The notes below the pieces were generated by a model. That model did not search any database and was not told the origin of the DNA. It saw only the letters and a program-made list of their open reading frames with translations. From positions 186,001 through 250,000 of the forward strand of contig CANMFX010000001.1 of assembly GCA_947497315.1 (NCBI GenBank): 64,000 nucleotides of DNA, written 5' to 3'. This DNA is from an uncultured Sphingomonadaceae bacterium. Lineage in GTDB: Bacteria; Pseudomonadota; Alphaproteobacteria; Sphingomonadales; Sphingomonadaceae. Below are positions 1 to 64,000 of this stretch, piece after piece. The number at the start of each line of letters is the position of its first letter. Within the stretch, counting starts at the first letter, position 1. Made by a program: the position numbers and the translations under genes.

Positions 1-10
1 CGAATCAAAA

Positions 11-37
11 TGATAAAAGCCGAGCGCAAAGCCCGGC
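11..37 (-). terminator. Candidate intrinsic terminator
   Basis: Seen in sequence: on the minus strand a 7-bp stem (GCCGGGC / GCTCGGC, one G-T pair) with a 5-base loop is followed by TTTTATCATTTT. It sits about 80 bp beyond the stop of the minus-strand ctaA-cutA pair, so it probably ends that transcript. Confidence 0.5.
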
Positions 38-119
38 CAAGTGGGGCGCTAATGACGGTGTTTTGTCGTCAAGTCAAGTGAAACTGCGGCTTTGCTGACG
101 GGTATAATAATACCGTATC

Positions 120-443
120 CTATTTCGCGATCTGTCCGGCAAGCCATTTTGCATAGTCGGCGTCACTGTCATCGGCTGACCAGCAGGTTATCGCTGGCGT
201 GTCGTAACTATGCAGCGCTTTTACCCGTGCCATTGCCGCTTTGGCCGCTGATTTCATGGTTTTGAGCAGGACCGGATATTCCCGTTCCTCGCAAAGCTCT
301 CCTTCCCAGACATATTGTGAGACCGCAGGTGCCAGATGATTGGCGCAGGCGATTAGCTGTTCGTCCAGCAATGTCCGCGCAACCTGATGGGCTTCTGCGC
401 TTGATCCGAATGTTGTGTAAATCAGGGCCGGTTTGTCGGTCAT
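120..443 (-). CDS. cutA: CutA-family divalent cation tolerance protein
   Basis: A 107-residue protein of the usual CutA1 length. It contains the family's conserved central signature ACANHLAPAVSQYVWEGEL (about residues 32-50), and CutA1 proteins form very stable trimers with a ferredoxin-like fold. The family is linked to copper and other divalent cation tolerance, but the molecular role is unsettled. The start overlaps the stop of the upstream heme A synthase gene by 4 bp, indicating translational coupling. The family call is secure; the physiological function is not. Confidence 0.92.
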   Translation of the reverse strand: MTDKPALIYTTFGSSAEAHQVARTLLDEQLIACANHLAPAVSQYVWEGELCEEREYPVLLKTMKSAAKAAMARVKALHSYDTPAITCWSADDSDADYAKWLAGQIAK

Positions 444-1510
444 GCCTTAACTATAGCAGGATTTTCACGGCCCAATATATGTATTCCCCAAGCGGTCGAG
501 GCAACGACCAGCGCGCCGACGGCCTGATGCAGCACCGCCAATGTGATATCCATGCCTGTCATCACGGTCGCAATACCGAGCAATATCTGGGTGCCGAACG
601 CGCTGTGAATGGCGACGGATGCCATGCGGGATTGTCCGCGAACCTTGCGCGCCAGCACAATCAGAAAGCCGACCGTGACCCACGCCCACCAGCGGTGAAT
701 GAAGTGCGTGAGATAAGGGTCATTGTTTATCGCCGCCCATGCGCCGAAGGTGAAGTCAATACCTTCGGGCACAAAATGTTCATTCATCAGTGGCCATGTG
801 TTGGAGACATAGCCTGCGTTTAGGCCAGCCACATAGGCGCCGAACAGCAATTGCAGAAACAGCACGAACGCGACCACCAGACCGAAGCCGGTCATACGCG
901 AAGGCTTTGCTGCGCCGCCGGCCAGGCACTTTAAATCGAGCGCGGTCCACACCAGACAGGCAAGAATGAACAAGGCCATCAGCAAATGAGTCGCGAGCCG
1001 GAAATGGCTGACATCGGTCAGCTCAGACAGGCCCGAACTGACCATCCACCAGCCGATAAATCCCTGTAGTCCGCCGAGAAACAGCAAGGCCGTCAGGCGC
1101 CAGCCATAGCCGGTTGGAATCGCGCGCTTCATGGCAAAATAGAGAAACGGCAGGGCAAAGGCGAGGCCGATGACGCGGCCGAGCAGCCGGTGCACCCATT
1201 CCCAGAAATAGATGAATTTGAAATCCGCCAACGTCATGCCTGCGGGTCCGGTGATTTCAATATATTCCGGGATCTGCTTGTATTTTTCAAATTCCGACAG
1301 CCAGTCCGCTTCACTCAAAGGCGGGATCGCGCCCATGATCGGTTTCCATTCGGTAATCGACAAACCTGATTCGGTCAGCCGCGTGATACCGCCGACAATC
1401 ACCATGATGAAGACGAGGAAAGCGACCGACAACAGCCAACTGGCAATCGCTATCGGCCTACTTTGCAATGCCCCGTTTCGAGGCGCCTGAGACTGCGCAA
1501 TACTGCTCAT
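440..1510 (-). CDS. ctaA: Heme A synthase (COX15/CtaA)
   Basis: A 356-residue membrane protein with about eight hydrophobic helices. It oxidises the C8 methyl group of heme O to the formyl group of heme A, needed for aa3-type cytochrome oxidase. Visible signatures are TEWKPIMGAIPP near residue 54, VHRLLGRVIGL in the first heme-ligand region, a histidine in helix HLLMALFILA, HFIHRWWAW and HQAVGALVVA, all expected of the alphaproteobacterial type 2 CtaA, which lacks the cysteine pair of the Bacillus type. It is followed by cutA with a 4-bp overlap. No oxidase structural genes lie in the window. Confidence 0.95.
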   Translation of the reverse strand: MSSIAQSQAPRNGALQSRPIAIASWLLSVAFLVFIMVIVGGITRLTESGLSITEWKPIMGAIPPLSEADWLSEFEKYKQIPEYIEITGPAGMTLADFKFIYFWEWVHRLLGRVIGLAFALPFLYFAMKRAIPTGYGWRLTALLFLGGLQGFIGWWMVSSGLSELTDVSHFRLATHLLMALFILACLVWTALDLKCLAGGAAKPSRMTGFGLVVAFVLFLQLLFGAYVAGLNAGYVSNTWPLMNEHFVPEGIDFTFGAWAAINNDPYLTHFIHRWWAWVTVGFLIVLARKVRGQSRMASVAIHSAFGTQILLGIATVMTGMDITLAVLHQAVGALVVASTAWGIHILGRENPAIVKA

Positions 1511-1582
1511 GATCGGCTATGTGATGCCAAAACCACTGCCTGACAAGTATTGCACTCTAAAAACTGGCACATATTCTGGAAT

Positions 1583-1605
1583 GATATGTTGTATCTTAAC
1601 ACTTG
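1583..1605. promoter_or_regulatory. Possible Zur-type operator upstream of the MerC gene
   Basis: Seen: an imperfect palindrome, ATGTT (1586-1590), seven bases, AACAC (1598-1602), about 50 bp before the MerC-type gene. Known: alphaproteobacterial Zur boxes are AT-rich palindromes of the ATGTTATAATATAACAT type; this site matches 12 of 17 positions. A Zur-like regulator gene lies 0.8 kb downstream. Inference only. Confidence 0.3.
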
Positions 1606-1651
1606 GCGGCCTATATCTGAATAAACAAACAACGTAATGGATAGCTGAGTC

Positions 1652-2059
1652 GTGTTTACGACGTCGAACCTTTGGAACAAAGACGGCCTTTTGGGCAAGG
1701 ATGGATTGTGGGACCGTATCGCGGTGCTCGTCTCTGGCCTGTGCCTGGTCCATTGCATATCCACGATGGTTTTTGTTGCTTTACTGTCATCGGCGGCGGG
1801 CGCATTGCTCGACCCGATCGTCCATGAAATCGGCATTGGTGTGGCCATTGCCCTCGGCCTGTTCACCCTCGGCCGCGGCGTAATGGATCATGGCTATATC
1901 ATGCCGGCCGCGATTGGCGGCCTCGGCCTCGGTATCATGGCAGGCGCGATCACCATTGGTCATCAGGGCGATCATGGCGGCGGAGAAATCCTTTTCACCA
2001 TGGTTGGTGTGGGAATACTCGCACTCGGCCATGACCTGAACTACCGCGCAACGCATTAG
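1652..2059 (+). CDS. MerC domain-containing membrane protein
   Basis: A 135-residue protein with four likely membrane helices. The first helix carries C31 and C35 with H34 (CLVHC), the paired-cysteine arrangement of MerC-type mercury transport proteins. The C-terminal half is glycine- and histidine-rich (HQGDHGGGE). It begins with GTG at 1652. There is no merA, merR or other mer gene nearby, so mercury transport is doubtful. The neighbouring gene is a Fur-family regulator with Zur features and a palindrome lies in the promoter, so a role in zinc homeostasis is the better guess. MerC-like proteins next to zur are known in related bacteria. Confidence 0.8.
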   Translation: MFTTSNLWNKDGLLGKDGLWDRIAVLVSGLCLVHCISTMVFVALLSSAAGALLDPIVHEIGIGVAIALGLFTLGRGVMDHGYIMPAAIGGLGLGIMAGAITIGHQGDHGGGEILFTMVGVGILALGHDLNYRATH

Positions 2060-2068
2060 TTTATTTAA

Positions 2069-2359
2069 CCTCAAGCGCCGGGCGCGGGAGGTATTCTTTA
2101 AACCTCAAGCGCCGGGCGGCGACATCCGTCGCCTTGGCTATCGCGCCATAAGGCGCGGCGGCCGGTCGGCCTTGCCTCGCTGCGCTCGGACGATGCTCAC
2201 TAAGGTGGCGTAGAAGGTCGCGCTGATCCGACGCGAAGCGGAGGCAAGCGCGACCGCGCGCCCGAGCTTATGCGAGGAAAGCCAAGCGGGCGGATGCCCG
2301 CGCCCGGCGCCTGAGGTCAAACAAAGACTCCTCTCTTCCCCCGCGCCCGGCGCTTGAGG
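2069..2359. repeat. Palindromic intergenic element with nested inverted repeats
   Basis: The 357-bp gap between the MerC and Zur genes has no convincing gene. Four copies of a motif close to CCTCAAGCGCCGGGCG are present: two forward (2069-2088, 2103-2119) and two inverted (about 2301-2316, 2338-2359). Inside the inner pair, the 29-bp ends starting GCCGGGCG and finishing CTTGGCT are also inverted copies (about 2111-2139 against 2279-2308). The middle contains further GC-rich inverted segments. This symmetry is that of a REP/MITE-like element. No transposase gene is in the window. A 60-codon open frame inside it is not credible as a gene. Confidence 0.65.
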
Positions 2360-2416
2360 GAATCATCAAAAACTCCTCCCCTTGCCCCCGCGCCCAAAAA
2401 TCCCTAAATCACAGCC

Positions 2417-2875
2417 ATGGGAAAACATGATCATCATGAGCATCACGGCGAGTCTCTCGCTGATGCCGCGCGCCATAATCTTGAGGCTGCGGGCGAAAAA
2501 TGGACGGACACACGCGCGGCGATATTCGAGGCGCTGGCCGGTTTTTCGCGTCCAGCCTCGGCCTATGATATAGCCGAGCTGGTATCGGCAGCACGCGAAA
2601 AACGCGTCGCGCCCAATAGCGTATACCGGATTCTTGATCTTTTCGTCGCCAAAAACCTCGCTATGCGGGTGGAAAGCGCCAATGCCTATCTCGCCAACAG
2701 CCATCCTGGCTGTGAGCATGACTGTATCTTTCTTGTCTGTGACACCTGCGGAGAGGCCACCCATATTGATGATGACGCCCTTTCGGCAAAAGTGCGCGGC
2801 GTGGCGCAGGAACAGGGTTTCAGCTCGATCCGGCCAGTGATCGAAGTGCGTGGCATCTGCCAGAAATGCAGCTAA
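2417..2875 (+). CDS. zur: Fur-family regulator, probably Zur (zinc uptake regulator)
   Basis: A 152-residue Fur-family repressor. The N-terminus is histidine-rich (KHDHHEHH). A winged helix follows at about residues 25-85, with the recognition stretch APNSVYRILDLF. The metal-binding half holds HPGCEHDC (96-103), the structural zinc pair CDTC (108-111) and the second pair CQKC (148-151). The early HxxCxHxC cluster resembles Zur more than iron-sensing Fur, and the lack of the Fur HHDHxxC motif supports this. Next to a MerC-type gene, it may control zinc homeostasis. Fur family is certain; metal specificity is inferred. Confidence 0.82.
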   Translation: MGKHDHHEHHGESLADAARHNLEAAGEKWTDTRAAIFEALAGFSRPASAYDIAELVSAAREKRVAPNSVYRILDLFVAKNLAMRVESANAYLANSHPGCEHDCIFLVCDTCGEATHIDDDALSAKVRGVAQEQGFSSIRPVIEVRGICQKCS

Positions 2876-3004
2876 AGGCAATTTTTGACGACCAAGAATA
2901 GAGTCGTCTACAATCCATCGTCAGCAAATATTCAGGGGCTTTCTGCTGAAAGTTCGACATTATCGGCCAAGTTCGTTAAAACTGGGTCGAAACAGGGAGT
3001 AAAT

Positions 3005-4933
3005 ATGCCAGATCCAAAAACACCGCTTCTGGATACAGTATCGTTTCCAGCGGATCTGAGAAAATTGAAACCGGCGCAGTTGCGGCAATTTGCTGATGAG
3101 CTGCGCGCCGAAGTTATCGACACAGTCTCCGTCACCGGCGGCCATCTGGGCGCCGGACTGGGCGTGGTCGAGCTGACCGCTGCCATTCACTATGTATTCA
3201 ACACGCCCGAAGATCGCCTGATCTGGGACGTCGGCCATCAATGCTATCCGCATAAAATCATCACCGGCCGCCGCGACCGTATCCGCACGCTGCGTCAGGG
3301 CGGCGGGCTATCCGGTTTCACCAAGCGCACCGAAAGCGAATATGATCCGTTTGGCGCAGCGCATAGCTCCACTTCGATCAGCGCTGCTCTAGGTTTTGCG
3401 GTTGCCAACAAGATGGCGGGCAAACCGGGTCGGGGCATTGCCGTCATCGGCGACGGCGCGATGAGCGCTGGCATGGCTTATGAAGCGATGAATAACGCGC
3501 AAGCGGCCGGCAACCGTCTGGTTGTGATCCTGAACGATAATGACATGTCGATTGCGCCGCCCGTGGGGGGCCTCTCCGGTTATCTAGCGCGGCTGGTTTC
3601 TTCCAGCGAATATCTCGGCATCCGCAAATTTGCGAGCAAGCTTACTGCGAAACTGTCCCGCCGTCTGCATGGCGCAACGGAAAAAGCCGAAGAATATGCG
3701 CGCGGTATGGCGATGGGCGGTACGTTGTTTGAAGAATTGGGCTTCTATTATGTCGGCCCGATTGATGGTCATAATATGGACCAGCTAATCCCCGTGCTGG
3801 AAAATGTCCGCGACAATGCGGAAGGGCCGGTCTTGATCCATTGTGTTACGCAAAAGGGCAAAGGCTATGGCCCTGCTGAAGCGGCAGCGGACAAATATCA
3901 CGGTGTTGCCAAATTTGATGTGGTATCCGGCAAACAGGACAAGGGCCCGGGCGGTGGACCGCCAGCCTATCAGAATGTTTTTGGCGAGACGCTGGCAAAG
4001 CTAGCTGATAAAGACCCACGCATCTGCGCCATAACCGCGGCGATGCCATCCGGTACGGGCGTGGACAAATTTGCCAAGGCCCATCCAGATCGCGCCTTTG
4101 ATGTTGGCATTGCCGAACAGCATGGCGTGACCTTCGCGGCCGGTTTGGCTGCACAAGGGATGCGACCTTTTGCAGCAATCTATTCAACCTTCCTGCAGCG
4201 CGCTTATGACCAGGTTGTACATGATGTCGCGATCCAGAACCTGCCAGTGCGCTTTGCGATTGACCGCGCGGGCCTCGTCGGCGCGGATGGCAGCACCCAT
4301 GCGGGTAGTTTTGACATTACCTATCTCGCGACCTTGCCTAATATGGTGGTAATGGCGGCATCGGATGAAGCTGAACTGGCCCACATGACCTACACCGCCG
4401 TAGAATATGACGAAGGTCCGATTGCCTTCCGCTATCCTCGCGGCAATGGCACGGGCGTGGAGATACCAGAAAAGCTGGAAAAGCTGGAAATTGGCAAGGG
4501 CCGTATCGTACGCGAAGGTAGCAAGGTTGCCATCCTGTCACTCGGTGCGCGTCTCGGCGAGGCGCTGAAAGCCGCCGACCGTCTCGATGCCAAAGGACTC
4601 AGCACCACTGTGGCGGACCTGCGTTTTGCCAAACCGCTGGATGAAGAATTAATCCGCAAACTGTTGACTACCCATGAGGTGGCCGTAACCGTCGAAGAGG
4701 CCTCCGTTGGCGGCCTTGGTGCGCATGTCCTGACATTGGCATCCGACACGGGTCTGACCGACACGGGTCTTAAAATCCGTACCATGCGTTTGCCGGATGC
4801 ATTTCAGGAACAGAATAAACCGGACGTGCAATATGCCGAAGCTGGCCTCGACGCCGATGGTATCGTCGATACGGTGCTCAAAGCCCTGCGCCACAATAGC
4901 GCCAGTATAGAGGAAACCGGCGCGCGGGCTTAA
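3005..4933 (+). CDS. dxs: 1-deoxy-D-xylulose-5-phosphate synthase
   Basis: A 642-residue thiamine-diphosphate enzyme. It condenses pyruvate and glyceraldehyde 3-phosphate, the first step of the MEP isoprenoid pathway. Motifs in order: [29 protein letters not shown], the ThDP/Mg site [25 protein letters not shown], then the transketolase pyrimidine-binding domain with [13 protein letters not shown] and the C-terminal transketolase domain. I prefer the ATG at 3005, preceded by GGGAG, over an in-frame TTG at 2885: the 40 extra residues are not like the family and E. coli Dxs is 620 residues. The gene converges on the S8 protease gene with almost no gap. The pathway feeds carotenoids, relevant to the carotenoid oxygenase at 8.9 kb. 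Confidence 0.97.
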
Positions 4934-4934
4934 T

Positions 4935-7298
4935 CTAAAACTTCAGTTGAAACCGCACCGCCGCGCCAAAGTCATCGTTAAGCGCCTCAAAATGCCCCGG
5001 CTCCTGCCGCCAAAATAGGTTGGTATTCAGATAACCGCCCCAAAGCGGTGTCGCATAGGCAAGTTCGCTGACCAGTTCGCGGCCTTGCGGAGCCAGATTC
5101 AGCGTCCGCTGACCAAATTCGGTTTGCAGGGTTTCATAGCTGTAACCAACCGGAAGGTTGAGGTTCAACCCGCCCGATGAAACGCGCAGCGGCTGGGCAA
5201 AGCGGAACGCGATCTGGTCGGAAGTGCTGAACAGGGCGGTCTTGCTCAGATCAGCCGCAAAGCTGGAGGTCTTGAGCGTTCCGCCGGTGACCAGACTAGC
5301 GTTATCCACTTGCGTCCAGCCTTGCCGCCAACTTGCTCCGGCACGCCAGCCATTGCCTATATCATATCCGGCACGCCCATCGACAAACCAGCTTTGCGCG
5401 CCGCGCGCACCGATAGTGTCAACAAAACGCGAGCCCAAAATCGTGTCGCCTTCACTGAGCCAATTGGCGGCAATACTGAGGGATGCGGCACCGATCCGGC
5501 GATCAATCGCCAGACCCAGCCCGCTAAACCGGTAACGTTGGCGGTCCAGTCCAGTCAGGTCATCCAGCCGATCTTCATCCGAATCCACCCGGGCAACGCC
5601 GCTTTCCGCGCTCGCGGTCAGGCCAAAGCCTGCAATCTCGTGCCGCATGGCCAGAGCGCTTTTGACCTGTCCGGTAAAGCCGCGCTCTCCCGTCGGCGTT
5701 GGCGCAACCAGAAAGGCTGGTCGGCTCACACCTTGCATCTGTGCAACCAGCCCGCTGGCGCTTTTCCGGAATCCGAAGGCGACCTTCATCTCCGGCGAAA
5801 CCTGTGTCATCACCGATGCCGCCAGCATCCGCGCCTTGCGTGCGTTACTGTCCGACAGCGTCAGATTATCGCGCCCGATCAACCCGGCCGGATTACGCCC
5901 GATATTTACCGCTATGTGCATGCCTGCGCTCGATGCCACCATATTACGGCGGTCCCCGCTCAGCGCGCCGGTCAGTTTATATTCCGGCACAGCCACCTTC
6001 AGGTCATGCGCAAGGTTTAGCGCAAAGGCTCGGTCAAAGCCGTCCAATATGATCGCGCCGACATTCTGCCCCTGCAGCGCGGCATCCCCCATGGCGGCAG
6101 AGGTTTGGCCGCCAGCCGCAGAAAGATCGACTTCCTGACGGCTGCCGGCTAGAGAGCTTTGTCCCTGCGGTTGAAAGGCGGCGGCAATGTCGAGCACGCC
6201 GTTGCCATAGACCGCGTCAGTTCCCGCATCACCGGCATCACGCGCGCTGGTGAACAAAAGATCGACAATCTGCGCACCGGTCAGATTGGGAAAAGCCTGC
6301 GCCAGCAGCGCCACGGCGCCGGAAATTTGCGGCGCGGAGAAAGACGTACCGCTCCACAAAAAAGCGGTATCCTGATTGTCATCGGCCCGCACCCGCTCAC
6401 CAAGCGCCGCCAGATAGTTGGCGGCCTGGCTTCCTGCGCGGTTGCTGAATGTCGAGATATTCTCACCGGCTCCGACAGAGCCTGCGATGATCACATGGCC
6501 GTTGCCGCTATCGGCGATGCCCGCCGCAAAGCCATCGGGTGTGGCTGTGCCGTCATTTCCGGCAGAAACGACGACGACCACCCCTGCGGCGGCGGCATTG
6601 GCAACCGCATTGCGCACGCTGTTTGAGATATCCGGCCCGCCCAGGGAAATATTGACCACCCGCGCACCGCTAACCCGTGCCTGGTTGATCGCCGATGCGA
6701 TCGCGCCGTTATTATGACTGCAACCGTCATCATCCGGATCATCGGGATCATCCATCGAACAGCTGCCGGGACTGTCTGTGCGCAGGACCAGTATATCCGT
6801 GTCAAATGCGATGCCGTGCGTTCCGCTGTCATTCTTGCTGCCAGCGGCAACGGATGTCACCGCTGATCCATGGCCGCCTTCATCGCCAATACCGCGCGTG
6901 CCAGCAAAATCGCCGCTATCAGGATGGATGCGTCCGGTAAATTCGGCACTGTTCGCGTTTACGCCGCTATCGATCACGCCCAATATAATGCCATCGCCCG
7001 TTGCGCCGGCATTATACGCAGATATCGCGCCATGCTGGGTTGGGCCATCGGATCGGCGAAATTCGGCAGTGTTGAAATTGGTCGCTGGAGGCGTTGGCGT
7101 AGGGGTCGGTGTTGGCGTCGGAGTGGGAGTAGGCGTTGGAGTCGGTGTTGGCGTGGGGGTCGGCGCCGTCGTAGGAGGTGCCGGCGTCGGCGATGGTCTG
7201 GCGTCGCTACCGCCTCCGCCACCACAAGCTGACAAGAGGATCAGTGGTGTTACCACTGCTGCAAAATAAGTCGCCCGACCCGCCAGATACTTTTTCAT
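4935..7298 (-). CDS. S8 subtilisin-family lipoprotein with C-terminal beta-rich (autotransporter-like) domain
   Basis: A 787-residue surface protease. Residues 1-25 are a lipoprotein signal ending in lipobox LLSAC (C25), followed by GGGGG and a proline-threonine tract at about 45-71. The peptidase domain spans about 78-375. Its catalytic triad is D110 (GVIDSG), H143 (GGHGSAV) and S319 (SGTSFSAP), with oxyanion N248 (SAGND). An acidic cysteine-containing insert (DDPDDPDDDGC) sits near 183-193. The remaining 400 residues are rich in alternating strands and end in a terminal phenylalanine (RFQLKF), as outer membrane barrels do. Related sphingomonad proteins are annotated as S8 autotransporters. 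The substrate is unknown. Confidence 0.88.
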   Translation of the reverse strand: MKKYLAGRATYFAAVVTPLILLSACGGGGGSDARPSPTPAPPTTAPTPTPTPTPTPTPTPTPTPTPTPTPPATNFNTAEFRRSDGPTQHGAISAYNAGATGDGIILGVIDSGVNANSAEFTGRIHPDSGDFAGTRGIGDEGGHGSAVTSVAAGSKNDSGTHGIAFDTDILVLRTDSPGSCSMDDPDDPDDDGCSHNNGAIASAINQARVSGARVVNISLGGPDISNSVRNAVANAAAAGVVVVVSAGNDGTATPDGFAAGIADSGNGHVIIAGSVGAGENISTFSNRAGSQAANYLAALGERVRADDNQDTAFLWSGTSFSAPQISGAVALLAQAFPNLTGAQIVDLLFTSARDAGDAGTDAVYGNGVLDIAAAFQPQGQSSLAGSRQEVDLSAAGGQTSAAMGDAALQGQNVGAIILDGFDRAFALNLAHDLKVAVPEYKLTGALSGDRRNMVASSAGMHIAVNIGRNPAGLIGRDNLTLSDSNARKARMLAASVMTQVSPEMKVAFGFRKSASGLVAQMQGVSRPAFLVAPTPTGERGFTGQVKSALAMRHEIAGFGLTASAESGVARVDSDEDRLDDLTGLDRQRYRFSGLGLAIDRRIGAASLSIAANWLSEGDTILGSRFVDTIGARGAQSWFVDGRAGYDIGNGWRAGASWRQGWTQVDNASLVTGGTLKTSSFAADLSKTALFSTSDQIAFRFAQPLRVSSGGLNLNLPVGYSYETLQTEFGQRTLNLAPQGRELVSELAYATPLWGGYLNTNLFWRQEPGHFEALNDDFGAAVRFQLKF
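7084..7168 (-). repeat. Hexanucleotide repeat tract coding for (Pro-Thr)n
   Basis: About 13 tandem six-base units within the S8 protease gene encode the Pro-Thr linker. Third codon positions vary throughout (all four proline and all four threonine codons are used), so the tract is degenerate at DNA level although nearly perfect in protein. Confidence 0.85.
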
Positions 7299-7409
7299 GT
7301 TACCCCGTCTTCCCGATTAACCAAAAAGCTATAGGCAATCAGCGTTACCGACAGCTTAACATCGATCAGCGCTTGCGGACGTGCGGCGGAGTGATTAGGC
7401 GCTGTGGCC

Positions 7410-8093
7410 ATGCCACCGGAATTTTCGCATATCGACCACTGGATTTTCGACCTGGATAACGTTCTTTATCCGGCAGAATGCGACTTATTCTCGTTAATAG
7501 ACGTCAAAATGGGCCAGTATGTCGCCGAAATGCTGGGTTGCGATATCGCCGAAGCGCAGAAAATTCAGAAAGCCTATTTTCACGACCATGGCACGACGCT
7601 GGCCGGTTTGATGCATCATCACGGCACCGATCCGCAGGATTTTCTGAACTATGTCCATGATATCGACATGAGCCGCCTGTCTCATGCACCAGACCTGCAC
7701 AGCGCGATCGCAGCTTTGCCCGGTGAGAAGCTGGTCTTTACCAATGGTGACCGGCCCTATGCCGAACGGGTGCTGGACAATCGCGGCCTTGGCGGGCTGT
7801 TTGACCAGATTCACGATGTGCTTGCGACGGATCTGGTACCGAAGCCGGAAAAAGCCGCCTATCACAGCCTGATCAACACCACTGGCATTGATCCAAAACG
7901 ATCTTTATTTGTCGAAGATATGGCGCGTAATTTGCGTCCGGCCAAAGATTTGGGCATGACGACCATCTGGGTCAATACAGGTTCGGATTGGGGGGCGCGC
8001 GATCATGCTCCGGACTATATCGACCATGAAATTACCGACTTGGAAAGCTGGGTAACTGGCCTCTCATCGAACAGGGAAGAAACATCACCATGA
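7410..8093 (+). CDS. HAD-family pyrimidine 5'-nucleotidase-like hydrolase
   Basis: A 227-residue HAD hydrolase. Motif I is FDLDNVLYP (nucleophile Asp and acid/base Asp, residues about 13-21). Motif II is [14 protein letters not shown], followed by a lysine-containing stretch VPKPEKAAY and motif [12 protein letters not shown]. This matches the Sdt1/pyrimidine 5'-nucleotidase subgroup that dephosphorylates pyrimidine nucleoside monophosphates. The start is uncertain: ATG at 7410 is preferred over GTG at 7404. The stop overlaps dapD by 4 bp (ATGA), so the two genes are probably cotranscribed; this pairing is common in sphingomonads. A lysine-pathway role is not indicated. Confidence 0.85.
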
Positions 8094-8926
8094 CCACCGA
8101 ATTGCAAAACGCCATCGAAGCCGCCTGGGAAAAACGCGACTCGCTGAGCATCACCAGTCAGGGACCAGAACGCGATGCGGTCAATGCCGCGCTGGCCAGC
8201 CTGGATAATGGCAGCGCCCGCGTTGCCGAAAAACAGGGTGACGCATGGGTCGTCAACCAATGGTTGAAGAAAGCGGTGCTGCTGTCTTTTCGCCTGAACG
8301 ACAATCAGGTCATCGAAGGACCCGGCGGCGCAAACTATTGGGACAAGGTGCCAAGCAAATTTGCCGACTGGGGCGAGAACCGTTTTCGCGAAGCCGGTTT
8401 CCGTGCCGTGCCCGGCGCGGTCGTCCGCCAAGGCTCGCATATCGGCCGCAATACCGTGTTAATGCCAAGTTTCGTGAACATCGGTGCTTTTGTCGATGAA
8501 GGCACAATGATCGACACTTGGGCCACCGTCGGCAGCTGCGCGCAGATTGGCAAGAATGTCCATATTTCCGGCGGCGCCGGCATTGGCGGCGTCCTTGAAC
8601 CGTTGCAGGCTGGCCCTGTGATCATCGAAGACGGCGCATTTATCGGTGCGCGCAGCGAAGTTGCCGAAGGTGTTCGCGTGGGCGAAGGCGCAGTGCTCTC
8701 CATGGGTGTTTATCTCGGCGCATCTACCAAGATAATCGACCGGGTAACCGGCAAGGTTCACATCGGTGAAGTACCGCCTTATGCTGTTGTTGTTCCGGGT
8801 GCGACACCGCCCAAGGCCAATATTGATGGCGTCCCCGGCCCATCGCTTTATTGCGCCGTGATCGTCAAAACCGTTGATGCGCAAACGCGCTCGAAGACTG
8901 GGATTAATGAACTGCTGAGGGACTGA
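8090..8926 (+). CDS. dapD: 2,3,4,5-tetrahydropyridine-2,6-dicarboxylate N-succinyltransferase
   Basis: A 278-residue enzyme of lysine and diaminopimelate synthesis that transfers succinyl from succinyl-CoA to tetrahydrodipicolinate. The N-terminal third is helical. From about residue 105 it shows left-handed beta-helix hexapeptide repeats ([48 protein letters not shown]). The length fits E. coli DapD (274). It starts within the preceding HAD gene's stop (ATGA) and ends one base into the next gene (TGATG), so three genes form an operon. It supplies meso-diaminopimelate to peptidoglycan. Confidence 0.97.
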
Positions 8927-10389
8927 TGAACATACCGGTGAACCAGATCAAAACCACATTGGGGGCAAATGACCACCCCTATCGTAATGGCGCCTGGACA
9001 CCGGTATTTGAAGAACTGGAAACCGATCAACTTGAAGTCATCGGGACGATCCCGCCGGATATAGACGGCGTTTACATCCGCAACACCGAAAACCCGGTGC
9101 ACGACAGCATCGGTCGCTATCATCCCTTTGATGGCGACGGGATGATCCATGCTCTTCGGATCAGGGATGGCAAGGCCAGCTATCGCAACCGCTTTGTCCG
9201 CACCAAGGGATTTGAGGCGGAGCAGGAAGCAGGCGAACCTCTATGGGTCGGGATCATGGGCAGACCATCGGATTCCAAGCGGCCCGGCTGGGGCGCGCAT
9301 GGCAGCGTCAAGGACAGCAGTTCCACCGATGTTGTCGTCCATGCCGGGAAAATCCTCTCCACCTTTTACCAATGCGGTGAAGGCTATCAGCTCGATCCGG
9401 AAACCCTGGAAACGCTGGGCACCGCCGACTGGGTGCCCGAAGATGGCATTTCCGCTCACCCCAAGGTCGATGAGAAAACCGGCGAATTGCTGTTTTTCAA
9501 TTACAGCACCAAAGCGCCCTATCTCCATTATGGCGTGGTTGGCCCGGATGATCAGCTCAAACATTTCATTCCGATCGAGCTGCCCGGTGCGCGGCTGCCC
9601 CATGACATGGCGTTCAGTGAGAATTATGCGATTTTCAACGACTGCCCGCTCTATTGGAAACCGGAGCTGATCGAGCAGAATCTCTATGTCCCCTCTTACC
9701 ATCCCGACGAACCGACACGGTTCGGGGTGATCCCGCGCATGGCGCAACCGGAAGACATCATGTGGTTCGATGCCAAGCCGACCTATGTGCTGCACTGGGC
9801 CAATGCCTTTGAAGAGGGCGATGAGCTGGTGCTCGACGGCTATTTCCAGAACCAGCCGGTGCCCAAACCGCTGACCGATTTCCCGGCGGGTTATGAAAGC
9901 ATGGGGGCGAGCATCAATCTGCACAGTTTTCAGCCCGAATTGCATCGCTGGCGGTTTAATCTGAAAACCGGCGAGACGCGGGAAGAAACATTATTCGACG
10001 ACTATCCGGTCGAATTTGGCATGTTCAATCAGCAGGTAGCGGGGCAGCCCTATCGCTATGTCTATAGCGTCACCGGTCATCCCGGCTGGTTCCTGTTCAA
10101 CGGTCTGGTCAAACATGATCTGGAAACCGGTACAGCGGAACGGTTCTATTTTGGCGATGACCGCTTTGGGTCGGAAGCGCCGTTTGTTCCGCGCGAAAAC
10201 CCGCAATCGGAGGATGACGGCTATCTGATCAGCTTCATCACCGATATGGCGCAGGACCGCAGCGAGTGCATCATTGTCGATGCCAAAGACATATCGGCTG
10301 GCCCGATCTGCACGATCATCCTGCCTCACCGGATTAGCAGCGGCACCCATGCAACATGGGCGGACGCGGAACAGATCGGGGCAGTCTAA
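8926..10389 (+). CDS. Carotenoid oxygenase (RPE65/CCD family)
   Basis: A 487-residue non-heme iron dioxygenase of the carotenoid/stilbene cleavage family, a seven-bladed beta-propeller with four histidine ligands. Candidate ligands lie in SAHPKV, LPHDMAF, INLHSFQ and the C-terminal GTHATW. Near the N-terminus YHPFDGDGMIH is the family signature. There is no signal peptide, so it is cytoplasmic or membrane-associated. Substrates in sphingomonad relatives include apocarotenoids and lignin-derived stilbenes; the sequence alone cannot decide. It is joined to dapD by a one-base overlap, though a functional link is not obvious. Confidence 0.9.
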   Translation: MNIPVNQIKTTLGANDHPYRNGAWTPVFEELETDQLEVIGTIPPDIDGVYIRNTENPVHDSIGRYHPFDGDGMIHALRIRDGKASYRNRFVRTKGFEAEQEAGEPLWVGIMGRPSDSKRPGWGAHGSVKDSSSTDVVVHAGKILSTFYQCGEGYQLDPETLETLGTADWVPEDGISAHPKVDEKTGELLFFNYSTKAPYLHYGVVGPDDQLKHFIPIELPGARLPHDMAFSENYAIFNDCPLYWKPELIEQNLYVPSYHPDEPTRFGVIPRMAQPEDIMWFDAKPTYVLHWANAFEEGDELVLDGYFQNQPVPKPLTDFPAGYESMGASINLHSFQPELHRWRFNLKTGETREETLFDDYPVEFGMFNQQVAGQPYRYVYSVTGHPGWFLFNGLVKHDLETGTAERFYFGDDRFGSEAPFVPRENPQSEDDGYLISFITDMAQDRSECIIVDAKDISAGPICTIILPHRISSGTHATWADAEQIGAV

Positions 10390-10390
10390 T

Positions 10391-10551
10391 TCCTCTCGCC
10401 TTGAGGGAGAGGACAGATTTGCTTGCCGATTTATCGGTTAGAAAATCTTGGTGAGGGGTAGGAGAGGATACGCCAAGCCAAACCCCCTCTCCAACTCGAC
10501 TAGGCAGGCAAGCTGCCAAGTCTCCGTTTCCTCTCCCTCAAGGGGAGAGGA
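10391..10551. repeat. 161-bp MITE-like element with 23-bp terminal inverted repeats
   Basis: Seen: 10391-10413 and 10529-10551 are inverted copies of 23 bp with a single mismatch (around TTGAGGGAGAGGA), and each arm is itself nearly palindromic. The interior carries GGTGAGGGG and CCCCCTCTCC tracts. The element occupies the whole gap between the converging carotenoid oxygenase and ruvB genes. It holds no gene. The paired hairpins could also act as a bidirectional transcription stop. Confidence 0.7.
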
Positions 10552-10556
10552 TTGGT

Positions 10557-11588
10557 TTAGTCAAACAGCTGTCCATCCACTTCCTTACCCGCGGGCGGCT
10601 TCAAACCAAGATGCTGCCAGCCGCGATCGTTGAGCGCGCGGCCTCTCGCCGTTCGGGCCACCAGACCCAGTTGGATGAGATAGGGCTCGATCACTTCCTC
10701 GATCGTATCGCGCGGTTCGCTCAAACCTGCTGCTAGTGTTTCGACACCCACCGGACCACCTTTGTAGATATCCGCAATCATATGAAGATAACGGCGATCC
10801 ATGGCGTCAAGGCCGATGCTGTCCACTTCCAGCCGGGTCAGCGAGGCATCAGCGGTTTTCTGATCGACCGTGGCGGTGCCGGAAACATTGGCGAAATCCC
10901 GTACCCGGCGGAGCAGGCGACCAGCGATACGCGGGGTTCCACGCGCGCGCCGCGCAACTTCGGTGGCACCATCGGGCGCGATACCCAGATCGAGCAATTT
11001 GGCCGCGCGGTGGACGACCTTTTCCAGTTCCTCGACGCTGTAAAAATTGAGCCGCACCGGAATGCCGAACCGGTCCCGTAGCGGCGTGGTCAAAAGCCCC
11101 TGCCGTGTGGTCGCGCCGATAAGCGTGAATTGCGGCAAGTCAATCCGCACGCTGCGCGCCGACGGCCCCTCGCCGATGATCAGGTCGAGCGCACGGTCTT
11201 CCATCGCCGGATAAAGCACTTCCTCGACCACCGGATTGAGCCGGTGAATTTCGTCGATGAAAAGAACATCGCCTTCCTCAAGGTTGGTCAGCAGAGCAGC
11301 GAGATCACCGGATTTGGCAATGACCGGCCCGGATGTCGCGCGAAAACCAACGCCCAGTTCGCGGGCAATAATCTGCGCCAGCGTCGTCTTGCCCAACCCC
11401 GGCGGGCCAAAGAACAGCGTGTGATCCAGCGCCTCACTACGGCTTTTCGCAGCCTCGATAAACACGCGCAAATTGGACCGTGCTGCTTCCTGCCCGATAA
11501 ATTCGTCAAGCGATTTCGGGCGTAACGCTGCGTCGATATCTTCGACCTTGCGTTCGGGCGATGAGAGGCGGTCAGGGTCGGTCATCAC
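10557..11588 (-). CDS. ruvB: Holliday junction branch migration helicase RuvB
   Basis: A 343-residue AAA+ ATPase. Walker A is [12 protein letters not shown], Walker [11 protein letters not shown], sensor 1 GATTRQGLL, and the C-terminal winged helix has the arginine-finger region and [12 protein letters not shown]. Together with RuvA it drives branch migration of Holliday junctions. The length matches the family. Its start overlaps the ruvA stop by 4 bp. The order ruvC-ruvA-ruvB on the minus strand is the usual alphaproteobacterial cluster. No SOS box was recognised. Confidence 0.98.
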
Positions 11589-12190
11589 TTCGCCGCCTTT
11601 TTCAGCGCCAGCCGCACCAGTGCATCCAATGTCACACCATCGCCTGCCTCGGCATCGGCCGCCGCCACAGCCGCACTTGCTTCCGCTGGCTTGAAGCCCA
11701 GATTTTGCAACGCACTGACCGCATCGGCACTGTTGCTTGACGGCGCATGGATCGCGCCGCCGCTGCCCGCAATCGGGTCGGTTGCAATGCCGCCGACCTT
11801 GTCTTTCAGCTCGTTGACAATGCGCAGCGCCAGTTTCGGCCCTACGCCATTGGCACGCGCCACCATCGCCTTGTCGCCGGTGGCCACGGCGCGGAATATC
11901 TCGGCCGTTTCCAGCGCTGAAAGAATCGCCAGCGCGACCTTGCCGCCGACGCCTTGTACGGAAATCAGCAGCCGGAACCAGTCGCGCTCCGACCCCGAGG
12001 CAAAGCCCATCAGGCGCATGTCGGTCTCGCTGACCTGCATTTCGGTATAGATGGTCGCGCCATCGCCGACGCCGCCAATGGCGGTAATGGTCCGCGACGA
12101 GGCAAAGACCAGATAGCCGACGCCGTTCACATCCAGCACGATATTATCCGTGCCGATTTCGTCGATAGTGCCGGTGAGTTTTGCAATCAT
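11585..12190 (-). CDS. ruvA: Holliday junction DNA helicase subunit RuvA
   Basis: A 201-residue protein of normal RuvA length. Domain I is an N-terminal OB fold ([13 protein letters not shown]). Domain II has two helix-hairpin-helix motifs ([20 protein letters not shown] and [16 protein letters not shown]). After an Ala/Ser-rich flexible linker comes the C-terminal domain ([16 protein letters not shown]) that contacts RuvB. It binds the four-way junction as a tetramer. It lies between ruvC (60 bp upstream) and ruvB (4-bp overlap). Confidence 0.97.
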
Positions 12191-12249
12191 AAAAGTGTTT
12201 TAGCGCGACTGGCGAATCTGTCGAGTTTTTGTTTTGTTCTTTTTTACTC

Positions 12250-12720
12250 TCAACGTTTTCGATGATGCGCATGGGTGATCGCCACGGCCAGCGCGTCGGC
12301 AGCATCATGCCCGGCCAGCTTCACGCCGGGTAACAGGATTTTGAGCATTGCCTGCACCTGATCCTTGTCCGCCTTGCCGACACCAACCACCGATTTTTTG
12401 ACCGCCCGCGCGGCATATTCTCCGACCTCAATCCCGGAACGCGACGCACCGAGCAGCACGACACCGCGTGCTTGACCGAGCTTCAGGGTGCTTTGCGGGT
12501 TGGAATTGACGAACACTTCCTCGACCGCCGCCGCATCCGGTTTATATTCGAGCAGCAGGTCGGTAAGTTCCAGATCGAGCTTCAGCAAACGGCTCGCCAG
12601 CTGCATTTTCGGATCGGTCTTTATCTGCCCATTGGCGATATGCGACAGCCGATTGCCTTCGGCGCTAATCACACCCCAGCCGGTTGTGCCAAGGCCAGGG
12701 TCGAGGCCCAAGATAATCAT
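12250..12720 (-). CDS. ruvC: Crossover junction endodeoxyribonuclease RuvC
   Basis: A 156-residue Holliday junction resolvase. The first catalytic aspartate lies in [13 protein letters not shown] (D7); acidic residues in [12 protein letters not shown] and the C-terminal [14 protein letters not shown] complete the metal site. The length is slightly shorter than E. coli RuvC (173) but typical of Alphaproteobacteria. It starts 10 bp after the YebC stop and precedes ruvA. Together RuvABC processes recombination intermediates. Confidence 0.97.
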
Positions 12721-12730
12721 GGCTTCATGA

Positions 12731-13480
12731 TCACCCGGCGTTCAGTTTTTCCATGATCTCGTCGGAAACGCTGTAATTGCCGTGCACGGCCTGGACATCA
12801 TCGTCTTCTTCCAGCGCGTCGATCAGGTTCAGCAACGTTTCCGCTTGGGCCGCATCGACTTCCACTTCTACCGAAGGCTTCCATGCCAGTTTCACGCTTT
12901 CCGCTTCGCCAAGAGATTTTTCCAGTGCACCGGCAACCTCATGCAAATCTTCCATCGCGGTCCAGATTTCATGGCCATCGTCGGAAGACTGGATGTCATC
13001 GCCGCCGGCTTCCATCACCGCTTCCATGACTGTGTCCTCATCACCGGCACTGGCGGGATAGGCTATATAGCCAACCCGTTCAAAACCGTGGGATACCGAA
13101 CCGCTTTCCCCCATATTGCCGCCATTGCGCGAGAAGATGGTGCGCACATTGGTCACGGTGCGATTGGTATTGTCTGTCAGCGCTTCGACGATCAACGACA
13201 CGCCGCCCGGGCCAAAGCCTTCATAGCGGACTTCTTTATAGTCATCGCCTTCATTGGCCGATGCCTTGTCGATGGCGCGCTGGATATTATCCTTTGGCAT
13301 GGACTGGCCCTTGGCATTATTCACTGCCAGCCGCAGCCGCGGGTTCATGTCAGGGTCGGGCATGCCCGACTTTGCCGCCACGGTAATCTCCCGGCTGAGT
13401 TTCGAGAACATCGCCGAGCGCTTCTTGTCCTGCGCGCCCTTGCGGTGCTTGATATTTGCAAATTTACTATGGCCTGCCAT
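12731..13480 (-). CDS. YebC/PmpR-family protein
   Basis: A 249-residue member of the YebC/TACO1 family. The N-terminus [18 protein letters not shown] is nearly invariant in the family; [17 protein letters not shown] and the acidic C-terminal domain are also present. Members have been reported both as DNA-binding regulators (PmpR) and as factors that relieve ribosome stalling at proline-rich sequences, and which applies here is not visible. It is the first gene of a minus-strand run into ruvC, ruvA and ruvB, a neighbour relation conserved in many bacteria. Confidence 0.95.
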
Positions 13481-13527
13481 ATGATTCGTCCGTACCTGAA
13501 TTTAATAATGTTGAGGCTCTTTGCCGC

Positions 13528-14295
13528 ATGTTCGAACCCAACTCAACCATTGGATGGGCAATTGGTCGGATGACCATGATCACGGGCGACCTGATCCTGT
13601 TCCTGCGCGCACCGAAACTGGAAGATAGCGGGTGGCAAGCAGAGCGCAAGCCAACGGATCTGATTTGGCTTTTTCTGGTCAATTGCATGATCGTGGCGAC
13701 CATCGCCGCCATTCTCGTGCCCGTCATGCTGGCTTTCGGTATTTCCATGTCGAACAGCATGTCAGACCTGTTCCAGCGACCGGTCTGGCAACTGCTGCTC
13801 ATCGTCGTGGTCGTCGGGCCGATTTTTGAAGAGTTGATGTTCCGGTCGTGGCTCAGCGGTTCGCCGCGGCTCCTGATACCCTTTTCCGGTCTCTTTCTGT
13901 GGATGGCATTGACATATAGCTATGAGCAATTGGGGTTGGCCGGACCTGCTTCCATGGGCACAGCGGTTCTGCTGGCCCTGATCGCCAGCGCCGTTCTGAT
14001 CGGTGTGATCGCATGGTGGAGCCGGCCGGTGCCGAACTGGTATGTCCGAATTTTCCCTGTGATCTTCTGGATCCAGGCCCTGCTCTTTGGCTCCGTGCAC
14101 GTGTTTAACTATGCCGGTGACAATCCCGCCGCATTGCTGCCCTTTGTTCTGCCGCAAATAGTTGGCGGATTGATCTGGGGTTATGCCAGAATTCGCTATG
14201 ACTGGTGGGCCAATATAATCATGCACATGGCTTATAATCTGATCGCGACCAGCGGGCTGGTTTACATACTGCTGACGCGGCCGGACGTCCTCTAG
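13528..14295 (+). CDS. CPBP-family intramembrane metalloprotease-like protein
   Basis: A 255-residue membrane protein with about seven helices. It shows all three CPBP/Rce1 (Abi) motifs: EELMFRSWL (EExxxR), FGSVHVFNY (FxxxH) and NIIMHMAYN (H). These place the glutamate and histidines of an intramembrane endopeptidase. I start it at the ATG at 13528 rather than an upstream frame that would overlap the divergent YebC gene. Family members mature prenylated proteins or bacteriocins, or act in immunity; no bacteriocin gene is adjacent, so the substrate is unknown. Confidence 0.85.
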
Positions 14296-14612
14296 TCGGT
14301 AACGACCGCAGTTCCCGAAGCCGATACCATCAGCATCGACCCCTTGTCGCCCACCACCTCATAGTCAAGATCCACACCGACCACCGCATTGGCACCGAGT
14401 TTCGCGGCTTCCGCCTGCATTTCCAGCAAAGCTTCGTCGCGCGCGCGTTTCAAGACATTTTCATATTTGCCGGAACGCCCGCCAACAATGTCGGTGATGC
14501 TGGCAAACAGGTCGCGGAACAGGTTCGCGCCGACAATCACCTCGCCAATAACGATCCCGCGATAATCGCGGATCGCTTTTCCTTCAATGCTGGGTGTTGT
14601 CGTGACAATCAT
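14292..14612 (-). CDS. YbjQ-family (heavy-metal-binding domain) protein
   Basis: A 106-residue protein matching the YbjQ/UPF0145 family: [14 protein letters not shown], then [35 protein letters not shown] and [16 protein letters not shown]. The family forms pentamers and is often labelled putative heavy-metal-binding; its function is not established. It converges on the CPBP gene with a 4-bp overlap of the two stops. Expression signals are not evident. Confidence 0.9.
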
Positions 14613-14654
14613 GCTTGCTCTCCCGATGTGAAGGCAGGGATGTTAGCCGATCGT

Positions 14655-14897
14655 TCAGGCGAGACCAAGGGCCGACTTATAGGTGTCGAGTATCGCTTCC
14701 ATTTCCTGACGGTCATGGGTTTCCATTTTGCGCAGGCGAACGATCTGGCGCATGATTTTCGCGTCATAGCCCTGCGATTTCGCTTCGGAATAGACATCGC
14801 GAATATCGTCGGCAATGCCCTTTTTCTCTTCTTCCAGCCGCTCAATACGCTCGATAAACAGACGCAGCTGGTCTGCGGCAACATTGCCTTCACTCAT
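14655..14897 (-). CDS. gapR: GapR-like nucleoid-associated protein (DUF2312)
   Basis: An 80-residue, highly helical basic protein. [18 protein letters not shown] begins a coiled coil, and [18 protein letters not shown] is the basic stretch that contacts DNA; the C-terminal helix reads [14 protein letters not shown]. This is the DUF2312 family, whose Caulobacter member GapR forms dimers and tetramers that clamp AT-rich overtwisted DNA ahead of replication and transcription. I use the ATG at 14897; a TTG two codons earlier is possible. Identity as a GapR homologue is firm; the in vivo role is inferred. Confidence 0.9.
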
Positions 14898-14941
14898 TCT
14901 CAAATTCCCTAGAAATTATATTTCGGATTCGGATGCCGTCT

Positions 14942-15250
14942 TTAATCGACGCTCTCATTCTTGGCTACGCTTTCCTTCAGGCGTTGCAGCTTTTCCGGCG
15001 TCGCCTCGGTCTGGAATTTTCGCTTCCATTCGGAAGACGGCATGCCGTGAATGGCCATGCGCGCCTCTTCCTTGGTCATGTTGCCGCCTGCATCATTGGT
15101 CGCTTCCATGACCCAGTCGGCCAGACAATTGCGGCAGAAACCAGCAAGCCCCATCAGGTCGATATTTTCCGCATCATGGCGGTGCTGCAAATGCTTGACC
15201 AGACGGCGAAAGGCCGCCGCAGCCGCTGCATCAGAAATTTGTTCTGTCAT
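14942..15250 (-). CDS. DUF1244 family protein
   Basis: A 102-residue conserved protein. The core LVKHLQHRHDAENIDLMGLA followed by GFCRNCLADWVMEA is the DUF1244 signature, with a conserved CxxC (FCRNC) that could bind metal or be redox-active. MTKEEARMAIHGMPSSEWK is the second conserved block. No function is established for the family. It lies just upstream of gapR on the same strand, 45 bp away, so they may be cotranscribed, and divergent from pyk. Confidence 0.88.
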   Translation of the reverse strand: MTEQISDAAAAAAFRRLVKHLQHRHDAENIDLMGLAGFCRNCLADWVMEATNDAGGNMTKEEARMAIHGMPSSEWKRKFQTEATPEKLQRLKESVAKNESVD

Positions 15251-15339
15251 GTGAAATGCTTCCGTTGCTTTTTGTTTTTATCCTGTCATGATTTGGGGCT
15301 AACAGGCGTGAATTTAAAGCACCAAAACAGGAATTTTCG

Positions 15340-16791
15340 ATGGCAGCGCATATGTTCTCCCGCGACCGCAAAGTAAAGGTGCTTGCCACCCTTGGTCCGG
15401 CCAGCGGCAGTCCGGCCATGATCGAGAAAATGTACAAAGCCGGTGTGGATGCGTTTCGCATGAACATGAGCCATGGCGAACACAAGGCCCATGCCAAAAA
15501 TGTCGATTCAATCCGCGCGCTGGAGAAAAAAGTCGGGCGGCCGATTACAATCCTGGCTGATTTGCAAGGTCCGAAACTACGCATCGGAACCTTTGCCAAG
15601 GCGCCTGTGACCTTGAAAACCGGGGGCAAATTTACTCTCGATCTGCAAAAGAAAAAGGGCGATGCCAAGCGAGTCAACCTGCCGCACCGCGAAATTATCG
15701 AGACGCTGGAGCCCGGCCATACGCTGCTTCTGGACGACGGCAAGATCCGGCTGGAGGTTACCAAGGCCGATGGGAAAAGCGTCGAAACCAAGGTGATAGT
15801 CGGCGGGCCGATTTCGGATCGCAAGGGCGTGAACGTGCCCGAAGTGGTGCTGCCTGTCAGCTCCCTCACCGACAAGGATCGCAGAGACCTGACTTTTGCG
15901 TTGGAACAGAATGTCGACTGGATCGCACTGAGTTTCGTACAGCGCCCAGAAGATGTTGCCGAAGCACGGCGACTGATTGGCGGCAAGGCAGCCTTGCTGG
16001 CAAAGATTGAAAAACCGGCTGCGATAGACAGGCTGGATGAAATATTGGAGCTGTCCGATGCGGTGATGGTCGCGCGCGGTGATCTGGGCGTCGAATTGCT
16101 GCCAGAACAGGTCCCACCATTACAGAAACAGATTGTCGCCTCTGCGCGCAAGTTAGGTCGTCCGGTGGTGGTCGCGACCCAGATGCTGGAATCGATGATC
16201 AAGTCGCCAACACCAACGCGGGCCGAAGTTTCTGATGTCGCGACCGCGATCTATGACGGGGCCGATGCCATCATGCTGTCCGCAGAATCCGCCGTTGGCG
16301 ACTGGCCGATTGAATCGGCAACCATGATGGACCGAATTGCGGCACAGGTTGAAAATGACCCCTCTTATGCCGAGCGTGTGCATTTCACCGAGACGGTGCC
16401 GGATGAAACAACCGCCGATGCGCTGGCCGCTGCGAGCTATAATATCGCGAGGACAATAGAAACGTCGGCCATCGTATGTTTCACGACATCCGGCTCGACC
16501 GCGCGCCGCATGGCGAGAGAGCGGCCTTCGGTGCCCTTGCTGGTACTGACCCCCAATCGCCAGACCGCACGCCGCGTCGGCCTGCTATGGGGCGCTCATG
16601 CCGTCGTCACCCGCGATGTCAGCGATTTTGAAGAAATGATCGCCAAGGCCAAGCGCATGGCCCTGCGCCACAAACTCGGCGAAGCCGGCTCGCGGCTAAT
16701 CGTCTGTGCTGGTGTACCCTTTGGAACACCGGGATCGACCAACTTGCTGCACGTCGTGCGGCTGAGCGGGAATGAGTTGAAGGGTGGTTAA
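15340..16791 (+). CDS. pyk: Pyruvate kinase
   Basis: A 483-residue glycolytic enzyme converting phosphoenolpyruvate and ADP to pyruvate and ATP. Motifs: KVLATLGPASGSPAMIEKM and FRMNMSHG at the N-terminus, ADLQGPKLRIG, the catalytic LAKIEKPAAIDRLDEIL (active-site lysine) and the Mg-binding MVARGDLGVELL. VVATQMLESMIKSPTPTRAE follows. The C-terminal domain (380-483) is normal. The protein is complete. It is monocistronic between the divergent DUF1244 gene and a candidate terminator. Confidence 0.97.
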   Translation: MAAHMFSRDRKVKVLATLGPASGSPAMIEKMYKAGVDAFRMNMSHGEHKAHAKNVDSIRALEKKVGRPITILADLQGPKLRIGTFAKAPVTLKTGGKFTLDLQKKKGDAKRVNLPHREIIETLEPGHTLLLDDGKIRLEVTKADGKSVETKVIVGGPISDRKGVNVPEVVLPVSSLTDKDRRDLTFALEQNVDWIALSFVQRPEDVAEARRLIGGKAALLAKIEKPAAIDRLDEILELSDAVMVARGDLGVELLPEQVPPLQKQIVASARKLGRPVVVATQMLESMIKSPTPTRAEVSDVATAIYDGADAIMLSAESAVGDWPIESATMMDRIAAQVENDPSYAERVHFTETVPDETTADALAAASYNIARTIETSAIVCFTTSGSTARRMARERPSVPLLVLTPNRQTARRVGLLWGAHAVVTRDVSDFEEMIAKAKRMALRHKLGEAGSRLIVCAGVPFGTPGSTNLLHVVRLSGNELKGG

Positions 16792-16805
16792 ACGGACTGG
16801 GCCGT

Positions 16806-16825
16806 GACGTTTCAACGTCCTTTTT
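16806..16825 (+). terminator. Weak candidate terminator after pyk
   Basis: Seen: a short inverted repeat GACGTT/AACGTC followed by CTTTTT, 15 bp beyond the pyk stop. The stem is only 5-6 bp, so termination efficiency is uncertain. Confidence 0.35.
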
Positions 16826-16893
16826 GGGCACAAAAGCGGACACTCTTTCCAGGAACGTTGCTTTCTCAAAACCAAAGCCAGCCCCCGCGATTG

Positions 16894-19029
16894 TCACTCG
16901 ATTTCTCCCGGTCGATATGATTTTATGGCTGATTTCTTGATATCTTTTGCATCGAACCAGGCCGGTTTTAGCTTTTGCCTAACGTACAACCCCGCCTGAT
17001 CGAAATAATGAACAGATTGCGGATCCCTACTCTGTCCATAGGCCATAACTGATCGGGCTTTCACCTTGGGAGAAAATTCCACCACGCTTACATAGGAATG
17101 GCCATGACTACCGTAACCTTTCCCTGATCCATCTTCGCTTTGGGTATTGAACGTCATGATCGCACCCATATAAAACGGCGTACCGGGCGACGGTAGATCA
17201 TGTTGCGAAAGCGGCTCATTGGTTTCGCCATCCGGTTCCGGTCTTCTTAACCTGTTAAAATGGCCATATGGAACTCGCCAGTCGCCGTGATATTTTTCCA
17301 GAAGCGCAGTTGCCTTTCGGAGCCGGTTGATTGTCGGATAGGCTGAGTCATCACCGCGAATGTGGAACATGGTGACGTAGAGCGCTGCCCCAATTGAGTC
17401 AGTACCTGCCCGTTTATCCCAGTTGTTCAGGATATTCAGCGCTTCCTTCAACTCCGGTTCCGCCTTTTTGCCGTCCGGTGGAGATTGTGCCCATTCTGCA
17501 TTCAGTTTCATGACATCGGCTAAGGCGGTGGGCAGATAAGTATCGAATGCAAATTGTGACAATTGCCCAAGTGTTATTTTCTCCTCTGCCGTGATCAATT
17601 GTCTGGATCGCTTAGCAATCGCTGTGTCACGGTCGGATCCGAAAATATATGCCGGATAATCTGACTTCACCGGATTACTGCCATGCGTAGTAAAAAAAGG
17701 CGCGCTGTTGGAGTTTTGTAGATAACCCGAAGCCGGGTCTTCAACCTGTGGAAGCTCTTCAAGAGAGAAAAAACCCCTCCAGTCTGTTTCCGGATTGCTG
17801 CCGTCGACGGGTTTGGACCAGTCAAATTTGGAATTGCGGACAGGAATAGCACCGCCATAGACGTAAAATATATGACCGTCCTGCCCCGCATAAATCAAAT
17901 TGTTATAGGTCAGGTTCATGGGAGCGATAGCCCGTTTAAACTCCGGTAGATTGCGAGCCTTGCTCATATTGAAAAACTGTTCCAGCACGCCTCCTTTGGA
18001 CAGCTTGGCCACTCTTAGCGCAAGGCGTTTGCCTTCTGGTCCATCGAACAGCGGACCGTGTCGAGATTTTTCAAAAACATGCTCTTGGTGTGTCATTCCA
18101 TCTGGCGCGGCGACCGCAATGTTTTCAGTCCACTTCGTAGTTTCCAGTATCTGGTTGCCATATTGGTATAAGCCAGAGGCGTTATCGACGAATTTCTCTT
18201 CATAGACATCGTTGATGTCAGGGTCATTTGCTGTGATCGACCAACCCATATCCCCATTGTGGCCGGAAATCGGTAAAATCCCTATTCCATATGCCAGCTG
18301 ACCGGAAACGTTCAGACCTTCATCGCTGTGAAGAGACATTTCATAAGGCGCATCAAGCGGAATATGCGGATTGATAAACAACATGGGATGTCCCGAGGCG
18401 CTTTTGGATGGTCCGATCGCCCACATGGTTGAGGCAAGATATCCGGAAAATGCAGCGAGAATATTGGGTTGCCCGATCTGTTTTTGGGTTTTCCCGTCAA
18501 TGCCCGAGACATGAAATAAACGATAACCGACCAGGGCATGCCACGGCTCAAATTGTGTGATCAACTTGGGTTTGATATCGGGCCGGGTCTTCAAAAAATA
18601 GTTCATGCCCTCTGCAAAAGCATCGCACAGCGCCTTAATTTCCTCTGGTGCATCCAAATATTCCTGCCTGGAATGTTTTTCGATTTCCAGCTTTCTCAGA
18701 AAAATATCCCACGGCAGCCAGTCAGATCCGCTAACTGATGCGGTCTGCCCCAATAGCTTTATATATGCCTGCTCCATGTAGTGAAATTCATCTTCGGCAC
18801 GCGCATAAGTAGCGCCGAAAACAACACTGGCATTCGTAGGCCCAAAAACATGCGGAACGCCAAACTTATCCCTGATGATTGTTACATTCTTCGCCAGAGT
18901 AGGGGCATCTACAAATGTATCTGAAACTGATGGGCTGTTAGGTCGGATTTCTGAATCGTGCAGCGCGCAGCTTCCCGACACCAGCAGGAACGGCAGCATA
19001 ACGGCCAAGCGGATTATTCTGTATAGCAT
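16894..19029 (-). CDS. Penicillin acylase family protein (Ntn hydrolase; possible acyl-homoserine-lactone acylase)
   Basis: A 711-residue secreted or lipoprotein-like precursor with an N-terminal hydrophobic signal ending near C21 (imperfect lipobox). The alpha-chain region carries IIRDKFGVPHVFGPTNASVV and FGATYARAEDEFHYMEQ, typical of the penicillin G/AHL acylase family. The expected self-cleavage site and N-terminal nucleophile is near S200 in LASTMWAIGPSKSASGHPML, followed by NPHIPL. The beta chain holds SITANDPDINDVY and the C-terminal GSHGHSYVSVVEF block. Family members hydrolyse amide bonds of penicillins, AHL signals or pyoverdine precursors; the substrate here is open. The gene is richer in A+T than its neighbours and divergent from an AraC regulator that probably controls it. 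Confidence 0.87.
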   Translation of the reverse strand: MLYRIIRLAVMLPFLLVSGSCALHDSEIRPNSPSVSDTFVDAPTLAKNVTIIRDKFGVPHVFGPTNASVVFGATYARAEDEFHYMEQAYIKLLGQTASVSGSDWLPWDIFLRKLEIEKHSRQEYLDAPEEIKALCDAFAEGMNYFLKTRPDIKPKLITQFEPWHALVGYRLFHVSGIDGKTQKQIGQPNILAAFSGYLASTMWAIGPSKSASGHPMLFINPHIPLDAPYEMSLHSDEGLNVSGQLAYGIGILPISGHNGDMGWSITANDPDINDVYEEKFVDNASGLYQYGNQILETTKWTENIAVAAPDGMTHQEHVFEKSRHGPLFDGPEGKRLALRVAKLSKGGVLEQFFNMSKARNLPEFKRAIAPMNLTYNNLIYAGQDGHIFYVYGGAIPVRNSKFDWSKPVDGSNPETDWRGFFSLEELPQVEDPASGYLQNSNSAPFFTTHGSNPVKSDYPAYIFGSDRDTAIAKRSRQLITAEEKITLGQLSQFAFDTYLPTALADVMKLNAEWAQSPPDGKKAEPELKEALNILNNWDKRAGTDSIGAALYVTMFHIRGDDSAYPTINRLRKATALLEKYHGDWRVPYGHFNRLRRPEPDGETNEPLSQHDLPSPGTPFYMGAIMTFNTQSEDGSGKGYGSHGHSYVSVVEFSPKVKARSVMAYGQSRDPQSVHYFDQAGLYVRQKLKPAWFDAKDIKKSAIKSYRPGEIE

Positions 19030-19201
19030 CTACAAACCTCTTTGTTTGGTAAGCGGATTGCCGGTTAGATCAGAAGACAGCCGGTGGCGTCCGTTTGGAT
19101 GCGGCCGGACGAAATAATCCGGTTGTGATTGTTTGGTTATAGACACCGGTTCGGCTAAGAGAGATGACACTGCATCACTTAACCGGCAGCTGTCTCACCT
19201 T

Positions 19202-20347
19202 ATGGATTCATCTCTCAATCTGAATGCCTGGAATTTGATTGTCCTCATCGGGGCGTTACACGGTTTGATGATCAGCTTGTTACTCATCTTGTCTCAAAGA
19301 AACCGCAAGTCTGGCAACATCATGTTATCGCTGATGCTGCTATTTTACACCTTACCGGTATTGCGCGTGGTGTTGCACGATATGGGATTCATAAGGTCGC
19401 TGGGTTACTCGTTTCTATCAGTGGAACTGTTGTACGGCCTCGGCCCATCGCTCTATCTCTACACAAAAACGCTCACCAATGCCCAGTTCCATCCAGGCAA
19501 GCCAGATTTGCTCCACTTTTTACCGGTTGTGCTGGAAATCATCTACTACTCCAGCCCTTTTTACCAACGGCACGAATTCTACTTCTTTGCCGATCCCATT
19601 AATACGGATCATCTCATCTGGATGGTGGAACAAGCAGGAGGAATGATATCCGTATTCGTTTATCTATTCCTGACAAATCGGACTTTGATGAAATATTCAA
19701 AATGGATCAGAGAAAACCATTCCGATATCCACAAGAGAACGTTGAGCTGGTTGCAGAAACCCGTATTTCTCTACACGATTTTTTTCGTTCTATGGTTCAG
19801 TTTAAGGGCGATCGACGTCTTATGGTTTGGTGACAGGCTAGACATCTCAAACTATTATCCATTCCTTCTGTTCCTATCATTGGGCACATATTGGATTGGT
19901 ACACAAGGTTATCTGCATACACAGGCTTTAACGACCGGATTTGACGAAAGTCGGAAAAAGAAAGCAGCACAAAAAGACGATCAGGCGCAATTGAACTTGT
20001 TATTTGAAGAACTTGAAAAGGTCATGTCTCGGGACAAACCCTACCTAGATAGCGATTTGAGCCTGGCGGTTCTCGCTAACCACCTACAAATAAACCAGAG
20101 GTTGTTGTCGGAGGTGATTAACTCTCAAGCCGAGGCCAGTTTCTACGAGTATATCAATGGATATCGCATCGAAGCGTTCAAGCAATGCCTTCTAGCTGAT
20201 GGTAACAAACTACCCATTATAAACCTGGCTTACGATTGCGGCTTTGGGTCAAAAGCGACTTTCAATCATGCTTTCAAGAAAAACACCGGTGTGACTCCGT
20301 CTCAATATCGAAAAAGCCTACAAAACCAGCCTCCAAGACAATGTTGA
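19202..20347 (+). CDS. Membrane-anchored AraC-family transcriptional regulator
   Basis: About 381 residues. The N-terminal 240 residues form six to seven hydrophobic helices (for example LIVLIGALHGLMISLLLILS and VFLYTIFFVLWFSLRA). The C-terminal 100 residues are an AraC/XylS double helix-turn-helix (LSLAVLANHLQINQRLLSEV and IINLAYDCGFGSKATFNHAF, then NTGVTPSQYRKS). This 7TM-AraC layout is commonest in Bacteroidetes and Gammaproteobacteria. I choose the ATG at 19202; a TTG at 19133 is possible, and neither has a clear ribosome site. It lies divergent from the acylase gene and shares its atypical A+T-rich composition, so it is probably its regulator and was probably acquired with it. Confidence 0.85.
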   Translation: MDSSLNLNAWNLIVLIGALHGLMISLLLILSQRNRKSGNIMLSLMLLFYTLPVLRVVLHDMGFIRSLGYSFLSVELLYGLGPSLYLYTKTLTNAQFHPGKPDLLHFLPVVLEIIYYSSPFYQRHEFYFFADPINTDHLIWMVEQAGGMISVFVYLFLTNRTLMKYSKWIRENHSDIHKRTLSWLQKPVFLYTIFFVLWFSLRAIDVLWFGDRLDISNYYPFLLFLSLGTYWIGTQGYLHTQALTTGFDESRKKKAAQKDDQAQLNLLFEELEKVMSRDKPYLDSDLSLAVLANHLQINQRLLSEVINSQAEASFYEYINGYRIEAFKQCLLADGNKLPIINLAYDCGFGSKATFNHAFKKNTGVTPSQYRKSLQNQPPRQC

Positions 20348-20410
20348 ATGAAATATTTTATGTACAATCTTGGTGTCTGCCGACGGAATGACGCGAATCT
20401 CCTTGATGAG

Positions 20411-20440
20411 TTGACACTTTACCCGATGTGACGGGGTAAA
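20411..20440. promoter_or_regulatory. Perfect dyad downstream of a TTGACA box (possible MerR-type operator)
   Basis: The 284-bp gap between the AraC regulator and the hydrolase contains TTGACA (20411-20416) followed by a perfect 7-bp dyad, TTTACCC (20418-20424), 9 bases, GGGTAAA (20434-20440). Dyads placed just after a -35 box are typical of MerR-family promoters, but no MerR gene is in the window and no clean -10 box is seen. The rest of the gap shows no gene. Confidence 0.3.
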
Positions 20441-20631
20441 ACCGCGAACTGTGAATCCGGTATGTTGAATCTGCTTCCACTCATGTGATCGGCTTGACTA
20501 CCACCCACCAATCGCGATGCTTGTCGAACCATCCCCGGCGGACTAAAGGAAGGGTCATCTGTGATCTTTGGCCTGGCAATATCCGGTTATTGGTCTCGCG
20601 TTTCTCATCGCACAAGCAAACAGGATAGAAT

Positions 20632-21504
20632 ATGGATCTGGTCGGCCCCGCTTCACATAGCTATTTCTCCCAGCGGCTTCGGCTGCATTATGCCGATTGG
20701 GGCAATGCCGAAAAGCAGCCGCTCATCCTGCTGCACGGGGGCAAGGATCATTGCCGCAACTGGGATTGGGTGGCGCAGGCGCTGCGTAGTGACTGGCATA
20801 TTATAGCGCCTGATGTCCGCGGCCATGGCGACAGTCAGTGGAGCACCGACGGCAATTACACCACCATGGCGATGGTTACGGACCTGGCGCAGCTAATCCA
20901 CCAGCTCGACCTGTCCCCGGTAACGATTGTCGCGCATAGCATGGGCGGCAATATCGCCCTGCGCTATACGGGGCTTTATCCCGATACAGTGCGCAAACTG
21001 GTTGCGATTGAAGGATTGGGGCCCAGTCCCGAAATGCTCACCGAGCGTGAGAAAGTCGGCCAGCTGCAGCGGGTACGCAACAGCATCGAGGAAAAGCGCA
21101 AGGCCGCCGGACGGCAAGTGAAGCGCTATCCGACTTTTGAGGATGCGCTCAAACGGATGCAGGACGCCAATGGTCACCTGTCCGACGAACAGGCCCGACA
21201 CCTGACCACGCATGCGGTGATCCGCAATGAGGATGGCAGTTACAGCTGGAAATTCGACCCCTATGTGCAGCATTGGGATTCGATTGATCTGCAACAATCC
21301 GACATCCAGCAACTATGGGGCAACATCACCTGCCCGGCTCAGTTGCACTATGGCGATGACAGCTGGGCGAGCAATCCTGAGAAGGATGGCCGGATGCAAT
21401 ATTTTGGTGATAACGTATCGGTCAAAAGCTTTGCCAATGCCGGTCACTGGCTGCATCATGACCAGTTCGACCAGTTTGTCGGAGAGCTCAGGGCGTTTCT
21501 GTAG
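20632..21504 (+). CDS. Alpha/beta-fold hydrolase
   Basis: A 290-residue hydrolase without signal peptide. The oxyanion region is ILLHGGKDHCRNWDWVA, then APDVRGHGDSQ; the nucleophile serine is in VAHSMGGNIALRY; the acid is probably in YGDDSWAS; and the catalytic histidine is in NAGHWLHHD near the C-terminus. This is the epoxide hydrolase/haloperoxidase-like branch; an esterase or lactonase role is also possible. The ATG at 20632 follows AGGAT. The gene stands alone between the AraC regulator and the ribB control region, and the substrate is not predictable. Confidence 0.88.
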   Translation: MDLVGPASHSYFSQRLRLHYADWGNAEKQPLILLHGGKDHCRNWDWVAQALRSDWHIIAPDVRGHGDSQWSTDGNYTTMAMVTDLAQLIHQLDLSPVTIVAHSMGGNIALRYTGLYPDTVRKLVAIEGLGPSPEMLTEREKVGQLQRVRNSIEEKRKAAGRQVKRYPTFEDALKRMQDANGHLSDEQARHLTTHAVIRNEDGSYSWKFDPYVQHWDSIDLQQSDIQQLWGNITCPAQLHYGDDSWASNPEKDGRMQYFGDNVSVKSFANAGHWLHHDQFDQFVGELRAFL

Positions 21505-21578
21505 CTGCCCGCATAGCTAATAAATTTATCTTGCTGAATCAGGTTGGACATCCCTGAACCCAGTCTCGCATCACAGAC

Positions 21579-21597
21579 TATCACATTTGATGTGATA
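21579..21597. promoter_or_regulatory. Palindromic operator 1 upstream of ribB
   Basis: Perfect palindrome TATCACAT-TTG-ATGTGATA (8-bp arms). A possible -35 box TTGATG (21587-21592) lies inside it, 17 bp before the TATCAC at the start of operator 2, so occupancy would block the promoter. Its centre is 31.5 bp from that of operator 2. Confidence 0.65.
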
Positions 21598-21609
21598 AAG
21601 CTCTGGACG

Positions 21610-21629
21610 TATCACATTGTAATGTGATA
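21610..21629. promoter_or_regulatory. Palindromic operator 2 upstream of ribB
   Basis: Perfect palindrome TATCACATT-GT-AATGTGATA (9-bp arms), same half-site as operator 1. It overlaps the candidate -10 box (TATCAC, 21610-21615). It lies 36 bp before the ribB start codon. Confidence 0.65.
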
Positions 21630-21635
21630 GCAGTG

Positions 21636-21646
21636 TCACATAGTGA
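21636..21646. promoter_or_regulatory. Degenerate third operator upstream of ribB
   Basis: TCAC-ATA-GTGA, a shorter palindrome with the same core half-site (TCACAT), centred 21.5 bp from operator 2. The three centres are therefore spaced by about three and two helical turns. It lies 18 bp before the ribB start codon, just before an AAGG ribosome site. Confidence 0.4.
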
Positions 21647-21664
21647 ATAGATAAGGCTGCACCC

Positions 21665-22972
21665 ATGAGCAAGATATTGATAGAGCAACTGATTGAATTG
21701 ATCGATTCTGGCAAGGAAACGCGCGCTGGCTTGGCCCGCGCGGCCGGCCTTCACGCCAACAGCCTGCGGCGGCTGGGTGAGTCGGACTGGAATCCGACGG
21801 CCGAGACTTTGGGCAAGCTGGAGAAATATCTCGCAAGCGGCGGCAACAGCGTGATGGCGACGGCCGAGGAGATTATCAACGAGGCGCGCAACGGGCGCAT
21901 GTATATTCTGGTCGATGACGAAGACCGGGAAAATGAAGGCGATCTGATCATTCCGGCGCAGATGGCGACGCCCGATGCGATCAACTTCATGGCCAAATAT
22001 GGTCGCGGGCTGATCTGTCTGGCAATGGCAAGGGACCGGGTCGAGGAACTCGGCCTCGATATGATGAGCCAGAATAACCGGACTGCGCACGAAACCGCCT
22101 TTACCATCTCGATTGAGGCGCGCGACGGCGTGACCACAGGTATTTCGGCCGCAGACCGCGCCCGTACCGTGGCCGTGGCGATTGATGGTACCAAGGACAA
22201 GAGCGAAATTGTGACGCCGGGCCATGTCTTCCCGTTGCAGGCACGCAATGGCGGTGTGCTGGTGCGCGCCGGCCATACCGAGGCAGCGGTCGATGTGTCG
22301 CGGCTCGCCGGGCTCAATCCATCCGGGGTGATCTGCGAGATCATGAAAGACGATGGGGAGATGGCACGGCTTGATGATCTCATCGAATTTGCCCAGCATC
22401 ACGGGATGAAAATCGGCACGATCCGTGACCTGATCGCTTACAGGTTGCGCCATGATCATCTTGCGCAGAAGCGAGCCGAAGCGACATTTGAAAGCCGCTG
22501 GGGCGGGGAGTGGAAGGCGATTACCTTTTTCAACACCGCCACGGAGTCGGAGCAGATCGTATTGCAAAAAGGCCATGTCGATCCCGACAGTCCGACATTG
22601 GTTCGCATGCATGCCACGGCGATTTTCAGCGACGTGTTTGGAAAAACCGGTGCGCATAGCGGCACGCTGGCCGAATCCATGAAGATTATCGGTGAAGCCG
22701 GTTCCGGTATCATCGTATTCATCAGCCCGCGGATACCCGATTTCTATTCCCGTCAGGTCGCACGGCTAAAAGGCGAGAAACCGGCGGATATGGATCAGCT
22801 GCGCGACTATGGCGTCGGTGCACAGATCCTGACCGAGCTGGGCGTAAGCGATATGGAATTGCTGTCCAATACCAGCCATGACTTGGTCGGGCTGGATGCT
22901 TATGGCCTGCGCATTGTCGGCCAGCGGGCGATACCAACGGCTGCGGCGGCCAAAGAACTGGAGACAGCATAA
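21665..22972 (+). CDS. ribB: HTH-domain / 3,4-dihydroxy-2-butanone-4-phosphate synthase fusion with degenerate RibA-like domain
   Basis: 435 residues in three parts. Residues 1-58 look like a helix-turn-helix domain of the XRE/Cro type ([20 protein letters not shown], then a helix ending LEKYLAS). Residues 66-270 are the RibB enzyme, which makes dihydroxybutanone phosphate from ribulose 5-phosphate: DDEDREN (84-90), [20 protein letters not shown], and [21 protein letters not shown]. Residues about 275-435 resemble GTP cyclohydrolase II, but the zinc-binding Cys-x10-Cys-x-Cys is absent ([12 protein letters not shown] region), so this half is probably inactive, as known for other alphaproteobacterial RibBA-like proteins. 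Three phased palindromes lie just upstream. It is followed by ribH with a one-base overlap. Enzyme identity is certain; DNA binding is inferred. Confidence 0.93.
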
Positions 22973-23394
22973 TGGCAAAATTTCTGATCGTCGAAGCGCG
23001 TTTTTACGACCATTTGAACGACATGCTGCTGGATGGCGCCAAGGCCGCTCTGGAAGCAGCCGGTCATGAGCATGAAACCCTGACTGTCCCTGGCGCATTG
23101 GAAGTGCCCGGCGCCATCTCCCTCGCGATTGACAGCGGTGAATATGATGGCTTTGTCGCGCTCGGTGTCGTGCTGCGCGGTGAAACCTATCATTTTGAAA
23201 TCGTCTCCAATGAAAGCGCGCGCGGTATCATGGCGCTCACACTGGACGGAGCGGCGATTGGCAATGGGATTATCACAGTCGAGAATGAAGCACAGGCCCT
23301 CGCCCGCGCGGACAGGGAACAGAAAGACAAAGGCGGAGAAGCAGCCAAAGCGGCTGTTGCGATGTATGAACTGGGGCAGCGATTTACTGGTTGA
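22972..23394 (+). CDS. ribH: 6,7-dimethyl-8-ribityllumazine synthase
   Basis: A 140-residue enzyme that joins dihydroxybutanone phosphate (the RibB product) to 5-amino-6-ribitylaminouracil. Family blocks: [48 protein letters not shown] (including the catalytic histidine H77 or H78 region) and [18 protein letters not shown]. The start overlaps the ribB stop (TAATG), so the two enzymes whose substrates meet are translationally coupled. The length is slightly below E. coli RibH (156). Confidence 0.96.
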
Positions 23395-23406
23395 TATCCT
23401 TCGGGA

Positions 23407-23844
23407 TCAAGTCAAAGCGATCTCAAATATGTCTGCGAATCTTTTCTTCTTGCCCATCGCATCAGACAAGGTGAATTGGTCAAGATGACAAAGGAAGGCT
23501 TCGACGGCATCGGCCAGCATATGGGAAAGGCCGCAAACCGGCGTCACGATACAATTATTGGTTGAGCCGGGGCTGCATTCCACAAACTGGCTGACCTCTT
23601 CAAGCGCGCGGACGACCGCGCCGATGTTAATCTCTGCGGGATCACGGGCCAGGGTCAATCCCCCGCCTCGCCCGCGCTGGCTGATGATGAAGCCTTCGCT
23701 GACCAGACGCTGCACGATTTTCATCAAATGGTTTTTTGAAATGTCGTAGGCGGAGGCAATATCGTCAATCGTCTGGCTGCCCTCCTGTGATGCCAAAAAC
23801 ATCAATGTCCGCAACGCATAGTCGGTCTGTGTGGTCAATCTCAT
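23407..23844 (-). CDS. nsrR: Rrf2-family regulator, NsrR-like
   Basis: A 145-residue Rrf2 regulator with an N-terminal winged helix (TTQTDYALRTLMFLA and ISKNHLMKIVQRLVSEGFI). The cluster cysteines are C90, C98 and C104 (ECSPGSTNNCIVTPVC), close to NsrR (C-x4-C-x5-C in E. coli, here C-x7-C-x5-C), and the ITP/VTPxC context also fits. NsrR uses a nitric-oxide-sensitive iron-sulfur cluster. It is divergent from a truncated haemoglobin operon, and an NsrR-like palindrome lies in the gap. Assignment as nitric oxide sensor is a good inference rather than proof. Confidence 0.85.
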   Translation of the reverse strand: MRLTTQTDYALRTLMFLASQEGSQTIDDIASAYDISKNHLMKIVQRLVSEGFIISQRGRGGGLTLARDPAEINIGAVVRALEEVSQFVECSPGSTNNCIVTPVCGLSHMLADAVEAFLCHLDQFTLSDAMGKKKRFADIFEIALT

Positions 23845-23845
23845 T

Positions 23846-23872
23846 AAACATGCATATTTTATATTGCTTTTA
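23846..23872. promoter_or_regulatory. AT-rich half-palindrome at the nsrR promoter
   Basis: ATGCATATTTTATATTGC next to the nsrR start resembles a weaker copy of the site at 23889-23911 (ATGCATNT half-site). It may mediate autoregulation. The symmetry is poor. Confidence 0.3.
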
Positions 23873-23888
23873 AATTCAAGGCCGATAT

Positions 23889-23911
23889 AAGAGGCATATT
23901 ATATACCTCTT
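23889..23911. promoter_or_regulatory. NsrR-type operator upstream of the globin operon
   Basis: A 23-bp near-perfect palindrome beginning AAGAGGCATATT and ending ACCTCTT, with 10 of 11 arm pairs complementary. Compared with the NsrR consensus AAGATGCATTT repeated in inversion, about 18 of 23 positions agree. It overlaps a plausible promoter (TTGCTT 23864-23869, 16 bp, TATAAG 23886-23891) and lies 16 bp before the globin start codon, a position suited to repression. Confidence 0.65.
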
Positions 23912-23926
23912 TAAACGAGTCACCTG

Positions 23927-24394
23927 ATGCCACACGCTCACACTATTGCTGCCAGAGAAGAAAAAGCCGCTTATGCAGAAGCCCTTGGGATTACCGAAGA
24001 GCGGATTTCCGATCTGGTAGAAGGCTTCTATGAAAAGATCCGCAGCGATGCTTTGCTGGGGCCGATATTCAATGAGAAGATCACCAACTGGCCGCCTCAT
24101 CTTGCACGTATGAAGGATTTCTGGACGTCGATCGCGATTGAATCGGGCAGGTTTCATGGGAATCCAATGATCAAGCATCTGGCGATCCCGGATATCGAAC
24201 GCTCCCATTTCAATCACTGGCTTGCTCTGTTTGACCAGACATTACCTGAGGTGATGCCAAGCGCCGCTGCCTGCCAATTTCTGTCCGAACGTGCGGCTCG
24301 CATTGCTGACAGCCTGATGACCGGCATTTCCGTCCACCGCAATGGACTGCCCACCATAATGCAAAAGAAGGAGACGAATAATGTTACTCGATGA
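23927..24394 (+). CDS. Group III truncated haemoglobin
   Basis: A 155-residue globin of the trHb group III (P) type. The conserved order is: ISDLVEGFYEKIRSDALLGPIF with the distal-side Phe-Tyr, NWPPHLARMKDFWTSI, then GNPMIKHLAIPDIERSHFNHWL with the proximal histidine, and the terminal helix. Group III globins in Campylobacter act in nitric oxide and oxygen metabolism. Here an NsrR-like regulator is divergent and the operator lies in its promoter. It is the first gene of a three-gene overlapping operon, sharing 14 bp with the next gene. Confidence 0.92.
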   Translation: MPHAHTIAAREEKAAYAEALGITEERISDLVEGFYEKIRSDALLGPIFNEKITNWPPHLARMKDFWTSIAIESGRFHGNPMIKHLAIPDIERSHFNHWLALFDQTLPEVMPSAAACQFLSERAARIADSLMTGISVHRNGLPTIMQKKETNNVTR

Positions 24395-24827
24395 GAATAA
24401 TATGGCCGTCCAAAGCGATGAATATTATCACGAATCTGCGCCTCACAAGCTGGTTGCGCTTGCCACTCCCGTTCAACCCGAAGCGCGCACCTTCGGTATC
24501 CCCGCCGTAATCTGGGGTAGTATGGCCGCAAGCTATGCCGTGTTCTTTTTCGGTCTCATCCTGGGCACGGGCCATGACGGTCGCGCCTTGTTCATGATCG
24601 CCATCAGCATACTCTATGCCATTATGTATTTTGGTACCGCATTTGTCTTGAACGGCTCAGCAGCATCGGGCCGCACGAAACAAAAGAGCCAGTGGAACAA
24701 AGGCAAGTTTGATACCCATACCGGCCGGATGAGCTTTGGCGCCGTCTATGGGCAGATGCTTGTTGTGCCGATAGTTTTCGCTCTATTTGGCCTTGGTATC
24801 GCAATCATCCGTTTTGCGGTCATGTGA
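24381..24827 (+). CDS. Three-helix membrane protein of unknown function in the globin operon
   Basis: A 148-residue protein that I do not recognise. It has a short soluble N-terminus (40 residues), two hydrophobic helices (about 44-62, 68-87), a basic soluble loop (RTKQKSQWNKGKFDTHTGR), and a third helix at about 127-146. The start at 24381 follows a strong AGGAG and lies inside the globin gene, so coupling is tight. Context (NsrR-like regulator, globin, YeaR-like protein) implies a role in nitric oxide or nitrite stress. There are no cysteines and few histidines, so it is unlikely to carry a heme unaided. Confidence 0.8.
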   Translation: MLLDENNMAVQSDEYYHESAPHKLVALATPVQPEARTFGIPAVIWGSMAASYAVFFFGLILGTGHDGRALFMIAISILYAIMYFGTAFVLNGSAASGRTKQKSQWNKGKFDTHTGRMSFGAVYGQMLVVPIVFALFGLGIAIIRFAVM

Positions 24828-25117
24828 ACGATATGAGCGCACCCAAACCCTATAGTTCAACGCCAGTTTTTGATGAAACAAGCCTGCCCAAAGCCCTGCA
24901 AGCAGCCCATAGCACTAAAGCTGGTGCTTGGGGGGTGCTGGAGATTCTCAGCGGTAGCCTCAATTATGTCATTGAAGAAAGTCAGGACACCCGCCTGATG
25001 ACGGAGGGAGATCGTCAATTGATCGAGCCGGAATTATTGCATCATGTGGCGTTGATCGGCCCAATGCAGATGCAGGTCCATTTCTATCGCGAAAAGCCGG
25101 AGATAAGAAGCGACTGA
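24824..25117 (+). CDS. DUF1971 / YeaR-like cupin-type protein
   Basis: A 97-residue DUF1971 protein, which in E. coli is YeaR and in TehB-like proteins is the N-terminal tellurite domain. The motif LPKALQAAHSTKAGAWGVLEILSGSLNY and the C-terminal LLHHVALIGPMQMQVHFYR match. The yeaR-yoaG operon of E. coli is controlled by NsrR and nitrate/nitrite, so finding DUF1971 last in an NsrR-associated operon fits. The first codon is GTG at 24824 (overlapping the previous stop by 4 bp) or ATG at 24833. It converges with the sodium channel gene with no gap. Confidence 0.87.
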   Translation: MNDMSAPKPYSSTPVFDETSLPKALQAAHSTKAGAWGVLEILSGSLNYVIEESQDTRLMTEGDRQLIEPELLHHVALIGPMQMQVHFYREKPEIRSD

Positions 25118-25897
25118 TCAACCGCCTTTATCACCACGCATCGCCGCGACTTCCTGGCGCAATCCACGAATCTCATCCAATATGATATCACGCTGAGCGC
25201 TTTGTTCTTCGTCTGCTTCTTCGTGCATCGCATTGACGATGATCGCGATGAAGAGGTTGAGCACGACAAAAGATGTCACCAGAACAAAGGGCACGAAAAA
25301 CGCCCAGGCCCATGGATAGACTTCCATGATCGGGCGGACGATGCCCATCGACCAGCTTTCCAGCGTCATGATCTGGAACAAGGAATAAAGCGATGCGCCG
25401 ACCGAACCGAACCATTGCGGAAAGGAACCACCGAACAATTTTGTTGCCATCACCGCAGCCACATAAAAAATCAGGCCGAGCAGCAGGATAACCGATCCCA
25501 TCGACGGAATGGCGGAAAGAAGTCCCTGCACCACCTGACGCATTTTGGGCATAGCGGAAACCAACCGAAAAGCCCGAACAATCCGAAGCGCACGAAGAAT
25601 TGCGAAATTTCCGCCCAGTGGAAGCAGCGCGGCGGAAACAATGACGAAGTCAAAATTATTCCAGCCGCTGCGGAAAAACTGCAATCTGTAAACCAGCAGC
25701 TTCAGAAGAATTTCAATCACAAAAATAATGATGGCGATCTGGTCCAAAGCGATCAGAACCGGGCCGAACGATGCCATCATTCCGGCAGAAGTTTCCAGCC
25801 CGATAACAACGGCATTGACGACAATCACCGCCATGATCGCATTTTGAAACAGGGATGATTCGATCAAGATTTTGATCTTCTGGATCACTACTCGCAC
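25118..25897 (-). CDS. Bacterial voltage-gated sodium channel (BacNav family)
   Basis: A 259-residue ion channel subunit with the NaChBac/NavAb architecture. S1-S3 helices are followed by S4 with four arginines at every third position (R102, R105, R108, R111). The pore loop carries selectivity filter TLESWSM (178-184), as in NavAb and typical of sodium-selective channels. S6 (about 200-224) is followed by a heptad-like C-terminal coiled coil (225-255), which assembles the tetramer. The start is GTG at 25897. The gene is monocistronic and convergent to the nitric oxide operon. Sodium-motive or motility roles are likely; no flagellar genes are nearby. Confidence 0.93.
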   Translation of the reverse strand: MRVVIQKIKILIESSLFQNAIMAVIVVNAVVIGLETSAGMMASFGPVLIALDQIAIIIFVIEILLKLLVYRLQFFRSGWNNFDFVIVSAALLPLGGNFAILRALRIVRAFRLVSAMPKMRQVVQGLLSAIPSMGSVILLLGLIFYVAAVMATKLFGGSFPQWFGSVGASLYSLFQIMTLESWSMGIVRPIMEVYPWAWAFFVPFVLVTSFVVLNLFIAIIVNAMHEEADEEQSAQRDIILDEIRGLRQEVAAMRGDKGG

Positions 25898-25996
25898 CTT
25901 TTTTGACTTTGATTTCTGCCATTTGGCGGTTTACCGTCGGCGGATCAAGTAACGATTGACCGCTTCCTTGCTCTTGATTAATCGCTGCGCCTCAGC

Positions 25997-26018
25997 TATA
26001 GTTTCATTTGTAACTATA
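25997..26018. promoter_or_regulatory. Palindrome in the hpd promoter
   Basis: TATAGTT - 8 bases - AACTATA: a perfect 7-bp inverted repeat 28 bp before the hpd start codon. Size and spacing suit a MarR- or Lrp-type operator controlling tyrosine catabolism; the regulator is not proven. Confidence 0.5.
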
Positions 26019-26045
26019 TTGCTCTTATGTGTAAGGAATGCATCC

Positions 26046-27149
26046 ATGGCTGATCTTTTCGAAAACCCGGCTGGCCTTGATGGCTTTGAATTTGTGGAAT
26101 TTTGTGCGCCGGAAAAAGGCGTGCTCGAACCTGTTTTCGAAGTCATGGGCTTTACCCGCATTGCGCAGCATCGTTCCAAGGATGTGCATTTGTGGCGTCA
26201 GGGACAGATCAACCTGATCATCAATTACGAGCCGAAATCGGCGGCCTGGTATTTCGCTCGCGAACATGGCCCGTCAGCCTGCGGCATGGCCTTTCGGGTT
26301 CGGGATGCGCGAAAAGCTTACGCCCATCTGCTGGAAAAAGGTGCGGAACCCGTGGCAGTCGAAACCGGCCCGATGGAACTGCATATCCCGGCCATCCGCG
26401 GCATTGGCGGAGCCATTCTCTATCTGGTGGATCGCTATGCCGATGAAGAGCGGGGTGATGCGCTTTCCATCTATGACATCGACTTTGAATATCTGCCCGA
26501 TGTTGACCGCAACCCGGTTGGCGCAGGATTCGACATCATCGATCACCTGACCCATAATGTTTATGGCGGACGAATGGCCTATTGGGCGGATTATTACGAG
26601 ATCCTCTTCAACTTCCGCGAGATCCGCTTCTTTGACATTAAAGGCGAATATACCGGTCTGACATCCAAGGCTCTCACCGCCCCCGACGGCAAAATCCGCA
26701 TTCCGCTCAACGAAGAGGGCGAAGGTGGCAAGGGCCAGATTGAGGAATTCTTGCGGGAGTTTAACGGCGAAGGCATTCAGCATATCGCCCTTATCTGTGA
26801 TGATCTTGTCGCCTGTTGGGACCGGCTCAAAAAACTCGGCGTTCCGTTCATGACGGCTCCGCCCAATACCTATTACGAGATGCTTGATGAGCGCTTGCCC
26901 GGCCATGGTGAAGATGCCAGCGCGCTGCAAAGTCGCGGGATTTTGCTGGACGGCACCACGGAAGGTGGCCAGCCGCGGCTTCTGCTGCAGATATTTGCCG
27001 AGCCGCAAATAGGCCCGGTCTTCTTCGAGTTTATTCAGCGCAAAGGCGATGACGGCTTTGGCGAAGGCAACTTCAAAGCGCTGTTCGAAAGTATTGAACG
27101 CGATCAGGTTGCGCGCGGCGTGCTTAATGTGGAAGAACCCGCAGAATGA
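26046..27149 (+). CDS. hpd: 4-hydroxyphenylpyruvate dioxygenase
   Basis: A 367-residue Fe(II) dioxygenase that converts 4-hydroxyphenylpyruvate to homogentisate in tyrosine breakdown. The C-terminal metal triad is visible: IIDHLTHNV (His), [11 protein letters not shown] (His) and [10 protein letters not shown] (Glu). The terminal stretch [18 protein letters not shown] is the family's active-site helix. I choose the ATG at 26046 over a longer frame from 25956, because family length is about 357-370 and the palindrome would otherwise be coding. It is first of an operon with a VOC protein (ATGA overlap) and a fumarylacetoacetase-like enzyme. hmgA is not in the window. Confidence 0.96.
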
Positions 27150-27697
27150 CCTCTGCACCAAATCTCTCCGGCATTCATCATGTCGCCTATCGCTGCAAGG
27201 ATGCGAAGGAAACCACCGAATTTTACCAACGCGTCATGGGTATGGATTTTGACCTGGCCTTTGCGGAAAACGAAGTGCCGTCGACCGGTGAATATGATCC
27301 TTATATGCATATTTTCCTCGATGCCGGCGGTGGCAATATACTGGCCTTTTTCGAACTTCCCGAACAGCCGGAAATGGGCAAGGATCCCAATACGCCGACA
27401 TGGGTGCAACATATTGCGTTCAAGGTGGATACGCTGGATGAACTGCTGGCCGCCAAGGCTAATGCAGAAGCCGAAGGTCTCGAAGTCCTGGGGCCAACCC
27501 ATCACGGCATTTTCAAGTCCATCTATTTCTTTGACCCCAATGGGCACCGGCTGGAAATCGCTTGCGACATAGGAACCGACGAAGAGATGAAGGAACTGCG
27601 CCGCGTCGCCCCCGAAATGCTCGAGGAATGGAGCCGCACCAAAAAGGCGCCGCAACACGCCGCATGGCTGCACGAGAAAGCCCGCGACGAACATTAA
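27146..27697 (+). CDS. VOC superfamily (glyoxalase-like) protein
   Basis: A 183-residue vicinal oxygen chelate protein with two betaalphabetabetabeta modules. Likely metal ligands: HHVAYRCKD (His), ILAFFELP (Glu), VQHIAFKVD (His) and HRLEIACD (Glu). Such proteins are often annotated as lactoylglutathione lyase or bleomycin resistance. Located between hpd and a fumarylacetoacetate hydrolase family gene, it may have the role of maleylacetoacetate isomerase, which is missing from the window, but this is only a guess. It overlaps hpd by 4 bp. Confidence 0.88.
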
Positions 27698-27761
27698 CGC
27701 GCATGTTGATTGTTGAGGCGTTCCGGCGCACTATCCGTTTTCAACAAAAGATGGGAACCCT

Positions 27762-28778
27762 ATGAAACTCGCGACGCTGAAAAATGACACACGCGATGGC
27801 CGGCTGGTCGTTGTCTCGAAAGATCTGACCCGTTGCTGCGAAGCGAATAATATAGCCCCGACCCTGCAAGCTGCCCTCGACAATTGGGAAGACTGCGCGC
27901 CGAAGCTGGAAGCGCTCTACCGGGATGTCGAGCACCAGGTTGTCCCATGCGAACGCTTTCATGAGAATGACGCCCATTCGCCATTACCTCGTGCTTATCA
28001 ATGGGCCGATGGCAGTGCCTATATCAACCATGTCGAACTGGTCCGCAAAGCGCGCGGTGCCGAAGTGCCGGAAAGCTTTTACAGCGACCCGCTGATGTAT
28101 CAGGGCGGCTCCGACGCGTTTCTCGCCCCCCGTGAGGATATCCCGCTGGGCGATCCGAAATGGGGTTGCGACATGGAAGGCGAGGTTGCGGTGATCACCG
28201 ACGACGTCCCGATGGGCGTTGGTGCGGAAGCGGCCGCGGGTCACATCAAACTGGTCATGCTGTGCAACGACGTGTCCTTGCGCAGCCTGATTCCCGGAGA
28301 ACTCGCCAAGGGCTTCGGTTTTTTCCAGTCCAAGCCGCCGAGCGCTTTCTCACCGGTCTGCGTCACACCCGACGAACTGGGTGACGCGTGGAAAGGTTCG
28401 GTCATCCACCTGCCGCTGCAGGTGGACTATAATCGCGAGCCATTTGGCCGCGCCAATGCCGGCGTGGATGCGACCTTCAGTCTGGCAGACCTCATCGCCC
28501 ATGCGGCAAAAACACGGCCCCTATGCGCCGGTACGATTATCGGTTCGGGCACGGTGTCCAATCAGGATGCCGATGGCGGCGCTGGCAAGCCGGTTTCCGA
28601 AGGCGGGCTCGGCTATAGTTGCATCGCCGAGATCCGGATGATCGAAACCATTGCCAATGGCGAAGCGAAAACGCCTTTCATGAGCGCTGGTGATACGGTG
28701 AAAATCCAGATGCTGGATGAGGATGGACACTCGATTTTTGGGGCTATCCGTCAGGAAGTGGTGGCGGTTAAATTATAA
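27762..28778 (+). CDS. Fumarylacetoacetate hydrolase family protein
   Basis: A 338-residue FAH-family enzyme of the roughly 340-residue bacterial subtype, which in this context would cleave fumarylacetoacetate to fumarate and acetoacetate, the last step of the homogentisate pathway. The catalytic core holds WGCDMEGEVAVITDD (acidic metal ligands), LVMLCNDVSLR, FGFFQSKPPSAFSPVCVTPDEL, GTIIGSGTVSNQD and FMSAGDTVKIQM. It lies 65 bp after the VOC gene. Substrate specificity in the FAH family varies; the operon position makes tyrosine breakdown most likely. Confidence 0.88.
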   Translation: MKLATLKNDTRDGRLVVVSKDLTRCCEANNIAPTLQAALDNWEDCAPKLEALYRDVEHQVVPCERFHENDAHSPLPRAYQWADGSAYINHVELVRKARGAEVPESFYSDPLMYQGGSDAFLAPREDIPLGDPKWGCDMEGEVAVITDDVPMGVGAEAAAGHIKLVMLCNDVSLRSLIPGELAKGFGFFQSKPPSAFSPVCVTPDELGDAWKGSVIHLPLQVDYNREPFGRANAGVDATFSLADLIAHAAKTRPLCAGTIIGSGTVSNQDADGGAGKPVSEGGLGYSCIAEIRMIETIANGEAKTPFMSAGDTVKIQMLDEDGHSIFGAIRQEVVAVKL

Positions 28779-29243
28779 AGGCACCGCCGTCTCATATTTA
28801 ATCCGCTCCATGGCAAAAGTCGCCGACACATCGGAAAGAGGCACCGCTTTGATCAGCTTTTTATAGACCCGATCATAGTCTGCCATATCGCGAACAAGGA
28901 GCTTCAGCAGATAATCCACCTCTCCGGCCATGCGGTAAAACTCGACTACTTCATCAATTGATGAAGCCGCTGCGGCGAATTTCTCCAGCCACTTGTCGCT
29001 ATGATCATTGGTGCGCACCGCAACAAAGGCGGTCATGCCAAGGCCAACTGCCTCCGGTTCCACGATCGCCACCCGCCGTGCAATAATGCCGTCCGCTTCC
29101 AGCCGTTTGACCCGCCGCCAGCAGGCGTTGGTCGACAGGCTGAGCTGCGCCGCCAGATTTTCCAGCGACAAGCTGGCATCCTGCTGCAAAGCTTTCAGGA
29201 TATTCCGATCATTTTCATCAATATTTTTTGATATATCATTCAT
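28773..29243 (-). CDS. Lrp/AsnC-family transcriptional regulator
   Basis: A 156-residue regulator. The N-terminal HTH is ENDRNILKALQQDASLSLENLA with recognition helix LSTNACWRRVKRLEADGII. A C-terminal RAM/ASNC ligand domain follows, with VEFYRMAGEVDYLLKLLVRDMADYDRVY. I choose the ATG at 29243; the longer frame from 29411 adds 56 residues not seen in the family. It converges on the tyrosine operon (6-bp overlap) and is divergent from the BASS transporter. Lrp-type regulators respond to amino acids, and AsnC-family regulators of tyrosine breakdown are known, so it may regulate either neighbour. Confidence 0.9.
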   Translation of the reverse strand: MNDISKNIDENDRNILKALQQDASLSLENLAAQLSLSTNACWRRVKRLEADGIIARRVAIVEPEAVGLGMTAFVAVRTNDHSDKWLEKFAAAASSIDEVVEFYRMAGEVDYLLKLLVRDMADYDRVYKKLIKAVPLSDVSATFAMERIKYETAVPL

Positions 29244-29425
29244 AAACAGAATATTATCACATCCTTGATGCATTCCAAGTAAATTATGAAAAGCGAGAAT
29301 GGTCTGTCGGTTGATATTCTTTTGACCTGATGACGATAGGTTTGAATAGCTGGATATTTGAAACGAACTTGCGCTAAGCAGGTCTTTGACGACTACAACT
29401 CGCGTCAACAAAGCCCGGAGATCAG

Positions 29426-30343
29426 ATGGCTACTATCTATATCGAATACGAATATTGGTTCGCCGTATTTCAGCTGGTACTTGCGATGCTGGGGATGGGC
29501 GCGACGCTTACGCTTCGGGATTTTAAAGAGATACTGTTCGAACCCAAAGCCGTAACAAGCGGTTCATTGATACAGCTGCTGCTAGTGCCAGCCGTGGCCT
29601 TTATGTTTATTCACACTTTTGGCATCGCAGGGGGAGTTGCATTTGGGATTGCCTTGATCGCCGCTATTCCAGGTGGCACGACCTCCAATATCTTTACGCA
29701 CTTTGCCCGGGGTAATGTGGCCTTGTCGATCACCATCACGGCATTAACCACGATAGCCTGTCTGGTGACGACACCACTGATCCTCGAATTTCTTATCGCT
29801 CAATATATGCCCGATGACTTTATTATGCCGCGCGGGCAGATCATGACGGAAATCGCGTTAAACCTTTTGCTGCCGCTGGCGGCGGGCATGGTTTATTTGC
29901 GTCTGTTCCCGCGTTCTGCAGCAACATTCTCCAAATGGTGTGTGCGTGGCTCTCTATTGGGAATAATATTGATCGTGATTGGTTCCTCCATGTCCGGACG
30001 GCTGGATGTCAACATGTTTGGCGTGAACAATATGCTGACGATCATATTGCTGATTTTGGTGCTGGCAGTGTCAAGTTGGCTCGTTTGTCGAACCTTGCGC
30101 TTATCCTCCATCGATTCCACGGCAATTGATATGGAAGTGGTTGTCCGCAACATTAATCTGGGGATCATGCTTAAGGCATCGCTATTCCCGGCGGTCGTTG
30201 GCGAACCTGATCCGATAGGCGATATGGTGCTGTTCTCGTTATTATTTTATGGGGTTGTACAGATGATGATCGCTGTGGGGTTAATCAGTTGGGGGCGGCA
30301 TAAAAACCGGGCGGCAATCTTTGGTCGAGATGCCGCGATATAA
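29426..30343 (+). CDS. BASS-family (bile acid:sodium symporter-like) transporter
   Basis: A 305-residue protein with nine to ten hydrophobic helices. The characteristic stretch AAIPGGTTSNIFTHFARGNV is the core motif of the BASS/SBF fold, followed by ALSITITALTTIACLVTTPL. Bacterial members import organic acids such as pantoate or keto acids by sodium symport. The ATG at 29426 follows GGAG. It is divergent from an Lrp-type regulator and downstream of the hpd operon, so an aromatic or keto acid substrate is an inference. Confidence 0.87.
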   Translation: MATIYIEYEYWFAVFQLVLAMLGMGATLTLRDFKEILFEPKAVTSGSLIQLLLVPAVAFMFIHTFGIAGGVAFGIALIAAIPGGTTSNIFTHFARGNVALSITITALTTIACLVTTPLILEFLIAQYMPDDFIMPRGQIMTEIALNLLLPLAAGMVYLRLFPRSAATFSKWCVRGSLLGIILIVIGSSMSGRLDVNMFGVNNMLTIILLILVLAVSSWLVCRTLRLSSIDSTAIDMEVVVRNINLGIMLKASLFPAVVGEPDPIGDMVLFSLLFYGVVQMMIAVGLISWGRHKNRAAIFGRDAAI

Positions 30344-30404
30344 CGGTCCCATCCCAAGATCCCTCGCTCCACCGGCCAACATCCGGTCGGCTCTTTAACC
30401 CGGT

Positions 30405-31388
30405 TCAGGACCCCAGCATCACCTCTCCGCCGACAAATTGCATAGCGTCGGTGCGGTCCTGCGCAAGGAGCAGCGGCCCGTCGAGGTCCACCCAGTCAGC
30501 CCGCTGGGCCAGCGCAAAGGCCGGGCGAATGGCGAGCGAGGTTGAGAGCATGCACCCGACCATTAGTTTCAGCCCCGCCTGCTCTGCGGCATCGGCAATG
30601 CGTATCGCCTCGGTCAAGCCGCCGGCCTTGTCGAGCTTGATATTTACGGCCTGATAATAGGGCGCGAGGGCTGGAATGTCGGCGCTGGTGTGGCAGCTTT
30701 CATCGGCGCAGAGCGGTATCGGCGAGCGAAGACCGGCGAGCAGGTCGTCGCGCCCGGCGCTGACCGGCTGTTCGATCAACTCGACGCCCCATTGGGCCAG
30801 GGTTGCGGCCTCGGCAACGATATCGAGATCGTTCCAGCTTTCATTGGCATCGACGATCAGGCGGGCCTCCGGCGCCCCGCGATGGACGGCGGCGACGCGG
30901 GCGTGATCATTGCTGCCGGACAGTTTGAGTTTAAGCAGGCTGTGGGTGGCCGCAGCGGCAAGGGCATCTGCCTCCATCTGCGCCGGATCGCCGAGCGAGA
31001 TGGTAAAAGCGGTGATCAGCGGCTTGGGTTCGGGCAGAAAGGCATGGTGCCACAGTGGCTGGTCATGTTGCCGGCATTCCAGGTCCCATAGTGCGCAGTC
31101 GAGCGCATTGCGTGCCGCGCCTCTCGGCATGTGATCGAGCAGGGCGAGCCGGTCAAACCGGTGATGGGCGGCGGCAAAACTCTCTATGGCAGCGACGCAA
31201 TTCTCTGCAGTTTCGCCTTCATAATAGACTGGGGTGGCCTCACCCACACCCTGATTTATCCCGTCACTGACCGTACAGACGACGACATCAACATGGGTCT
31301 TGGCCCCGCGGCTGATGACAAAAGAGCCGTTGACCGGCCAGCGTTCGGCACTGGCGGAGACGGAAAGAGGGGCAACAGTCGATGTCAT
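30405..31388 (-). CDS. L-Ala-D/L-Glu-type dipeptide epimerase (enolase superfamily)
   Basis: A 327-residue enolase-superfamily enzyme of the muconate lactonising subgroup. The acid/base lysine pair is in LLKLKLSG (KxK), the metal-binding acids in VDANESWND, in ELIEQPVSAG, and in CADESCHT, and the second lysine in NIKLDKAGGL. It epimerises L-Ala-L/D-Glu and similar dipeptides released from peptidoglycan turnover. No other murein recycling genes are close. The C-terminal WVDLDGPLLLAQDR matches the family. It is monocistronic or followed by nothing on its strand. Confidence 0.9.
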   Translation of the reverse strand: MTSTVAPLSVSASAERWPVNGSFVISRGAKTHVDVVVCTVSDGINQGVGEATPVYYEGETAENCVAAIESFAAAHHRFDRLALLDHMPRGAARNALDCALWDLECRQHDQPLWHHAFLPEPKPLITAFTISLGDPAQMEADALAAAATHSLLKLKLSGSNDHARVAAVHRGAPEARLIVDANESWNDLDIVAEAATLAQWGVELIEQPVSAGRDDLLAGLRSPIPLCADESCHTSADIPALAPYYQAVNIKLDKAGGLTEAIRIADAAEQAGLKLMVGCMLSTSLAIRPAFALAQRADWVDLDGPLLLAQDRTDAMQFVGGEVMLGS

Positions 31389-31456
31389 GTGATGATCGTA
31401 GCGGACGACGCGCGCCTGTCATCTGCTTTGTGCTAGTGGTTGTGATCACCCGGCAG

Positions 31457-32851
31457 TCAGGAAGCGGCCTGTGACCATGTGCCGGTTGGCAGGTGCTTGG
31501 CAATCGGGCTCCATTTCGCCTCCTGCGCACGGCGCGTCATATAGGTATCCAACCCGATCTGCAGCGCCACCAGCATATAGACGAACGGCTGAAACGCGAC
31601 GCCGACGAACAGCGAGCCGACCATGTAGATGATATGCGCATTTTGCAGGGCGATGGCGAGCGGGGCGACCCACATCTCACCTTCTTTGGATGTGTTGCGA
31701 TAGCGTCTTCGCAGCACCTCCATGCGCCAGATACCGCCAAGGTGGATGAATAGCCACAGGGCGAGGCCGGGATAGCCCTGTTCGCCGAGCATTTCGAAAT
31801 AGCTGCTGTGGAAGGCGCGGGCTTCATCGATCACTTCAATCGGGCCGTCGTCCTCAAGCTCGTAATCATAGTCCTGTTCCGGCTCGTCGGCCTTTTTGTC
31901 GGGCGCCAGCTCGTAACGCAGCTTGTTAAGCCGGTAGACGTTGAACCCGCCGCCCATCGGATTGGCATTGGCATATTCAATCGTCCACTCCCACACCGCT
32001 ATACGGGTCGAGGCAGATTCATCGGCCTTGTAGTTCTGGATCGTGCCCATGCGCTCCGAAAAGCTTTGCGGCAGGAACGGGATCGCCATCAAGCCGACGG
32101 TCATCGCCAGTCCGGCGTACAGGAACCGATATTTGACGAAGCGCAGCTGCAGCACCGCCAGCACGGCAATACAGACCAAACCGGTGCGCGCCTGCGTCCC
32201 GATCGGGATCAGCAAAGCGGCGAAGATCAGCGCCATGGTGAAATATTTGACTCGCCAGTCGGGCGGAAAGATTGTGCCATGTTTCGACAGCCACAGCATC
32301 AGCGGGATGATCGCAATCGCCACCATCGAGATGATCGAGCCTTCGTAAAGCCCGGCATTGTCATCGATCAGCAAGACAAGTGCGCCATAACCGCCGCCCG
32401 AACCCAGTGTCTTGATACCGCCGGTGATGATCAAGGTCGCGGCGCATAGGACCATGAACAGGGTCAGCGCTTCGATACGCAGCTTGGTTCTAAGCGTGAG
32501 CGGCAGGAAAATGGCAAAGACCAGGGCTTTCCAGACCCAGTCCCACTTTTCCATCGCGTCTTCCGGCAAAGCGCCCTGAAAACTGGTATAGCCGCAATAG
32601 ACAAGCAGAATGACCATCGCGCCCTGCCGCACCGAAAAGCGGACATCTTTCTTGTCATCGGCCACCATGAACCCGAGAAACGCCATGCCGAACACGATCA
32701 GCGACAGCGGCACGGAATTGAGCAGGAAATAGCTCAGCCGCTGGGGTGCGACAATGTCGATATAGGCATAGACCAAAGTGAAGATAAACGGCCGCTTGAA
32801 GGCCAGAAACAGCAGGGCGAGCAGATAGGCGACAAAGACCAGATCACGCAT
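31457..32851 (-). CDS. Exosortase-A-associated O-glycosylation ligase / O-antigen polymerase-like protein
   Basis: A 464-residue polytopic membrane protein with about 11-12 helices. MRDLVFVAYLLALLFLAFKR and the first helix, the TQARTGLV region and the large periplasmic loop with RAFHSSYFEMLGEQGYPGLAL are characteristic of the Wzy_C-type ligase attached to exosortase A (PEP-CTERM) clusters. The start is the ATG at 32851; 14 upstream codons are less likely. A glycosyltransferase of the same system type is divergent 270 bp away. No exosortase (xrtA), PEP-CTERM protein or wzx/wzc gene lies here, so the exact polymer is unknown. Confidence 0.85.
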   Translation of the reverse strand: MRDLVFVAYLLALLFLAFKRPFIFTLVYAYIDIVAPQRLSYFLLNSVPLSLIVFGMAFLGFMVADDKKDVRFSVRQGAMVILLVYCGYTSFQGALPEDAMEKWDWVWKALVFAIFLPLTLRTKLRIEALTLFMVLCAATLIITGGIKTLGSGGGYGALVLLIDDNAGLYEGSIISMVAIAIIPLMLWLSKHGTIFPPDWRVKYFTMALIFAALLIPIGTQARTGLVCIAVLAVLQLRFVKYRFLYAGLAMTVGLMAIPFLPQSFSERMGTIQNYKADESASTRIAVWEWTIEYANANPMGGGFNVYRLNKLRYELAPDKKADEPEQDYDYELEDDGPIEVIDEARAFHSSYFEMLGEQGYPGLALWLFIHLGGIWRMEVLRRRYRNTSKEGEMWVAPLAIALQNAHIIYMVGSLFVGVAFQPFVYMLVALQIGLDTYMTRRAQEAKWSPIAKHLPTGTWSQAAS

Positions 32852-33120
32852 CGGGCTGGTTCCGTGTTGTATGGAAACCTTCAGGCTCGGCATCCGGTTC
32901 CGGTGGATCTTCGTAATCGAGATCAGGGCGATGAATCAGTCGCCATACTGCAATCAGCAGCAATCCGTGCGTCAGAGCGATGGAAAAATTATCGATCATA
33001 TCGGTTCAGGCGACCCCGGCTTGTACATCCACTGGTGCATCAGATTCATGCATATTCAGGCACGCGATACAGGTTTTGGGTTGACGGGACGTTAATCCTT
33101 TTCAGGCAGGACCAGCGGCA

Positions 33121-34353
33121 ATGACACGCATCTTGCACATTTTGGACCACAGTCTGCCCCTGCACAGCGGATATTGCTTTCGCACGCGGGCCATCATGAA
33201 GGCGCAGATTGCCAGCGGCCTGCATGTCGCCGGAGTGACCGGCGTGCGCCAGGACCAGCATGGCTATCAGGCAAAAATGCCACTGGAAAAGGCAGACGGG
33301 CTGGATTTCTTTCGCACCCTGACGGACGTGCAAGGCCCATCCCCGGTGCGCGAGTGGCGCGAGATATCGGTTTTTGCCGACCGGATTTCAGAGGTGGTTC
33401 AGGAGTGGCGGCCAGATGTCCTGCATGCCCATAGCCCGGCGCTAAACGGATTGGCGGCTTTGCGGGTGGCCCAGAGAACCGGGCTGCCGTTGCTCTACGA
33501 GATCAGGGCGTTCTGGGAAGATGCAGCCGTCGGCAACGGCACCGGTCGTGAGGGCAGTCCGCGCTATTGGCTGACCCGGCAGCTTGAAAACCATGTCGTA
33601 AACGGTGCGGATGCCGTTGCGGTAATTTGCGAAGGTCTGAAATCAGATCTGGTCGCACGGGGTGTTGCCAAGGAGAAAATAACCGTTTCGCCCAATGGCG
33701 TCGATATGACCCTGTTCGGCAAACCGCCGGCACCGGACGAAGAGCTGCGGAGCGAACTGGGGCTAACGGGCAAGTCCGTGCTCGGCTTTATTGGCAGTTT
33801 CTATGATTATGAAGGGCTCGATGACCTGATAGCCGCCATGCCGTCACTTCAGAGACTGTCCCCGGATACGCATTTATTGCTGGTGGGCGGCGGTCCTATG
33901 GAACAAGCGCTTAAAGAACAGGTAGAGGCCTCGCCAGCAGCATCCGCTATCACCTTTACCGGGCGGGTGCCGCATGAAGATGTAGAACGTTATTACGGCT
34001 TGATGGATGTCATGGTCTATCCGCGCAAATCAATGCGGTTGACCGAACTGGTAACTCCCCTCAAACCCTTGGAAGCCATGGCACAGGGCCGGATGGTTGC
34101 AGCGTCGGATATTGGCGGCCATCGCGAGCTGATTGAGGATGGCGTCAACGGGACCCTGTTTCCGGCCGGTTCACCGGAAAAAATCGCCCAAAAACTGGAC
34201 AATTTACTGAAAAATCGCGCGTCCTGGCCCCAAACCATTGAGACAGCACGAAAATTTGTTGAGACCGATCGTAACTGGTCGTCAAACATTTTGCGTTACA
34301 AACCTGTTTACCAAAGGTTGATCGCGCATAAATCCTATGAGCGGGCGGCCTGA
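33121..34353 (+). CDS. Exosortase-A-type glycosyltransferase (GT4 family)
   Basis: A 410-residue glycosyltransferase. The N-terminus MTRILHILDHSLPLHSGYCF is the hallmark of the exosortase A system-associated (Daro_2409-like) family. VSPNGVDMTLF, the nucleotide-sugar-binding VVPLKP-like segment TPLKPLEAMAQG (with the GT4 glutamate), and DIGGHRELIEDGVNG follow. It is cytoplasmic and transfers a sugar to a growing exopolysaccharide. It is divergent from the ligase-like gene, and a membrane protein gene begins two bases after its stop. Confidence 0.9.
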   Translation: MTRILHILDHSLPLHSGYCFRTRAIMKAQIASGLHVAGVTGVRQDQHGYQAKMPLEKADGLDFFRTLTDVQGPSPVREWREISVFADRISEVVQEWRPDVLHAHSPALNGLAALRVAQRTGLPLLYEIRAFWEDAAVGNGTGREGSPRYWLTRQLENHVVNGADAVAVICEGLKSDLVARGVAKEKITVSPNGVDMTLFGKPPAPDEELRSELGLTGKSVLGFIGSFYDYEGLDDLIAAMPSLQRLSPDTHLLLVGGGPMEQALKEQVEASPAASAITFTGRVPHEDVERYYGLMDVMVYPRKSMRLTELVTPLKPLEAMAQGRMVAASDIGGHRELIEDGVNGTLFPAGSPEKIAQKLDNLLKNRASWPQTIETARKFVETDRNWSSNILRYKPVYQRLIAHKSYERAA

Positions 34354-34354
34354 G

Positions 34355-35392
34355 ATGGCGGAGAACAGCGTGGAAGACACGGATCAAAAACTAGCACGGT
34401 TCAAAGAGCCGGTAATGGCGATTGCAGCAGGCGTTGGTGCCGCGCTGGTCGTTGTCACGCTGCCGCACGTCTATCTGGAAAGCGCTATCGGTGCGACCGG
34501 GCTTTCCGAAATCCTTCCGGCAGCAGCACCGCCGCTGGGCAATACTGCACGCGGGCTGATCGCCATCATGGCAGGTCTGGTTTCCGCATCAGCCATATAT
34601 TTCTTTCTAAATCGCAAAGGGAGCTCTGACATGGGCGTTGCACTTCGAGAACAAATTAATGCCGCCAGTCCGATTGAACTGGACCTGGAAGAAGAGGCGA
34701 ATGCCAAGAAGGGCCGGTTCAGCTTGCCGAAATTCGACGCAAAATCGCTGACCAAGTTTCTGAAAAAGCCGAAGAAGAACAAGGCCAGAGTGATGGACCT
34801 TGCCGATTTGCCGCAATTGCGGAAAGTCGACAGCGAGGCTGATGCACCAGAACGCCCTCCATTATTTGCCGAAACCGAGGCACCATCGCCTCTGCCAGAG
34901 GCTATCCAGCCTTTTGAAGAAGTCGAGCCAGCCGCACCAGTTCTCGCCGATATTCCATTTTCTCCGACCGAGGCCATTGCCGAAAACACACCAGCAGTTG
35001 CAGAAGAAACAGCGGTGGAGCATCCCGTGGCGGCCCCGGTAACTGTTGCGCAGACTCCGGCAGAAGATTTGTCGGATTTGAATATTGCCGAGCTGACTGA
35101 TCGCCTTGAGGCCGGGCTACGCCGTCTCAAGCAGTTGGAGGCCGGAACTTTTGCGGCGACCCCGGCACCAGCTGAAACCGTCATGACGTCATCTCAAATG
35201 ACGCCAGCACAACCGGCAGTTGAGACTCAGCCGGCTGCTGGCCCGATCAGTGAAGCGCCCGTAATGGCATCACCACCACTCACTGAGGTGGAGAAATCAC
35301 CGCAAGACATGGCGGCCGTCCGCCAGGCGGATATGGACGCTGCGTTGAAAGCGGCTCTGGGTACGTTGGAGAAGATGACCGCGCAGCGCTAA
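34355..35392 (+). CDS. Membrane protein with Ala/Pro-rich acidic tail, unknown function
   Basis: About 345 residues. Two hydrophobic helices (about residues 20-38 and 62-82) are followed by a short basic cluster (KFLKKPKKNKARVM) and then 200 residues of low-complexity Ala/Pro/Glu sequence, ending in a predicted amphipathic helix (QADMDAALKAALGTLEKMT). I recognise no domain. Its position two bases after the glycosyltransferase stop suggests an envelope or polysaccharide-related task such as a scaffold. A start at 34337, six codons earlier, is possible. A link to exopolysaccharide export is an inference. Confidence 0.7.
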   Translation: MAENSVEDTDQKLARFKEPVMAIAAGVGAALVVVTLPHVYLESAIGATGLSEILPAAAPPLGNTARGLIAIMAGLVSASAIYFFLNRKGSSDMGVALREQINAASPIELDLEEEANAKKGRFSLPKFDAKSLTKFLKKPKKNKARVMDLADLPQLRKVDSEADAPERPPLFAETEAPSPLPEAIQPFEEVEPAAPVLADIPFSPTEAIAENTPAVAEETAVEHPVAAPVTVAQTPAEDLSDLNIAELTDRLEAGLRRLKQLEAGTFAATPAPAETVMTSSQMTPAQPAVETQPAAGPISEAPVMASPPLTEVEKSPQDMAAVRQADMDAALKAALGTLEKMTAQR

Positions 35393-35413
35393 GCCGTCTT
35401 AAGCTGTCTGGCG

Positions 35414-35791
35414 CTAGACCAGCCGGTCATAGCTTGCGACATGGTCTTTGATCGTCAGTATTTCGAGCGCAAGATGATCCGGCGGCGGCATACAGGGAAT
35501 ATTCGCCACCAAATCGGCGACAAAATGGCCGGGTAAGTCAAAGTTATGTTCCTGGAGCTCCGCGGCAAATGAGGGGAGAAAGCACGTATCATCGGACACA
35601 GAGCCGGTGATACTGATATTGTGCCGTGTCCCGGAGAAGGTGATGCTGGCCCACGGGCGTTCACGTATGATCTTCACCCTGTAGTCGGAACCGATCCGGG
35701 ATTGGATCTGGTCAACCAGCAGCACCCCGATATCGCTACGTTGTTTGATAAGCAATTTCCTCGATCCGCTTGGCTCATGCAGCATGGTCAT
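35414..35791 (-). CDS. Conserved small protein of unknown function
   Basis: A 125-residue soluble protein not recognised. It begins MTMLHEPSGSRKLLIKQR, preceded by GGAGAA, and contains a central beta-rich region (WASITFSGTRHNISITGS) and a C-terminal HLALEILTIKDHV. There are no membrane helices. It overlaps the upstream 62-residue gene by 17 bp, so both are cotranscribed, facing the S24 repressor across the operator array. Confidence 0.65.
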   Translation of the reverse strand: MTMLHEPSGSRKLLIKQRSDIGVLLVDQIQSRIGSDYRVKIIRERPWASITFSGTRHNISITGSVSDDTCFLPSFAAELQEHNFDLPGHFVADLVANIPCMPPPDHLALEILTIKDHVASYDRLV

Positions 35792-35963
35792 TTCTCCATT
35801 TGTTCATGAAATGTTCCACCCGCTGTGAAATTTTTTCTCCGGGTTGGCGACCATTGCGCAAGTCCTCCACAAAGCGGGGATCGCGGACTGACAGCCGGCC
35901 GAATTTGGTCCAGGGCATGTCGGTTTCCCGCATGAATTTTTCGATTTGGCGTAACAAATGCAT
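35775..35963 (-). CDS. 62-residue small protein with HTH-like character
   Basis: A 62-residue protein, too short to be sure from sequence alone. An excellent ribosome site (GGAGAG) precedes the ATG at 35963. The sequence MPWTKFGRLSVRDPRFVEDL followed by RNGRQPGEKISQRVEHFM resembles a Cro/XRE-like helix-turn-helix (G-R-L near the first helix, D-L-R-x-G-R in the turn region). Similar small proteins are common in sphingomonads. It starts the two-gene operon and is divergent from an S24 repressor, so it may be a partner or target regulator. Confidence 0.7.
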   Translation of the reverse strand: MHLLRQIEKFMRETDMPWTKFGRLSVRDPRFVEDLRNGRQPGEKISQRVEHFMNKWRNDHAA

Positions 35964-36025
35964 TGCTTCTCTCCGGTTGGAACTGGCTATCCCATCCTGT
36001 TCATCAGCGCCGCCGACTCGATCAA

Positions 36026-36081
36026 GGATAGGTAAAATCCTATTTGAAATGTAATTTCCTACATGTCTAGGATATTTCCTA
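36026..36081. promoter_or_regulatory. Operator array between the small-gene operon and the S24 repressor
   Basis: Three TCCTA boxes occur at 36038-36042, 36057-36061 and 36077-36081, spaced 19 and 20 bp (two helical turns). Two lie in palindromes: ATAGG-TAAAAT-CCTAT (36028-36043) and TAGGA-TATT-TCCTA (36068-36081). The array sits in the divergent gap beside the S24 repressor gene, which presumably binds it. Confidence 0.6.
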
Positions 36082-36116
36082 TTGCCATTTTCGGCCAGAA
36101 CGGATAAGTCCCGGTG

Positions 36117-36803
36117 ATGGCTCAAGCAAAACCCATATCCAGTGGCGATCCACGCGCCAATCTGGAGCAGTTGATCCGGCAAAATGGTGATGATTTTTCG
36201 TCGTTGTCACGGATGCTGGGTAAGAACCCGGCCTACATCCAGCAATATATAAAGCGCGGTACGCCTCGCAAACTGGACGAGGATGATCGCCGGAAACTGG
36301 CGGAGTTTTATTCCGTCGACGAGCAATATCTGGGTGCAACCGTTGCTGCTGCTTCCAAAAATAACTTCAGTCCGCTGAAAAATGACACGGCTAATATGGT
36401 GCGAATCCGACAACTCCAACTGGGCGCATCTGCCGGTCCCGGATCGCTGGCGGATGATGAAGCGCCGCAAGATAGCATGGCCTTTGGCGCAAAATGGCTG
36501 AAACAGCTCGGCAGCGCCCCGGACAAATTATCGCTTATCTCGGTGGACGGCGATTCCATGGACCCGACTTTGTGCGACGGCGACGATATCATGGTCGATC
36601 ACAGCGCCGCTGAACGCCCCCTGCGGGATGGCATTTATGTCCTGCGTATGGATGACGTATTGCTGGTAAAGCGGCTTGCCCTGCGCCCCTCCGGAAAATT
36701 GTCGATCCGTAGCGACAATGATCGCTATCCTGACTGGGATGATGTGGAACCACAAGAGGTGAATATCATCGGCCGGGTTGTTTGGACCGGGCGGCGGCTT
36801 TAG
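36117..36803 (+). CDS. XRE-type S24 (LexA-like) repressor with self-cleavage domain
   Basis: A 228-residue regulator. The N-terminal part has an HTH (DFSSLSRMLGKNPAYIQQYI and RKLAEFYSVDEQYLG). The C-terminal S24 peptidase domain has the catalytic serine in GDSMDPTL and the catalytic lysine in VLLVKRLA. Between them, LGASAGPGS offers an Ala-Gly bond as a possible self-cleavage site. Phage repressors and LexA-like stress regulators share this plan. The start is ATG at 36117 (GTG at 36114 possible). It is divergent from two small genes; no phage genes are around, so it is chromosomal. Confidence 0.9.
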   Translation: MAQAKPISSGDPRANLEQLIRQNGDDFSSLSRMLGKNPAYIQQYIKRGTPRKLDEDDRRKLAEFYSVDEQYLGATVAAASKNNFSPLKNDTANMVRIRQLQLGASAGPGSLADDEAPQDSMAFGAKWLKQLGSAPDKLSLISVDGDSMDPTLCDGDDIMVDHSAAERPLRDGIYVLRMDDVLLVKRLALRPSGKLSIRSDNDRYPDWDDVEPQEVNIIGRVVWTGRRL

Positions 36804-36928
36804 GCACAAACACATTCCCGGCATTCAATACGCAGCCAAGCACTTGGTTTGGGTAATGTGATCTGTATCATAGTAAAACCTGCCAAAGATGTTTAGCCGA
36901 CTCAACATGGCCATTGGAAAGGAACAAG

Positions 36929-37435
36929 ATGTCCTGGCGCATATTTCCATGCATGAGCTTGATTGCCATTGCCTCAACAAATGTCGCCGCCAATCCACCC
37001 TCTGCCCAAACCGAGATGAATATCCTAGCTCAAGGCCAGTCCAATGAAGCACAACATGATCTGACAGGCTACTGGAAATATGGCGATGATCGCGTTCTAT
37101 ATTTCACCCAAGAGGGTTCAAAGTTACGCTCTCGTCATATCAAACAAGCGCCAGACTACGCCCATTTTGCTGGCGATATAGATTTTTCGGCTAATATTGT
37201 TGGAGACCTTGTTCATGGTGTTCAACAGATTCGACTAATATGGCCGATGCACAACAGATGCTCTGCAAATATGCCTGTCGGCATGGGATTAACGATAAAC
37301 GAAAGTCATACGAAGCTCACCGGGTTCCGGTCTAGCAGAACAGTCAACCTTGCAGATTGTTCGGTAAGCAGAGGTGAACCCGACCGGATTGAATACACCC
37401 GAGTGCTAGATGCCAACGGCAAACCAAAAAGATAG
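36929..37435 (+). CDS. Secreted small protein of unknown function
   Basis: A 168-residue protein with a signal peptide (hydrophobic core FPCMSLIAIA, Ala-rich cleavage zone VAANPPSA). The mature part has LTGYWKYGDDRVLYF and two cysteines (CSANMPVG, ADCSVSRG) that may form a disulfide bond. No family is recognised. The ATG at 36929 follows AAAGGAAC. Composition is slightly richer in A+T than the neighbours. It stands alone. Confidence 0.65.
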   Translation: MSWRIFPCMSLIAIASTNVAANPPSAQTEMNILAQGQSNEAQHDLTGYWKYGDDRVLYFTQEGSKLRSRHIKQAPDYAHFAGDIDFSANIVGDLVHGVQQIRLIWPMHNRCSANMPVGMGLTINESHTKLTGFRSSRTVNLADCSVSRGEPDRIEYTRVLDANGKPKR

Positions 37436-37542
37436 GCGAAATGGCATGAACGGGCATTTGAACAGCTATCACCGGTCTGATGCCAAATTTGGACATCATT
37501 CAAACCTTGCAACTTGCTGGTCGCCCCTCCAAATAGCTTGTC

Positions 37543-38205
37543 ATGACAGATGCTCCCTTAAAGGCCGTGATCATTCCGGTCACGCCGCTCCAGCAAAATT
37601 GCACGCTCCTTTGGTGCACCAAGACCAACAAAGCGGCGCTCAGCGATCCGGGAGGTGATCTGTCGCGGTTGAAAGCCGCAGTGGCGGAACATGGCGTTGA
37701 TCTGGAAAAGATCATCATCACCCATGGCCATCTCGACCATTGCGGACAGGCTGGGATGCTGGCGGAAGAGCTCGGCCTGCCCATCGAAGGCCCGCACAAG
37801 GACGATCTTTTCTGGATAGAGCAGCTGGATGGCGACGGTGCGCGGTACGGGATGGAAGCCAAAAGCTTTGAGCCGGATCGCTGGTTGAATGATGGTGATC
37901 AGGTGACCTTGGGCGATTTGGTGCTCGATGTCATACATTGCCCGGGCCATACGCCGGGCCATGTGATATTTTATCACCAGCCATCAAAACTGGCGGTAGT
38001 CGGTGATGTTCTCTTTCAAGGCTCGATTGGCCGCACCGATTTCCCGCGCGGCAATCATCAGGATTTGATCGACGCAATTACCCAAAAATTATGGCCGCTT
38101 GGCGATGACGTCACCTTCATCCCCGGACATGGTCCGACCAGCCAATTTGGCTACGAGAGGAAAACCAACGCCTTTGTAGCGGATGATGTTTTGGCGGCTC
38201 GTTAG
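37543..38205 (+). CDS. MBL-fold metallo-hydrolase (glyoxalase II-like)
   Basis: A 220-residue metallo-beta-lactamase-fold protein. The metal motif is THGHLDHCGQAG (HxHxDH), with later histidines in HCPGHTPGHVIF and the terminal HGPTSQFG. The short form without a C-terminal glutathione domain is like YcbL-type hydroxyacylglutathione hydrolases that detoxify methylglyoxal adducts. An alternative is a general thioesterase. The ATG at 37543 follows a purine-poor gap, so the start is moderately certain. Confidence 0.88.
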   Translation: MTDAPLKAVIIPVTPLQQNCTLLWCTKTNKAALSDPGGDLSRLKAAVAEHGVDLEKIIITHGHLDHCGQAGMLAEELGLPIEGPHKDDLFWIEQLDGDGARYGMEAKSFEPDRWLNDGDQVTLGDLVLDVIHCPGHTPGHVIFYHQPSKLAVVGDVLFQGSIGRTDFPRGNHQDLIDAITQKLWPLGDDVTFIPGHGPTSQFGYERKTNAFVADDVLAAR

Positions 38206-38225
38206 ACGGACCCTCGAGGACCGTC
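38205..38225. terminator. Hairpin between converging genes
   Basis: GACGG-ACC-CTCGA-GGA-CCGTC is an inverted repeat (7 paired bases with one A/A mismatch) starting at the last base of the MBL gene stop and lying between it and DUF1304. It has no T-run, so it is a weak terminator candidate. Confidence 0.35.
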
Positions 38226-38604
38226 ATTCAGACGCCTTTCGATAGCGCAAATACACAAAGAACAATGCAATGACAGCCGGGACGGTCTGCACAAATATTA
38301 TTCTCTGCGACACTGTCACCCCGCCAAAAATGCCTGCTACGGTCACAAATAACAAGAAGCATGTTGCGACCTTGAATCGCCACTGCTCATCCTTGATGAA
38401 CAACGACCATAGAAGCCCGGCAGCTAAAAACGCATTATATAATCCCTGATTGGCAGCCATCGCTTTTGTCGGCTCGAACAGATCAGGAGGCAGTACGGAA
38501 AATACTTGCGGTCCCCGTGTCACCCAAGCGAACATTTCAAACCATGCAATGTAAAGATGAAGCACAGCGATCAGGGCAATTAATATCGTCGCAATTCTGT
38601 GCAT
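38224..38604 (-). CDS. DUF1304 family membrane protein
   Basis: A 126-residue protein with four hydrophobic helices. The signature includes LIALIAVLHLYIAWFEMFAW with the conserved Met-Phe-x-Trp and PTKAMAANQGLYNAFLAAGL. DUF1304 is a small integral membrane family of unknown function. It converges on the MBL hydrolase gene. Confidence 0.88.
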   Translation of the reverse strand: MHRIATILIALIAVLHLYIAWFEMFAWVTRGPQVFSVLPPDLFEPTKAMAANQGLYNAFLAAGLLWSLFIKDEQWRFKVATCFLLFVTVAGIFGGVTVSQRIIFVQTVPAVIALFFVYLRYRKASE

Positions 38605-38801
38605 CTCACGGCCCTCCTAATCAACAACTCGTATACAGGCCTTGATGGTCCATGTTCAATGGCCAATAGATTAAAGCCGCAATAAGACGCCCCCGGGTTT
38701 CAGGATATGCTTTAGAGATGAATCAAATATCGGGTCTGTGCTATAACCACGCTGTGACCCGCCATCCGATGATGGTCATATCTCCGAAAGAGAGAAGCAA
38801 G

Positions 38802-39134
38802 ATGCAGAAATCGAACATTGTTGAAGAACTTGACGCGCTGACAGAATATTGGTCGCAAAAGGTCCTGACCGAGGCCAATGGCCAGCAATTCAAGGTTGCC
38901 AAGGGCATCGGCGCGACCAACTGGCACAAACATGATGATCAGGATGAACTTTTCATCCTTTTCAGCGGCGAAATGACCATCGGTCTGCACAGCGGTGATG
39001 TAACATTGAAGGAAGGCGATATGTTTACCGTTCCCAAGGGAGTGGAACATCGGCCCGTGGCGGAAAAAGAAGCAAAGTTCCTGGTCGTGGGGCTGAACAT
39101 TACCTCGAATAAAGAGGGCGGGAAACCGAACTAA
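38802..39134 (+). CDS. Cupin-domain protein
   Basis: A 110-residue single cupin domain. Motif 1 is WHKHDDQDELFILFSGEMTI and motif 2 is LKEGDMFTVPKGVEHRPVA, with three histidines and a glutamate able to bind a metal. The ATG at 38802 follows GAGAG; a longer frame from 38718 has weaker support. Cupins of this size range from isomerases to storage or regulatory domains, so the function is open. It converges with tyrC. Confidence 0.88.
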   Translation: MQKSNIVEELDALTEYWSQKVLTEANGQQFKVAKGIGATNWHKHDDQDELFILFSGEMTIGLHSGDVTLKEGDMFTVPKGVEHRPVAEKEAKFLVVGLNITSNKEGGKPN

Positions 39135-39163
39135 TTATCCCCTGCTCCGCAGAACCGTTTCCG

Positions 39164-40072
39164 CTATTCGTGGCTCCGACCGAAATCCGGTGCTGCATCA
39201 TCCTGACCCTCTTCGATAATCCGGCGGCGGATGGCGCGGGTCTTGGTGAACAGGTCGAACAGCTCATCACCCTTGTCCCAGCGGATGGCGCGTTGCAGGG
39301 CGGTGAGGTCCTCTGAAAAACGCTGGAGCATTTCCAGAACCGCATCCTTGTTCGACATGAATACATCACGCCACATGGTGGGGTCGGAGGCCGCGATACG
39401 GGTGAAGTCGCGAAAGCCGCCAGCGGAATATTTGATGACTTCGCTGCGCGTCACGTCCTCAAGATCGGACGCCGTTCCGACAATCGTATAGGCGATAAGA
39501 TGCGGCAAATGGCTGGTGACCGCGAGGACCAGATCATGATGCTTGGCGTCCATAATCTCGATATTCGCGCCCAGTTTCTCCCAAAAAGCGCGCACGCGTT
39601 CGATATCGCCTTCCTGTGCATCATCGGGCGGGGTCAATATGCACCAGCGGTCATGGAACAGGGTCGCGAAACCGGCATCCGGTCCGCTATGTTCGGTGCC
39701 GGCGACGGGGTGAGCGGGAATGATCCGCGCTCCCGGTAAAGCGGCTTGCAAAGAGGCGATAACATTGCCCTTGGACGATCCGACGTCGCTGATCACGGCA
39801 TCTTTAGGTAGATCTTCCGCCATGTCCGCGGCGATTGACGCCATGGCACCAACTGGCACACACAGCAGCACCAGGTCAGCATCGATGACAGCTGCGCCAG
39901 CACTATCGACAACATCATCGCAAAAGCCCAGCTCCTGCACCCGGGCACGAACTGCGGCGTCGGCATCATAGCCCGTTATGCGAGCGGTCGGCATGCTGGC
40001 TTTCACACCATGGGCTATGGAAGAGCCAATCAGGCCAAGCCCAATAATCGTGATGTTCGCGAAAGGCAGCAT
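39164..40072 (-). CDS. tyrC: Prephenate/arogenate dehydrogenase
   Basis: A 302-residue NAD(P)-dependent dehydrogenase of tyrosine synthesis. The Rossmann motif GLGLIGSSIAHG starts it, followed by DVGSSKGNVI, HPVAGTEHSGPD and the helical C-terminal domain with HLPHLIAYTIV and GGFRDFTRIAASDP. The family (TyrC/TyrA_a) oxidises prephenate or arogenate. It starts in the last base of hisC, forming a translationally coupled pair that supplies aromatic amino acid synthesis. Cofactor preference cannot be read with confidence. Confidence 0.93.
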   Translation of the reverse strand: MLPFANITIIGLGLIGSSIAHGVKASMPTARITGYDADAAVRARVQELGFCDDVVDSAGAAVIDADLVLLCVPVGAMASIAADMAEDLPKDAVISDVGSSKGNVIASLQAALPGARIIPAHPVAGTEHSGPDAGFATLFHDRWCILTPPDDAQEGDIERVRAFWEKLGANIEIMDAKHHDLVLAVTSHLPHLIAYTIVGTASDLEDVTRSEVIKYSAGGFRDFTRIAASDPTMWRDVFMSNKDAVLEMLQRFSEDLTALQRAIRWDKGDELFDLFTKTRAIRRRIIEEGQDDAAPDFGRSHE

Positions 40073-41169
40073 CAGTCGGCGGCGTCCAATATGGTGCGCA
40101 AGGCATCCATGAAACCGCGATTTTCTTCCTCTGTACCGATGGTAATCCGCAGCGCATGACCTAACCCTTGAGCCGGCAATCTCCGGACCACATAGCCGGT
40201 CTCGACCAGTTTCCGGTCTGCCGTTTCCGCGCTCACCGCCCCGTCAAAAATCACCAAGATGAAATTTGCAGCGGATGGAATGGCGCGCAGACCGTGATTG
40301 GACAGGGCCGCTATCTCTTCCGTCATCCATTCACGCCATTTGGCATTATGCTCACGGCTGTGGGCAACAAATTGCTGATCCGCCAGAGCCGCAATGGCTG
40401 CCGCCTGACCAGCGCTGGTTACATTAAACGGCCCGCGGATCCGGTTGAGTGTATCAATAAGATGCGGCTGTCCATAGGCCCAGCCAATGCGTTCAGCAGC
40501 AAGTCCGTAGATTTTGGAAAAAGTCCGTGTAATCAGAACATTGCCATGCCGCCGCGCCAGGTCGAAACTGGCGGCACCGTCATTGTCCAGATATTCGCCA
40601 TAAGCTTGATCGAGCACCAGCACGACGTCTTTCGGCAGACCGGCATGCAGGCGTTCAATCTCACTGTCGGGCGTAATCGTACCTGTTGGGTTGTTGGGAT
40701 TCGCCAGATAGACAACGCGCGTTTTTGGCGTCACCAACGCCAGCAGCCCGTCCACGTCCGTGCCATAGTCATCGTCAGGGGCCATCACAACTTCTGCACC
40801 AACCTTGCGTGTGGCAATCTCGTAGACCATGAAACCGTAATTCACGTGGATAATCTCGTCACCAACACCGGCATAGCCAGCCGCGACCAGATTCAGCAGC
40901 TCATCAGACCCGGTTCCGCAGACGATCTGGTCCGCTTCCAAACCATAAGTTTCCGCAAGAGCAGCACGCAGCGCATGGCTGGCCGGATCAGGATAGCGTG
41001 CGACATGTCCTGCCTGTGCCGCCAGCGCGGTACTGGCATCCGTGCTACAGCCGAGCGGATTTTCATTGGCGGAAAGCTTGACGAGCACGCGCCCGTCATC
41101 GGCTTTCGCCTTGCCAGGAGTATAGGCGTGAATCGCCGAGATATAGGATTTTGGCTCTGGTTTGGTCAT
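40072..41169 (-). CDS. hisC: Histidinol-phosphate/aromatic aminotransferase
   Basis: A 365-residue PLP-dependent class I/II aminotransferase. LSANENPLGCS near the start, the AANPNNPTGTI-like LANPNNPTGTI, DQAYGEYLD, and the PLP lysine in TRTFSKIYGLAAERIGWAYG are visible. In Alphaproteobacteria such enzymes next to tyrC can serve both histidine synthesis (HisC) and aromatic (tyrosine/phenylalanine) transamination. It is the upstream gene of the pair with tyrC and is divergent from metX. Confidence 0.93.
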   Translation of the reverse strand: MTKPEPKSYISAIHAYTPGKAKADDGRVLVKLSANENPLGCSTDASTALAAQAGHVARYPDPASHALRAALAETYGLEADQIVCGTGSDELLNLVAAGYAGVGDEIIHVNYGFMVYEIATRKVGAEVVMAPDDDYGTDVDGLLALVTPKTRVVYLANPNNPTGTITPDSEIERLHAGLPKDVVLVLDQAYGEYLDNDGAASFDLARRHGNVLITRTFSKIYGLAAERIGWAYGQPHLIDTLNRIRGPFNVTSAGQAAAIAALADQQFVAHSREHNAKWREWMTEEIAALSNHGLRAIPSAANFILVIFDGAVSAETADRKLVETGYVVRRLPAQGLGHALRITIGTEEENRGFMDALRTILDAAD

Positions 41170-41280
41170 GGCCCGGCCTTACCCGCGCTATCCGGAACGA
41201 TCAACAACAGTATTCATGTCCGCCGCGCTAAGCGCCTATAAACGCTTGCTAGTCTGCGCCTGGCTGATAATGCTACGCCG

Positions 41281-42405
41281 ATGAGTGAAGATACGCGCTT
41301 TGGGCTCGACAAAAAGGTCCGCCTGCTGGGACCGTTGCCTTTAGATAGCGGCGGCGAATTGGCGCCTGTGGATCTCGCCTATGAAACCTATGGCGATTTA
41401 AACGCCGACGCCAGCAACGCAGTGCTGATCTGTCATGCGCTAACTATGGACCAATATGTTGCATCCAAGCATCCGCTGACAGGCAAGGGCGGTTGGTGGA
41501 CGGACATGGTTGGTCCGGGCAAACCGGTTGATACCGACCGGCATTTTGTCATCTGCGCCAATGTGATTGGCAGTTGCATGGGTTCATCTGGCCCGGCAAC
41601 CATCAATCCGGCCACTGAAAAACCCTGGGGCATGGATTTTCCGGTGCTCACGATCGCCGATATGGTTCGGGCGCAGGCGTTGTTGCTCGATCATCTTGGC
41701 ATTGAGCGACTTCATGCCGTCATCGGTGGGTCGATGGGCGGAATGCAGGCGATTAACTGGACCACGCTTTATCCCGATAGGGTCAAATCTGCTGTGATTG
41801 TTGCGTCTGCCGCGCGCCACAGTGCACAAAATATCGCCTTTCACGAAGTCGGGCGACAAGCGATCATGGCCGATCCGCGCTGGCGTGGCGGATCCTATTA
41901 TGCCGATGACGACCCACCGAGCAGCGGCCTTGCCGTGGCGCGCATGGCCGCGCATATCACCTATCTGTCGGAAGCGGGTTTGACTGAGAAGTTCGGCCGG
42001 CGCTTGCAGGACCGTGACAGCAAGACTTTCGGCTTCGATGCTGATTTTCAGGTGGAAAGCTATTTGCGGCATCAGGGCATCAGCTTTGTCGATCGTTTTG
42101 ACGCCAACAGCTATCTTTATATCACCCGGGCGATGGACTATTTCGACTTGGCCGAGGCCCATGGCGGCACGTTGGCCAACGCGTTCAAGGGATCCAAAAC
42201 GCGTTTCTGCCTGATCAGCTTTGATACCGACTGGCTCTATCCGACCAGTGAATCGCGGACGATTGTTCATGCGCTCAATGCTGCAGGCGCAGCGGCGAGC
42301 TTTGTCGAACTGTCCAGCGCTTTTGGGCATGACAGTTTCTTGCTGGCAAACCCCGAGATGAACCGAATTGTCGACGGGTTTTTAAAGGCGGGGGAAAGTC
42401 TATGA
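41281..42405 (+). CDS. metX: Homoserine O-acetyltransferase/succinyltransferase
   Basis: A 374-residue alpha/beta-hydrolase-fold acyltransferase that activates homoserine for methionine synthesis. [11 protein letters not shown]-like [12 protein letters not shown], nucleophile [14 protein letters not shown], the aspartate in [10 protein letters not shown] and the catalytic histidine in FGHDSFLL form the active site. In many Alphaproteobacteria the acyl donor has been found to be succinyl-CoA despite the MetX family name; I cannot decide here. Its stop overlaps metW by 4 bp. Confidence 0.95.
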
Positions 42406-42992
42406 GCAAACTCCGCCCCGATTTGCAGATTATCGCCGACAATATCAGTCCCAACGCGCGTGTGCTGGATATCGGCTGCGGCGACGGCGCATTGATGGCG
42501 GCCTTACGTGATCAAAAGCAGGTCGATGCCCGGGGGCTTGAAATTGACCCGGCCAATGTTGCCAGTGCGGTTAGCAAAGGCCTGTCGGTCGTGCAGGGAG
42601 ATGCCGATACCGACCTGTCAGCCTATCCCGACGCCAGTTTCGACTATGCGATCCTCAGCCAGACGTTGCAGACCACCCACCGGCCGGATCAGATAGTTAA
42701 TGAGCTGCTGCGCATTGGCAAACAGGCTTTTGTCAGCTTCCCCAATTTCGCCCATTGGCGGGTGCGTATGTCACTGCTGATCGGCGGCCGGATGCCGGTC
42801 ACACGATTGCTGCCGCAAACGTGGTATGATACGCCAAATATTCACCACGTAACGATCGACGATTTCCGCGCATTGGTGCGCGACGGGGAATTGAAACAAG
42901 AGGGCCAATGGTTCCTGACCGGAGACAAGCAAACCGGGCGCGGTCTGGCCAATTTGCTTGCAGAACATGCGGTATTTCTATTGCGCCGCTAA
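42402..42992 (+). CDS. metW: MetW methyltransferase-like protein
   Basis: A 196-residue SAM-dependent methyltransferase-fold protein. The SAM site is [12 protein letters not shown], followed by [27 protein letters not shown]. It pairs with metX in Proteobacteria, where MetW is needed for MetX activity. The ATGA overlap with metX indicates coupling. The length matches the family. Confidence 0.94.
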
Positions 42993-43020
42993 TCTATCCC
43001 GGTTTCATGGGGGGACGTAA

Positions 43021-43854
43021 ATGGCTTATGATTACCAACTATTGTCAGTCACCAAAACTGGACGGCTGGGCGAAGTCATCATCTCCAATCCACCCATCAA
43101 CCTGATCACCCAGCAGCTTTTCGAAGAATGGATGGCGCTTGCCGAGGAGCTCGAGGCCGATTCCGATCTTACCGTCATTCTCTTCAAAAGTGCCGATCCT
43201 GATTTTTTCATGGCGCATTTCGACGTCGAGCTGATCCTGTCCTTTCCGGTCGACAGACCTGCGGAACGCAGCACCGATCCCAATCCGTTCCACCTCATGT
43301 GCCAGCGCTTTCGCTCGATGGACAAGATCACGATTGCGCAGGTGGAAGGACGCGTGGGCGGCGGCGGCAACGAGATTATATCGAACATGGACATGCGCTT
43401 TGGCGTACAGGGGAAAACGATCATCAATCAAATGGAGGTCCCGCTGGGCATCTTGCCGGGTGGTACGGGCACCCAAAACCTTGCGAATATCATCGGTCAT
43501 GGCCGGGCGATGGAAGTCATTCTGGGCGGAGAAGATCTGGACGCCGAAACGGCGGAACGCTGGGGCTATCTGAACCGAACTTATGCGGCAAAGGACATTG
43601 ATGGCAAAGTTCGCGCATTAGCGCAGCGTATTGCCGGTTTTCCAGTCGAGGCGGTCAGGTTTGCCAAGCAATCGATCAATAATGCCGCCGGTCCATCGGA
43701 CAAAGGCCTTGCCGAAGAATCATTCCTCTTCCAGCAACTTATCCGTACACCGGACGCGCGATCAAAGATGCAGCAATTCCTGGATATTGGCGGTCAAACG
43801 AGAGACGGCGAGCTGCAGCTTGATAGCTTGGTGAATCAGTTGAAAAACGCGTGA
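43021..43854 (+). CDS. Enoyl-CoA hydratase/isomerase family protein
   Basis: A 277-residue crotonase-fold protein. The oxyanion-hole region is IAQVEGRVGGGGNEIISNMD (in place of the usual A-x-x-G-x-x-x-G-G-G). LPGGTGTQNLANIIGHGRAM follows in the acidic residue region, where E is often catalytic. The canonical two-glutamate hydratase pair is not clear, so the reaction could be hydratase, isomerase or something else. It starts 28 bp after metW and may be cotranscribed. The ATG at 43021 follows GGGGG. Confidence 0.85.
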   Translation: MAYDYQLLSVTKTGRLGEVIISNPPINLITQQLFEEWMALAEELEADSDLTVILFKSADPDFFMAHFDVELILSFPVDRPAERSTDPNPFHLMCQRFRSMDKITIAQVEGRVGGGGNEIISNMDMRFGVQGKTIINQMEVPLGILPGGTGTQNLANIIGHGRAMEVILGGEDLDAETAERWGYLNRTYAAKDIDGKVRALAQRIAGFPVEAVRFAKQSINNAAGPSDKGLAEESFLFQQLIRTPDARSKMQQFLDIGGQTRDGELQLDSLVNQLKNA

Positions 43855-43913
43855 TTCACTCATCGAAACCCTGTTAGATGTTGAGACGATAACGGCAAAC
43901 GTAGGAGCGAGTT

Positions 43914-45707
43914 TTGGATTGGGCATATTATTGGGATATCGCGAAACCCTATGTCGGATTGGCGATATTATTTGCTCTCTTTACGGCCTTTGTTGGTGAG
44001 CGCCGCCCGCCTGCGGTGACTGCGGTTGTTGCGGCCGCATTAATGCTGGTGCTTGGACTTCTTAGCAGCAATGATATGCTGTCGGTCTTTTCCAATCCGG
44101 CGCCTCTAACCATTGGCGCGATGTTTATCTTGTCCGGCGCGCTGGTGCGGACCGGTGTGATCGAGGCACTTGCCGGCTTTGCTGCACGCAAAGCAGAAAA
44201 TCGGCCTTTCATGGCGATTGGCGGGTTTCTGGGCGGAACTTTTGCCTCTTCCGCTTTTGTGAACAACACTCCGGTGGTCATCATCCTGATCCCGATCATG
44301 CGCAAAATCGCAAAGGTTTCGGGCATAGCCGCGAGTAAGCTGCTCATCCCGCTATCCTATATCTCGATACTGGGCGGCAGCCTAACCTTGCTCGGCACAT
44401 CGACAAATTTGCTGGTGGATGGCGTTGCCCAGGAAAACGGGCAGGCGGCCTTTGGTCTGTTTGAAATCACGCAAGTCGGCCTGATTGCCGCTGCGACCGG
44501 GATTGTCATGATCGCCGTACTGGGGCCGCTTTTTCTGCCAAAGCGGGACAATCAGAGCCTGGCTGATCAAACACCGGAATCCCAATATCTCACTGATATC
44601 CGGATCAGAGACGAGAGCGATTTTGTTGGCAAACAAATTTCGACCATCAGTGCATTCACCCATTCGGGCGTAGACATTATCGGACGGCGGGTCGGGCGTG
44701 AGGTCGACCGGTTCCAATTTTCCGATCACATCCTGGAAGGCGGAGAGACTCTCGTTGCCGCCGTGACGCAGGAAGAGCTATTGTCTCTCGCCGAAATTAG
44801 AGGGATTTCATTGGGCTATGCTGGCGTCAAGCAACCGGATGTACCGATGGGTGACGAACATACGCGGCTGGTCGAACTGGTCATCGGTCCGTCGCACCGG
44901 TCTGTCGGCAAATCCCTGCCCAGCCTGCCCTTTTTGTCGCGCGTGCCTGCTCGGGTGCTGGGCCTTTCGCGGCCGCGCCATATTGCCGGACCGACGCTGT
45001 CCGATGCGCGTATCCGCCATGGTGACAGCCTGCTGGTGCAGACCGATGATATTTCCATCAGCACATTGCAGGACAATGCCGATCTGGTGCACCTGCAGGA
45101 ACCGGAAGCGCGGTCCTACCGGCGGCGTCGGGCTCCGGTCGCAATCCTGACCTTGGCCATCATCATCATTGCTGCTGCCTTGGGCGTGATGCCAATTGCC
45201 GCTTTGGCCATGCTTGGTGTCGCCGTAGTTTTGCTGACCAAATGTATCGACAGCGAAGAGGCATGGGGTGCGATAGACGGCAATGTGCTGGTGCTGATTT
45301 TTGCGATGCTGGCCGTCGGCAAGGGGCTGGAAAATGCCGGCACGGTACAGCTGATTGTCGACACACTCTTGCCGCTGCTCAATATGATCTCACCGTTGTG
45401 GCTCATAATCGCGATATACTCGCTGACCTCCCTGCTCACCGAAACCGCAACCAATAATGCGGTGGCTGTCATCATGACACCGCTGGTTATCGGCATTGCG
45501 GAGCAAACCGGCGTGGATGTCCGCAGCCTGCTGGTCGCGGTAATGTTCGGCGCGTCGGCCAGCTTTGCGACCCCGGTGGGCTATCAGACAAATACATTGG
45601 TCTATACGGCGGGCAACTACCGCTTTTCCGATTTCGTCCGGATCGGCCTGCCGCTGAATATCGGTGTGGGTCTGGCCGCCTGTTTCGCGATCTATTATAT
45701 CTTCTGA
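43914..45707 (+). CDS. SLC13-family permease with TrkA-C domains
   Basis: A 597-residue transporter. The N-terminal half has five to six helices with the family stretch FVNNTPVVIILIPI and TLLGTSTNLLVDG. Two TrkA-C (RCK_C) regulatory domains lie at about 215-395 (QISTISAFTHSGVDIIGRR and GKSLPSLPFLSRVP). The C-terminal half has TETATNNAVAVIMTPLVIGI and ends in a helix. Substrates of related proteins include sulfate, dicarboxylates and other anions; the direction and substrate are not known. It uses TTG at 43914, preceded by AGGAG. Confidence 0.87.
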   Translation: MDWAYYWDIAKPYVGLAILFALFTAFVGERRPPAVTAVVAAALMLVLGLLSSNDMLSVFSNPAPLTIGAMFILSGALVRTGVIEALAGFAARKAENRPFMAIGGFLGGTFASSAFVNNTPVVIILIPIMRKIAKVSGIAASKLLIPLSYISILGGSLTLLGTSTNLLVDGVAQENGQAAFGLFEITQVGLIAAATGIVMIAVLGPLFLPKRDNQSLADQTPESQYLTDIRIRDESDFVGKQISTISAFTHSGVDIIGRRVGREVDRFQFSDHILEGGETLVAAVTQEELLSLAEIRGISLGYAGVKQPDVPMGDEHTRLVELVIGPSHRSVGKSLPSLPFLSRVPARVLGLSRPRHIAGPTLSDARIRHGDSLLVQTDDISISTLQDNADLVHLQEPEARSYRRRRAPVAILTLAIIIIAAALGVMPIAALAMLGVAVVLLTKCIDSEEAWGAIDGNVLVLIFAMLAVGKGLENAGTVQLIVDTLLPLLNMISPLWLIIAIYSLTSLLTETATNNAVAVIMTPLVIGIAEQTGVDVRSLLVAVMFGASASFATPVGYQTNTLVYTAGNYRFSDFVRIGLPLNIGVGLAACFAIYYIF

Positions 45708-45820
45708 TCTCCAGCCGCTTTGATATGTAATATCCCTGATTGCGTCTATATGCCGCCGCAATCATTTGTCTTCGTGAAACATAGGCGCGTCTTGAACGCG
45801 GCAAAGCGAAGGAAATGATC

Positions 45821-46450
45821 ATGTCTCTCCATATTGGCGACGTTGCGCCCAATTTCGTCGCTGACAGCACCGTCGGCGAAATTGACCTGCACAAATGGGC
45901 CGAAGATGACTGGGTGTTTTTCTTTAGCCATCCGGCTGATTTCACCCCTGTCTGCACAACCGAAATGGGGCGGACAGCCCAGCTAGCCGACGATTTTGCG
46001 GCCCGCAATGTCAAGCCGCTGGGGCTTTCGACGGATATCGTCGAGGAGCATTGGGACTGGATTCACGACGTGAATACCACACAGCATACCAATGTCCGCT
46101 TTCCGATCCTTGCCGATCCGGATTGCAAAATATCCAAGCTCTACGACATGATTCACCCTGGTGAGAGTCACACCGAGGCGGTGCGATCGGTATTCATCAT
46201 CGACCCGGAGAAGAAAATCCGCCTGATCATGACCTATCCGATGACTATCGGACGCAATTTTGACGAGATTTTGCGCGTGATTGATGCGTTGCAGCTATCG
46301 GATAAGAAGAATATCGCTACCCCCGCCGACTGGCAGTCCGGTGACAAGGTCATCATTCCGCCGTCGATCGAAAAGGAAGAGGCGGAGAAGCTGTTTCCGC
46401 AGGGCTGGGACGAGCAGCGGCCCTATCTGCGGCTGACCGAGATCTCCTGA
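45821..46450 (+). CDS. 1-Cys peroxiredoxin (Prx6 family)
   Basis: A 209-residue peroxiredoxin that reduces hydrogen peroxide and organic peroxides. The peroxidatic cysteine lies in HPADFTPVCTTEMG (about C47). The C-terminal domain (SDKKNIATPADWQSGDKVII and PQGWDEQRPYLRLT) is that of Prx6-type 1-Cys enzymes; no resolving cysteine is obvious. The ATG at 45821 is favoured (ribosome site AAGGAA); ATG at 45815 is two codons earlier. It converges with prfC. Confidence 0.93.
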   Translation: MSLHIGDVAPNFVADSTVGEIDLHKWAEDDWVFFFSHPADFTPVCTTEMGRTAQLADDFAARNVKPLGLSTDIVEEHWDWIHDVNTTQHTNVRFPILADPDCKISKLYDMIHPGESHTEAVRSVFIIDPEKKIRLIMTYPMTIGRNFDEILRVIDALQLSDKKNIATPADWQSGDKVIIPPSIEKEEAEKLFPQGWDEQRPYLRLTEIS

Positions 46451-46468
46451 AAGGTCCAGACCCCGGTT

Positions 46469-48037
46469 TTACCGCTCCCGCGTTGCGCTGAACTTGATGT
46501 TCGGGTTCCGCTCTTCCTGATAGCCGACATCCCAGGCCGATTTGGCCAGAAATACCAGATTATCATCGCGATCCTTGGCGAGGTTGGTCTGATTGATATT
46601 CGCAAAAGCGCCCAGCGTTGCGTCATCTCCGCTGATCCAGCGCGCGGTCTCAAAGGGCGCGGGTTCAAGACCCGCCTCGACCTTATATTCCGCAGATAAC
46701 CGGCTGACCAAGACATCAAGCTGCAATTGACCGACGACGCCGATAATCCAGTTGGCGCCAATTTCGGGATAAAAAACCTGCACGACACCTTCTTCGCTGA
46801 GGTCATCAAGCGCCTTGCGCAGTTTCTTGGTCTGTGTCGGATCTTTTAGGATCACGCGGCGCAATATTTCCGGCGCGAAGTTCGGCAGGCCGGTAATCCG
46901 CACCTGGTTTTTCTCGCTGAGCGTATCGCCGACCCGCAGTGTCCCGTGGTTGGGAATGCCGATAATGTCGCCGGGTTGGGCAGTGTCAGCAATTTCGCGG
47001 TCCTGCGCGAAGAATAATATCGGGCTGTGAATGGCAATCGGTTTGCCGAGAGCGGAGGGCGTCAGCTTCATGCCACGTTTAAATTCGCCGGAGCACAGCC
47101 GCATAAACGCGATCCGGTCGCGATGCTGCGGGTCCATATTCGCCTGAATCTTGAAGACAAAGCCTGTGACGTCCTTGCTGTCCGGTTCGATCGGTGCAGG
47201 TTCGGCAGGTTGCGGGCGCGGCGGCGGGGCGTAGTCGGCAATCGCTTCAATCAGCTCTTCCACCCCAAATTGTTTCAAGGCCGACCCGAAATAGACCGGT
47301 GTCAGATCTCCATTGCGATAGGCTTCGAGATCAAAACTGCTATAGCCGCCCTGCGCCAGTTCGCCTTCGCTGGTGAGCCGTTCCAGCGCTTCATCGCTCA
47401 GCACATCGGCAAGCTTGGGATCGTCCAGCCCCTCAAATTGCTGAACCTTGCCATCATAATTTTTGCTGTCGCCATCTGGCTGATGCAACTGATTGCGATT
47501 GAGGTCATATATCCCCTCAAACTGTCCACCCATGCCGGTCGGCCAGCTCATCGGGCAAACATCGAGGGCAAGCTTGTCAGCCACTTCGTCGAGCAATTCG
47601 AACGGATCGCGGCCTTCGCGGTCGACCTTGTTGACAAAGGTGATGATCGGCACGCTGCGCAGGCGGCAGACTTCGAACAGCTTCAATGTCTGCGCCTCAA
47701 TCCCGCTCGCCGCATCAATCACCATGATCGCGCTGTCGACAGCGGTCAGGGTGCGATAGGTGTCTTCGGAAAAATCTTCATGACCCGGCGTGTCGAGCAG
47801 GTTGAAAGTAATGCCGTTGCGCTCGAACGTCATCACCGAGCTGGTCACGGAAATCCCGCGCTGCTGCTCGATCTTCATCCAGTCCGATCGCGCGCGCCGG
47901 TTATCCCCGCGCGCCTTCACCTCACCAGCCAAGTGAATAGCGCCGCCTTTCAACAGCAGCTTCTCGGTCAGCGTCGTCTTACCCGCATCGGGGTGAGAGA
48001 TAATCGCAAATGTGCGGCGTGGGTTGGTTTGGGTCAT
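46469..48037 (-). CDS. prfC: Peptide chain release factor 3
   Basis: A 522-residue translational GTPase. G1 is SHPDAGKTTLTEKLL, G2 lies in RGISVTSSVMTF, G3 is LLDTPGHEDFSEDTYRTL, and G4 is ITFVNKVDREGRD. RF3 recycles RF1/RF2 and helps translational quality control. It starts 4 bases after the pheT stop, so it is in the pheS-pheT-prfC run. The length matches E. coli RF3 (529). Confidence 0.96.
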   Translation of the reverse strand: MTQTNPRRTFAIISHPDAGKTTLTEKLLLKGGAIHLAGEVKARGDNRRARSDWMKIEQQRGISVTSSVMTFERNGITFNLLDTPGHEDFSEDTYRTLTAVDSAIMVIDAASGIEAQTLKLFEVCRLRSVPIITFVNKVDREGRDPFELLDEVADKLALDVCPMSWPTGMGGQFEGIYDLNRNQLHQPDGDSKNYDGKVQQFEGLDDPKLADVLSDEALERLTSEGELAQGGYSSFDLEAYRNGDLTPVYFGSALKQFGVEELIEAIADYAPPPRPQPAEPAPIEPDSKDVTGFVFKIQANMDPQHRDRIAFMRLCSGEFKRGMKLTPSALGKPIAIHSPILFFAQDREIADTAQPGDIIGIPNHGTLRVGDTLSEKNQVRITGLPNFAPEILRRVILKDPTQTKKLRKALDDLSEEGVVQVFYPEIGANWIIGVVGQLQLDVLVSRLSAEYKVEAGLEPAPFETARWISGDDATLGAFANINQTNLAKDRDDNLVFLAKSAWDVGYQEERNPNIKFSATRER

Positions 48038-48040
48038 ATT

Positions 48041-50413
48041 CTAACCCCTCAGTTCCGCACCCAGCTTCGCTGCACTCGCCACAACCTTGTCCGAAACGGC
48101 TTTCAAATCCTCTTCGGTCAAAGTCGCATCCACCGGCTGTAGGGTAACTTCCACAGCCAGCGATTTTTTGCCTTCACCAACACTTGCGCCTTCGAACAGG
48201 TCGAACAGGCGCGCGCCGGTGATCAGTTTCTTGTCCGCGCCTTTGACCGCGCGCACCAGATCGCCGGCGGGCAAATCCGCATCGACGATGAAGGCGAAAT
48301 CACGGGTCACCGCCTGCAGGGCTGGCGGGGCGAAGGCCTCGCGCATATGATCTTTGGCTTTTTTCACCGGGATGGCGTCTAGGAAAATCTCCGCAGCAAC
48401 AGCCGTGCCTTTCAGGCCCATGGCCTTGGTCACAGACGGATGCAGCACGCCATAGGCCGCCAGTATCTTCTTGGGGCCAAGCCGTAAAGTTCCGGATTGC
48501 CCGGGATGATAATGGTCACCCGCTTCGGCAAAATCCATCAGCTTGGCCGTAGGAGCGCCAGCGGCTTCCAAAATCGCAAGGACTTCGGCCTTGGCATCGA
48601 AAGCACCATATTTTGTTGCTGCACCGGATTGCCAGCTGCGCGCCCGGTTCTCGCCCGCCAGCACCAGACCAATGGTCTGATGCTCGGTGGATTCCAGATA
48701 GCGGCGCCCCACTTCGAACAAGCGAATGGACGAAGCCCCACGATCGGCATTGCGCTGTGCCGCCGCGATCAGGCCGGGCAACAAGGACGGCCGCATCACT
48801 TTCAGCTCTTCGCTGATCGGATTGGCAAGCGACCATGTGCCACCGCCAAAGGGCGCGGCTTCCTTGTCGGAGATAAAGCTCCAGGTCACGGTTTCGTTGA
48901 GTCCGCGAGCAGCCGCAGCACGGCGCGCTTTGCGCTCGGCCAACTGTTCGGGCGATGCCGTGGGTTTGGCAACGCCAGCCTTGCGCGGCAGCGGTGTCGA
49001 CGGAACACTATCCAGCCCTTCGATCCGGACCACTTCCTCAACCAGATCCTGCCAACCGGCAATGTCCCGGCGCCAGGTTGGCGGCGTTACTTGCCAATTG
49101 CTGTCGACCGCGAAACCCAGATTTTCCAAGATGGTTTTCTGTTTTTCCGGAGCAACATCAATACCGCCCAAGGCGGCACATTGCTTGGGATCATAGCTGA
49201 TCATGGGCATGTCCGTCGGCGGTGTCCCGGCGCGGGTGATATCACTAGCCTTGCCACCGCATAGCTCGAGCACCAGAGCGGTCGCAATATCAAGGCCATC
49301 GTCCAGAAATGCCGGATCCACACCGCGTTCGAAACGCTGCCGAGCATCGCTGGTGAGCATCAGTTTCTGGCCGGTTTTGGCAATCGAAGCGGGATCGAAA
49401 TAGGCGCATTCGATCAGGACTTCGGTGGTGGAATCTTCGGAACCTGTATCCGCGCCGCCCATAATGCCGCCTATATCATGCGCGCCCTTATCATCGGCGA
49501 TCACCGTCATGCTCTCGTCGAGCACATATTCCTTGTCATTCAGCGCGGTGAGCTTCTCACCCGCCTTCGCCTTGCGCGCTACCAGACCGCCGCTCAGCTT
49601 GGCGACATCATAGACGTGCAGGGGCCGGCCATGATCGAGCATAACATAGTTGGTGATATCGACCAGAGCGTTAATCGGCTTTTGGCCCGCGGATTTGAGC
49701 CGCGCCTGCATCCAGTCGGGTGACGTACCGTTGGTCAGGCCGGTCACGGTGCAGCCATAAAAGGCAGGACAGCCTTCGGGATCATCCGTGCGCACATCCG
49801 GGCCAGCGCCACTGCGTTCCACGGAACCGATTTCGAGGGGTTTCAGCGTGCCAACACCAGCCGCCGCCAGATCCCGGGCAATGCCGCGCACACCCATGCA
49901 ATCCTGTCGATTAGGCAGGACAGCAGCATTAATGACCGGGTCATCAAGCTGTGCATAATCAGCATAGCTGGTACCGACCGCTGCAGCTGCATCGGTAGGC
50001 AGTTCAATGATACCATCATGATCGTCACCCAGTTCCAGTTCCCGCGCGCTGCACATCATGCCAAAGCTTTCGACATCGCGGATTTTGGCGGGCTTCAGCG
50101 TGAAATCACTGCCCGGAATATAGGTGCCAGGAGGGCCGAATACGCCAACCATGTCCTTGCGGGCATTGGGCGCGCCGCAAACGACCTGCCACGGTTCGTT
50201 CGAACCATCGTCAACCTTCAACAATTGCAATTTATCCGCATTGGGATGCGGACCGGCTTCGATAACCTTCGCCACGCGGAACGGGCGCAAGGCATCGGCA
50301 GGATTCTCCAGTCCTTCCAGCTCCAGACCAATAGCGGTCAGCTTTTCGGTAATTTCGGTCAGACTTGCATCTGTATCGAGATGCGCTTTGAGCCAACTTA
50401 GCGAGAATTTCAT
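48041..50413 (-). CDS. pheT: Phenylalanine-tRNA ligase beta subunit
   Basis: A 790-residue subunit. It starts with [20 protein letters not shown], followed by the tRNA-binding/EMAP-like domain ([20 protein letters not shown]), the B3/B4 editing domain ([21 protein letters not shown]), B5 and the C-terminal ferredoxin-fold anticodon-binding domain ([18 protein letters not shown]). The start overlaps pheS by 4 bp. The alpha2beta2 enzyme charges tRNA-Phe. Confidence 0.97.
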
Positions 50414-51525
50414 GCGCCGACTCCTCCGCTCAATGTGGGTACGTCGAGCGCATCAAATCCATAATGCTCCATCCAGCGCAGGTCGCCGTCAAAGAAGGCG
50501 CGCAAATCATCCATGCCATATTTGAGCATCGCCAGCCGATCGATGCCGCAGCCAAAGGCAAAGCCCTGCCAGACATCGGGATCAAGTCCGCAATTGCGGA
50601 TTACATTGGGATGCACCATGCCGGAGCCCAGAATTTCCATCCAGCCGCCCTCATTGCTGCGAGAATCACCGCCAATGATCCGGCGGCCTTTCTTAACCGA
50701 GAAGCCGACATCAACCTCGGCGCTGGGTTCCGTGAACGGGAAATAGCTCGGGCGCAGACGTAATTCGATATCGTCGCGCTCGAAGAAAGCGCGCACAAAA
50801 GTTTCGAGCGTCCATTTCAGATGACCCATATGGATGCCCTTGTCGATCACCAAGCCTTCAACCTGATGGAACATCGGCGTGTGCGTCGCATCGCTGTCGC
50901 TGCGATAGGTGCGGCCCGGTGCGATGATATAGATAGGCGCACCGGCACCATCGGTTTGTTTTGCCACATCCATCATCGTGCGGATTTGCACGGGTGAGGT
51001 GTGTGTACGCAGCAGTTTCGGCATGCCCTGATCGTCGGTCTGCGGGAAGTAGAAAGTGTCATGCATCGCGCGCGCCGGATGGGTTTCCGGAATGTTGAGC
51101 GCGGTGAAATTATGCCAATCATCCTCAATTTCCGGACCCGTAGCAACCGAGAAGCCGAGGTCAGCGAATATTTCAGCCAGTTCGTCCATGACTTGCGAGA
51201 CCGGATGAATGCTGCCCTTTGGCGCAAAGGGCGGCGGCAAGGTCATGTCGAGTTTTTCGGTGGCGAGCCGTGCATTCAGCGCTTCGGTTTCGATGCTATC
51301 CTTGCGCGCGGCAATTGCATCGGCCACGGCTTGCCGGGCACCGTTGATTTTCGGACCTTCGCTCTGACGTTCTTCGGGGGTCATTTTACCCAGCGTTTTG
51401 AGCAACAACGAAATCTCGCCCTTCTTGCCTAAAGCTGCCACGCGAATGGCCTCCAAAGCATCGCCATCGGACGCCGATTCAATCTGCTCCAGATATCTGC
51501 CTTTAATTGCTTCGATGTCGCTCAT
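50410..51525 (-). CDS. pheS: Phenylalanine-tRNA ligase alpha subunit
   Basis: A 371-residue class II aminoacyl-tRNA synthetase catalytic subunit. The coiled-coil N-terminus is followed by motif 2 ([16 protein letters not shown]-like [15 protein letters not shown]), [26 protein letters not shown], and motif 3 ([18 protein letters not shown]). The phenylalanine pocket is in the FGCGIDR area. Its start is 111 bp from the rplT stop, with a strong terminator in between, so pheS has its own promoter. Confidence 0.97.
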
Positions 51526-51582
51526 CGTGATGTCCCGTTATTTTTCTGCTGCCCGTCTAGGCAACCCGTTCGAAAAACCCAA

Positions 51583-51616
51583 TAAAAAAGCGCCGCGAGA
51601 TTGCTCTCCGGCGCTT
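51583..51616 (-). terminator. Intrinsic terminator of rpmI-rplT
   Basis: On the minus strand AAGCGCCG-GAGA, loop GCAA, TCTC-(G)-CGGCGCTT is followed by TTTTATT: 12 paired bases with one bulge and a T-run 20 bp after the rplT stop. It separates rplT from pheS. Confidence 0.85.
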
Positions 51617-51636
51617 CTTTGAAATTATTTAAACAC

Positions 51637-51999
51637 TTAAGCTTTCGCTAGAGCATCCTGCGCCTGTTTGATGAGGCCGCTAAACACTGCGGGTTCATTC
51701 ATCGCCAGGTCGGCCATGACTTTACGGTCGAGTTCAATACCGGCCAGCTTGGTGCCGTGAATGAACGTGCCATAGGTCATGCCTTCTGCGCGGACCGCAG
51801 CGTTGATACGCTGAATCCAGATGGCGCGAAAAGCGCGTTTCTTAACTTTACGATCGCGATACGCATATTGACCGGCTTTTTCGACAGCCTGCCGCGCGAC
51901 GCGGATGGTATTTTTGCGACGGCCATAATAGCCCTTCGCCTGTACCAATAATCTTTTATGTTTTGTACGAGTGGTCGTACCCCGTTTTACACGTGCCAT
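51637..51999 (-). CDS. rplT: 50S ribosomal protein L20
   Basis: A 120-residue basic ribosomal protein. [18 protein letters not shown] followed by [20 protein letters not shown] is the L20 N-terminal tail, and [20 protein letters not shown] is conserved in the globular domain. L20 binds 23S rRNA early in assembly. It follows rpmI by 46 bp in the usual rpmI-rplT pair; infC is not upstream here. Confidence 0.98.
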
Positions 52000-52045
52000 T
52001 TTCTATATCCTTGAAATTTTAAAAGCGATGGGAGCTTCGGTGCTA

Positions 52046-52246
52046 TTAAAGCCCGTAAGGTGCCCATTTCTTGACTGTCCGAGCATCGGCATCACACAAT
52101 TTCTTGGTGCCGCGCTGCTGACGGATATATTTGCTGTTATGGCTCATCAAACGGTGGCGTTTGCCGGCTACGCCGTGCTTTACCTTGCCGGTTGCGGTGA
52201 TTTTGAAGCGTTTCTTCACACCACTTTTGGTCTTCAACTTGGGCAT
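52046..52246 (-). CDS. rpmI: 50S ribosomal protein L35
   Basis: A 66-residue basic protein starting [20 protein letters not shown], then [21 protein letters not shown], both typical of L35. It is preceded by a strong ribosome site (AAAGGAG) and an upstream leader of about 140 bp whose regulatory content I cannot resolve. It leads the rpmI-rplT operon, ending in a clear intrinsic terminator. Confidence 0.97.
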
Positions 52247-52392
52247 TTTGGTCTCCTTTAGAAAAGTACCGTTACGGACACATGTGGCAGCCCAACACTG
52301 GCCAGTGCGTCACATCGGAAGGGCGGCAATAGCTAGATTCGCCCGAAATGCAAGAAATAATGCAACAAAGGATTGGTTTTCGTAAGCTTTGG

Positions 52393-53301
52393 CTACGCCG
52401 CGTTGCTGTTATCCGATCCATTGGGGTCGACGGGCCTGTCCATCGCCTGCAAAGGTCGGCCCAATGCTTTGGTTCGCTCACTTGCGCCAATCCCGAAGAT
52501 CGGATGCGGCTGGGCCATATATTGCCGCGGCGTCAATCCCATGAACCGCTTGAAGTCACGATTGAAATGCGCCTGATCATAATAGTTGAGATCGACACAC
52601 TCGCTCCAGTTTTGGGACGGGTTCATGAGGGCCTGGCCCAATGTGCGAACAAAACGTTGTCTGCGAAGCAGTAATTTCGGAAGAAAACCAAAAACGCGGC
52701 TCGAAAATCGACTCAGCTGCTTGGTATCCATTTGTAACCGTTCGCTAAGCGCGCTGACGCTGTCGATATCCGGATCCGTAAGTGCGAGGTGGGCAGCCTC
52801 AATCTGTTCCTCTTCGGAATCCGTTGGTGACAGAGCCTCCAGCAGCAAATGATTAAAAATGTCGATCATTTCCGCTTCGGACTCAGCAACCTTTATGGCG
52901 CTCCAAATTTTGGCAAAGAGATCGAACTTATGTGCTGTTTCAACGTCCACCACTTTATTGGCCCAACGCGATGCGGGTTGCCCGACAAATTTGTACCAGC
53001 CCAGCGGCAACAGACCAAATGCAGCAATTCGTGCAGACTTGCTCGAAATTGGGGCCGCCAAACTGGTCGGCCCGGTCATTGCTGCCAGCGGCGAATCCTG
53101 AGGCTTGTGGTCAGGCACTGTCATTTTGACGCTACCACGAAAAATGTACCGGATGCTTGCCCATTGTGGCAGCAAGAGGTCTGAAATGTCCGAACCATCC
53201 GGACTCTCGATATCGGAGAAATAATAGGTTGTCAGATAGCGTTGCAGCGGCGGCGGCGGCAGAACAAACCTCGTTTTGCTGACGGGCTCTAATGGTTGCA
53301 T
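52393..53301 (-). CDS. AraC-family transcriptional regulator
   Basis: A 302-residue regulator. The N-terminal 180 residues form a DUF6597-like sensor region (LQRYLTTYYFSDIE, GWYKFVGQPASRWANKVVDV). The C-terminal AraC domain includes DSVSALSERLQMDTKQLSRF and DLNYYDQAHFNRDFKRFMGLTPRQY. The ligand is unknown. It overlaps the hisN stop by 13 bp on the same strand, so it may be read through from hisN. It is not divergent from any obvious target. Confidence 0.87.
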   Translation of the reverse strand: MQPLEPVSKTRFVLPPPPLQRYLTTYYFSDIESPDGSDISDLLLPQWASIRYIFRGSVKMTVPDHKPQDSPLAAMTGPTSLAAPISSKSARIAAFGLLPLGWYKFVGQPASRWANKVVDVETAHKFDLFAKIWSAIKVAESEAEMIDIFNHLLLEALSPTDSEEEQIEAAHLALTDPDIDSVSALSERLQMDTKQLSRFSSRVFGFLPKLLLRRQRFVRTLGQALMNPSQNWSECVDLNYYDQAHFNRDFKRFMGLTPRQYMAQPHPIFGIGASERTKALGRPLQAMDRPVDPNGSDNSNAA

Positions 53302-54068
53302 GCAATAGCCTCCAGCACATCATCGACACGCGCCTGATCGCCAATGGCAAGCACATGACCATCCGATTCCGCGTGAAGCGGTTCGCCATTCCAATCACAC
53401 ATCATCCCGCCGGCGCCATCAATAATCGGTGCAAGTGCGGCATAATCATGAAGCATGAGCCCTGCCTCGCAGACCACATCGACATGGCCGCTGGCGACCA
53501 GGCCATAATTATAGCAATCACCGCCATAGATAATCTTGCGCGGCGCAACTTTGCTGGCAAGGCCCATGAAATGCTCGGCATCATGCTCGTCAAACTGATG
53601 CGGGGTTGTGGTTGCCAGCACGGCGTCCTTCAACTCACGGCAGCGCGCCGATTGAGCCGCAGTTCCGTTAAAGGTAGTAGGCCGGCCCACCACTCCGACC
53701 CAACGTTCTCGCGCTATCGGCTGGTCAATAATCCCGATAACCGGCCAACCGTCCTGCATCAGCGCGATGAGCGTACCGAAAATCGGCCGCCCTGCGATGA
53801 AGCTGGTGGTTCCATCAATCGGATCAAGCACCCATTGGCGGGAGGCGCCTTCGTTGATGGTGCCATATTCCTCACCGATAATGCCGTCTTCCGGGCATTC
53901 GTTTTCAATAATCTTGCGCATCGCGGCTTCCGCAGCGCGATCAGCTTCGGTTACCGGGGTCGAATCACTCTTTGATTCCTGATCAAATTTCGTACGGAAT
54001 AAGGGACGAATGGCATCGCCCGCAGCATCGGCCAGCTTTTCAGCAAGAGTGATATCCTTGGGTGTCAT
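53289..54068 (-). CDS. hisN: Histidinol-phosphatase, inositol-monophosphatase type
   Basis: A 259-residue Mg-dependent phosphatase of the IMPase family. The metal site is IIGEEYGTINEG and VLDPIDGTTSFIAG; the third motif is LMLHDYAALAPIIDGAGGMM. In Alphaproteobacteria and Actinobacteria this family supplies HisN for histidine synthesis, but a role as inositol monophosphatase cannot be excluded. It overlaps the AraC gene downstream. Confidence 0.85.
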   Translation of the reverse strand: MTPKDITLAEKLADAAGDAIRPLFRTKFDQESKSDSTPVTEADRAAEAAMRKIIENECPEDGIIGEEYGTINEGASRQWVLDPIDGTTSFIAGRPIFGTLIALMQDGWPVIGIIDQPIARERWVGVVGRPTTFNGTAAQSARCRELKDAVLATTTPHQFDEHDAEHFMGLASKVAPRKIIYGGDCYNYGLVASGHVDVVCEAGLMLHDYAALAPIIDGAGGMMCDWNGEPLHAESDGHVLAIGDQARVDDVLEAIACNH

Positions 54069-54133
54069 ATTCCCTTAATTGGCAGCAAAATGGTCCTTTG
54101 ACCAGCGCCGCTCATTGAAAAACACAGCGCGAA

Positions 54134-54535
54134 TCAAGATAACTCCGGTTTGGCAGGCCGCCAAGCCCAGAGATAAAGGATCAATCCTGTTATTATAAAT
54201 AGGGCACAGCCAGACAATACCCAGGAATTTGCATACCAATATTCACCCCAGGAAAATTCTCCCGCCATGATCTTTTTCCACCCATTGAAATGCTGCATGG
54301 CCGCGACGATCAGCCCGAGGACGGCAAGTACCGATGATGTCCAGCGATTTAGCCAGTGTTGCGGGTTGGCCAAGAGAAGGAGCCCCAATAGTCCGATTAC
54401 GGTTCTTTGCGCACGGCAATATGGGCAGATATAAACCCAGCCTGCCAACTCGGTGATCCATGCGAAGACCGAAATCGCGATCGCAAGGGCCGCAATATGG
54501 ACCCGATATTTCATCAATGTTTCTAGATTTGGCAC
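54134..54535 (-). CDS. DsbB-like four-helix membrane protein
   Basis: A 133-residue protein with four hydrophobic helices. After the first helix comes WVYICPYCRAQRTVIGLLGL, very like the CxxCxxQR of DsbB. The second periplasmic cysteine pair of DsbB is not present; one cysteine remains in SWVLSGCALF. It may be a degenerate DsbB-like protein acting on disulfides or just a structural relative. The start could be 54535 or an ATG seven codons later (54514). It lies between prs and hisN on the same strand. Confidence 0.7.
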   Translation of the reverse strand: MPNLETLMKYRVHIAALAIAISVFAWITELAGWVYICPYCRAQRTVIGLLGLLLLANPQHWLNRWTSSVLAVLGLIVAAMQHFNGWKKIMAGEFSWGEYWYANSWVLSGCALFIITGLILYLWAWRPAKPELS

Positions 54536-54580
54536 AATGGCTTTCCCTCCCCCTAGGGATTCTTGAAACCGGAACTCAGA

Positions 54581-55516
54581 TCAGTCCCAAAGGCTGGAAA
54601 CAGAGCTTTCGTCGGCAATCCGTTTAATCGCTTCGCCCAACAAAGGCGCGATCGTCAAGTGGCGCACACGATCCGATTCTTGAACCGCTTCGGTTGCACC
54701 AATGGAATCGGTGATCACCAGCTCCTTGAGAGCGCTGTCATTCACCCGTGCCACAGCTCCGCCGGAAAGAACGCCGTGGGTACAATAAGCGACAACTTCG
54801 GTAGCGCCTTTGTCTTTCAGCGCCTGCGCCGCGTTACAAAGCGTTCCGCCGGAATCGACAATGTCATCGATCAATATACAAAAACGACCGGAAACATCGC
54901 CGATGATATTCATCACCTCGGACTCGCCAGCCCGTTCGCGGCGTTTATCGACAATGGCAAGAGGGGCGTTGTCCAACCGTTTGGCGAGAGCGCGCGCGCG
55001 AACCACGCCACCGACGTCGGGCGATACAACCATCAGCTCATGACCGGCAAAACGCGCTTGAATGTCCGCTGACATCACCGGAGCGCCATAGAGGTTATCG
55101 GTCGGAATATCGAAAAAGCCCTGAATCTGGCCGGCGTGTAGATCTACGGAGAGCACCCGATCAGCGCCCGCTTCGGTGATGAGGTTGGCGACAAGTTTGG
55201 CCGAAATAGGTGTTCTGGGGCCCGGTTTCCGGTCTTGTCGTGCATAGCCGAAATAAGGAATCACCGCAGTGATGCGTTTCGCAGAAGCGCGGCGCAGAGC
55301 GTCGATACCGATCAACAATTCCATCAGGTTATCATTGGCCGGGAAGCTGGTCGATTGCATGATGAATACGTCTTCGCCACGCACGTTTTCATGGATCTCT
55401 ACAAAAATCTCGTCATCGGCAAAGCGTTTCACGCTCGCATCGGTCAACTTGATATCCAGATAATCGGCTACGGATTGAGCGAGCGACAAATTGCTGTTGC
55501 CGGACATGAGTTTCAT
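54581..55516 (-). CDS. prs: Ribose-phosphate pyrophosphokinase (PRPP synthetase)
   Basis: A 311-residue enzyme making phosphoribosyl pyrophosphate from ribose 5-phosphate and [17 protein letters not shown] opens it, [16 protein letters not shown] and [20 protein letters not shown] (with an F at the first position) follow, and [18 protein letters not shown] and the PRPP loop [15 protein letters not shown] are all present. I choose the ATG at 55516, fitting the 311-residue norm; a longer frame is unlikely. It feeds purine, pyrimidine, histidine and NAD synthesis. Confidence 0.97.
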
Positions 55517-55627
55517 TGATTGGCTTCCCCTCGAGCAGGTCCGCCATTGCATCAGAATCGCGGACCCTATGTGAATGTTTCGAGGCTCCGTTTAACAGGT
55601 GCGCCGCAAATCGAAAGTGCCTTTCGG

Positions 55628-56431
55628 TTAAATCCAGCCAGATTGTTTCAGTTTGGTGACATAGGCGCGGGAAACCGGAACTTCTAACCCGCCAAATAGC
55701 ACCAATCTCAGATTCCGTCCTTCGCGCCTCGACGTCACAATGGCATCGCGCGCCACCCACCAGCTGCGATGGACCTGCATTCCCTCCAGCGGTTCCATTT
55801 CCCTGATGGCATCGCTCAGCCGCATCAATAGCATTTCCGTACTTTCGGGACCATGGACGCGGACATAATGATCTTCCATACCCAAGGCGATGATCCTGTC
55901 GGGGATGCCCGATTGGCGATCATGCAATTTTGTTTGCACCGGAGAAATTTTCACCAGATCAGACATTATTTCACGCGGCTCCGGTTCCCGAGCCTCCTCG
56001 CTTTCGGCGTCCGACCTATCCGGCCCAAAGAGTAACCGCATGAAAAGGAAGATACCGAAACCGATCACGGCGCATTGCAGGTAGAGTATGAGAAAGCGGT
56101 CGCCCCAAAAGGAGGGATCGAACCGCATGCCTGACATCGCGAAGCCGATAAGGAAGGTCAGCGGCAAGGCCGCGATCGCCGTTGCTAGCAGTTCGGCGGT
56201 CCAAAACGGCATGGCGATGCTTTCCCGGAGCCATCCTGCGCTGATCGAGACCGGTCTGAAAATCGCATATCCGATAATGATAAAGCCAACCCAATAGGCA
56301 AGGCGCAGCGCCACCGGCATGGCATAGGTGCCAAACGGGCCGAGAAAACCGAAGACCAGCCCGATCAGCGCCATGACCAGCAATTCGACAGCAATCCATC
56401 TCACGGACCATTTTCTAACACTGCCGCTCAT
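55628..56431 (-). CDS. Membrane-bound LytTR-family regulator
   Basis: A 267-residue protein. Four hydrophobic helices (about residues 12-135) precede a cytoplasmic LytTR DNA-binding domain at about 165-267: IIALGMEDHYVRVHG, MQVHRSWWVARDAIV and LEVPVSRAYVTKLKQSGWI. Membrane-LytTR regulators are common in sphingomonads; many control a divergent or adjacent membrane protein. The DUF2306 gene is divergent 170 bp away and is the likely target. Confidence 0.88.
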   Translation of the reverse strand: MSGSVRKWSVRWIAVELLVMALIGLVFGFLGPFGTYAMPVALRLAYWVGFIIIGYAIFRPVSISAGWLRESIAMPFWTAELLATAIAALPLTFLIGFAMSGMRFDPSFWGDRFLILYLQCAVIGFGIFLFMRLLFGPDRSDAESEEAREPEPREIMSDLVKISPVQTKLHDRQSGIPDRIIALGMEDHYVRVHGPESTEMLLMRLSDAIREMEPLEGMQVHRSWWVARDAIVTSRREGRNLRLVLFGGLEVPVSRAYVTKLKQSGWI

Positions 56432-56600
56432 TTAACCCCCAAACCGCCATCCAACCTGTCCATTGACGCTTCGTGAATGGGCAAACGGCCTGTTTTTGGC
56501 GCATTTCACGAATAAGAGACAACCACCGGCGTAAGCAAGCTGGAATTGCACTTTCGGATAGCCAATCTGGTCGGCAACGAATTGAACCAACGGGGAAATC

Positions 56601-57155
56601 ATGGCGAAGCCGAAAAGCGCAGTGCAATCTGAGATACTCAAGAAAAGCGGATATAATATTCAGAATATCATTCTGGTAGGCGGCGCAACACTATTGGCCA
56701 CGTTGGTTTTGATGGCACTATCTTCCCTCTACGGCGGCTTTGCTTACAGCGCCGATGTAGAGATTGCGCAAAAGCGATCGATCAGCCTGCCAGTCATCAT
56801 TCATCTTGCCACTGTAATCCCGGCCCTTCCGCTAGGCGCTTATATCTTGTGGCGGAAAAAGGGTGATCGGCTCCATATGCATATGGGACGTATCTGGGGG
56901 ATATTGATGGTGATCACCGCAATTGTCAGCTTTTGGATCGGTCGTCCGGGACAAGGCATTGGTGGAACAGGACTGAGCTTCATCCATATCTTCTCGGTTG
57001 TGACGTTGCTTTCGATTCCTTACGGTATCTGGCAAATCCGGCGCGGCAATGTTGTGGAACATTACCGTGCGATGCAGGGCCCTTATATCGGACTCTTGGT
57101 TGCTGGCCTGTTTGCTTTCATACCCGGTCGGATCATGGGATCGTTGATCTTCTAG
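56601..57155 (+). CDS. DUF2306-family membrane protein
   Basis: A 184-residue membrane protein with about five helices. SLPVIIHLATVIPALPLGAY and HMHMGRIWGILMVITAIVSFW are DUF2306-like, followed by EHYRAMQGPYIGLLVAGLFAF. The family's conserved histidines (H68, H92, H94) could bind a heme or metal. Function is unknown. It is divergent from a membrane-bound LytTR regulator that may control it. Confidence 0.83.
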   Translation: MAKPKSAVQSEILKKSGYNIQNIILVGGATLLATLVLMALSSLYGGFAYSADVEIAQKRSISLPVIIHLATVIPALPLGAYILWRKKGDRLHMHMGRIWGILMVITAIVSFWIGRPGQGIGGTGLSFIHIFSVVTLLSIPYGIWQIRRGNVVEHYRAMQGPYIGLLVAGLFAFIPGRIMGSLIF

Positions 57156-57212
57156 TCAATCATTTGGAACAATTCATTTGCCGAGCGCAGCACTGCTTTC
57201 TATCAGGGCGGG

Positions 57213-58865
57213 ATGACAGCAAAGCTTACCATCACCCTTGCCCAAATGACCCAGGCGGTTGGCGATTTGCGCGGCAATGCCGATGCGATGATCGCCGTCT
57301 ATCAGTCAAAACCGGATAGCGACCTGATTGTCTTTCCGGAGCTGCAGCTCATTGGCTATCCACCCGAAGATCTGGTGCTGAAACCAGCGGTCGTCGAACG
57401 TGCGGAATCAGAACTGCAGCGATTGGCCGACGCGACGAAAGATAGTGCGCCAGCCATGTTGGTAGGGTCCATTTTCCGCGAGAATGGCAATCTATATAAT
57501 GGCATCGCTTTGCTTGAGGATGGTGAGATCAGGGAGGTTCGGTATAAGGTAGAGCTTCCCAATTACGGAACATTTGACGAGAAACGGCTATTCACGTCAG
57601 GGCCGCTGCCCGAACCGATAGACTTTCGTGGCTGCAAAATCGGTTTGCCGATTTGCGAGGATGTCTGGTTCCCGACCGTTTGTGAACATCTGAAAGCACA
57701 GGGCACGGAATTGCTGATCTCGGTGCACGGCAGCCCCTATGAGATCGAGAAAGACGACCGGCGGTTGGGCCAGGTGGCAACTCAGCGCGTGCGAGAGACG
57801 CATCTGCCGTTGCTCTTCCTCAACCGCATTGGCGGGCAGGATGAAGTGGTGTTTGATGGAGCGAGCTTCGTCCTCAACGGTGATGCCAGTGTGATGCATC
57901 AACTTCCCGATTGGGATGAAGCTATTGTCGATACGCATTGGTCAAAAGATAATGGCTGGACTTGTGCGCCCGGCGAGATCCACAAGCTCGATGATCATCC
58001 GGCCGATATTTATAACGCGATGATAGTTGGCTTACGCGACTATGTGAATGCCAACCGCTTTCCTGGCGTCATATTAGGTCTGTCCGGTGGCATTGATAGT
58101 GCTCTGTCGGCGGCGGTGGCGGTTGACGCCTTGGGTGCGGACAGGGTGTGGTGCGTGATGATGCCGTCACGCTTCACGTCACAAGAGAGTCTCGACGATG
58201 CGGCAAGCTGTGCCGATATGCTTGGCACACGGCTCGACACGATTTCAATTGTGCCCGCAGTAGAAGGTTTTGACGCCATGCTCGAAGGCAGTTTTGCCGA
58301 TGAAGAGGTGGATATTACCGAAGAGAATATTCAGTCGCGCATCCGCGGCGTAACGCTGATGGCGATGAGCAACAAATTTGGTCATATGCTGCTCACCACC
58401 GGCAACAAGAGCGAGATGAGCGTCGGCTATGCCACCATCTATGGCGATATGGCGGGCGGCTATTCGGTGCTAAAAGACGCCTATAAGCTGACCTGTTTCA
58501 AGCTGTCGGAATGGCGTAATCGCAACAAGCCATCGCTCGGCATGGGCCCGGACGGACCCGTCATGCCCGACAATATTATCACCAAACCGCCCAGCGCAGA
58601 ATTGCGGGAAGATCAAAAGGATAGCGACAGCTTGCCCGACTATGAAATTCTCGATCCCCTACTCCACGGGCTGGTGGAGGAAGAATTATCGGTTTCTGAT
58701 CTTGTCGAACGCGGCTTTGATCGCGAAACCGTGATACGGATCGAAAAATTGCTCTATATAGCCGAGTATAAACGGCGTCAGGCCCCGCCCGGTGTCAAGC
58801 TCGGCACAAGAAATTTTGGCCGTGATCGGCGCTATCCCATTACCAATGCATTTAGGACGATATGA
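57213..58865 (+). CDS. nadE: Glutamine-dependent NAD+ synthetase
   Basis: A 550-residue enzyme that amidates nicotinate adenine dinucleotide to NAD. The N-terminal nitrilase-like glutaminase has the Glu-Lys-Cys triad in FPELQLIGYPPEDL, KVELPNYGTFDEKRLF and GLPICEDVW. The C-terminal synthetase has the ATP P-loop ILGLSGGIDSALSA and TTGNKSEMSVGYATIYGDMAGG. It overlaps gltX by 4 bp (ATGA). Confidence 0.96.
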   Translation: MTAKLTITLAQMTQAVGDLRGNADAMIAVYQSKPDSDLIVFPELQLIGYPPEDLVLKPAVVERAESELQRLADATKDSAPAMLVGSIFRENGNLYNGIALLEDGEIREVRYKVELPNYGTFDEKRLFTSGPLPEPIDFRGCKIGLPICEDVWFPTVCEHLKAQGTELLISVHGSPYEIEKDDRRLGQVATQRVRETHLPLLFLNRIGGQDEVVFDGASFVLNGDASVMHQLPDWDEAIVDTHWSKDNGWTCAPGEIHKLDDHPADIYNAMIVGLRDYVNANRFPGVILGLSGGIDSALSAAVAVDALGADRVWCVMMPSRFTSQESLDDAASCADMLGTRLDTISIVPAVEGFDAMLEGSFADEEVDITEENIQSRIRGVTLMAMSNKFGHMLLTTGNKSEMSVGYATIYGDMAGGYSVLKDAYKLTCFKLSEWRNRNKPSLGMGPDGPVMPDNIITKPPSAELREDQKDSDSLPDYEILDPLLHGLVEEELSVSDLVERGFDRETVIRIEKLLYIAEYKRRQAPPGVKLGTRNFGRDRRYPITNAFRTI

Positions 58866-60199
58866 CCATTAAAACCCGCTTTGCACCCTCGCCCACCGGG
58901 CATCTTCATGTCGGCAATATTCGCACGGCACTCCACAACTGGATGTTCGCCAAGAAACAGGGCGGCGAATTTCTGCTGCGGCTGGATGACACCGACAAGG
59001 AACGCTCCAAGGAGGAATATGTCACCGCCATTCGTGCCGATCTCGCATGGCTCGGCATCCATCCCGATAGCGAAGAGCGGCAGTCGGCGCGTTTCGACCG
59101 TTACGAAGAGCAGTTCGAGACGTTAAAGGCGGCGGGCCGGGTTTATCCCGCCTATGAAACCGCGCAAGAACTGGATCTGAAGCGCAAGGTTCAACTCGGT
59201 CGCGGCAAGCCGCCGACATATGATCGGGCGGCGCTCCATTTGACGGATGCCGAGATTACCGCTTTTGAGGCTGAAGGCCGAAAAGCGCATTGGCGCTTTA
59301 AACTGGATCACGACACACCGATAGAATGGACCGACCTGATCCGCGGCGACCAGCATTTTGATCCGGCCTTGCTGTCCGATCCGGTCATCCGCCGTGAAGA
59401 TGGCAGTTGGCTTTATATGCTGCCATCGACCATCGATGATATGGATATGGGTATCACCCATGTCGTGCGCGGCGAAGATCATGTTGCCAATACAGCTGTC
59501 CAGATTCAGATGTTTCAGGCTTTTGGCGCGAACATACCGAAATTTGCGCATGAGGCGTTGCTGGTCGGGACCGAGGGCAAGCTTTCCAAGCGATTAGGGT
59601 CGCTAGGCGTAGGCGGCTTTCGCGAGCGCAACATTGAACCACAATCCATTGTCGCACTGCTCGCCCGTATCGGCACCAGCGACCCGGTGGAGCCAATTGC
59701 CGACGTTATGACGTTGGTACAAACATTTGATTTTTCACGCTTTGGACGGGCGCCGGCGCGCTTTGATGATGATGAATTGGCCCAGCTGAACCAGAAGATC
59801 GTGCATCTGCTGGATTATGAAGATGTGCAGGATCGGCTGCCTGATGCGATGTCTGCGGCGGCCTGGGACGTTGTCCGGCCCAATCTGCATGATATGGGTG
59901 AAATCGATGCCTGGTGGCAGGTGGTGACGGGCCCGGTAACCGCTCCCGACCTGTCAGCCGAAGATCAGCATTTTCTGAATCAGGCCCGCACAACCCTGGA
60001 GGGCTTGTCCTGGTCAGAGACGATCTGGAAAGACTGGACCAGCGCGCTTAAGGAAAGCACCGGCCGCAAAGGTAAGCCATTGTTCATGCCGCTGCGCCAG
60101 GCGCTGACCGGATTGGATCACGGACCGGACATGGGCGCATTGCTTCCGCTCATTGGCCGTGCATCCGCCCTCGCACGGCTGCAAAACATCTCTTCATAA
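58862..60199 (+). CDS. gltX: Glutamate-tRNA ligase
   Basis: A 445-residue class I synthetase. The HIGH-like motif is APSPTGHLHVGNIRTAL and the KMSKS-like motif EGKLSKRLGS. The zinc-binding cysteines seen in E. coli GltX are missing (YPAYETAQELDLKRK), as in the alphaproteobacterial subtype of which there are often two copies; the other copy, if any, is outside the window. It starts inside nadE (4-bp overlap). A tRNA-Gln mischarging role is possible but not visible. Confidence 0.94.
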   Translation: MTIKTRFAPSPTGHLHVGNIRTALHNWMFAKKQGGEFLLRLDDTDKERSKEEYVTAIRADLAWLGIHPDSEERQSARFDRYEEQFETLKAAGRVYPAYETAQELDLKRKVQLGRGKPPTYDRAALHLTDAEITAFEAEGRKAHWRFKLDHDTPIEWTDLIRGDQHFDPALLSDPVIRREDGSWLYMLPSTIDDMDMGITHVVRGEDHVANTAVQIQMFQAFGANIPKFAHEALLVGTEGKLSKRLGSLGVGGFRERNIEPQSIVALLARIGTSDPVEPIADVMTLVQTFDFSRFGRAPARFDDDELAQLNQKIVHLLDYEDVQDRLPDAMSAAAWDVVRPNLHDMGEIDAWWQVVTGPVTAPDLSAEDQHFLNQARTTLEGLSWSETIWKDWTSALKESTGRKGKPLFMPLRQALTGLDHGPDMGALLPLIGRASALARLQNISS

Positions 60200-60320
60200 C
60201 CGCCTATTTTCTGGCCTATTTCGCCCTGGCGAGCCATGTTCTTGATTATAAACATGTAATAGTATATCATCTCATATGGCGGTGCGGGATAAAGCGCCAA
60301 TAAATGGGGCAGCTGCACTG

Positions 60321-60340
60321 TCATCCGAGGAGACGGATGA
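60321..60340 (+). promoter_or_regulatory. Perfect hairpin before the tonB-like start
   Basis: TCATCCG-AGGAGA-CGGATGA is a 7-bp perfect stem with AGGAGA in the loop, placed just before the ribosome site AAGGA (60341-60345) and the start codon at 60353. It could influence translation or bind a GGA-recognising RNA protein, or be chance. Confidence 0.4.
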
Positions 60341-60352
60341 AAGGACAGACTT

Positions 60353-61024
60353 ATGAGCTTCACATCAACTTACGCGCATAAACCACCCAATTACAAAGGC
60401 ATTGGACTGGCCGTGGGGGTCCACGCCTTGCTTTTTGCCGGTGCCATGGCCCTGCCTGCGATAACCGCGGAGATACCATTTGAGGGCACAATTACAGCCT
60501 ATCCGATCGAGGTTGATAAAGAGCCACCACCACCGGCCACCAAAATTGAGGAGCCGATTGTCGCGACCAATCCACCGCCAAAGTCGGTCACGGCGGTTAC
60601 ACCTATAGTCAATCCACCCATGTTCAATGATCCACCCGCGATAACATTCGCCGGTATCGAAGATGGCATAAACATCAGTAGTTTAGGGGATCGGATTACG
60701 ACTCCAATAGCTCCAATCGAGATCATTCCGGAACCGGTCATTGCAGATGCGAAATTGAATAACCGCTTTAGCGCTCAGTTTCAGCCGCCCTATCCATCCG
60801 GATTGCTGCGAATGGGCGAGGAAGGAATGATCACTGTACGCGTTCTCGTCGGAACGGATGGTCGGGCCAAGCAGATTGAACTGGTTGATAGTCCGCACGA
60901 AGGCTTTTGGACCGCAACCAAACAGCATGCCCTGAAAAAATGGCGTTTCGAACCAGCGACGAAAGATGGTGCGCCTTTTGAAAGCTGGATGACCCTGAAA
61001 GTCCGGTTCCAGATTAATAGCTGA
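60353..61024 (+). CDS. TonB-like energy transducer
   Basis: A 223-residue protein. The N-terminal helix (about residues 17-38, AVGVHALLFAGAMALPAI) anchors it. A short Pro/Glu-rich periplasmic spacer (about 50-90, PPPPATKIEEPI, TNPPPKSV) leads to a C-terminal TonB domain with YPSGLLRMGEEGMITVRVLVG and KKWRFEPATKDGAPFESW. It links inner membrane energy to outer membrane receptors. No exbB/exbD is adjacent. It is preceded by the hairpin at 60321. Confidence 0.87.
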   Translation: MSFTSTYAHKPPNYKGIGLAVGVHALLFAGAMALPAITAEIPFEGTITAYPIEVDKEPPPPATKIEEPIVATNPPPKSVTAVTPIVNPPMFNDPPAITFAGIEDGINISSLGDRITTPIAPIEIIPEPVIADAKLNNRFSAQFQPPYPSGLLRMGEEGMITVRVLVGTDGRAKQIELVDSPHEGFWTATKQHALKKWRFEPATKDGAPFESWMTLKVRFQINS

Positions 61025-61112
61025 GCCGCAAAATGCGAAGCCCAGCCCCGATGATGCAGAATATGCCGCAACGGGGCTGGTCATCCGCGTTTTTGCACCC
61101 TATTTAACAATA

Positions 61113-61523
61113 ATGAAAATGCTAAAAGATGTTTCCGTCGGCGGCGGTTTAAAGGACTTGATTACTCTTTTGCGCCGGAGTCCTAAGGAACAGGCGATGC
61201 CGGCCTTTCTGGCCTTTCTCTGTTCCGGTTTCATCTTCTTCCTGTTTATCATCGATCCGAAGGTCAATACGGATGTCTATGTCCCACAAGAAGTTATCTA
61301 TGTTGAAAACTGGACACTTGACCGCACGGACGAAGATATCATGAAAGACCGCTGGGCCGTACAATGCCTGAAAGACAAGCAGGAAGCGAAACGAAGAGAA
61401 GCGATGAAATCGCTGGGCCGGATCTCGGGCATGGATGTTGACGCGATTGAACGCGAAGCAAAAGCGGACCGACTGGCGCGCGGCGAAGTGGAAGTGGAAC
61501 GGCCAGCCGGCCTGACATGCTGA
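61113..61523 (+). CDS. Single-helix membrane protein of unknown function upstream of ribD
   Basis: A 136-residue protein with one hydrophobic helix at about 30-48 (AFLAFLCSGFIFFLFIID) and a highly charged C-terminal half. No family is recognised. It overlaps ribD by 7 bp and is therefore probably cotranscribed. A start at MLKDVS (codon 3) is possible. There are two cysteines (SGFI-side C and near-terminal C) but no motif. Confidence 0.7.
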   Translation: MKMLKDVSVGGGLKDLITLLRRSPKEQAMPAFLAFLCSGFIFFLFIIDPKVNTDVYVPQEVIYVENWTLDRTDEDIMKDRWAVQCLKDKQEAKRREAMKSLGRISGMDVDAIEREAKADRLARGEVEVERPAGLTC

Positions 61524-62494
61524 TGGCTCAGAGTGACGCACGCTATATGGCAGCGGCGATCGCCTTGTCCGAACGCGGACGCGGACGCACCGGTGATAAT
61601 CCCAACGTTGGCTGCATCATCGTCAAGAACGATATCATTGTCGGCCGCGGCTGGACGCAGCCAGGGGGACGACCGCATGCGGAAGCGATGGCTCTGGCAC
61701 AAGCGGGAAAGGCCGCCAAGGGGGCCGATATCTACGTCACGATGGAACCATGTGCGCATGAAAGCAAACGCGGGCCCACTTGCGCCAATCTTGTAAAGGA
61801 AGCAGCGCCTGCGCGAGTTATCGTCGCGACATTGGATATTGACGAACGCACCCGGCGGCAAGGCATTGATCGTTTGGGTGATGCGGGCATTTCCGTATCC
61901 GTTGGTCTGTTGGAACAGCAAGCACACCGCGCAATGGCCGGATTTTTCACACGAATGGAAAAACGTCGTCCGCATGTCACGCTGAAACTCGCGCTGTCCT
62001 TGGACGGATGTATCGCCATGGCCGACGGCACCAGCAAATGGATCACCAGCGACCGCGCGCGCGCGCATGCCCATCTCGAAAGGGCGCGGTGTGATGCCAT
62101 ATTGGTTGGGGCCGGTACGGTAGCGGCCGACAATCCTGGGCTGGATGTCCGTCTTGCCGGATTGGAAGATCGCTCACCCCAACCGGTGGTTCTCGGCAAA
62201 GCGGAGGTCGGAGATCACTGGACCGAAATTTCCGAACCTCAGGCTATTGCGGAGTTGGATCAAACAAACTGGCTGCTGGTCGAGGGGGGTGCTGCTACCG
62301 CTGCTTCTTTCCTGCAAGCCGATCTGGTTGATCGCTTGCTGCTTTATCGGGCACCGATCATCATTGGCGGCGGTTTACAAGGCATTGGCAATATTGGCAT
62401 TGGCAGTCTTGACGTCGCTCACGGTCAATGGACCCGGCTGGATCGCCGCGATTTGGGCAACGATGTGCTTGAGATATATGAACGTGCCGCCTAA
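61517..62494 (+). CDS. ribD: Riboflavin biosynthesis deaminase/reductase
   Basis: A 325-residue bifunctional enzyme. The N-terminal cytidine-deaminase-type domain has zinc motif HAEAMALAQ and TMEPCAHESKRGPTCANL. The C-terminal reductase domain has LALSLDGCIAMADGTSKWIT and LVEGGAATAASFLQADLVD. It turns the GTP cyclohydrolase II product into 5-amino-6-ribitylamino-uracil phosphate. It starts 7 bp inside the previous gene; the ATG at 61523 is an alternative. ribE follows 31 bp later. ribB and ribH are 38 kb away. Confidence 0.95.
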   Translation: MLMAQSDARYMAAAIALSERGRGRTGDNPNVGCIIVKNDIIVGRGWTQPGGRPHAEAMALAQAGKAAKGADIYVTMEPCAHESKRGPTCANLVKEAAPARVIVATLDIDERTRRQGIDRLGDAGISVSVGLLEQQAHRAMAGFFTRMEKRRPHVTLKLALSLDGCIAMADGTSKWITSDRARAHAHLERARCDAILVGAGTVAADNPGLDVRLAGLEDRSPQPVVLGKAEVGDHWTEISEPQAIAELDQTNWLLVEGGAATAASFLQADLVDRLLLYRAPIIIGGGLQGIGNIGIGSLDVAHGQWTRLDRRDLGNDVLEIYERAA

Positions 62495-62525
62495 GTTCGC
62501 GGCCTAGATTTTATAAGGGCTTCCC

Positions 62526-63140
62526 ATGTTTACAGGCATAGTTTCCGATATCGGTACAATAACCAAGGTGGAGGAGCGCGGCGATCTGCGGCTGGTGATA
62601 TCCTGTCACTATGACATGAGTAGCGTCGATATTGGTGCGTCCATAGCCTGCTCTGGTGCTTGTTTAACGGTTGTTGACAAAGGGTCAGACTGGTTTGCAG
62701 TGGACATCTCAGCAGAAAGTATATCCAAGACCGCGAAATCCATGTGGTCAGAAGGCGGCAAGCTTAATCTCGAGCGGGCCTTGAAAGTCGGCGATGAGCT
62801 TGGCGGTCATATTGTCACCGGCCATGTCGATGCAGTGGGCGAAATAGTGTCGGTGGAAACAGAAGGTGATTCGCATCCCGTCCGCATCCACGCCCCTGCC
62901 GACATTGCTCCCTATCTGGCACCAAAAGGTTCGATCACCGTCGATGGCATTTCACTCACCGTCAACACTGTAGACGATCAGCAGGATGGCAGTACGATTT
63001 TCGGCCTGAACATTATTCCGCACACGGCCAGCGTCACGACTTTCGCAGATTTGAAAGCCGGTGATCAGGTCAATCTGGAGATTGATGTACTGGCGCGCTA
63101 TCTCTCACGCATGGAGAAATTGCGCGCCATTACGGCTTAG
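62526..63140 (+). CDS. ribE: Riboflavin synthase alpha chain
   Basis: A 204-residue enzyme that dismutates two molecules of dimethylribityllumazine to riboflavin. The two lumazine-binding repeats are visible: MFTGIVSDIG with VDIGASIACSGACLTVVD and, in the second, LGGHIVTGHVDAVGEIV with SITVDGISLTVNTV. It lies downstream of ribD. It uses the product of RibH. The gene ends 7 bp from the convergent eipA. Confidence 0.96.
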   Translation: MFTGIVSDIGTITKVEERGDLRLVISCHYDMSSVDIGASIACSGACLTVVDKGSDWFAVDISAESISKTAKSMWSEGGKLNLERALKVGDELGGHIVTGHVDAVGEIVSVETEGDSHPVRIHAPADIAPYLAPKGSITVDGISLTVNTVDDQQDGSTIFGLNIIPHTASVTTFADLKAGDQVNLEIDVLARYLSRMEKLRAITA

Positions 63141-63147
63141 ATCTGCC

Positions 63148-63981
63148 TTAGAACGGCAGCCATCTCTGCTTTTTGCTGAATTTCATATAGCCAACATTTG
63201 CGCCTAGCCGCAAACCTGCACCCAGTCTCACCGGGATCAGGACCTTGTCGCCGCTGCGCAAATAGCTCACATGGAAACCGCCAACAAAATAGGCCGCGCC
63301 CTCCCCCGCAGGAAAGCGCTGGTAAAGATCTTCAGTGTCGTAGAGATTATAAACTAGGACAAAACTGTTCGCGGCGTTGCCACCAACATCAAAACCGATA
63401 GATGGTCCGGTCCAGTAGACGGGTCGTTCACCCTCAATCTTGTGGTGCAACTTGCCGGAGCCGTAACGCAAACCCACCACGAAAGCGCCAGATGCTTCGC
63501 GCCCGGCAATATAGGCATTGGGTCGGCCCTGTTTCTTCAAGATGTCTTCAATAACCCCGGCAAGGCCCTTGGCGCCTTTACCGAATACGCCCTCGGCAGC
63601 GCCGATAAGGTCATCGTCCTGATAAGTGGTCGCTTCGTCAACATTCGCGATAACATTCCCGTTTTCGTCGTAACCATTTTGGTCATAGCTGTTCTCGTTG
63701 ACGGCATCGTCATAGCCTGTGCCATCATCAACCTGACCGGGTTGGGCGATGTCGCTGTTAATATCGCCGCTGACGGTAGTATTTTGCTCTGGCTCAGGCG
63801 TTTCAAAATTTCCATCATAGTCCAGAGTATCGAGATCAGCATCAATCGCGTCATTCGGATCAATCGTCTGTACCTGCGCAAATGCAGGCGACATGGCTGG
63901 TGTGCATGCCAATGCGGCGACAGCGAACAGGCCAAGCAATCTCGAACCGAGACTCTCGCGGATATTTTTTTTCACAGACAT
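63148..63981 (-). CDS. eipA: EipA family envelope integrity protein (DUF1134)
   Basis: A 277-residue secreted protein with a signal peptide (LLGLFAVAALACTPAMSPAFA). Residues about 37-125 are an acidic Asp/Asn/Glu-rich stretch. The C-terminal DUF1134 domain has ASGAFVVGLRYGSGKLHHKI, YWTGPSIGFDVGGNAANSFVL and RSGDKVLIPVRLGAGLRLGA. In Brucella EipA is needed for envelope integrity and is regulated by CtrA. The acidic insert makes this protein about 80 residues longer than the Brucella one. It converges with ribE. Confidence 0.85.
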   Translation of the reverse strand: MSVKKNIRESLGSRLLGLFAVAALACTPAMSPAFAQVQTIDPNDAIDADLDTLDYDGNFETPEPEQNTTVSGDINSDIAQPGQVDDGTGYDDAVNENSYDQNGYDENGNVIANVDEATTYQDDDLIGAAEGVFGKGAKGLAGVIEDILKKQGRPNAYIAGREASGAFVVGLRYGSGKLHHKIEGERPVYWTGPSIGFDVGGNAANSFVLVYNLYDTEDLYQRFPAGEGAAYFVGGFHVSYLRSGDKVLIPVRLGAGLRLGANVGYMKFSKKQRWLPF

Positions 63982-64000
63982 TTCCTTTGGACACGACTTA

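Follow-up and report, generated by a model that had tools for sequence, protein, structure and literature searches.

Can an enzyme of riboflavin synthesis also act as the repressor of its own gene? The question is raised by ribB in the window, the whole 64-kb stretch of DNA analysed here, taken from an uncultured member of the Sphingomonadaceae. A segment resembling a helix-turn-helix (HTH) precedes the dihydroxybutanone phosphate (DHBP) synthase domain of the gene product, and palindromes lie directly upstream of the gene. A sequence-only reading of this DNA had drawn from these features an enzyme that represses itself, senses a ligand through its catalytic or RibA domain, and replaces the FMN riboswitch. 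Comparison across 149 genomes of the family, and with phage loci, separates these proposals. RibB most likely switches off its own gene in most of the sampled sphingomonads, on grounds that are throughout those of comparative sequence analysis.

The ribB gene and its product

The single PF00926 match of the 3.4-Mb genome is a gene that joins three domains and is followed by the gene for lumazine synthase.

21665..22972, + strand: ribB, 435 aa, with HTH, DHBP synthase and degenerate RibA domains
21665..21838, + strand: Cro/C1-type HTH of RibB, N-terminal, residues 1-58, recognition helix GLHANSLR
21866..22441, + strand: DHBP synthase domain of RibB, residues 68-259, motifs DDxDRENEGD and GHTE kept
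22472..22924, + strand: GTP cyclohydrolase II-like domain of RibB, residues 270-420, without zinc cysteines, RibX type
22972..23394, + strand: ribH (lumazine synthase), ATG overlapping the ribB stop codon, PF00885 E 7e-42

ribB and ribH are likely to form one operon, and a downstream ribH is recognised at 84 of 108 loci with an HTH-ribB. The nearest named relative of the window's RibB in a tree is that of Sphingorhabdus sp. EL138 (99% over 361 columns). Judged by sequence, the predicted active-site motifs DDxDRENEGD and GHTE are invariant across 79 aligned RibB proteins. Comparison with Mycobacterium tuberculosis RibBA shows that the zinc cysteines are gone from the RibA-like domain of the window's protein. 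Among 126 proteins, two of them cut short, this part holds at most one cysteine in each, and no cysteine lies near the first zinc-ligand place in the 123 proteins that have the motif. Because the domain is without these cysteines and a higher-scoring RibA match is present elsewhere in the genome, the window's RibB is assigned to the RibBX type.

Just after ribH lies a divergent pair of genes, one encoding an Rrf2-family regulator (PF02082, E 6e-36) and the other giving a weak bacterial globin match (E 8e-4, below the cut-off), at 23407-23844 and 23927-24394, respectively. At a guess, they form a nitric-oxide response pair.

Fold and family of the N-terminal domain

The HTH-like character that the sequence-only reading ascribed to residues 1-58 is borne out by Cro/C1-type Pfam models, with matches to as many as 14 of the 23 homologous N-termini. 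HTH_3, HTH_31, and HTH_26 match 14, 12, and 12 of these at E<=1, with best values of 6e-4, 2e-4, and 4e-3. The window's own N-terminus, searched alone, reaches no HTH Pfam model, and its first 67 residues are without any Pfam match. AlphaFold predictions of residues 1-60 give block-mean pLDDT values of 75-87 for the segment alone and 80-87 inside the full protein. A Foldseek search with the predicted HTH returned mostly XRE or other HTH proteins among the 50 hits listed, none at E<=0.001; these include C.EcoT38IS, HipB, P22 c2, SinR, and 434, with several probabilities of 0.85-0.96 and a maximum of 0.99. A sequence search of the PDB with the HTH profile yielded nothing significant (best E 0.11).

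Operators and promoter upstream of ribB

The region directly before the gene contains the following elements.

21579..21597, unstranded: distal operator TATCACATTTGATGTGATA, composed as TATCACAT-TTG-ATGTGATA, an exact palindrome of 19 bp with a 3-bp centre
21603..21608, + strand: candidate -35 element CTGGAC, just left of the main operator, CTGGAC or CTAGAC in close relatives
21610..21629, unstranded: main operator TATCACATTGTAATGTGATA, composed as TATCACATT-GT-AATGTGATA, an exact palindrome with a counterpart at 115 of 115 HTH-ribB genes
21625..21630, + strand: candidate extended -10 element TGATAG, within the right arm of the main operator, matching a conserved TGATA in the sequence logo
21636..21646, unstranded: third palindrome TCAC-ATA-GTGA, short and weak

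All three of the phased palindromes described earlier are thus present, with centres 31.5 and 21.5 bp apart, but the third is not conserved. It is absent from the close relatives compared and is rejected as a conserved operator; some close relatives have a ATCACATT half-site near its place. The distal 19-mer is identical in six close relatives (L158-L160, L162, L163, and L165) and differs by one change in two more (L161 and L171), and in several others it is reduced to a half resembling AATGTGATA. The consensus ATCACATN4ATGTGAT occurs exactly once in the 64-kb window and once in the 3.4-Mb genome. When up to 3 mismatches are allowed, the window holds 2 copies against an expectation of 3.1 and so shows no excess; when up to 2 are allowed, the genome holds 5, compared with 3 for a backward-read control. 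The gap-3 form TATCACATN3ATGTGATA is present once without mismatch in the window and, at up to 3 mismatches, twice, against 0.16 expected. The importance of the distal and main sites follows chiefly from their conservation in relatives.

A TTGATG/TATCAC promoter had been proposed for this region, and it gives way to a TTG-like...TGATA arrangement that is conserved in 80 relatives. In these 80 genes the site precedes the start by 25-33 bp, and conservation of its CACA and TGTG is 98-100%. The TTG-like stretch to the left of the site reads T 56%, T 77%, T 41% or G 37%, and G 51%, and TGATA at the right end of the site is conserved at 76-100% per base. Going by this pattern, the conserved promoter is more likely to consist of a CTGGAC -35 element left of the main palindrome and a TGATA in its right arm. 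The spacer of this likely promoter, from -35 to -10, is taken up by the operator, an arrangement that suggests repression. The spacing from site to ATG in these 80 proximal promoters also suggests that many HTH-ribB mRNAs have a very short leader or none.

Second half-sites are phased relative to the main operator. Across the 115 HTH-ribB genes there are 55 occurrences of a right half at -30 to -33 and 18 of a left half at +32, and in the shuffled control no offset exceeds 2 occurrences. Some second half-site lies within 60 bp in 92 of the 115 genes, compared with 23 after shuffling. This clustering at about three helical turns indicates that three-turn spacing is widespread in the family. Operator versions with gaps of 3 and 5 bp were also tried and rise barely above shuffled sequence, with one exception, the gap-3 form found at the distal position in close relatives of the window.

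Co-occurrence of the HTH and the operator

Among the matches listed for the 149 family genomes searched, ribB-type genes are found in 144 and none in 5. The 5' regions of 150 such matches (30 loci and 120 stretches) were analysed, and the N-terminal HTH is present in 115 and absent in 35. Operators were scored against ATCACATN4ATGTGAT, out of 14, within 150 bp upstream of the start; since 2 of the 35 HTH-less matches are without a usable start, 33 could be scored. A score of at least 10 is reached by 115 of 115 HTH genes and by 0 of 33 HTH-less genes, a score of at least 11 by 113 and 0, and a score of at least 12 by 95 and 0. In twenty rounds of single-base shuffling, 105 of 2300 upstream regions scored 10 or more (2 of 115 in an earlier single round). 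Within the set of 80 named loci, of which one was not extracted (L196) and one has too short an upstream region (L173), all 78 scorable loci reach at least 11, a value above the shuffle maximum of 10. Four genomes have both kinds of gene, and in these the operator is found at the HTH copy only. Co-conservation of the N-terminus and the upstream region, which had been put forward as a check on the sequence-only reading, therefore holds throughout: both are there in 115 of 115 genes and both are missing in 33 of 33.

The weight of this association depends on gene context and on descent. Of the 33 HTH-less genes, 24 come right after ribE, and 23 of these overlap the end of that gene; with little or no intergenic space the absence of an operator is partly forced in most of the set. 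No ribE is recognised just upstream of the other 9, and the operator is still absent. Before HTH genes, ribE is recognised in 35 of 115 cases, with a gap of at least 40 bp; a ribE gap of 55 bp at L285 is false, its start having been placed too far downstream. In a tree built from the catalytic part, with 79 rows of which 13 have no HTH, the HTH label requires 5 changes, compared with 12.2 for shuffled labels, and the starred branches force only 2 of the 5. That tree includes 13 of the 16 HTH-less proteins compared over their whole length, near-duplicates and L282, L284, and L285 having been left out. Because the label changes are few, the co-occurrence does not amount to 148 independent events. 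One genome (G706) encodes a second full-length HTH-RibB (L336, contig 26) in which the helix is changed to GLDSSTLRD and the operator is missing; its sister copy has both helix and operator.

The operator is nearly confined to ribB. The exact sequence TCACATTNNRATGTGA occurs at 61 places in 60 of the 149 genomes, 58 of them directly before an HTH-ribB, and its backward-read control occurs 0 times among the genomes listed. Two of the three exceptions have phage surroundings, one beside matches to an HNH endonuclease and a terminase large subunit (G101) and one in a stretch with a Peptidase_S24-type repressor (G017). The third (G103, L253 1501-1516) lies about 1.5 kb from ribB, after ribH and beside an aldo/keto reductase (PF00248).

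Phage relatives of the HTH

Profile matches place the HTH in a family of small proteins that stand alone, several of them encoded in phage or prophage loci, a relationship that is new here and absent from the sequence-only reading. Genome G017, in which both ribB matches are without the HTH, encodes a stand-alone 68-residue homolog (E 2e-19) 2.8 kb from the exact site. Opposite this gene is one for a CI/S24-type repressor. Two sites precede the start of the homolog gene, at -30 and -61, and the exact site lies on the far side as one of two further sites with a 31-bp spacing. The same gene is present in the IMG/VR viral contig L301. Further stand-alone homologs are found in viral contigs, in Pseudanabaena phage Pan3, in two more genomes of the family (L337 and L338), and in other alphaproteobacterial families. 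At six of six loci tested (L301, L337, L338, L340, L341, and L390), the divergent gene opposite the HTH matches Peptidase_S24 and operator sites lie at -30 or -33 of the HTH gene; in L301, L337, L340, and L341 the sites are at -30 and -61, and beyond the divergent repressor gene lies another pair. A tandem-site score of 19 is reached by 7 of 21 stand-alone loci, compared with 6 of 581 control windows. With a small Cro/C1 protein, a divergent CI/S24-type gene, and operators on both sides, these loci resemble the Cro/CI regions of lambda-like phages. The ribB locus departs from such regions in that its HTH is fused to a metabolic enzyme and no CI-type gene is present at the window's locus.

A profile built from 15 stand-alone proteins finds 115 of 115 RibB N-termini among 13,999 sequences, with E values of 2.6e-23 to 1.7e-12. 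Seven sequences were left out of it as doubtful or duplicate (L305, L306, L313, L314, L318, L327, and L328), and L301, the closest to RibB, was omitted on purpose. Among the best 40 of 54 other hits, the E value is 3e-8 for a general XRE protein (L328) and 5e-5 for the CI-type repressor of L301. The relationship is also apparent from the DNA. A scan of viral contigs for two tandem CACATN4ATGTG sites returned four contigs. Three of them have the HTH gene, sites at positions -30 and -61 relative to it, and another pair at a greater distance; one of these three (L343) is the L301 record, leaving two new ones that are near-identical at the promoter, and the fourth (L342) has no HTH hit. The phage promoter flanks outside the proximal site match the ribB promoter profile more closely than do all 2000 shuffled versions, a result obtained for three of three phages, two of them near-identical. 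A comparable scan for AGCATATN4ATATGCT returned at least 120 stretches; only one of 80 loci (L390) has a clear HTH hit, and most of the matches are probably chance.

Recognition helix and operator appear to vary together. The LHxN[ST]LR helix of RibB and L301 goes with the CACAT operator, as does LHPNSLY (L340 and L341); H[RH]NTL (Pan3, L337, L338, and L390) goes with GCATAT, and DTTLR (L321) with CGCAT. Together with the altered helix of the operator-less G706 copy, these examples are few in number and were picked out in retrospect, but they agree in direction. The Pan3 gene (L300, ON968454.1 28047-34214) lies on the strand opposite to the annotated genes. Since the HTH carried by Pan3 is otherwise one of alphaproteobacterial phages, the stated cyanobacterial host of this phage may deserve a check.

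Probable self-repression and alternative explanations

The reading that best accounts for these results, at a probability of about 0.84, is that RibB is both an enzyme and its own repressor, with an HTH that would be a domesticated phage Cro kept together with its promoter and operators. It follows from a phage-repressor-type HTH combined with matching sites in the gene's own promoter, and the self-repressor idea of the sequence-only reading is in this respect strongly supported by the comparison (115 of 115 against 0 of 33, and 58 of 61 exact sites); its substrate or flavin sensing is not. The HTH would descend from the Cro-type repressor of lambda-like temperate phages, retained with the early promoter and paired operators. 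DHBP synthase is active as a dimer, a form well matched to a palindromic site. A RibB dimer would present two HTHs to the palindrome between -35 and -10, and a second dimer would probably bind the site three helical turns away, perhaps cooperatively. More RibB would then mean less ribB-ribH transcription, and this dependence on the amount of RibB could hold DHBP synthase and lumazine synthase levels steady without an FMN riboswitch. Plain concentration-dependent autorepression of ribB-ribH is the simplest model and suffices.

Regulators of riboflavin genes do exist as separate proteins in other Alphaproteobacteria, for example in Wolbachia, where wBmxR1 and wBmxR2 are described in the cited excerpt as binding the ribA promoter (PMC3518464). 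A separate XRE-type protein might likewise bind the palindromes here, leaving the fused HTH with another role. This is hardly credible given that the operator is gone from all 33 scorable genes without the fused HTH, is found almost exclusively at ribB, and in phages adjoins the same kind of HTH. It is also very improbable that the HTH activates ribB. Some Cro/C1-type proteins activate, and the distal site does lie upstream of -35, but a dimer on the main site, which falls inside the likely promoter between -35 and -10, should obstruct RNA polymerase, and the phage counterpart occupies the cro position.

A refinement of self-repression, rather than its opposite, would make RibB a ligand-gated trigger enzyme whose DNA binding depends on ribulose 5-phosphate, DHBP, FMN, or riboflavin at the catalytic or RibX domain. 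Enzyme and HTH share one chain, and the X domain of Shewanella RibBX is reported (PMC10012899), in the portion of the paper drawn on here, to control the RibB part through a mechanism that is unknown. The apparent lack of an FMN riboswitch is a further point in favour of gating. RF00050 is matched in 0 of 1 for the window's own genome and, under stricter filters with which weak matches may be lost, in 0 of 149 family genomes, compared with 7 of 14 control genomes; in the window, neither this riboswitch nor another known RNA is found at ribB. Against gating, the 16 HTH-less relatives compared show the same lack of cysteines in RibX, so nothing marks it as the sensor of the fusion, and the stand-alone phage homologs have the same operators and no ligand domain. 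The RibA domain as a fusion-specific sensor is accordingly unsupported, and the earlier proposal of sensing through the catalytic or RibA domain finds no support here. Ligand gating is a possibility that we doubt more than we favour. That no riboswitch is found in 149 genomes does not demonstrate the earlier idea that self-repression replaces it, because genomes with an HTH-less ribB are without the riboswitch too.

Relation to known systems

The closest known systems include BirA and BzdR. In BzdR an enzyme fold has been recruited as a regulator (PMC3602430); its kinase-like domain is described there, in the section cited, as inactive, whereas RibB keeps its active-site motifs and has a promoter that matches the phage operators of its HTH. 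RbkR, an archaeal riboflavin kinase with an N-terminal HTH, is listed in the cited passage as a gene regulator and enzyme (PMC8305020). Like RibB, it combines a flavin-pathway enzyme and a gene regulator in one chain; unlike RibB, it is a kinase and archaeal, and that passage makes no mention of a phage origin. RibBX proteins, in which DHBP synthase is fused to a RibA-like domain without key cyclohydrolase residues, are reported from Shewanella, Aeromonas, and Bradyrhizobium (PMC10012899). They share the degenerate RibA-like domain with the window's RibB, whereas an N-terminal HTH and a ribB operator go unmentioned in the extract from that source. FMN riboswitch control likewise acts as feedback on rib genes, but by an element that was not found in the family sample. 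No HTH-RibB fusion was found in the literature, as covered by the titles and abstract openings of open PubMed Central papers. If the present reading is true, control of a core vitamin pathway in a large bacterial group would have been built from a phage repressor and its DNA sites, giving a clear route by which an enzyme becomes its own regulator and suggesting ribB control without an FMN riboswitch in these bacteria. Members of the RibBX branch could be tested as regulators, and cross-talk between a metabolic enzyme and temperate phages would be predicted and measurable.

Direction of transfer and possible cross-talk with phages

The best reading of the shared layout is that ribB captured a phage cro gene along with its promoter-operator region. 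Transfer in the reverse direction, by which the phage genes came from a host ribB, is unlikely. It draws on a short HTH tree that places phage L301 among the RibB sequences, but this tree, of 64 columns, is too short to settle the direction. Among 385 genomes sampled across the class, fused copies turned up in the window's family and nowhere else, whereas stand-alone proteins are found in other alphaproteobacterial families and on diverse phage contigs with several operator types. Phage-to-host capture is favoured because the fusions are family-restricted and the stand-alone genes are wider and more diverse.

A further-reaching version of capture is offered tentatively, as something rather improbable in full. 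A whole cassette of early promoter, paired operators, and cro would have been captured before ribB in a sphingomonad ancestor, and the fused HTH would still recognise phage operators. If it recognises those of living phages, host RibB could repress the early promoters of related temperate phages, a form of cross-talk in immunity or lysogeny, and riboflavin synthesis may conversely be influenced by phages. The phage region of genome G101 (contig 21, L275 1685-1831) contains RibB-type operators, one of them about 31 bp before the start of the terminase large-subunit gene. RibB is the only strong homolog of the HTH in that genome, and the phage gene is possibly under host RibB control.
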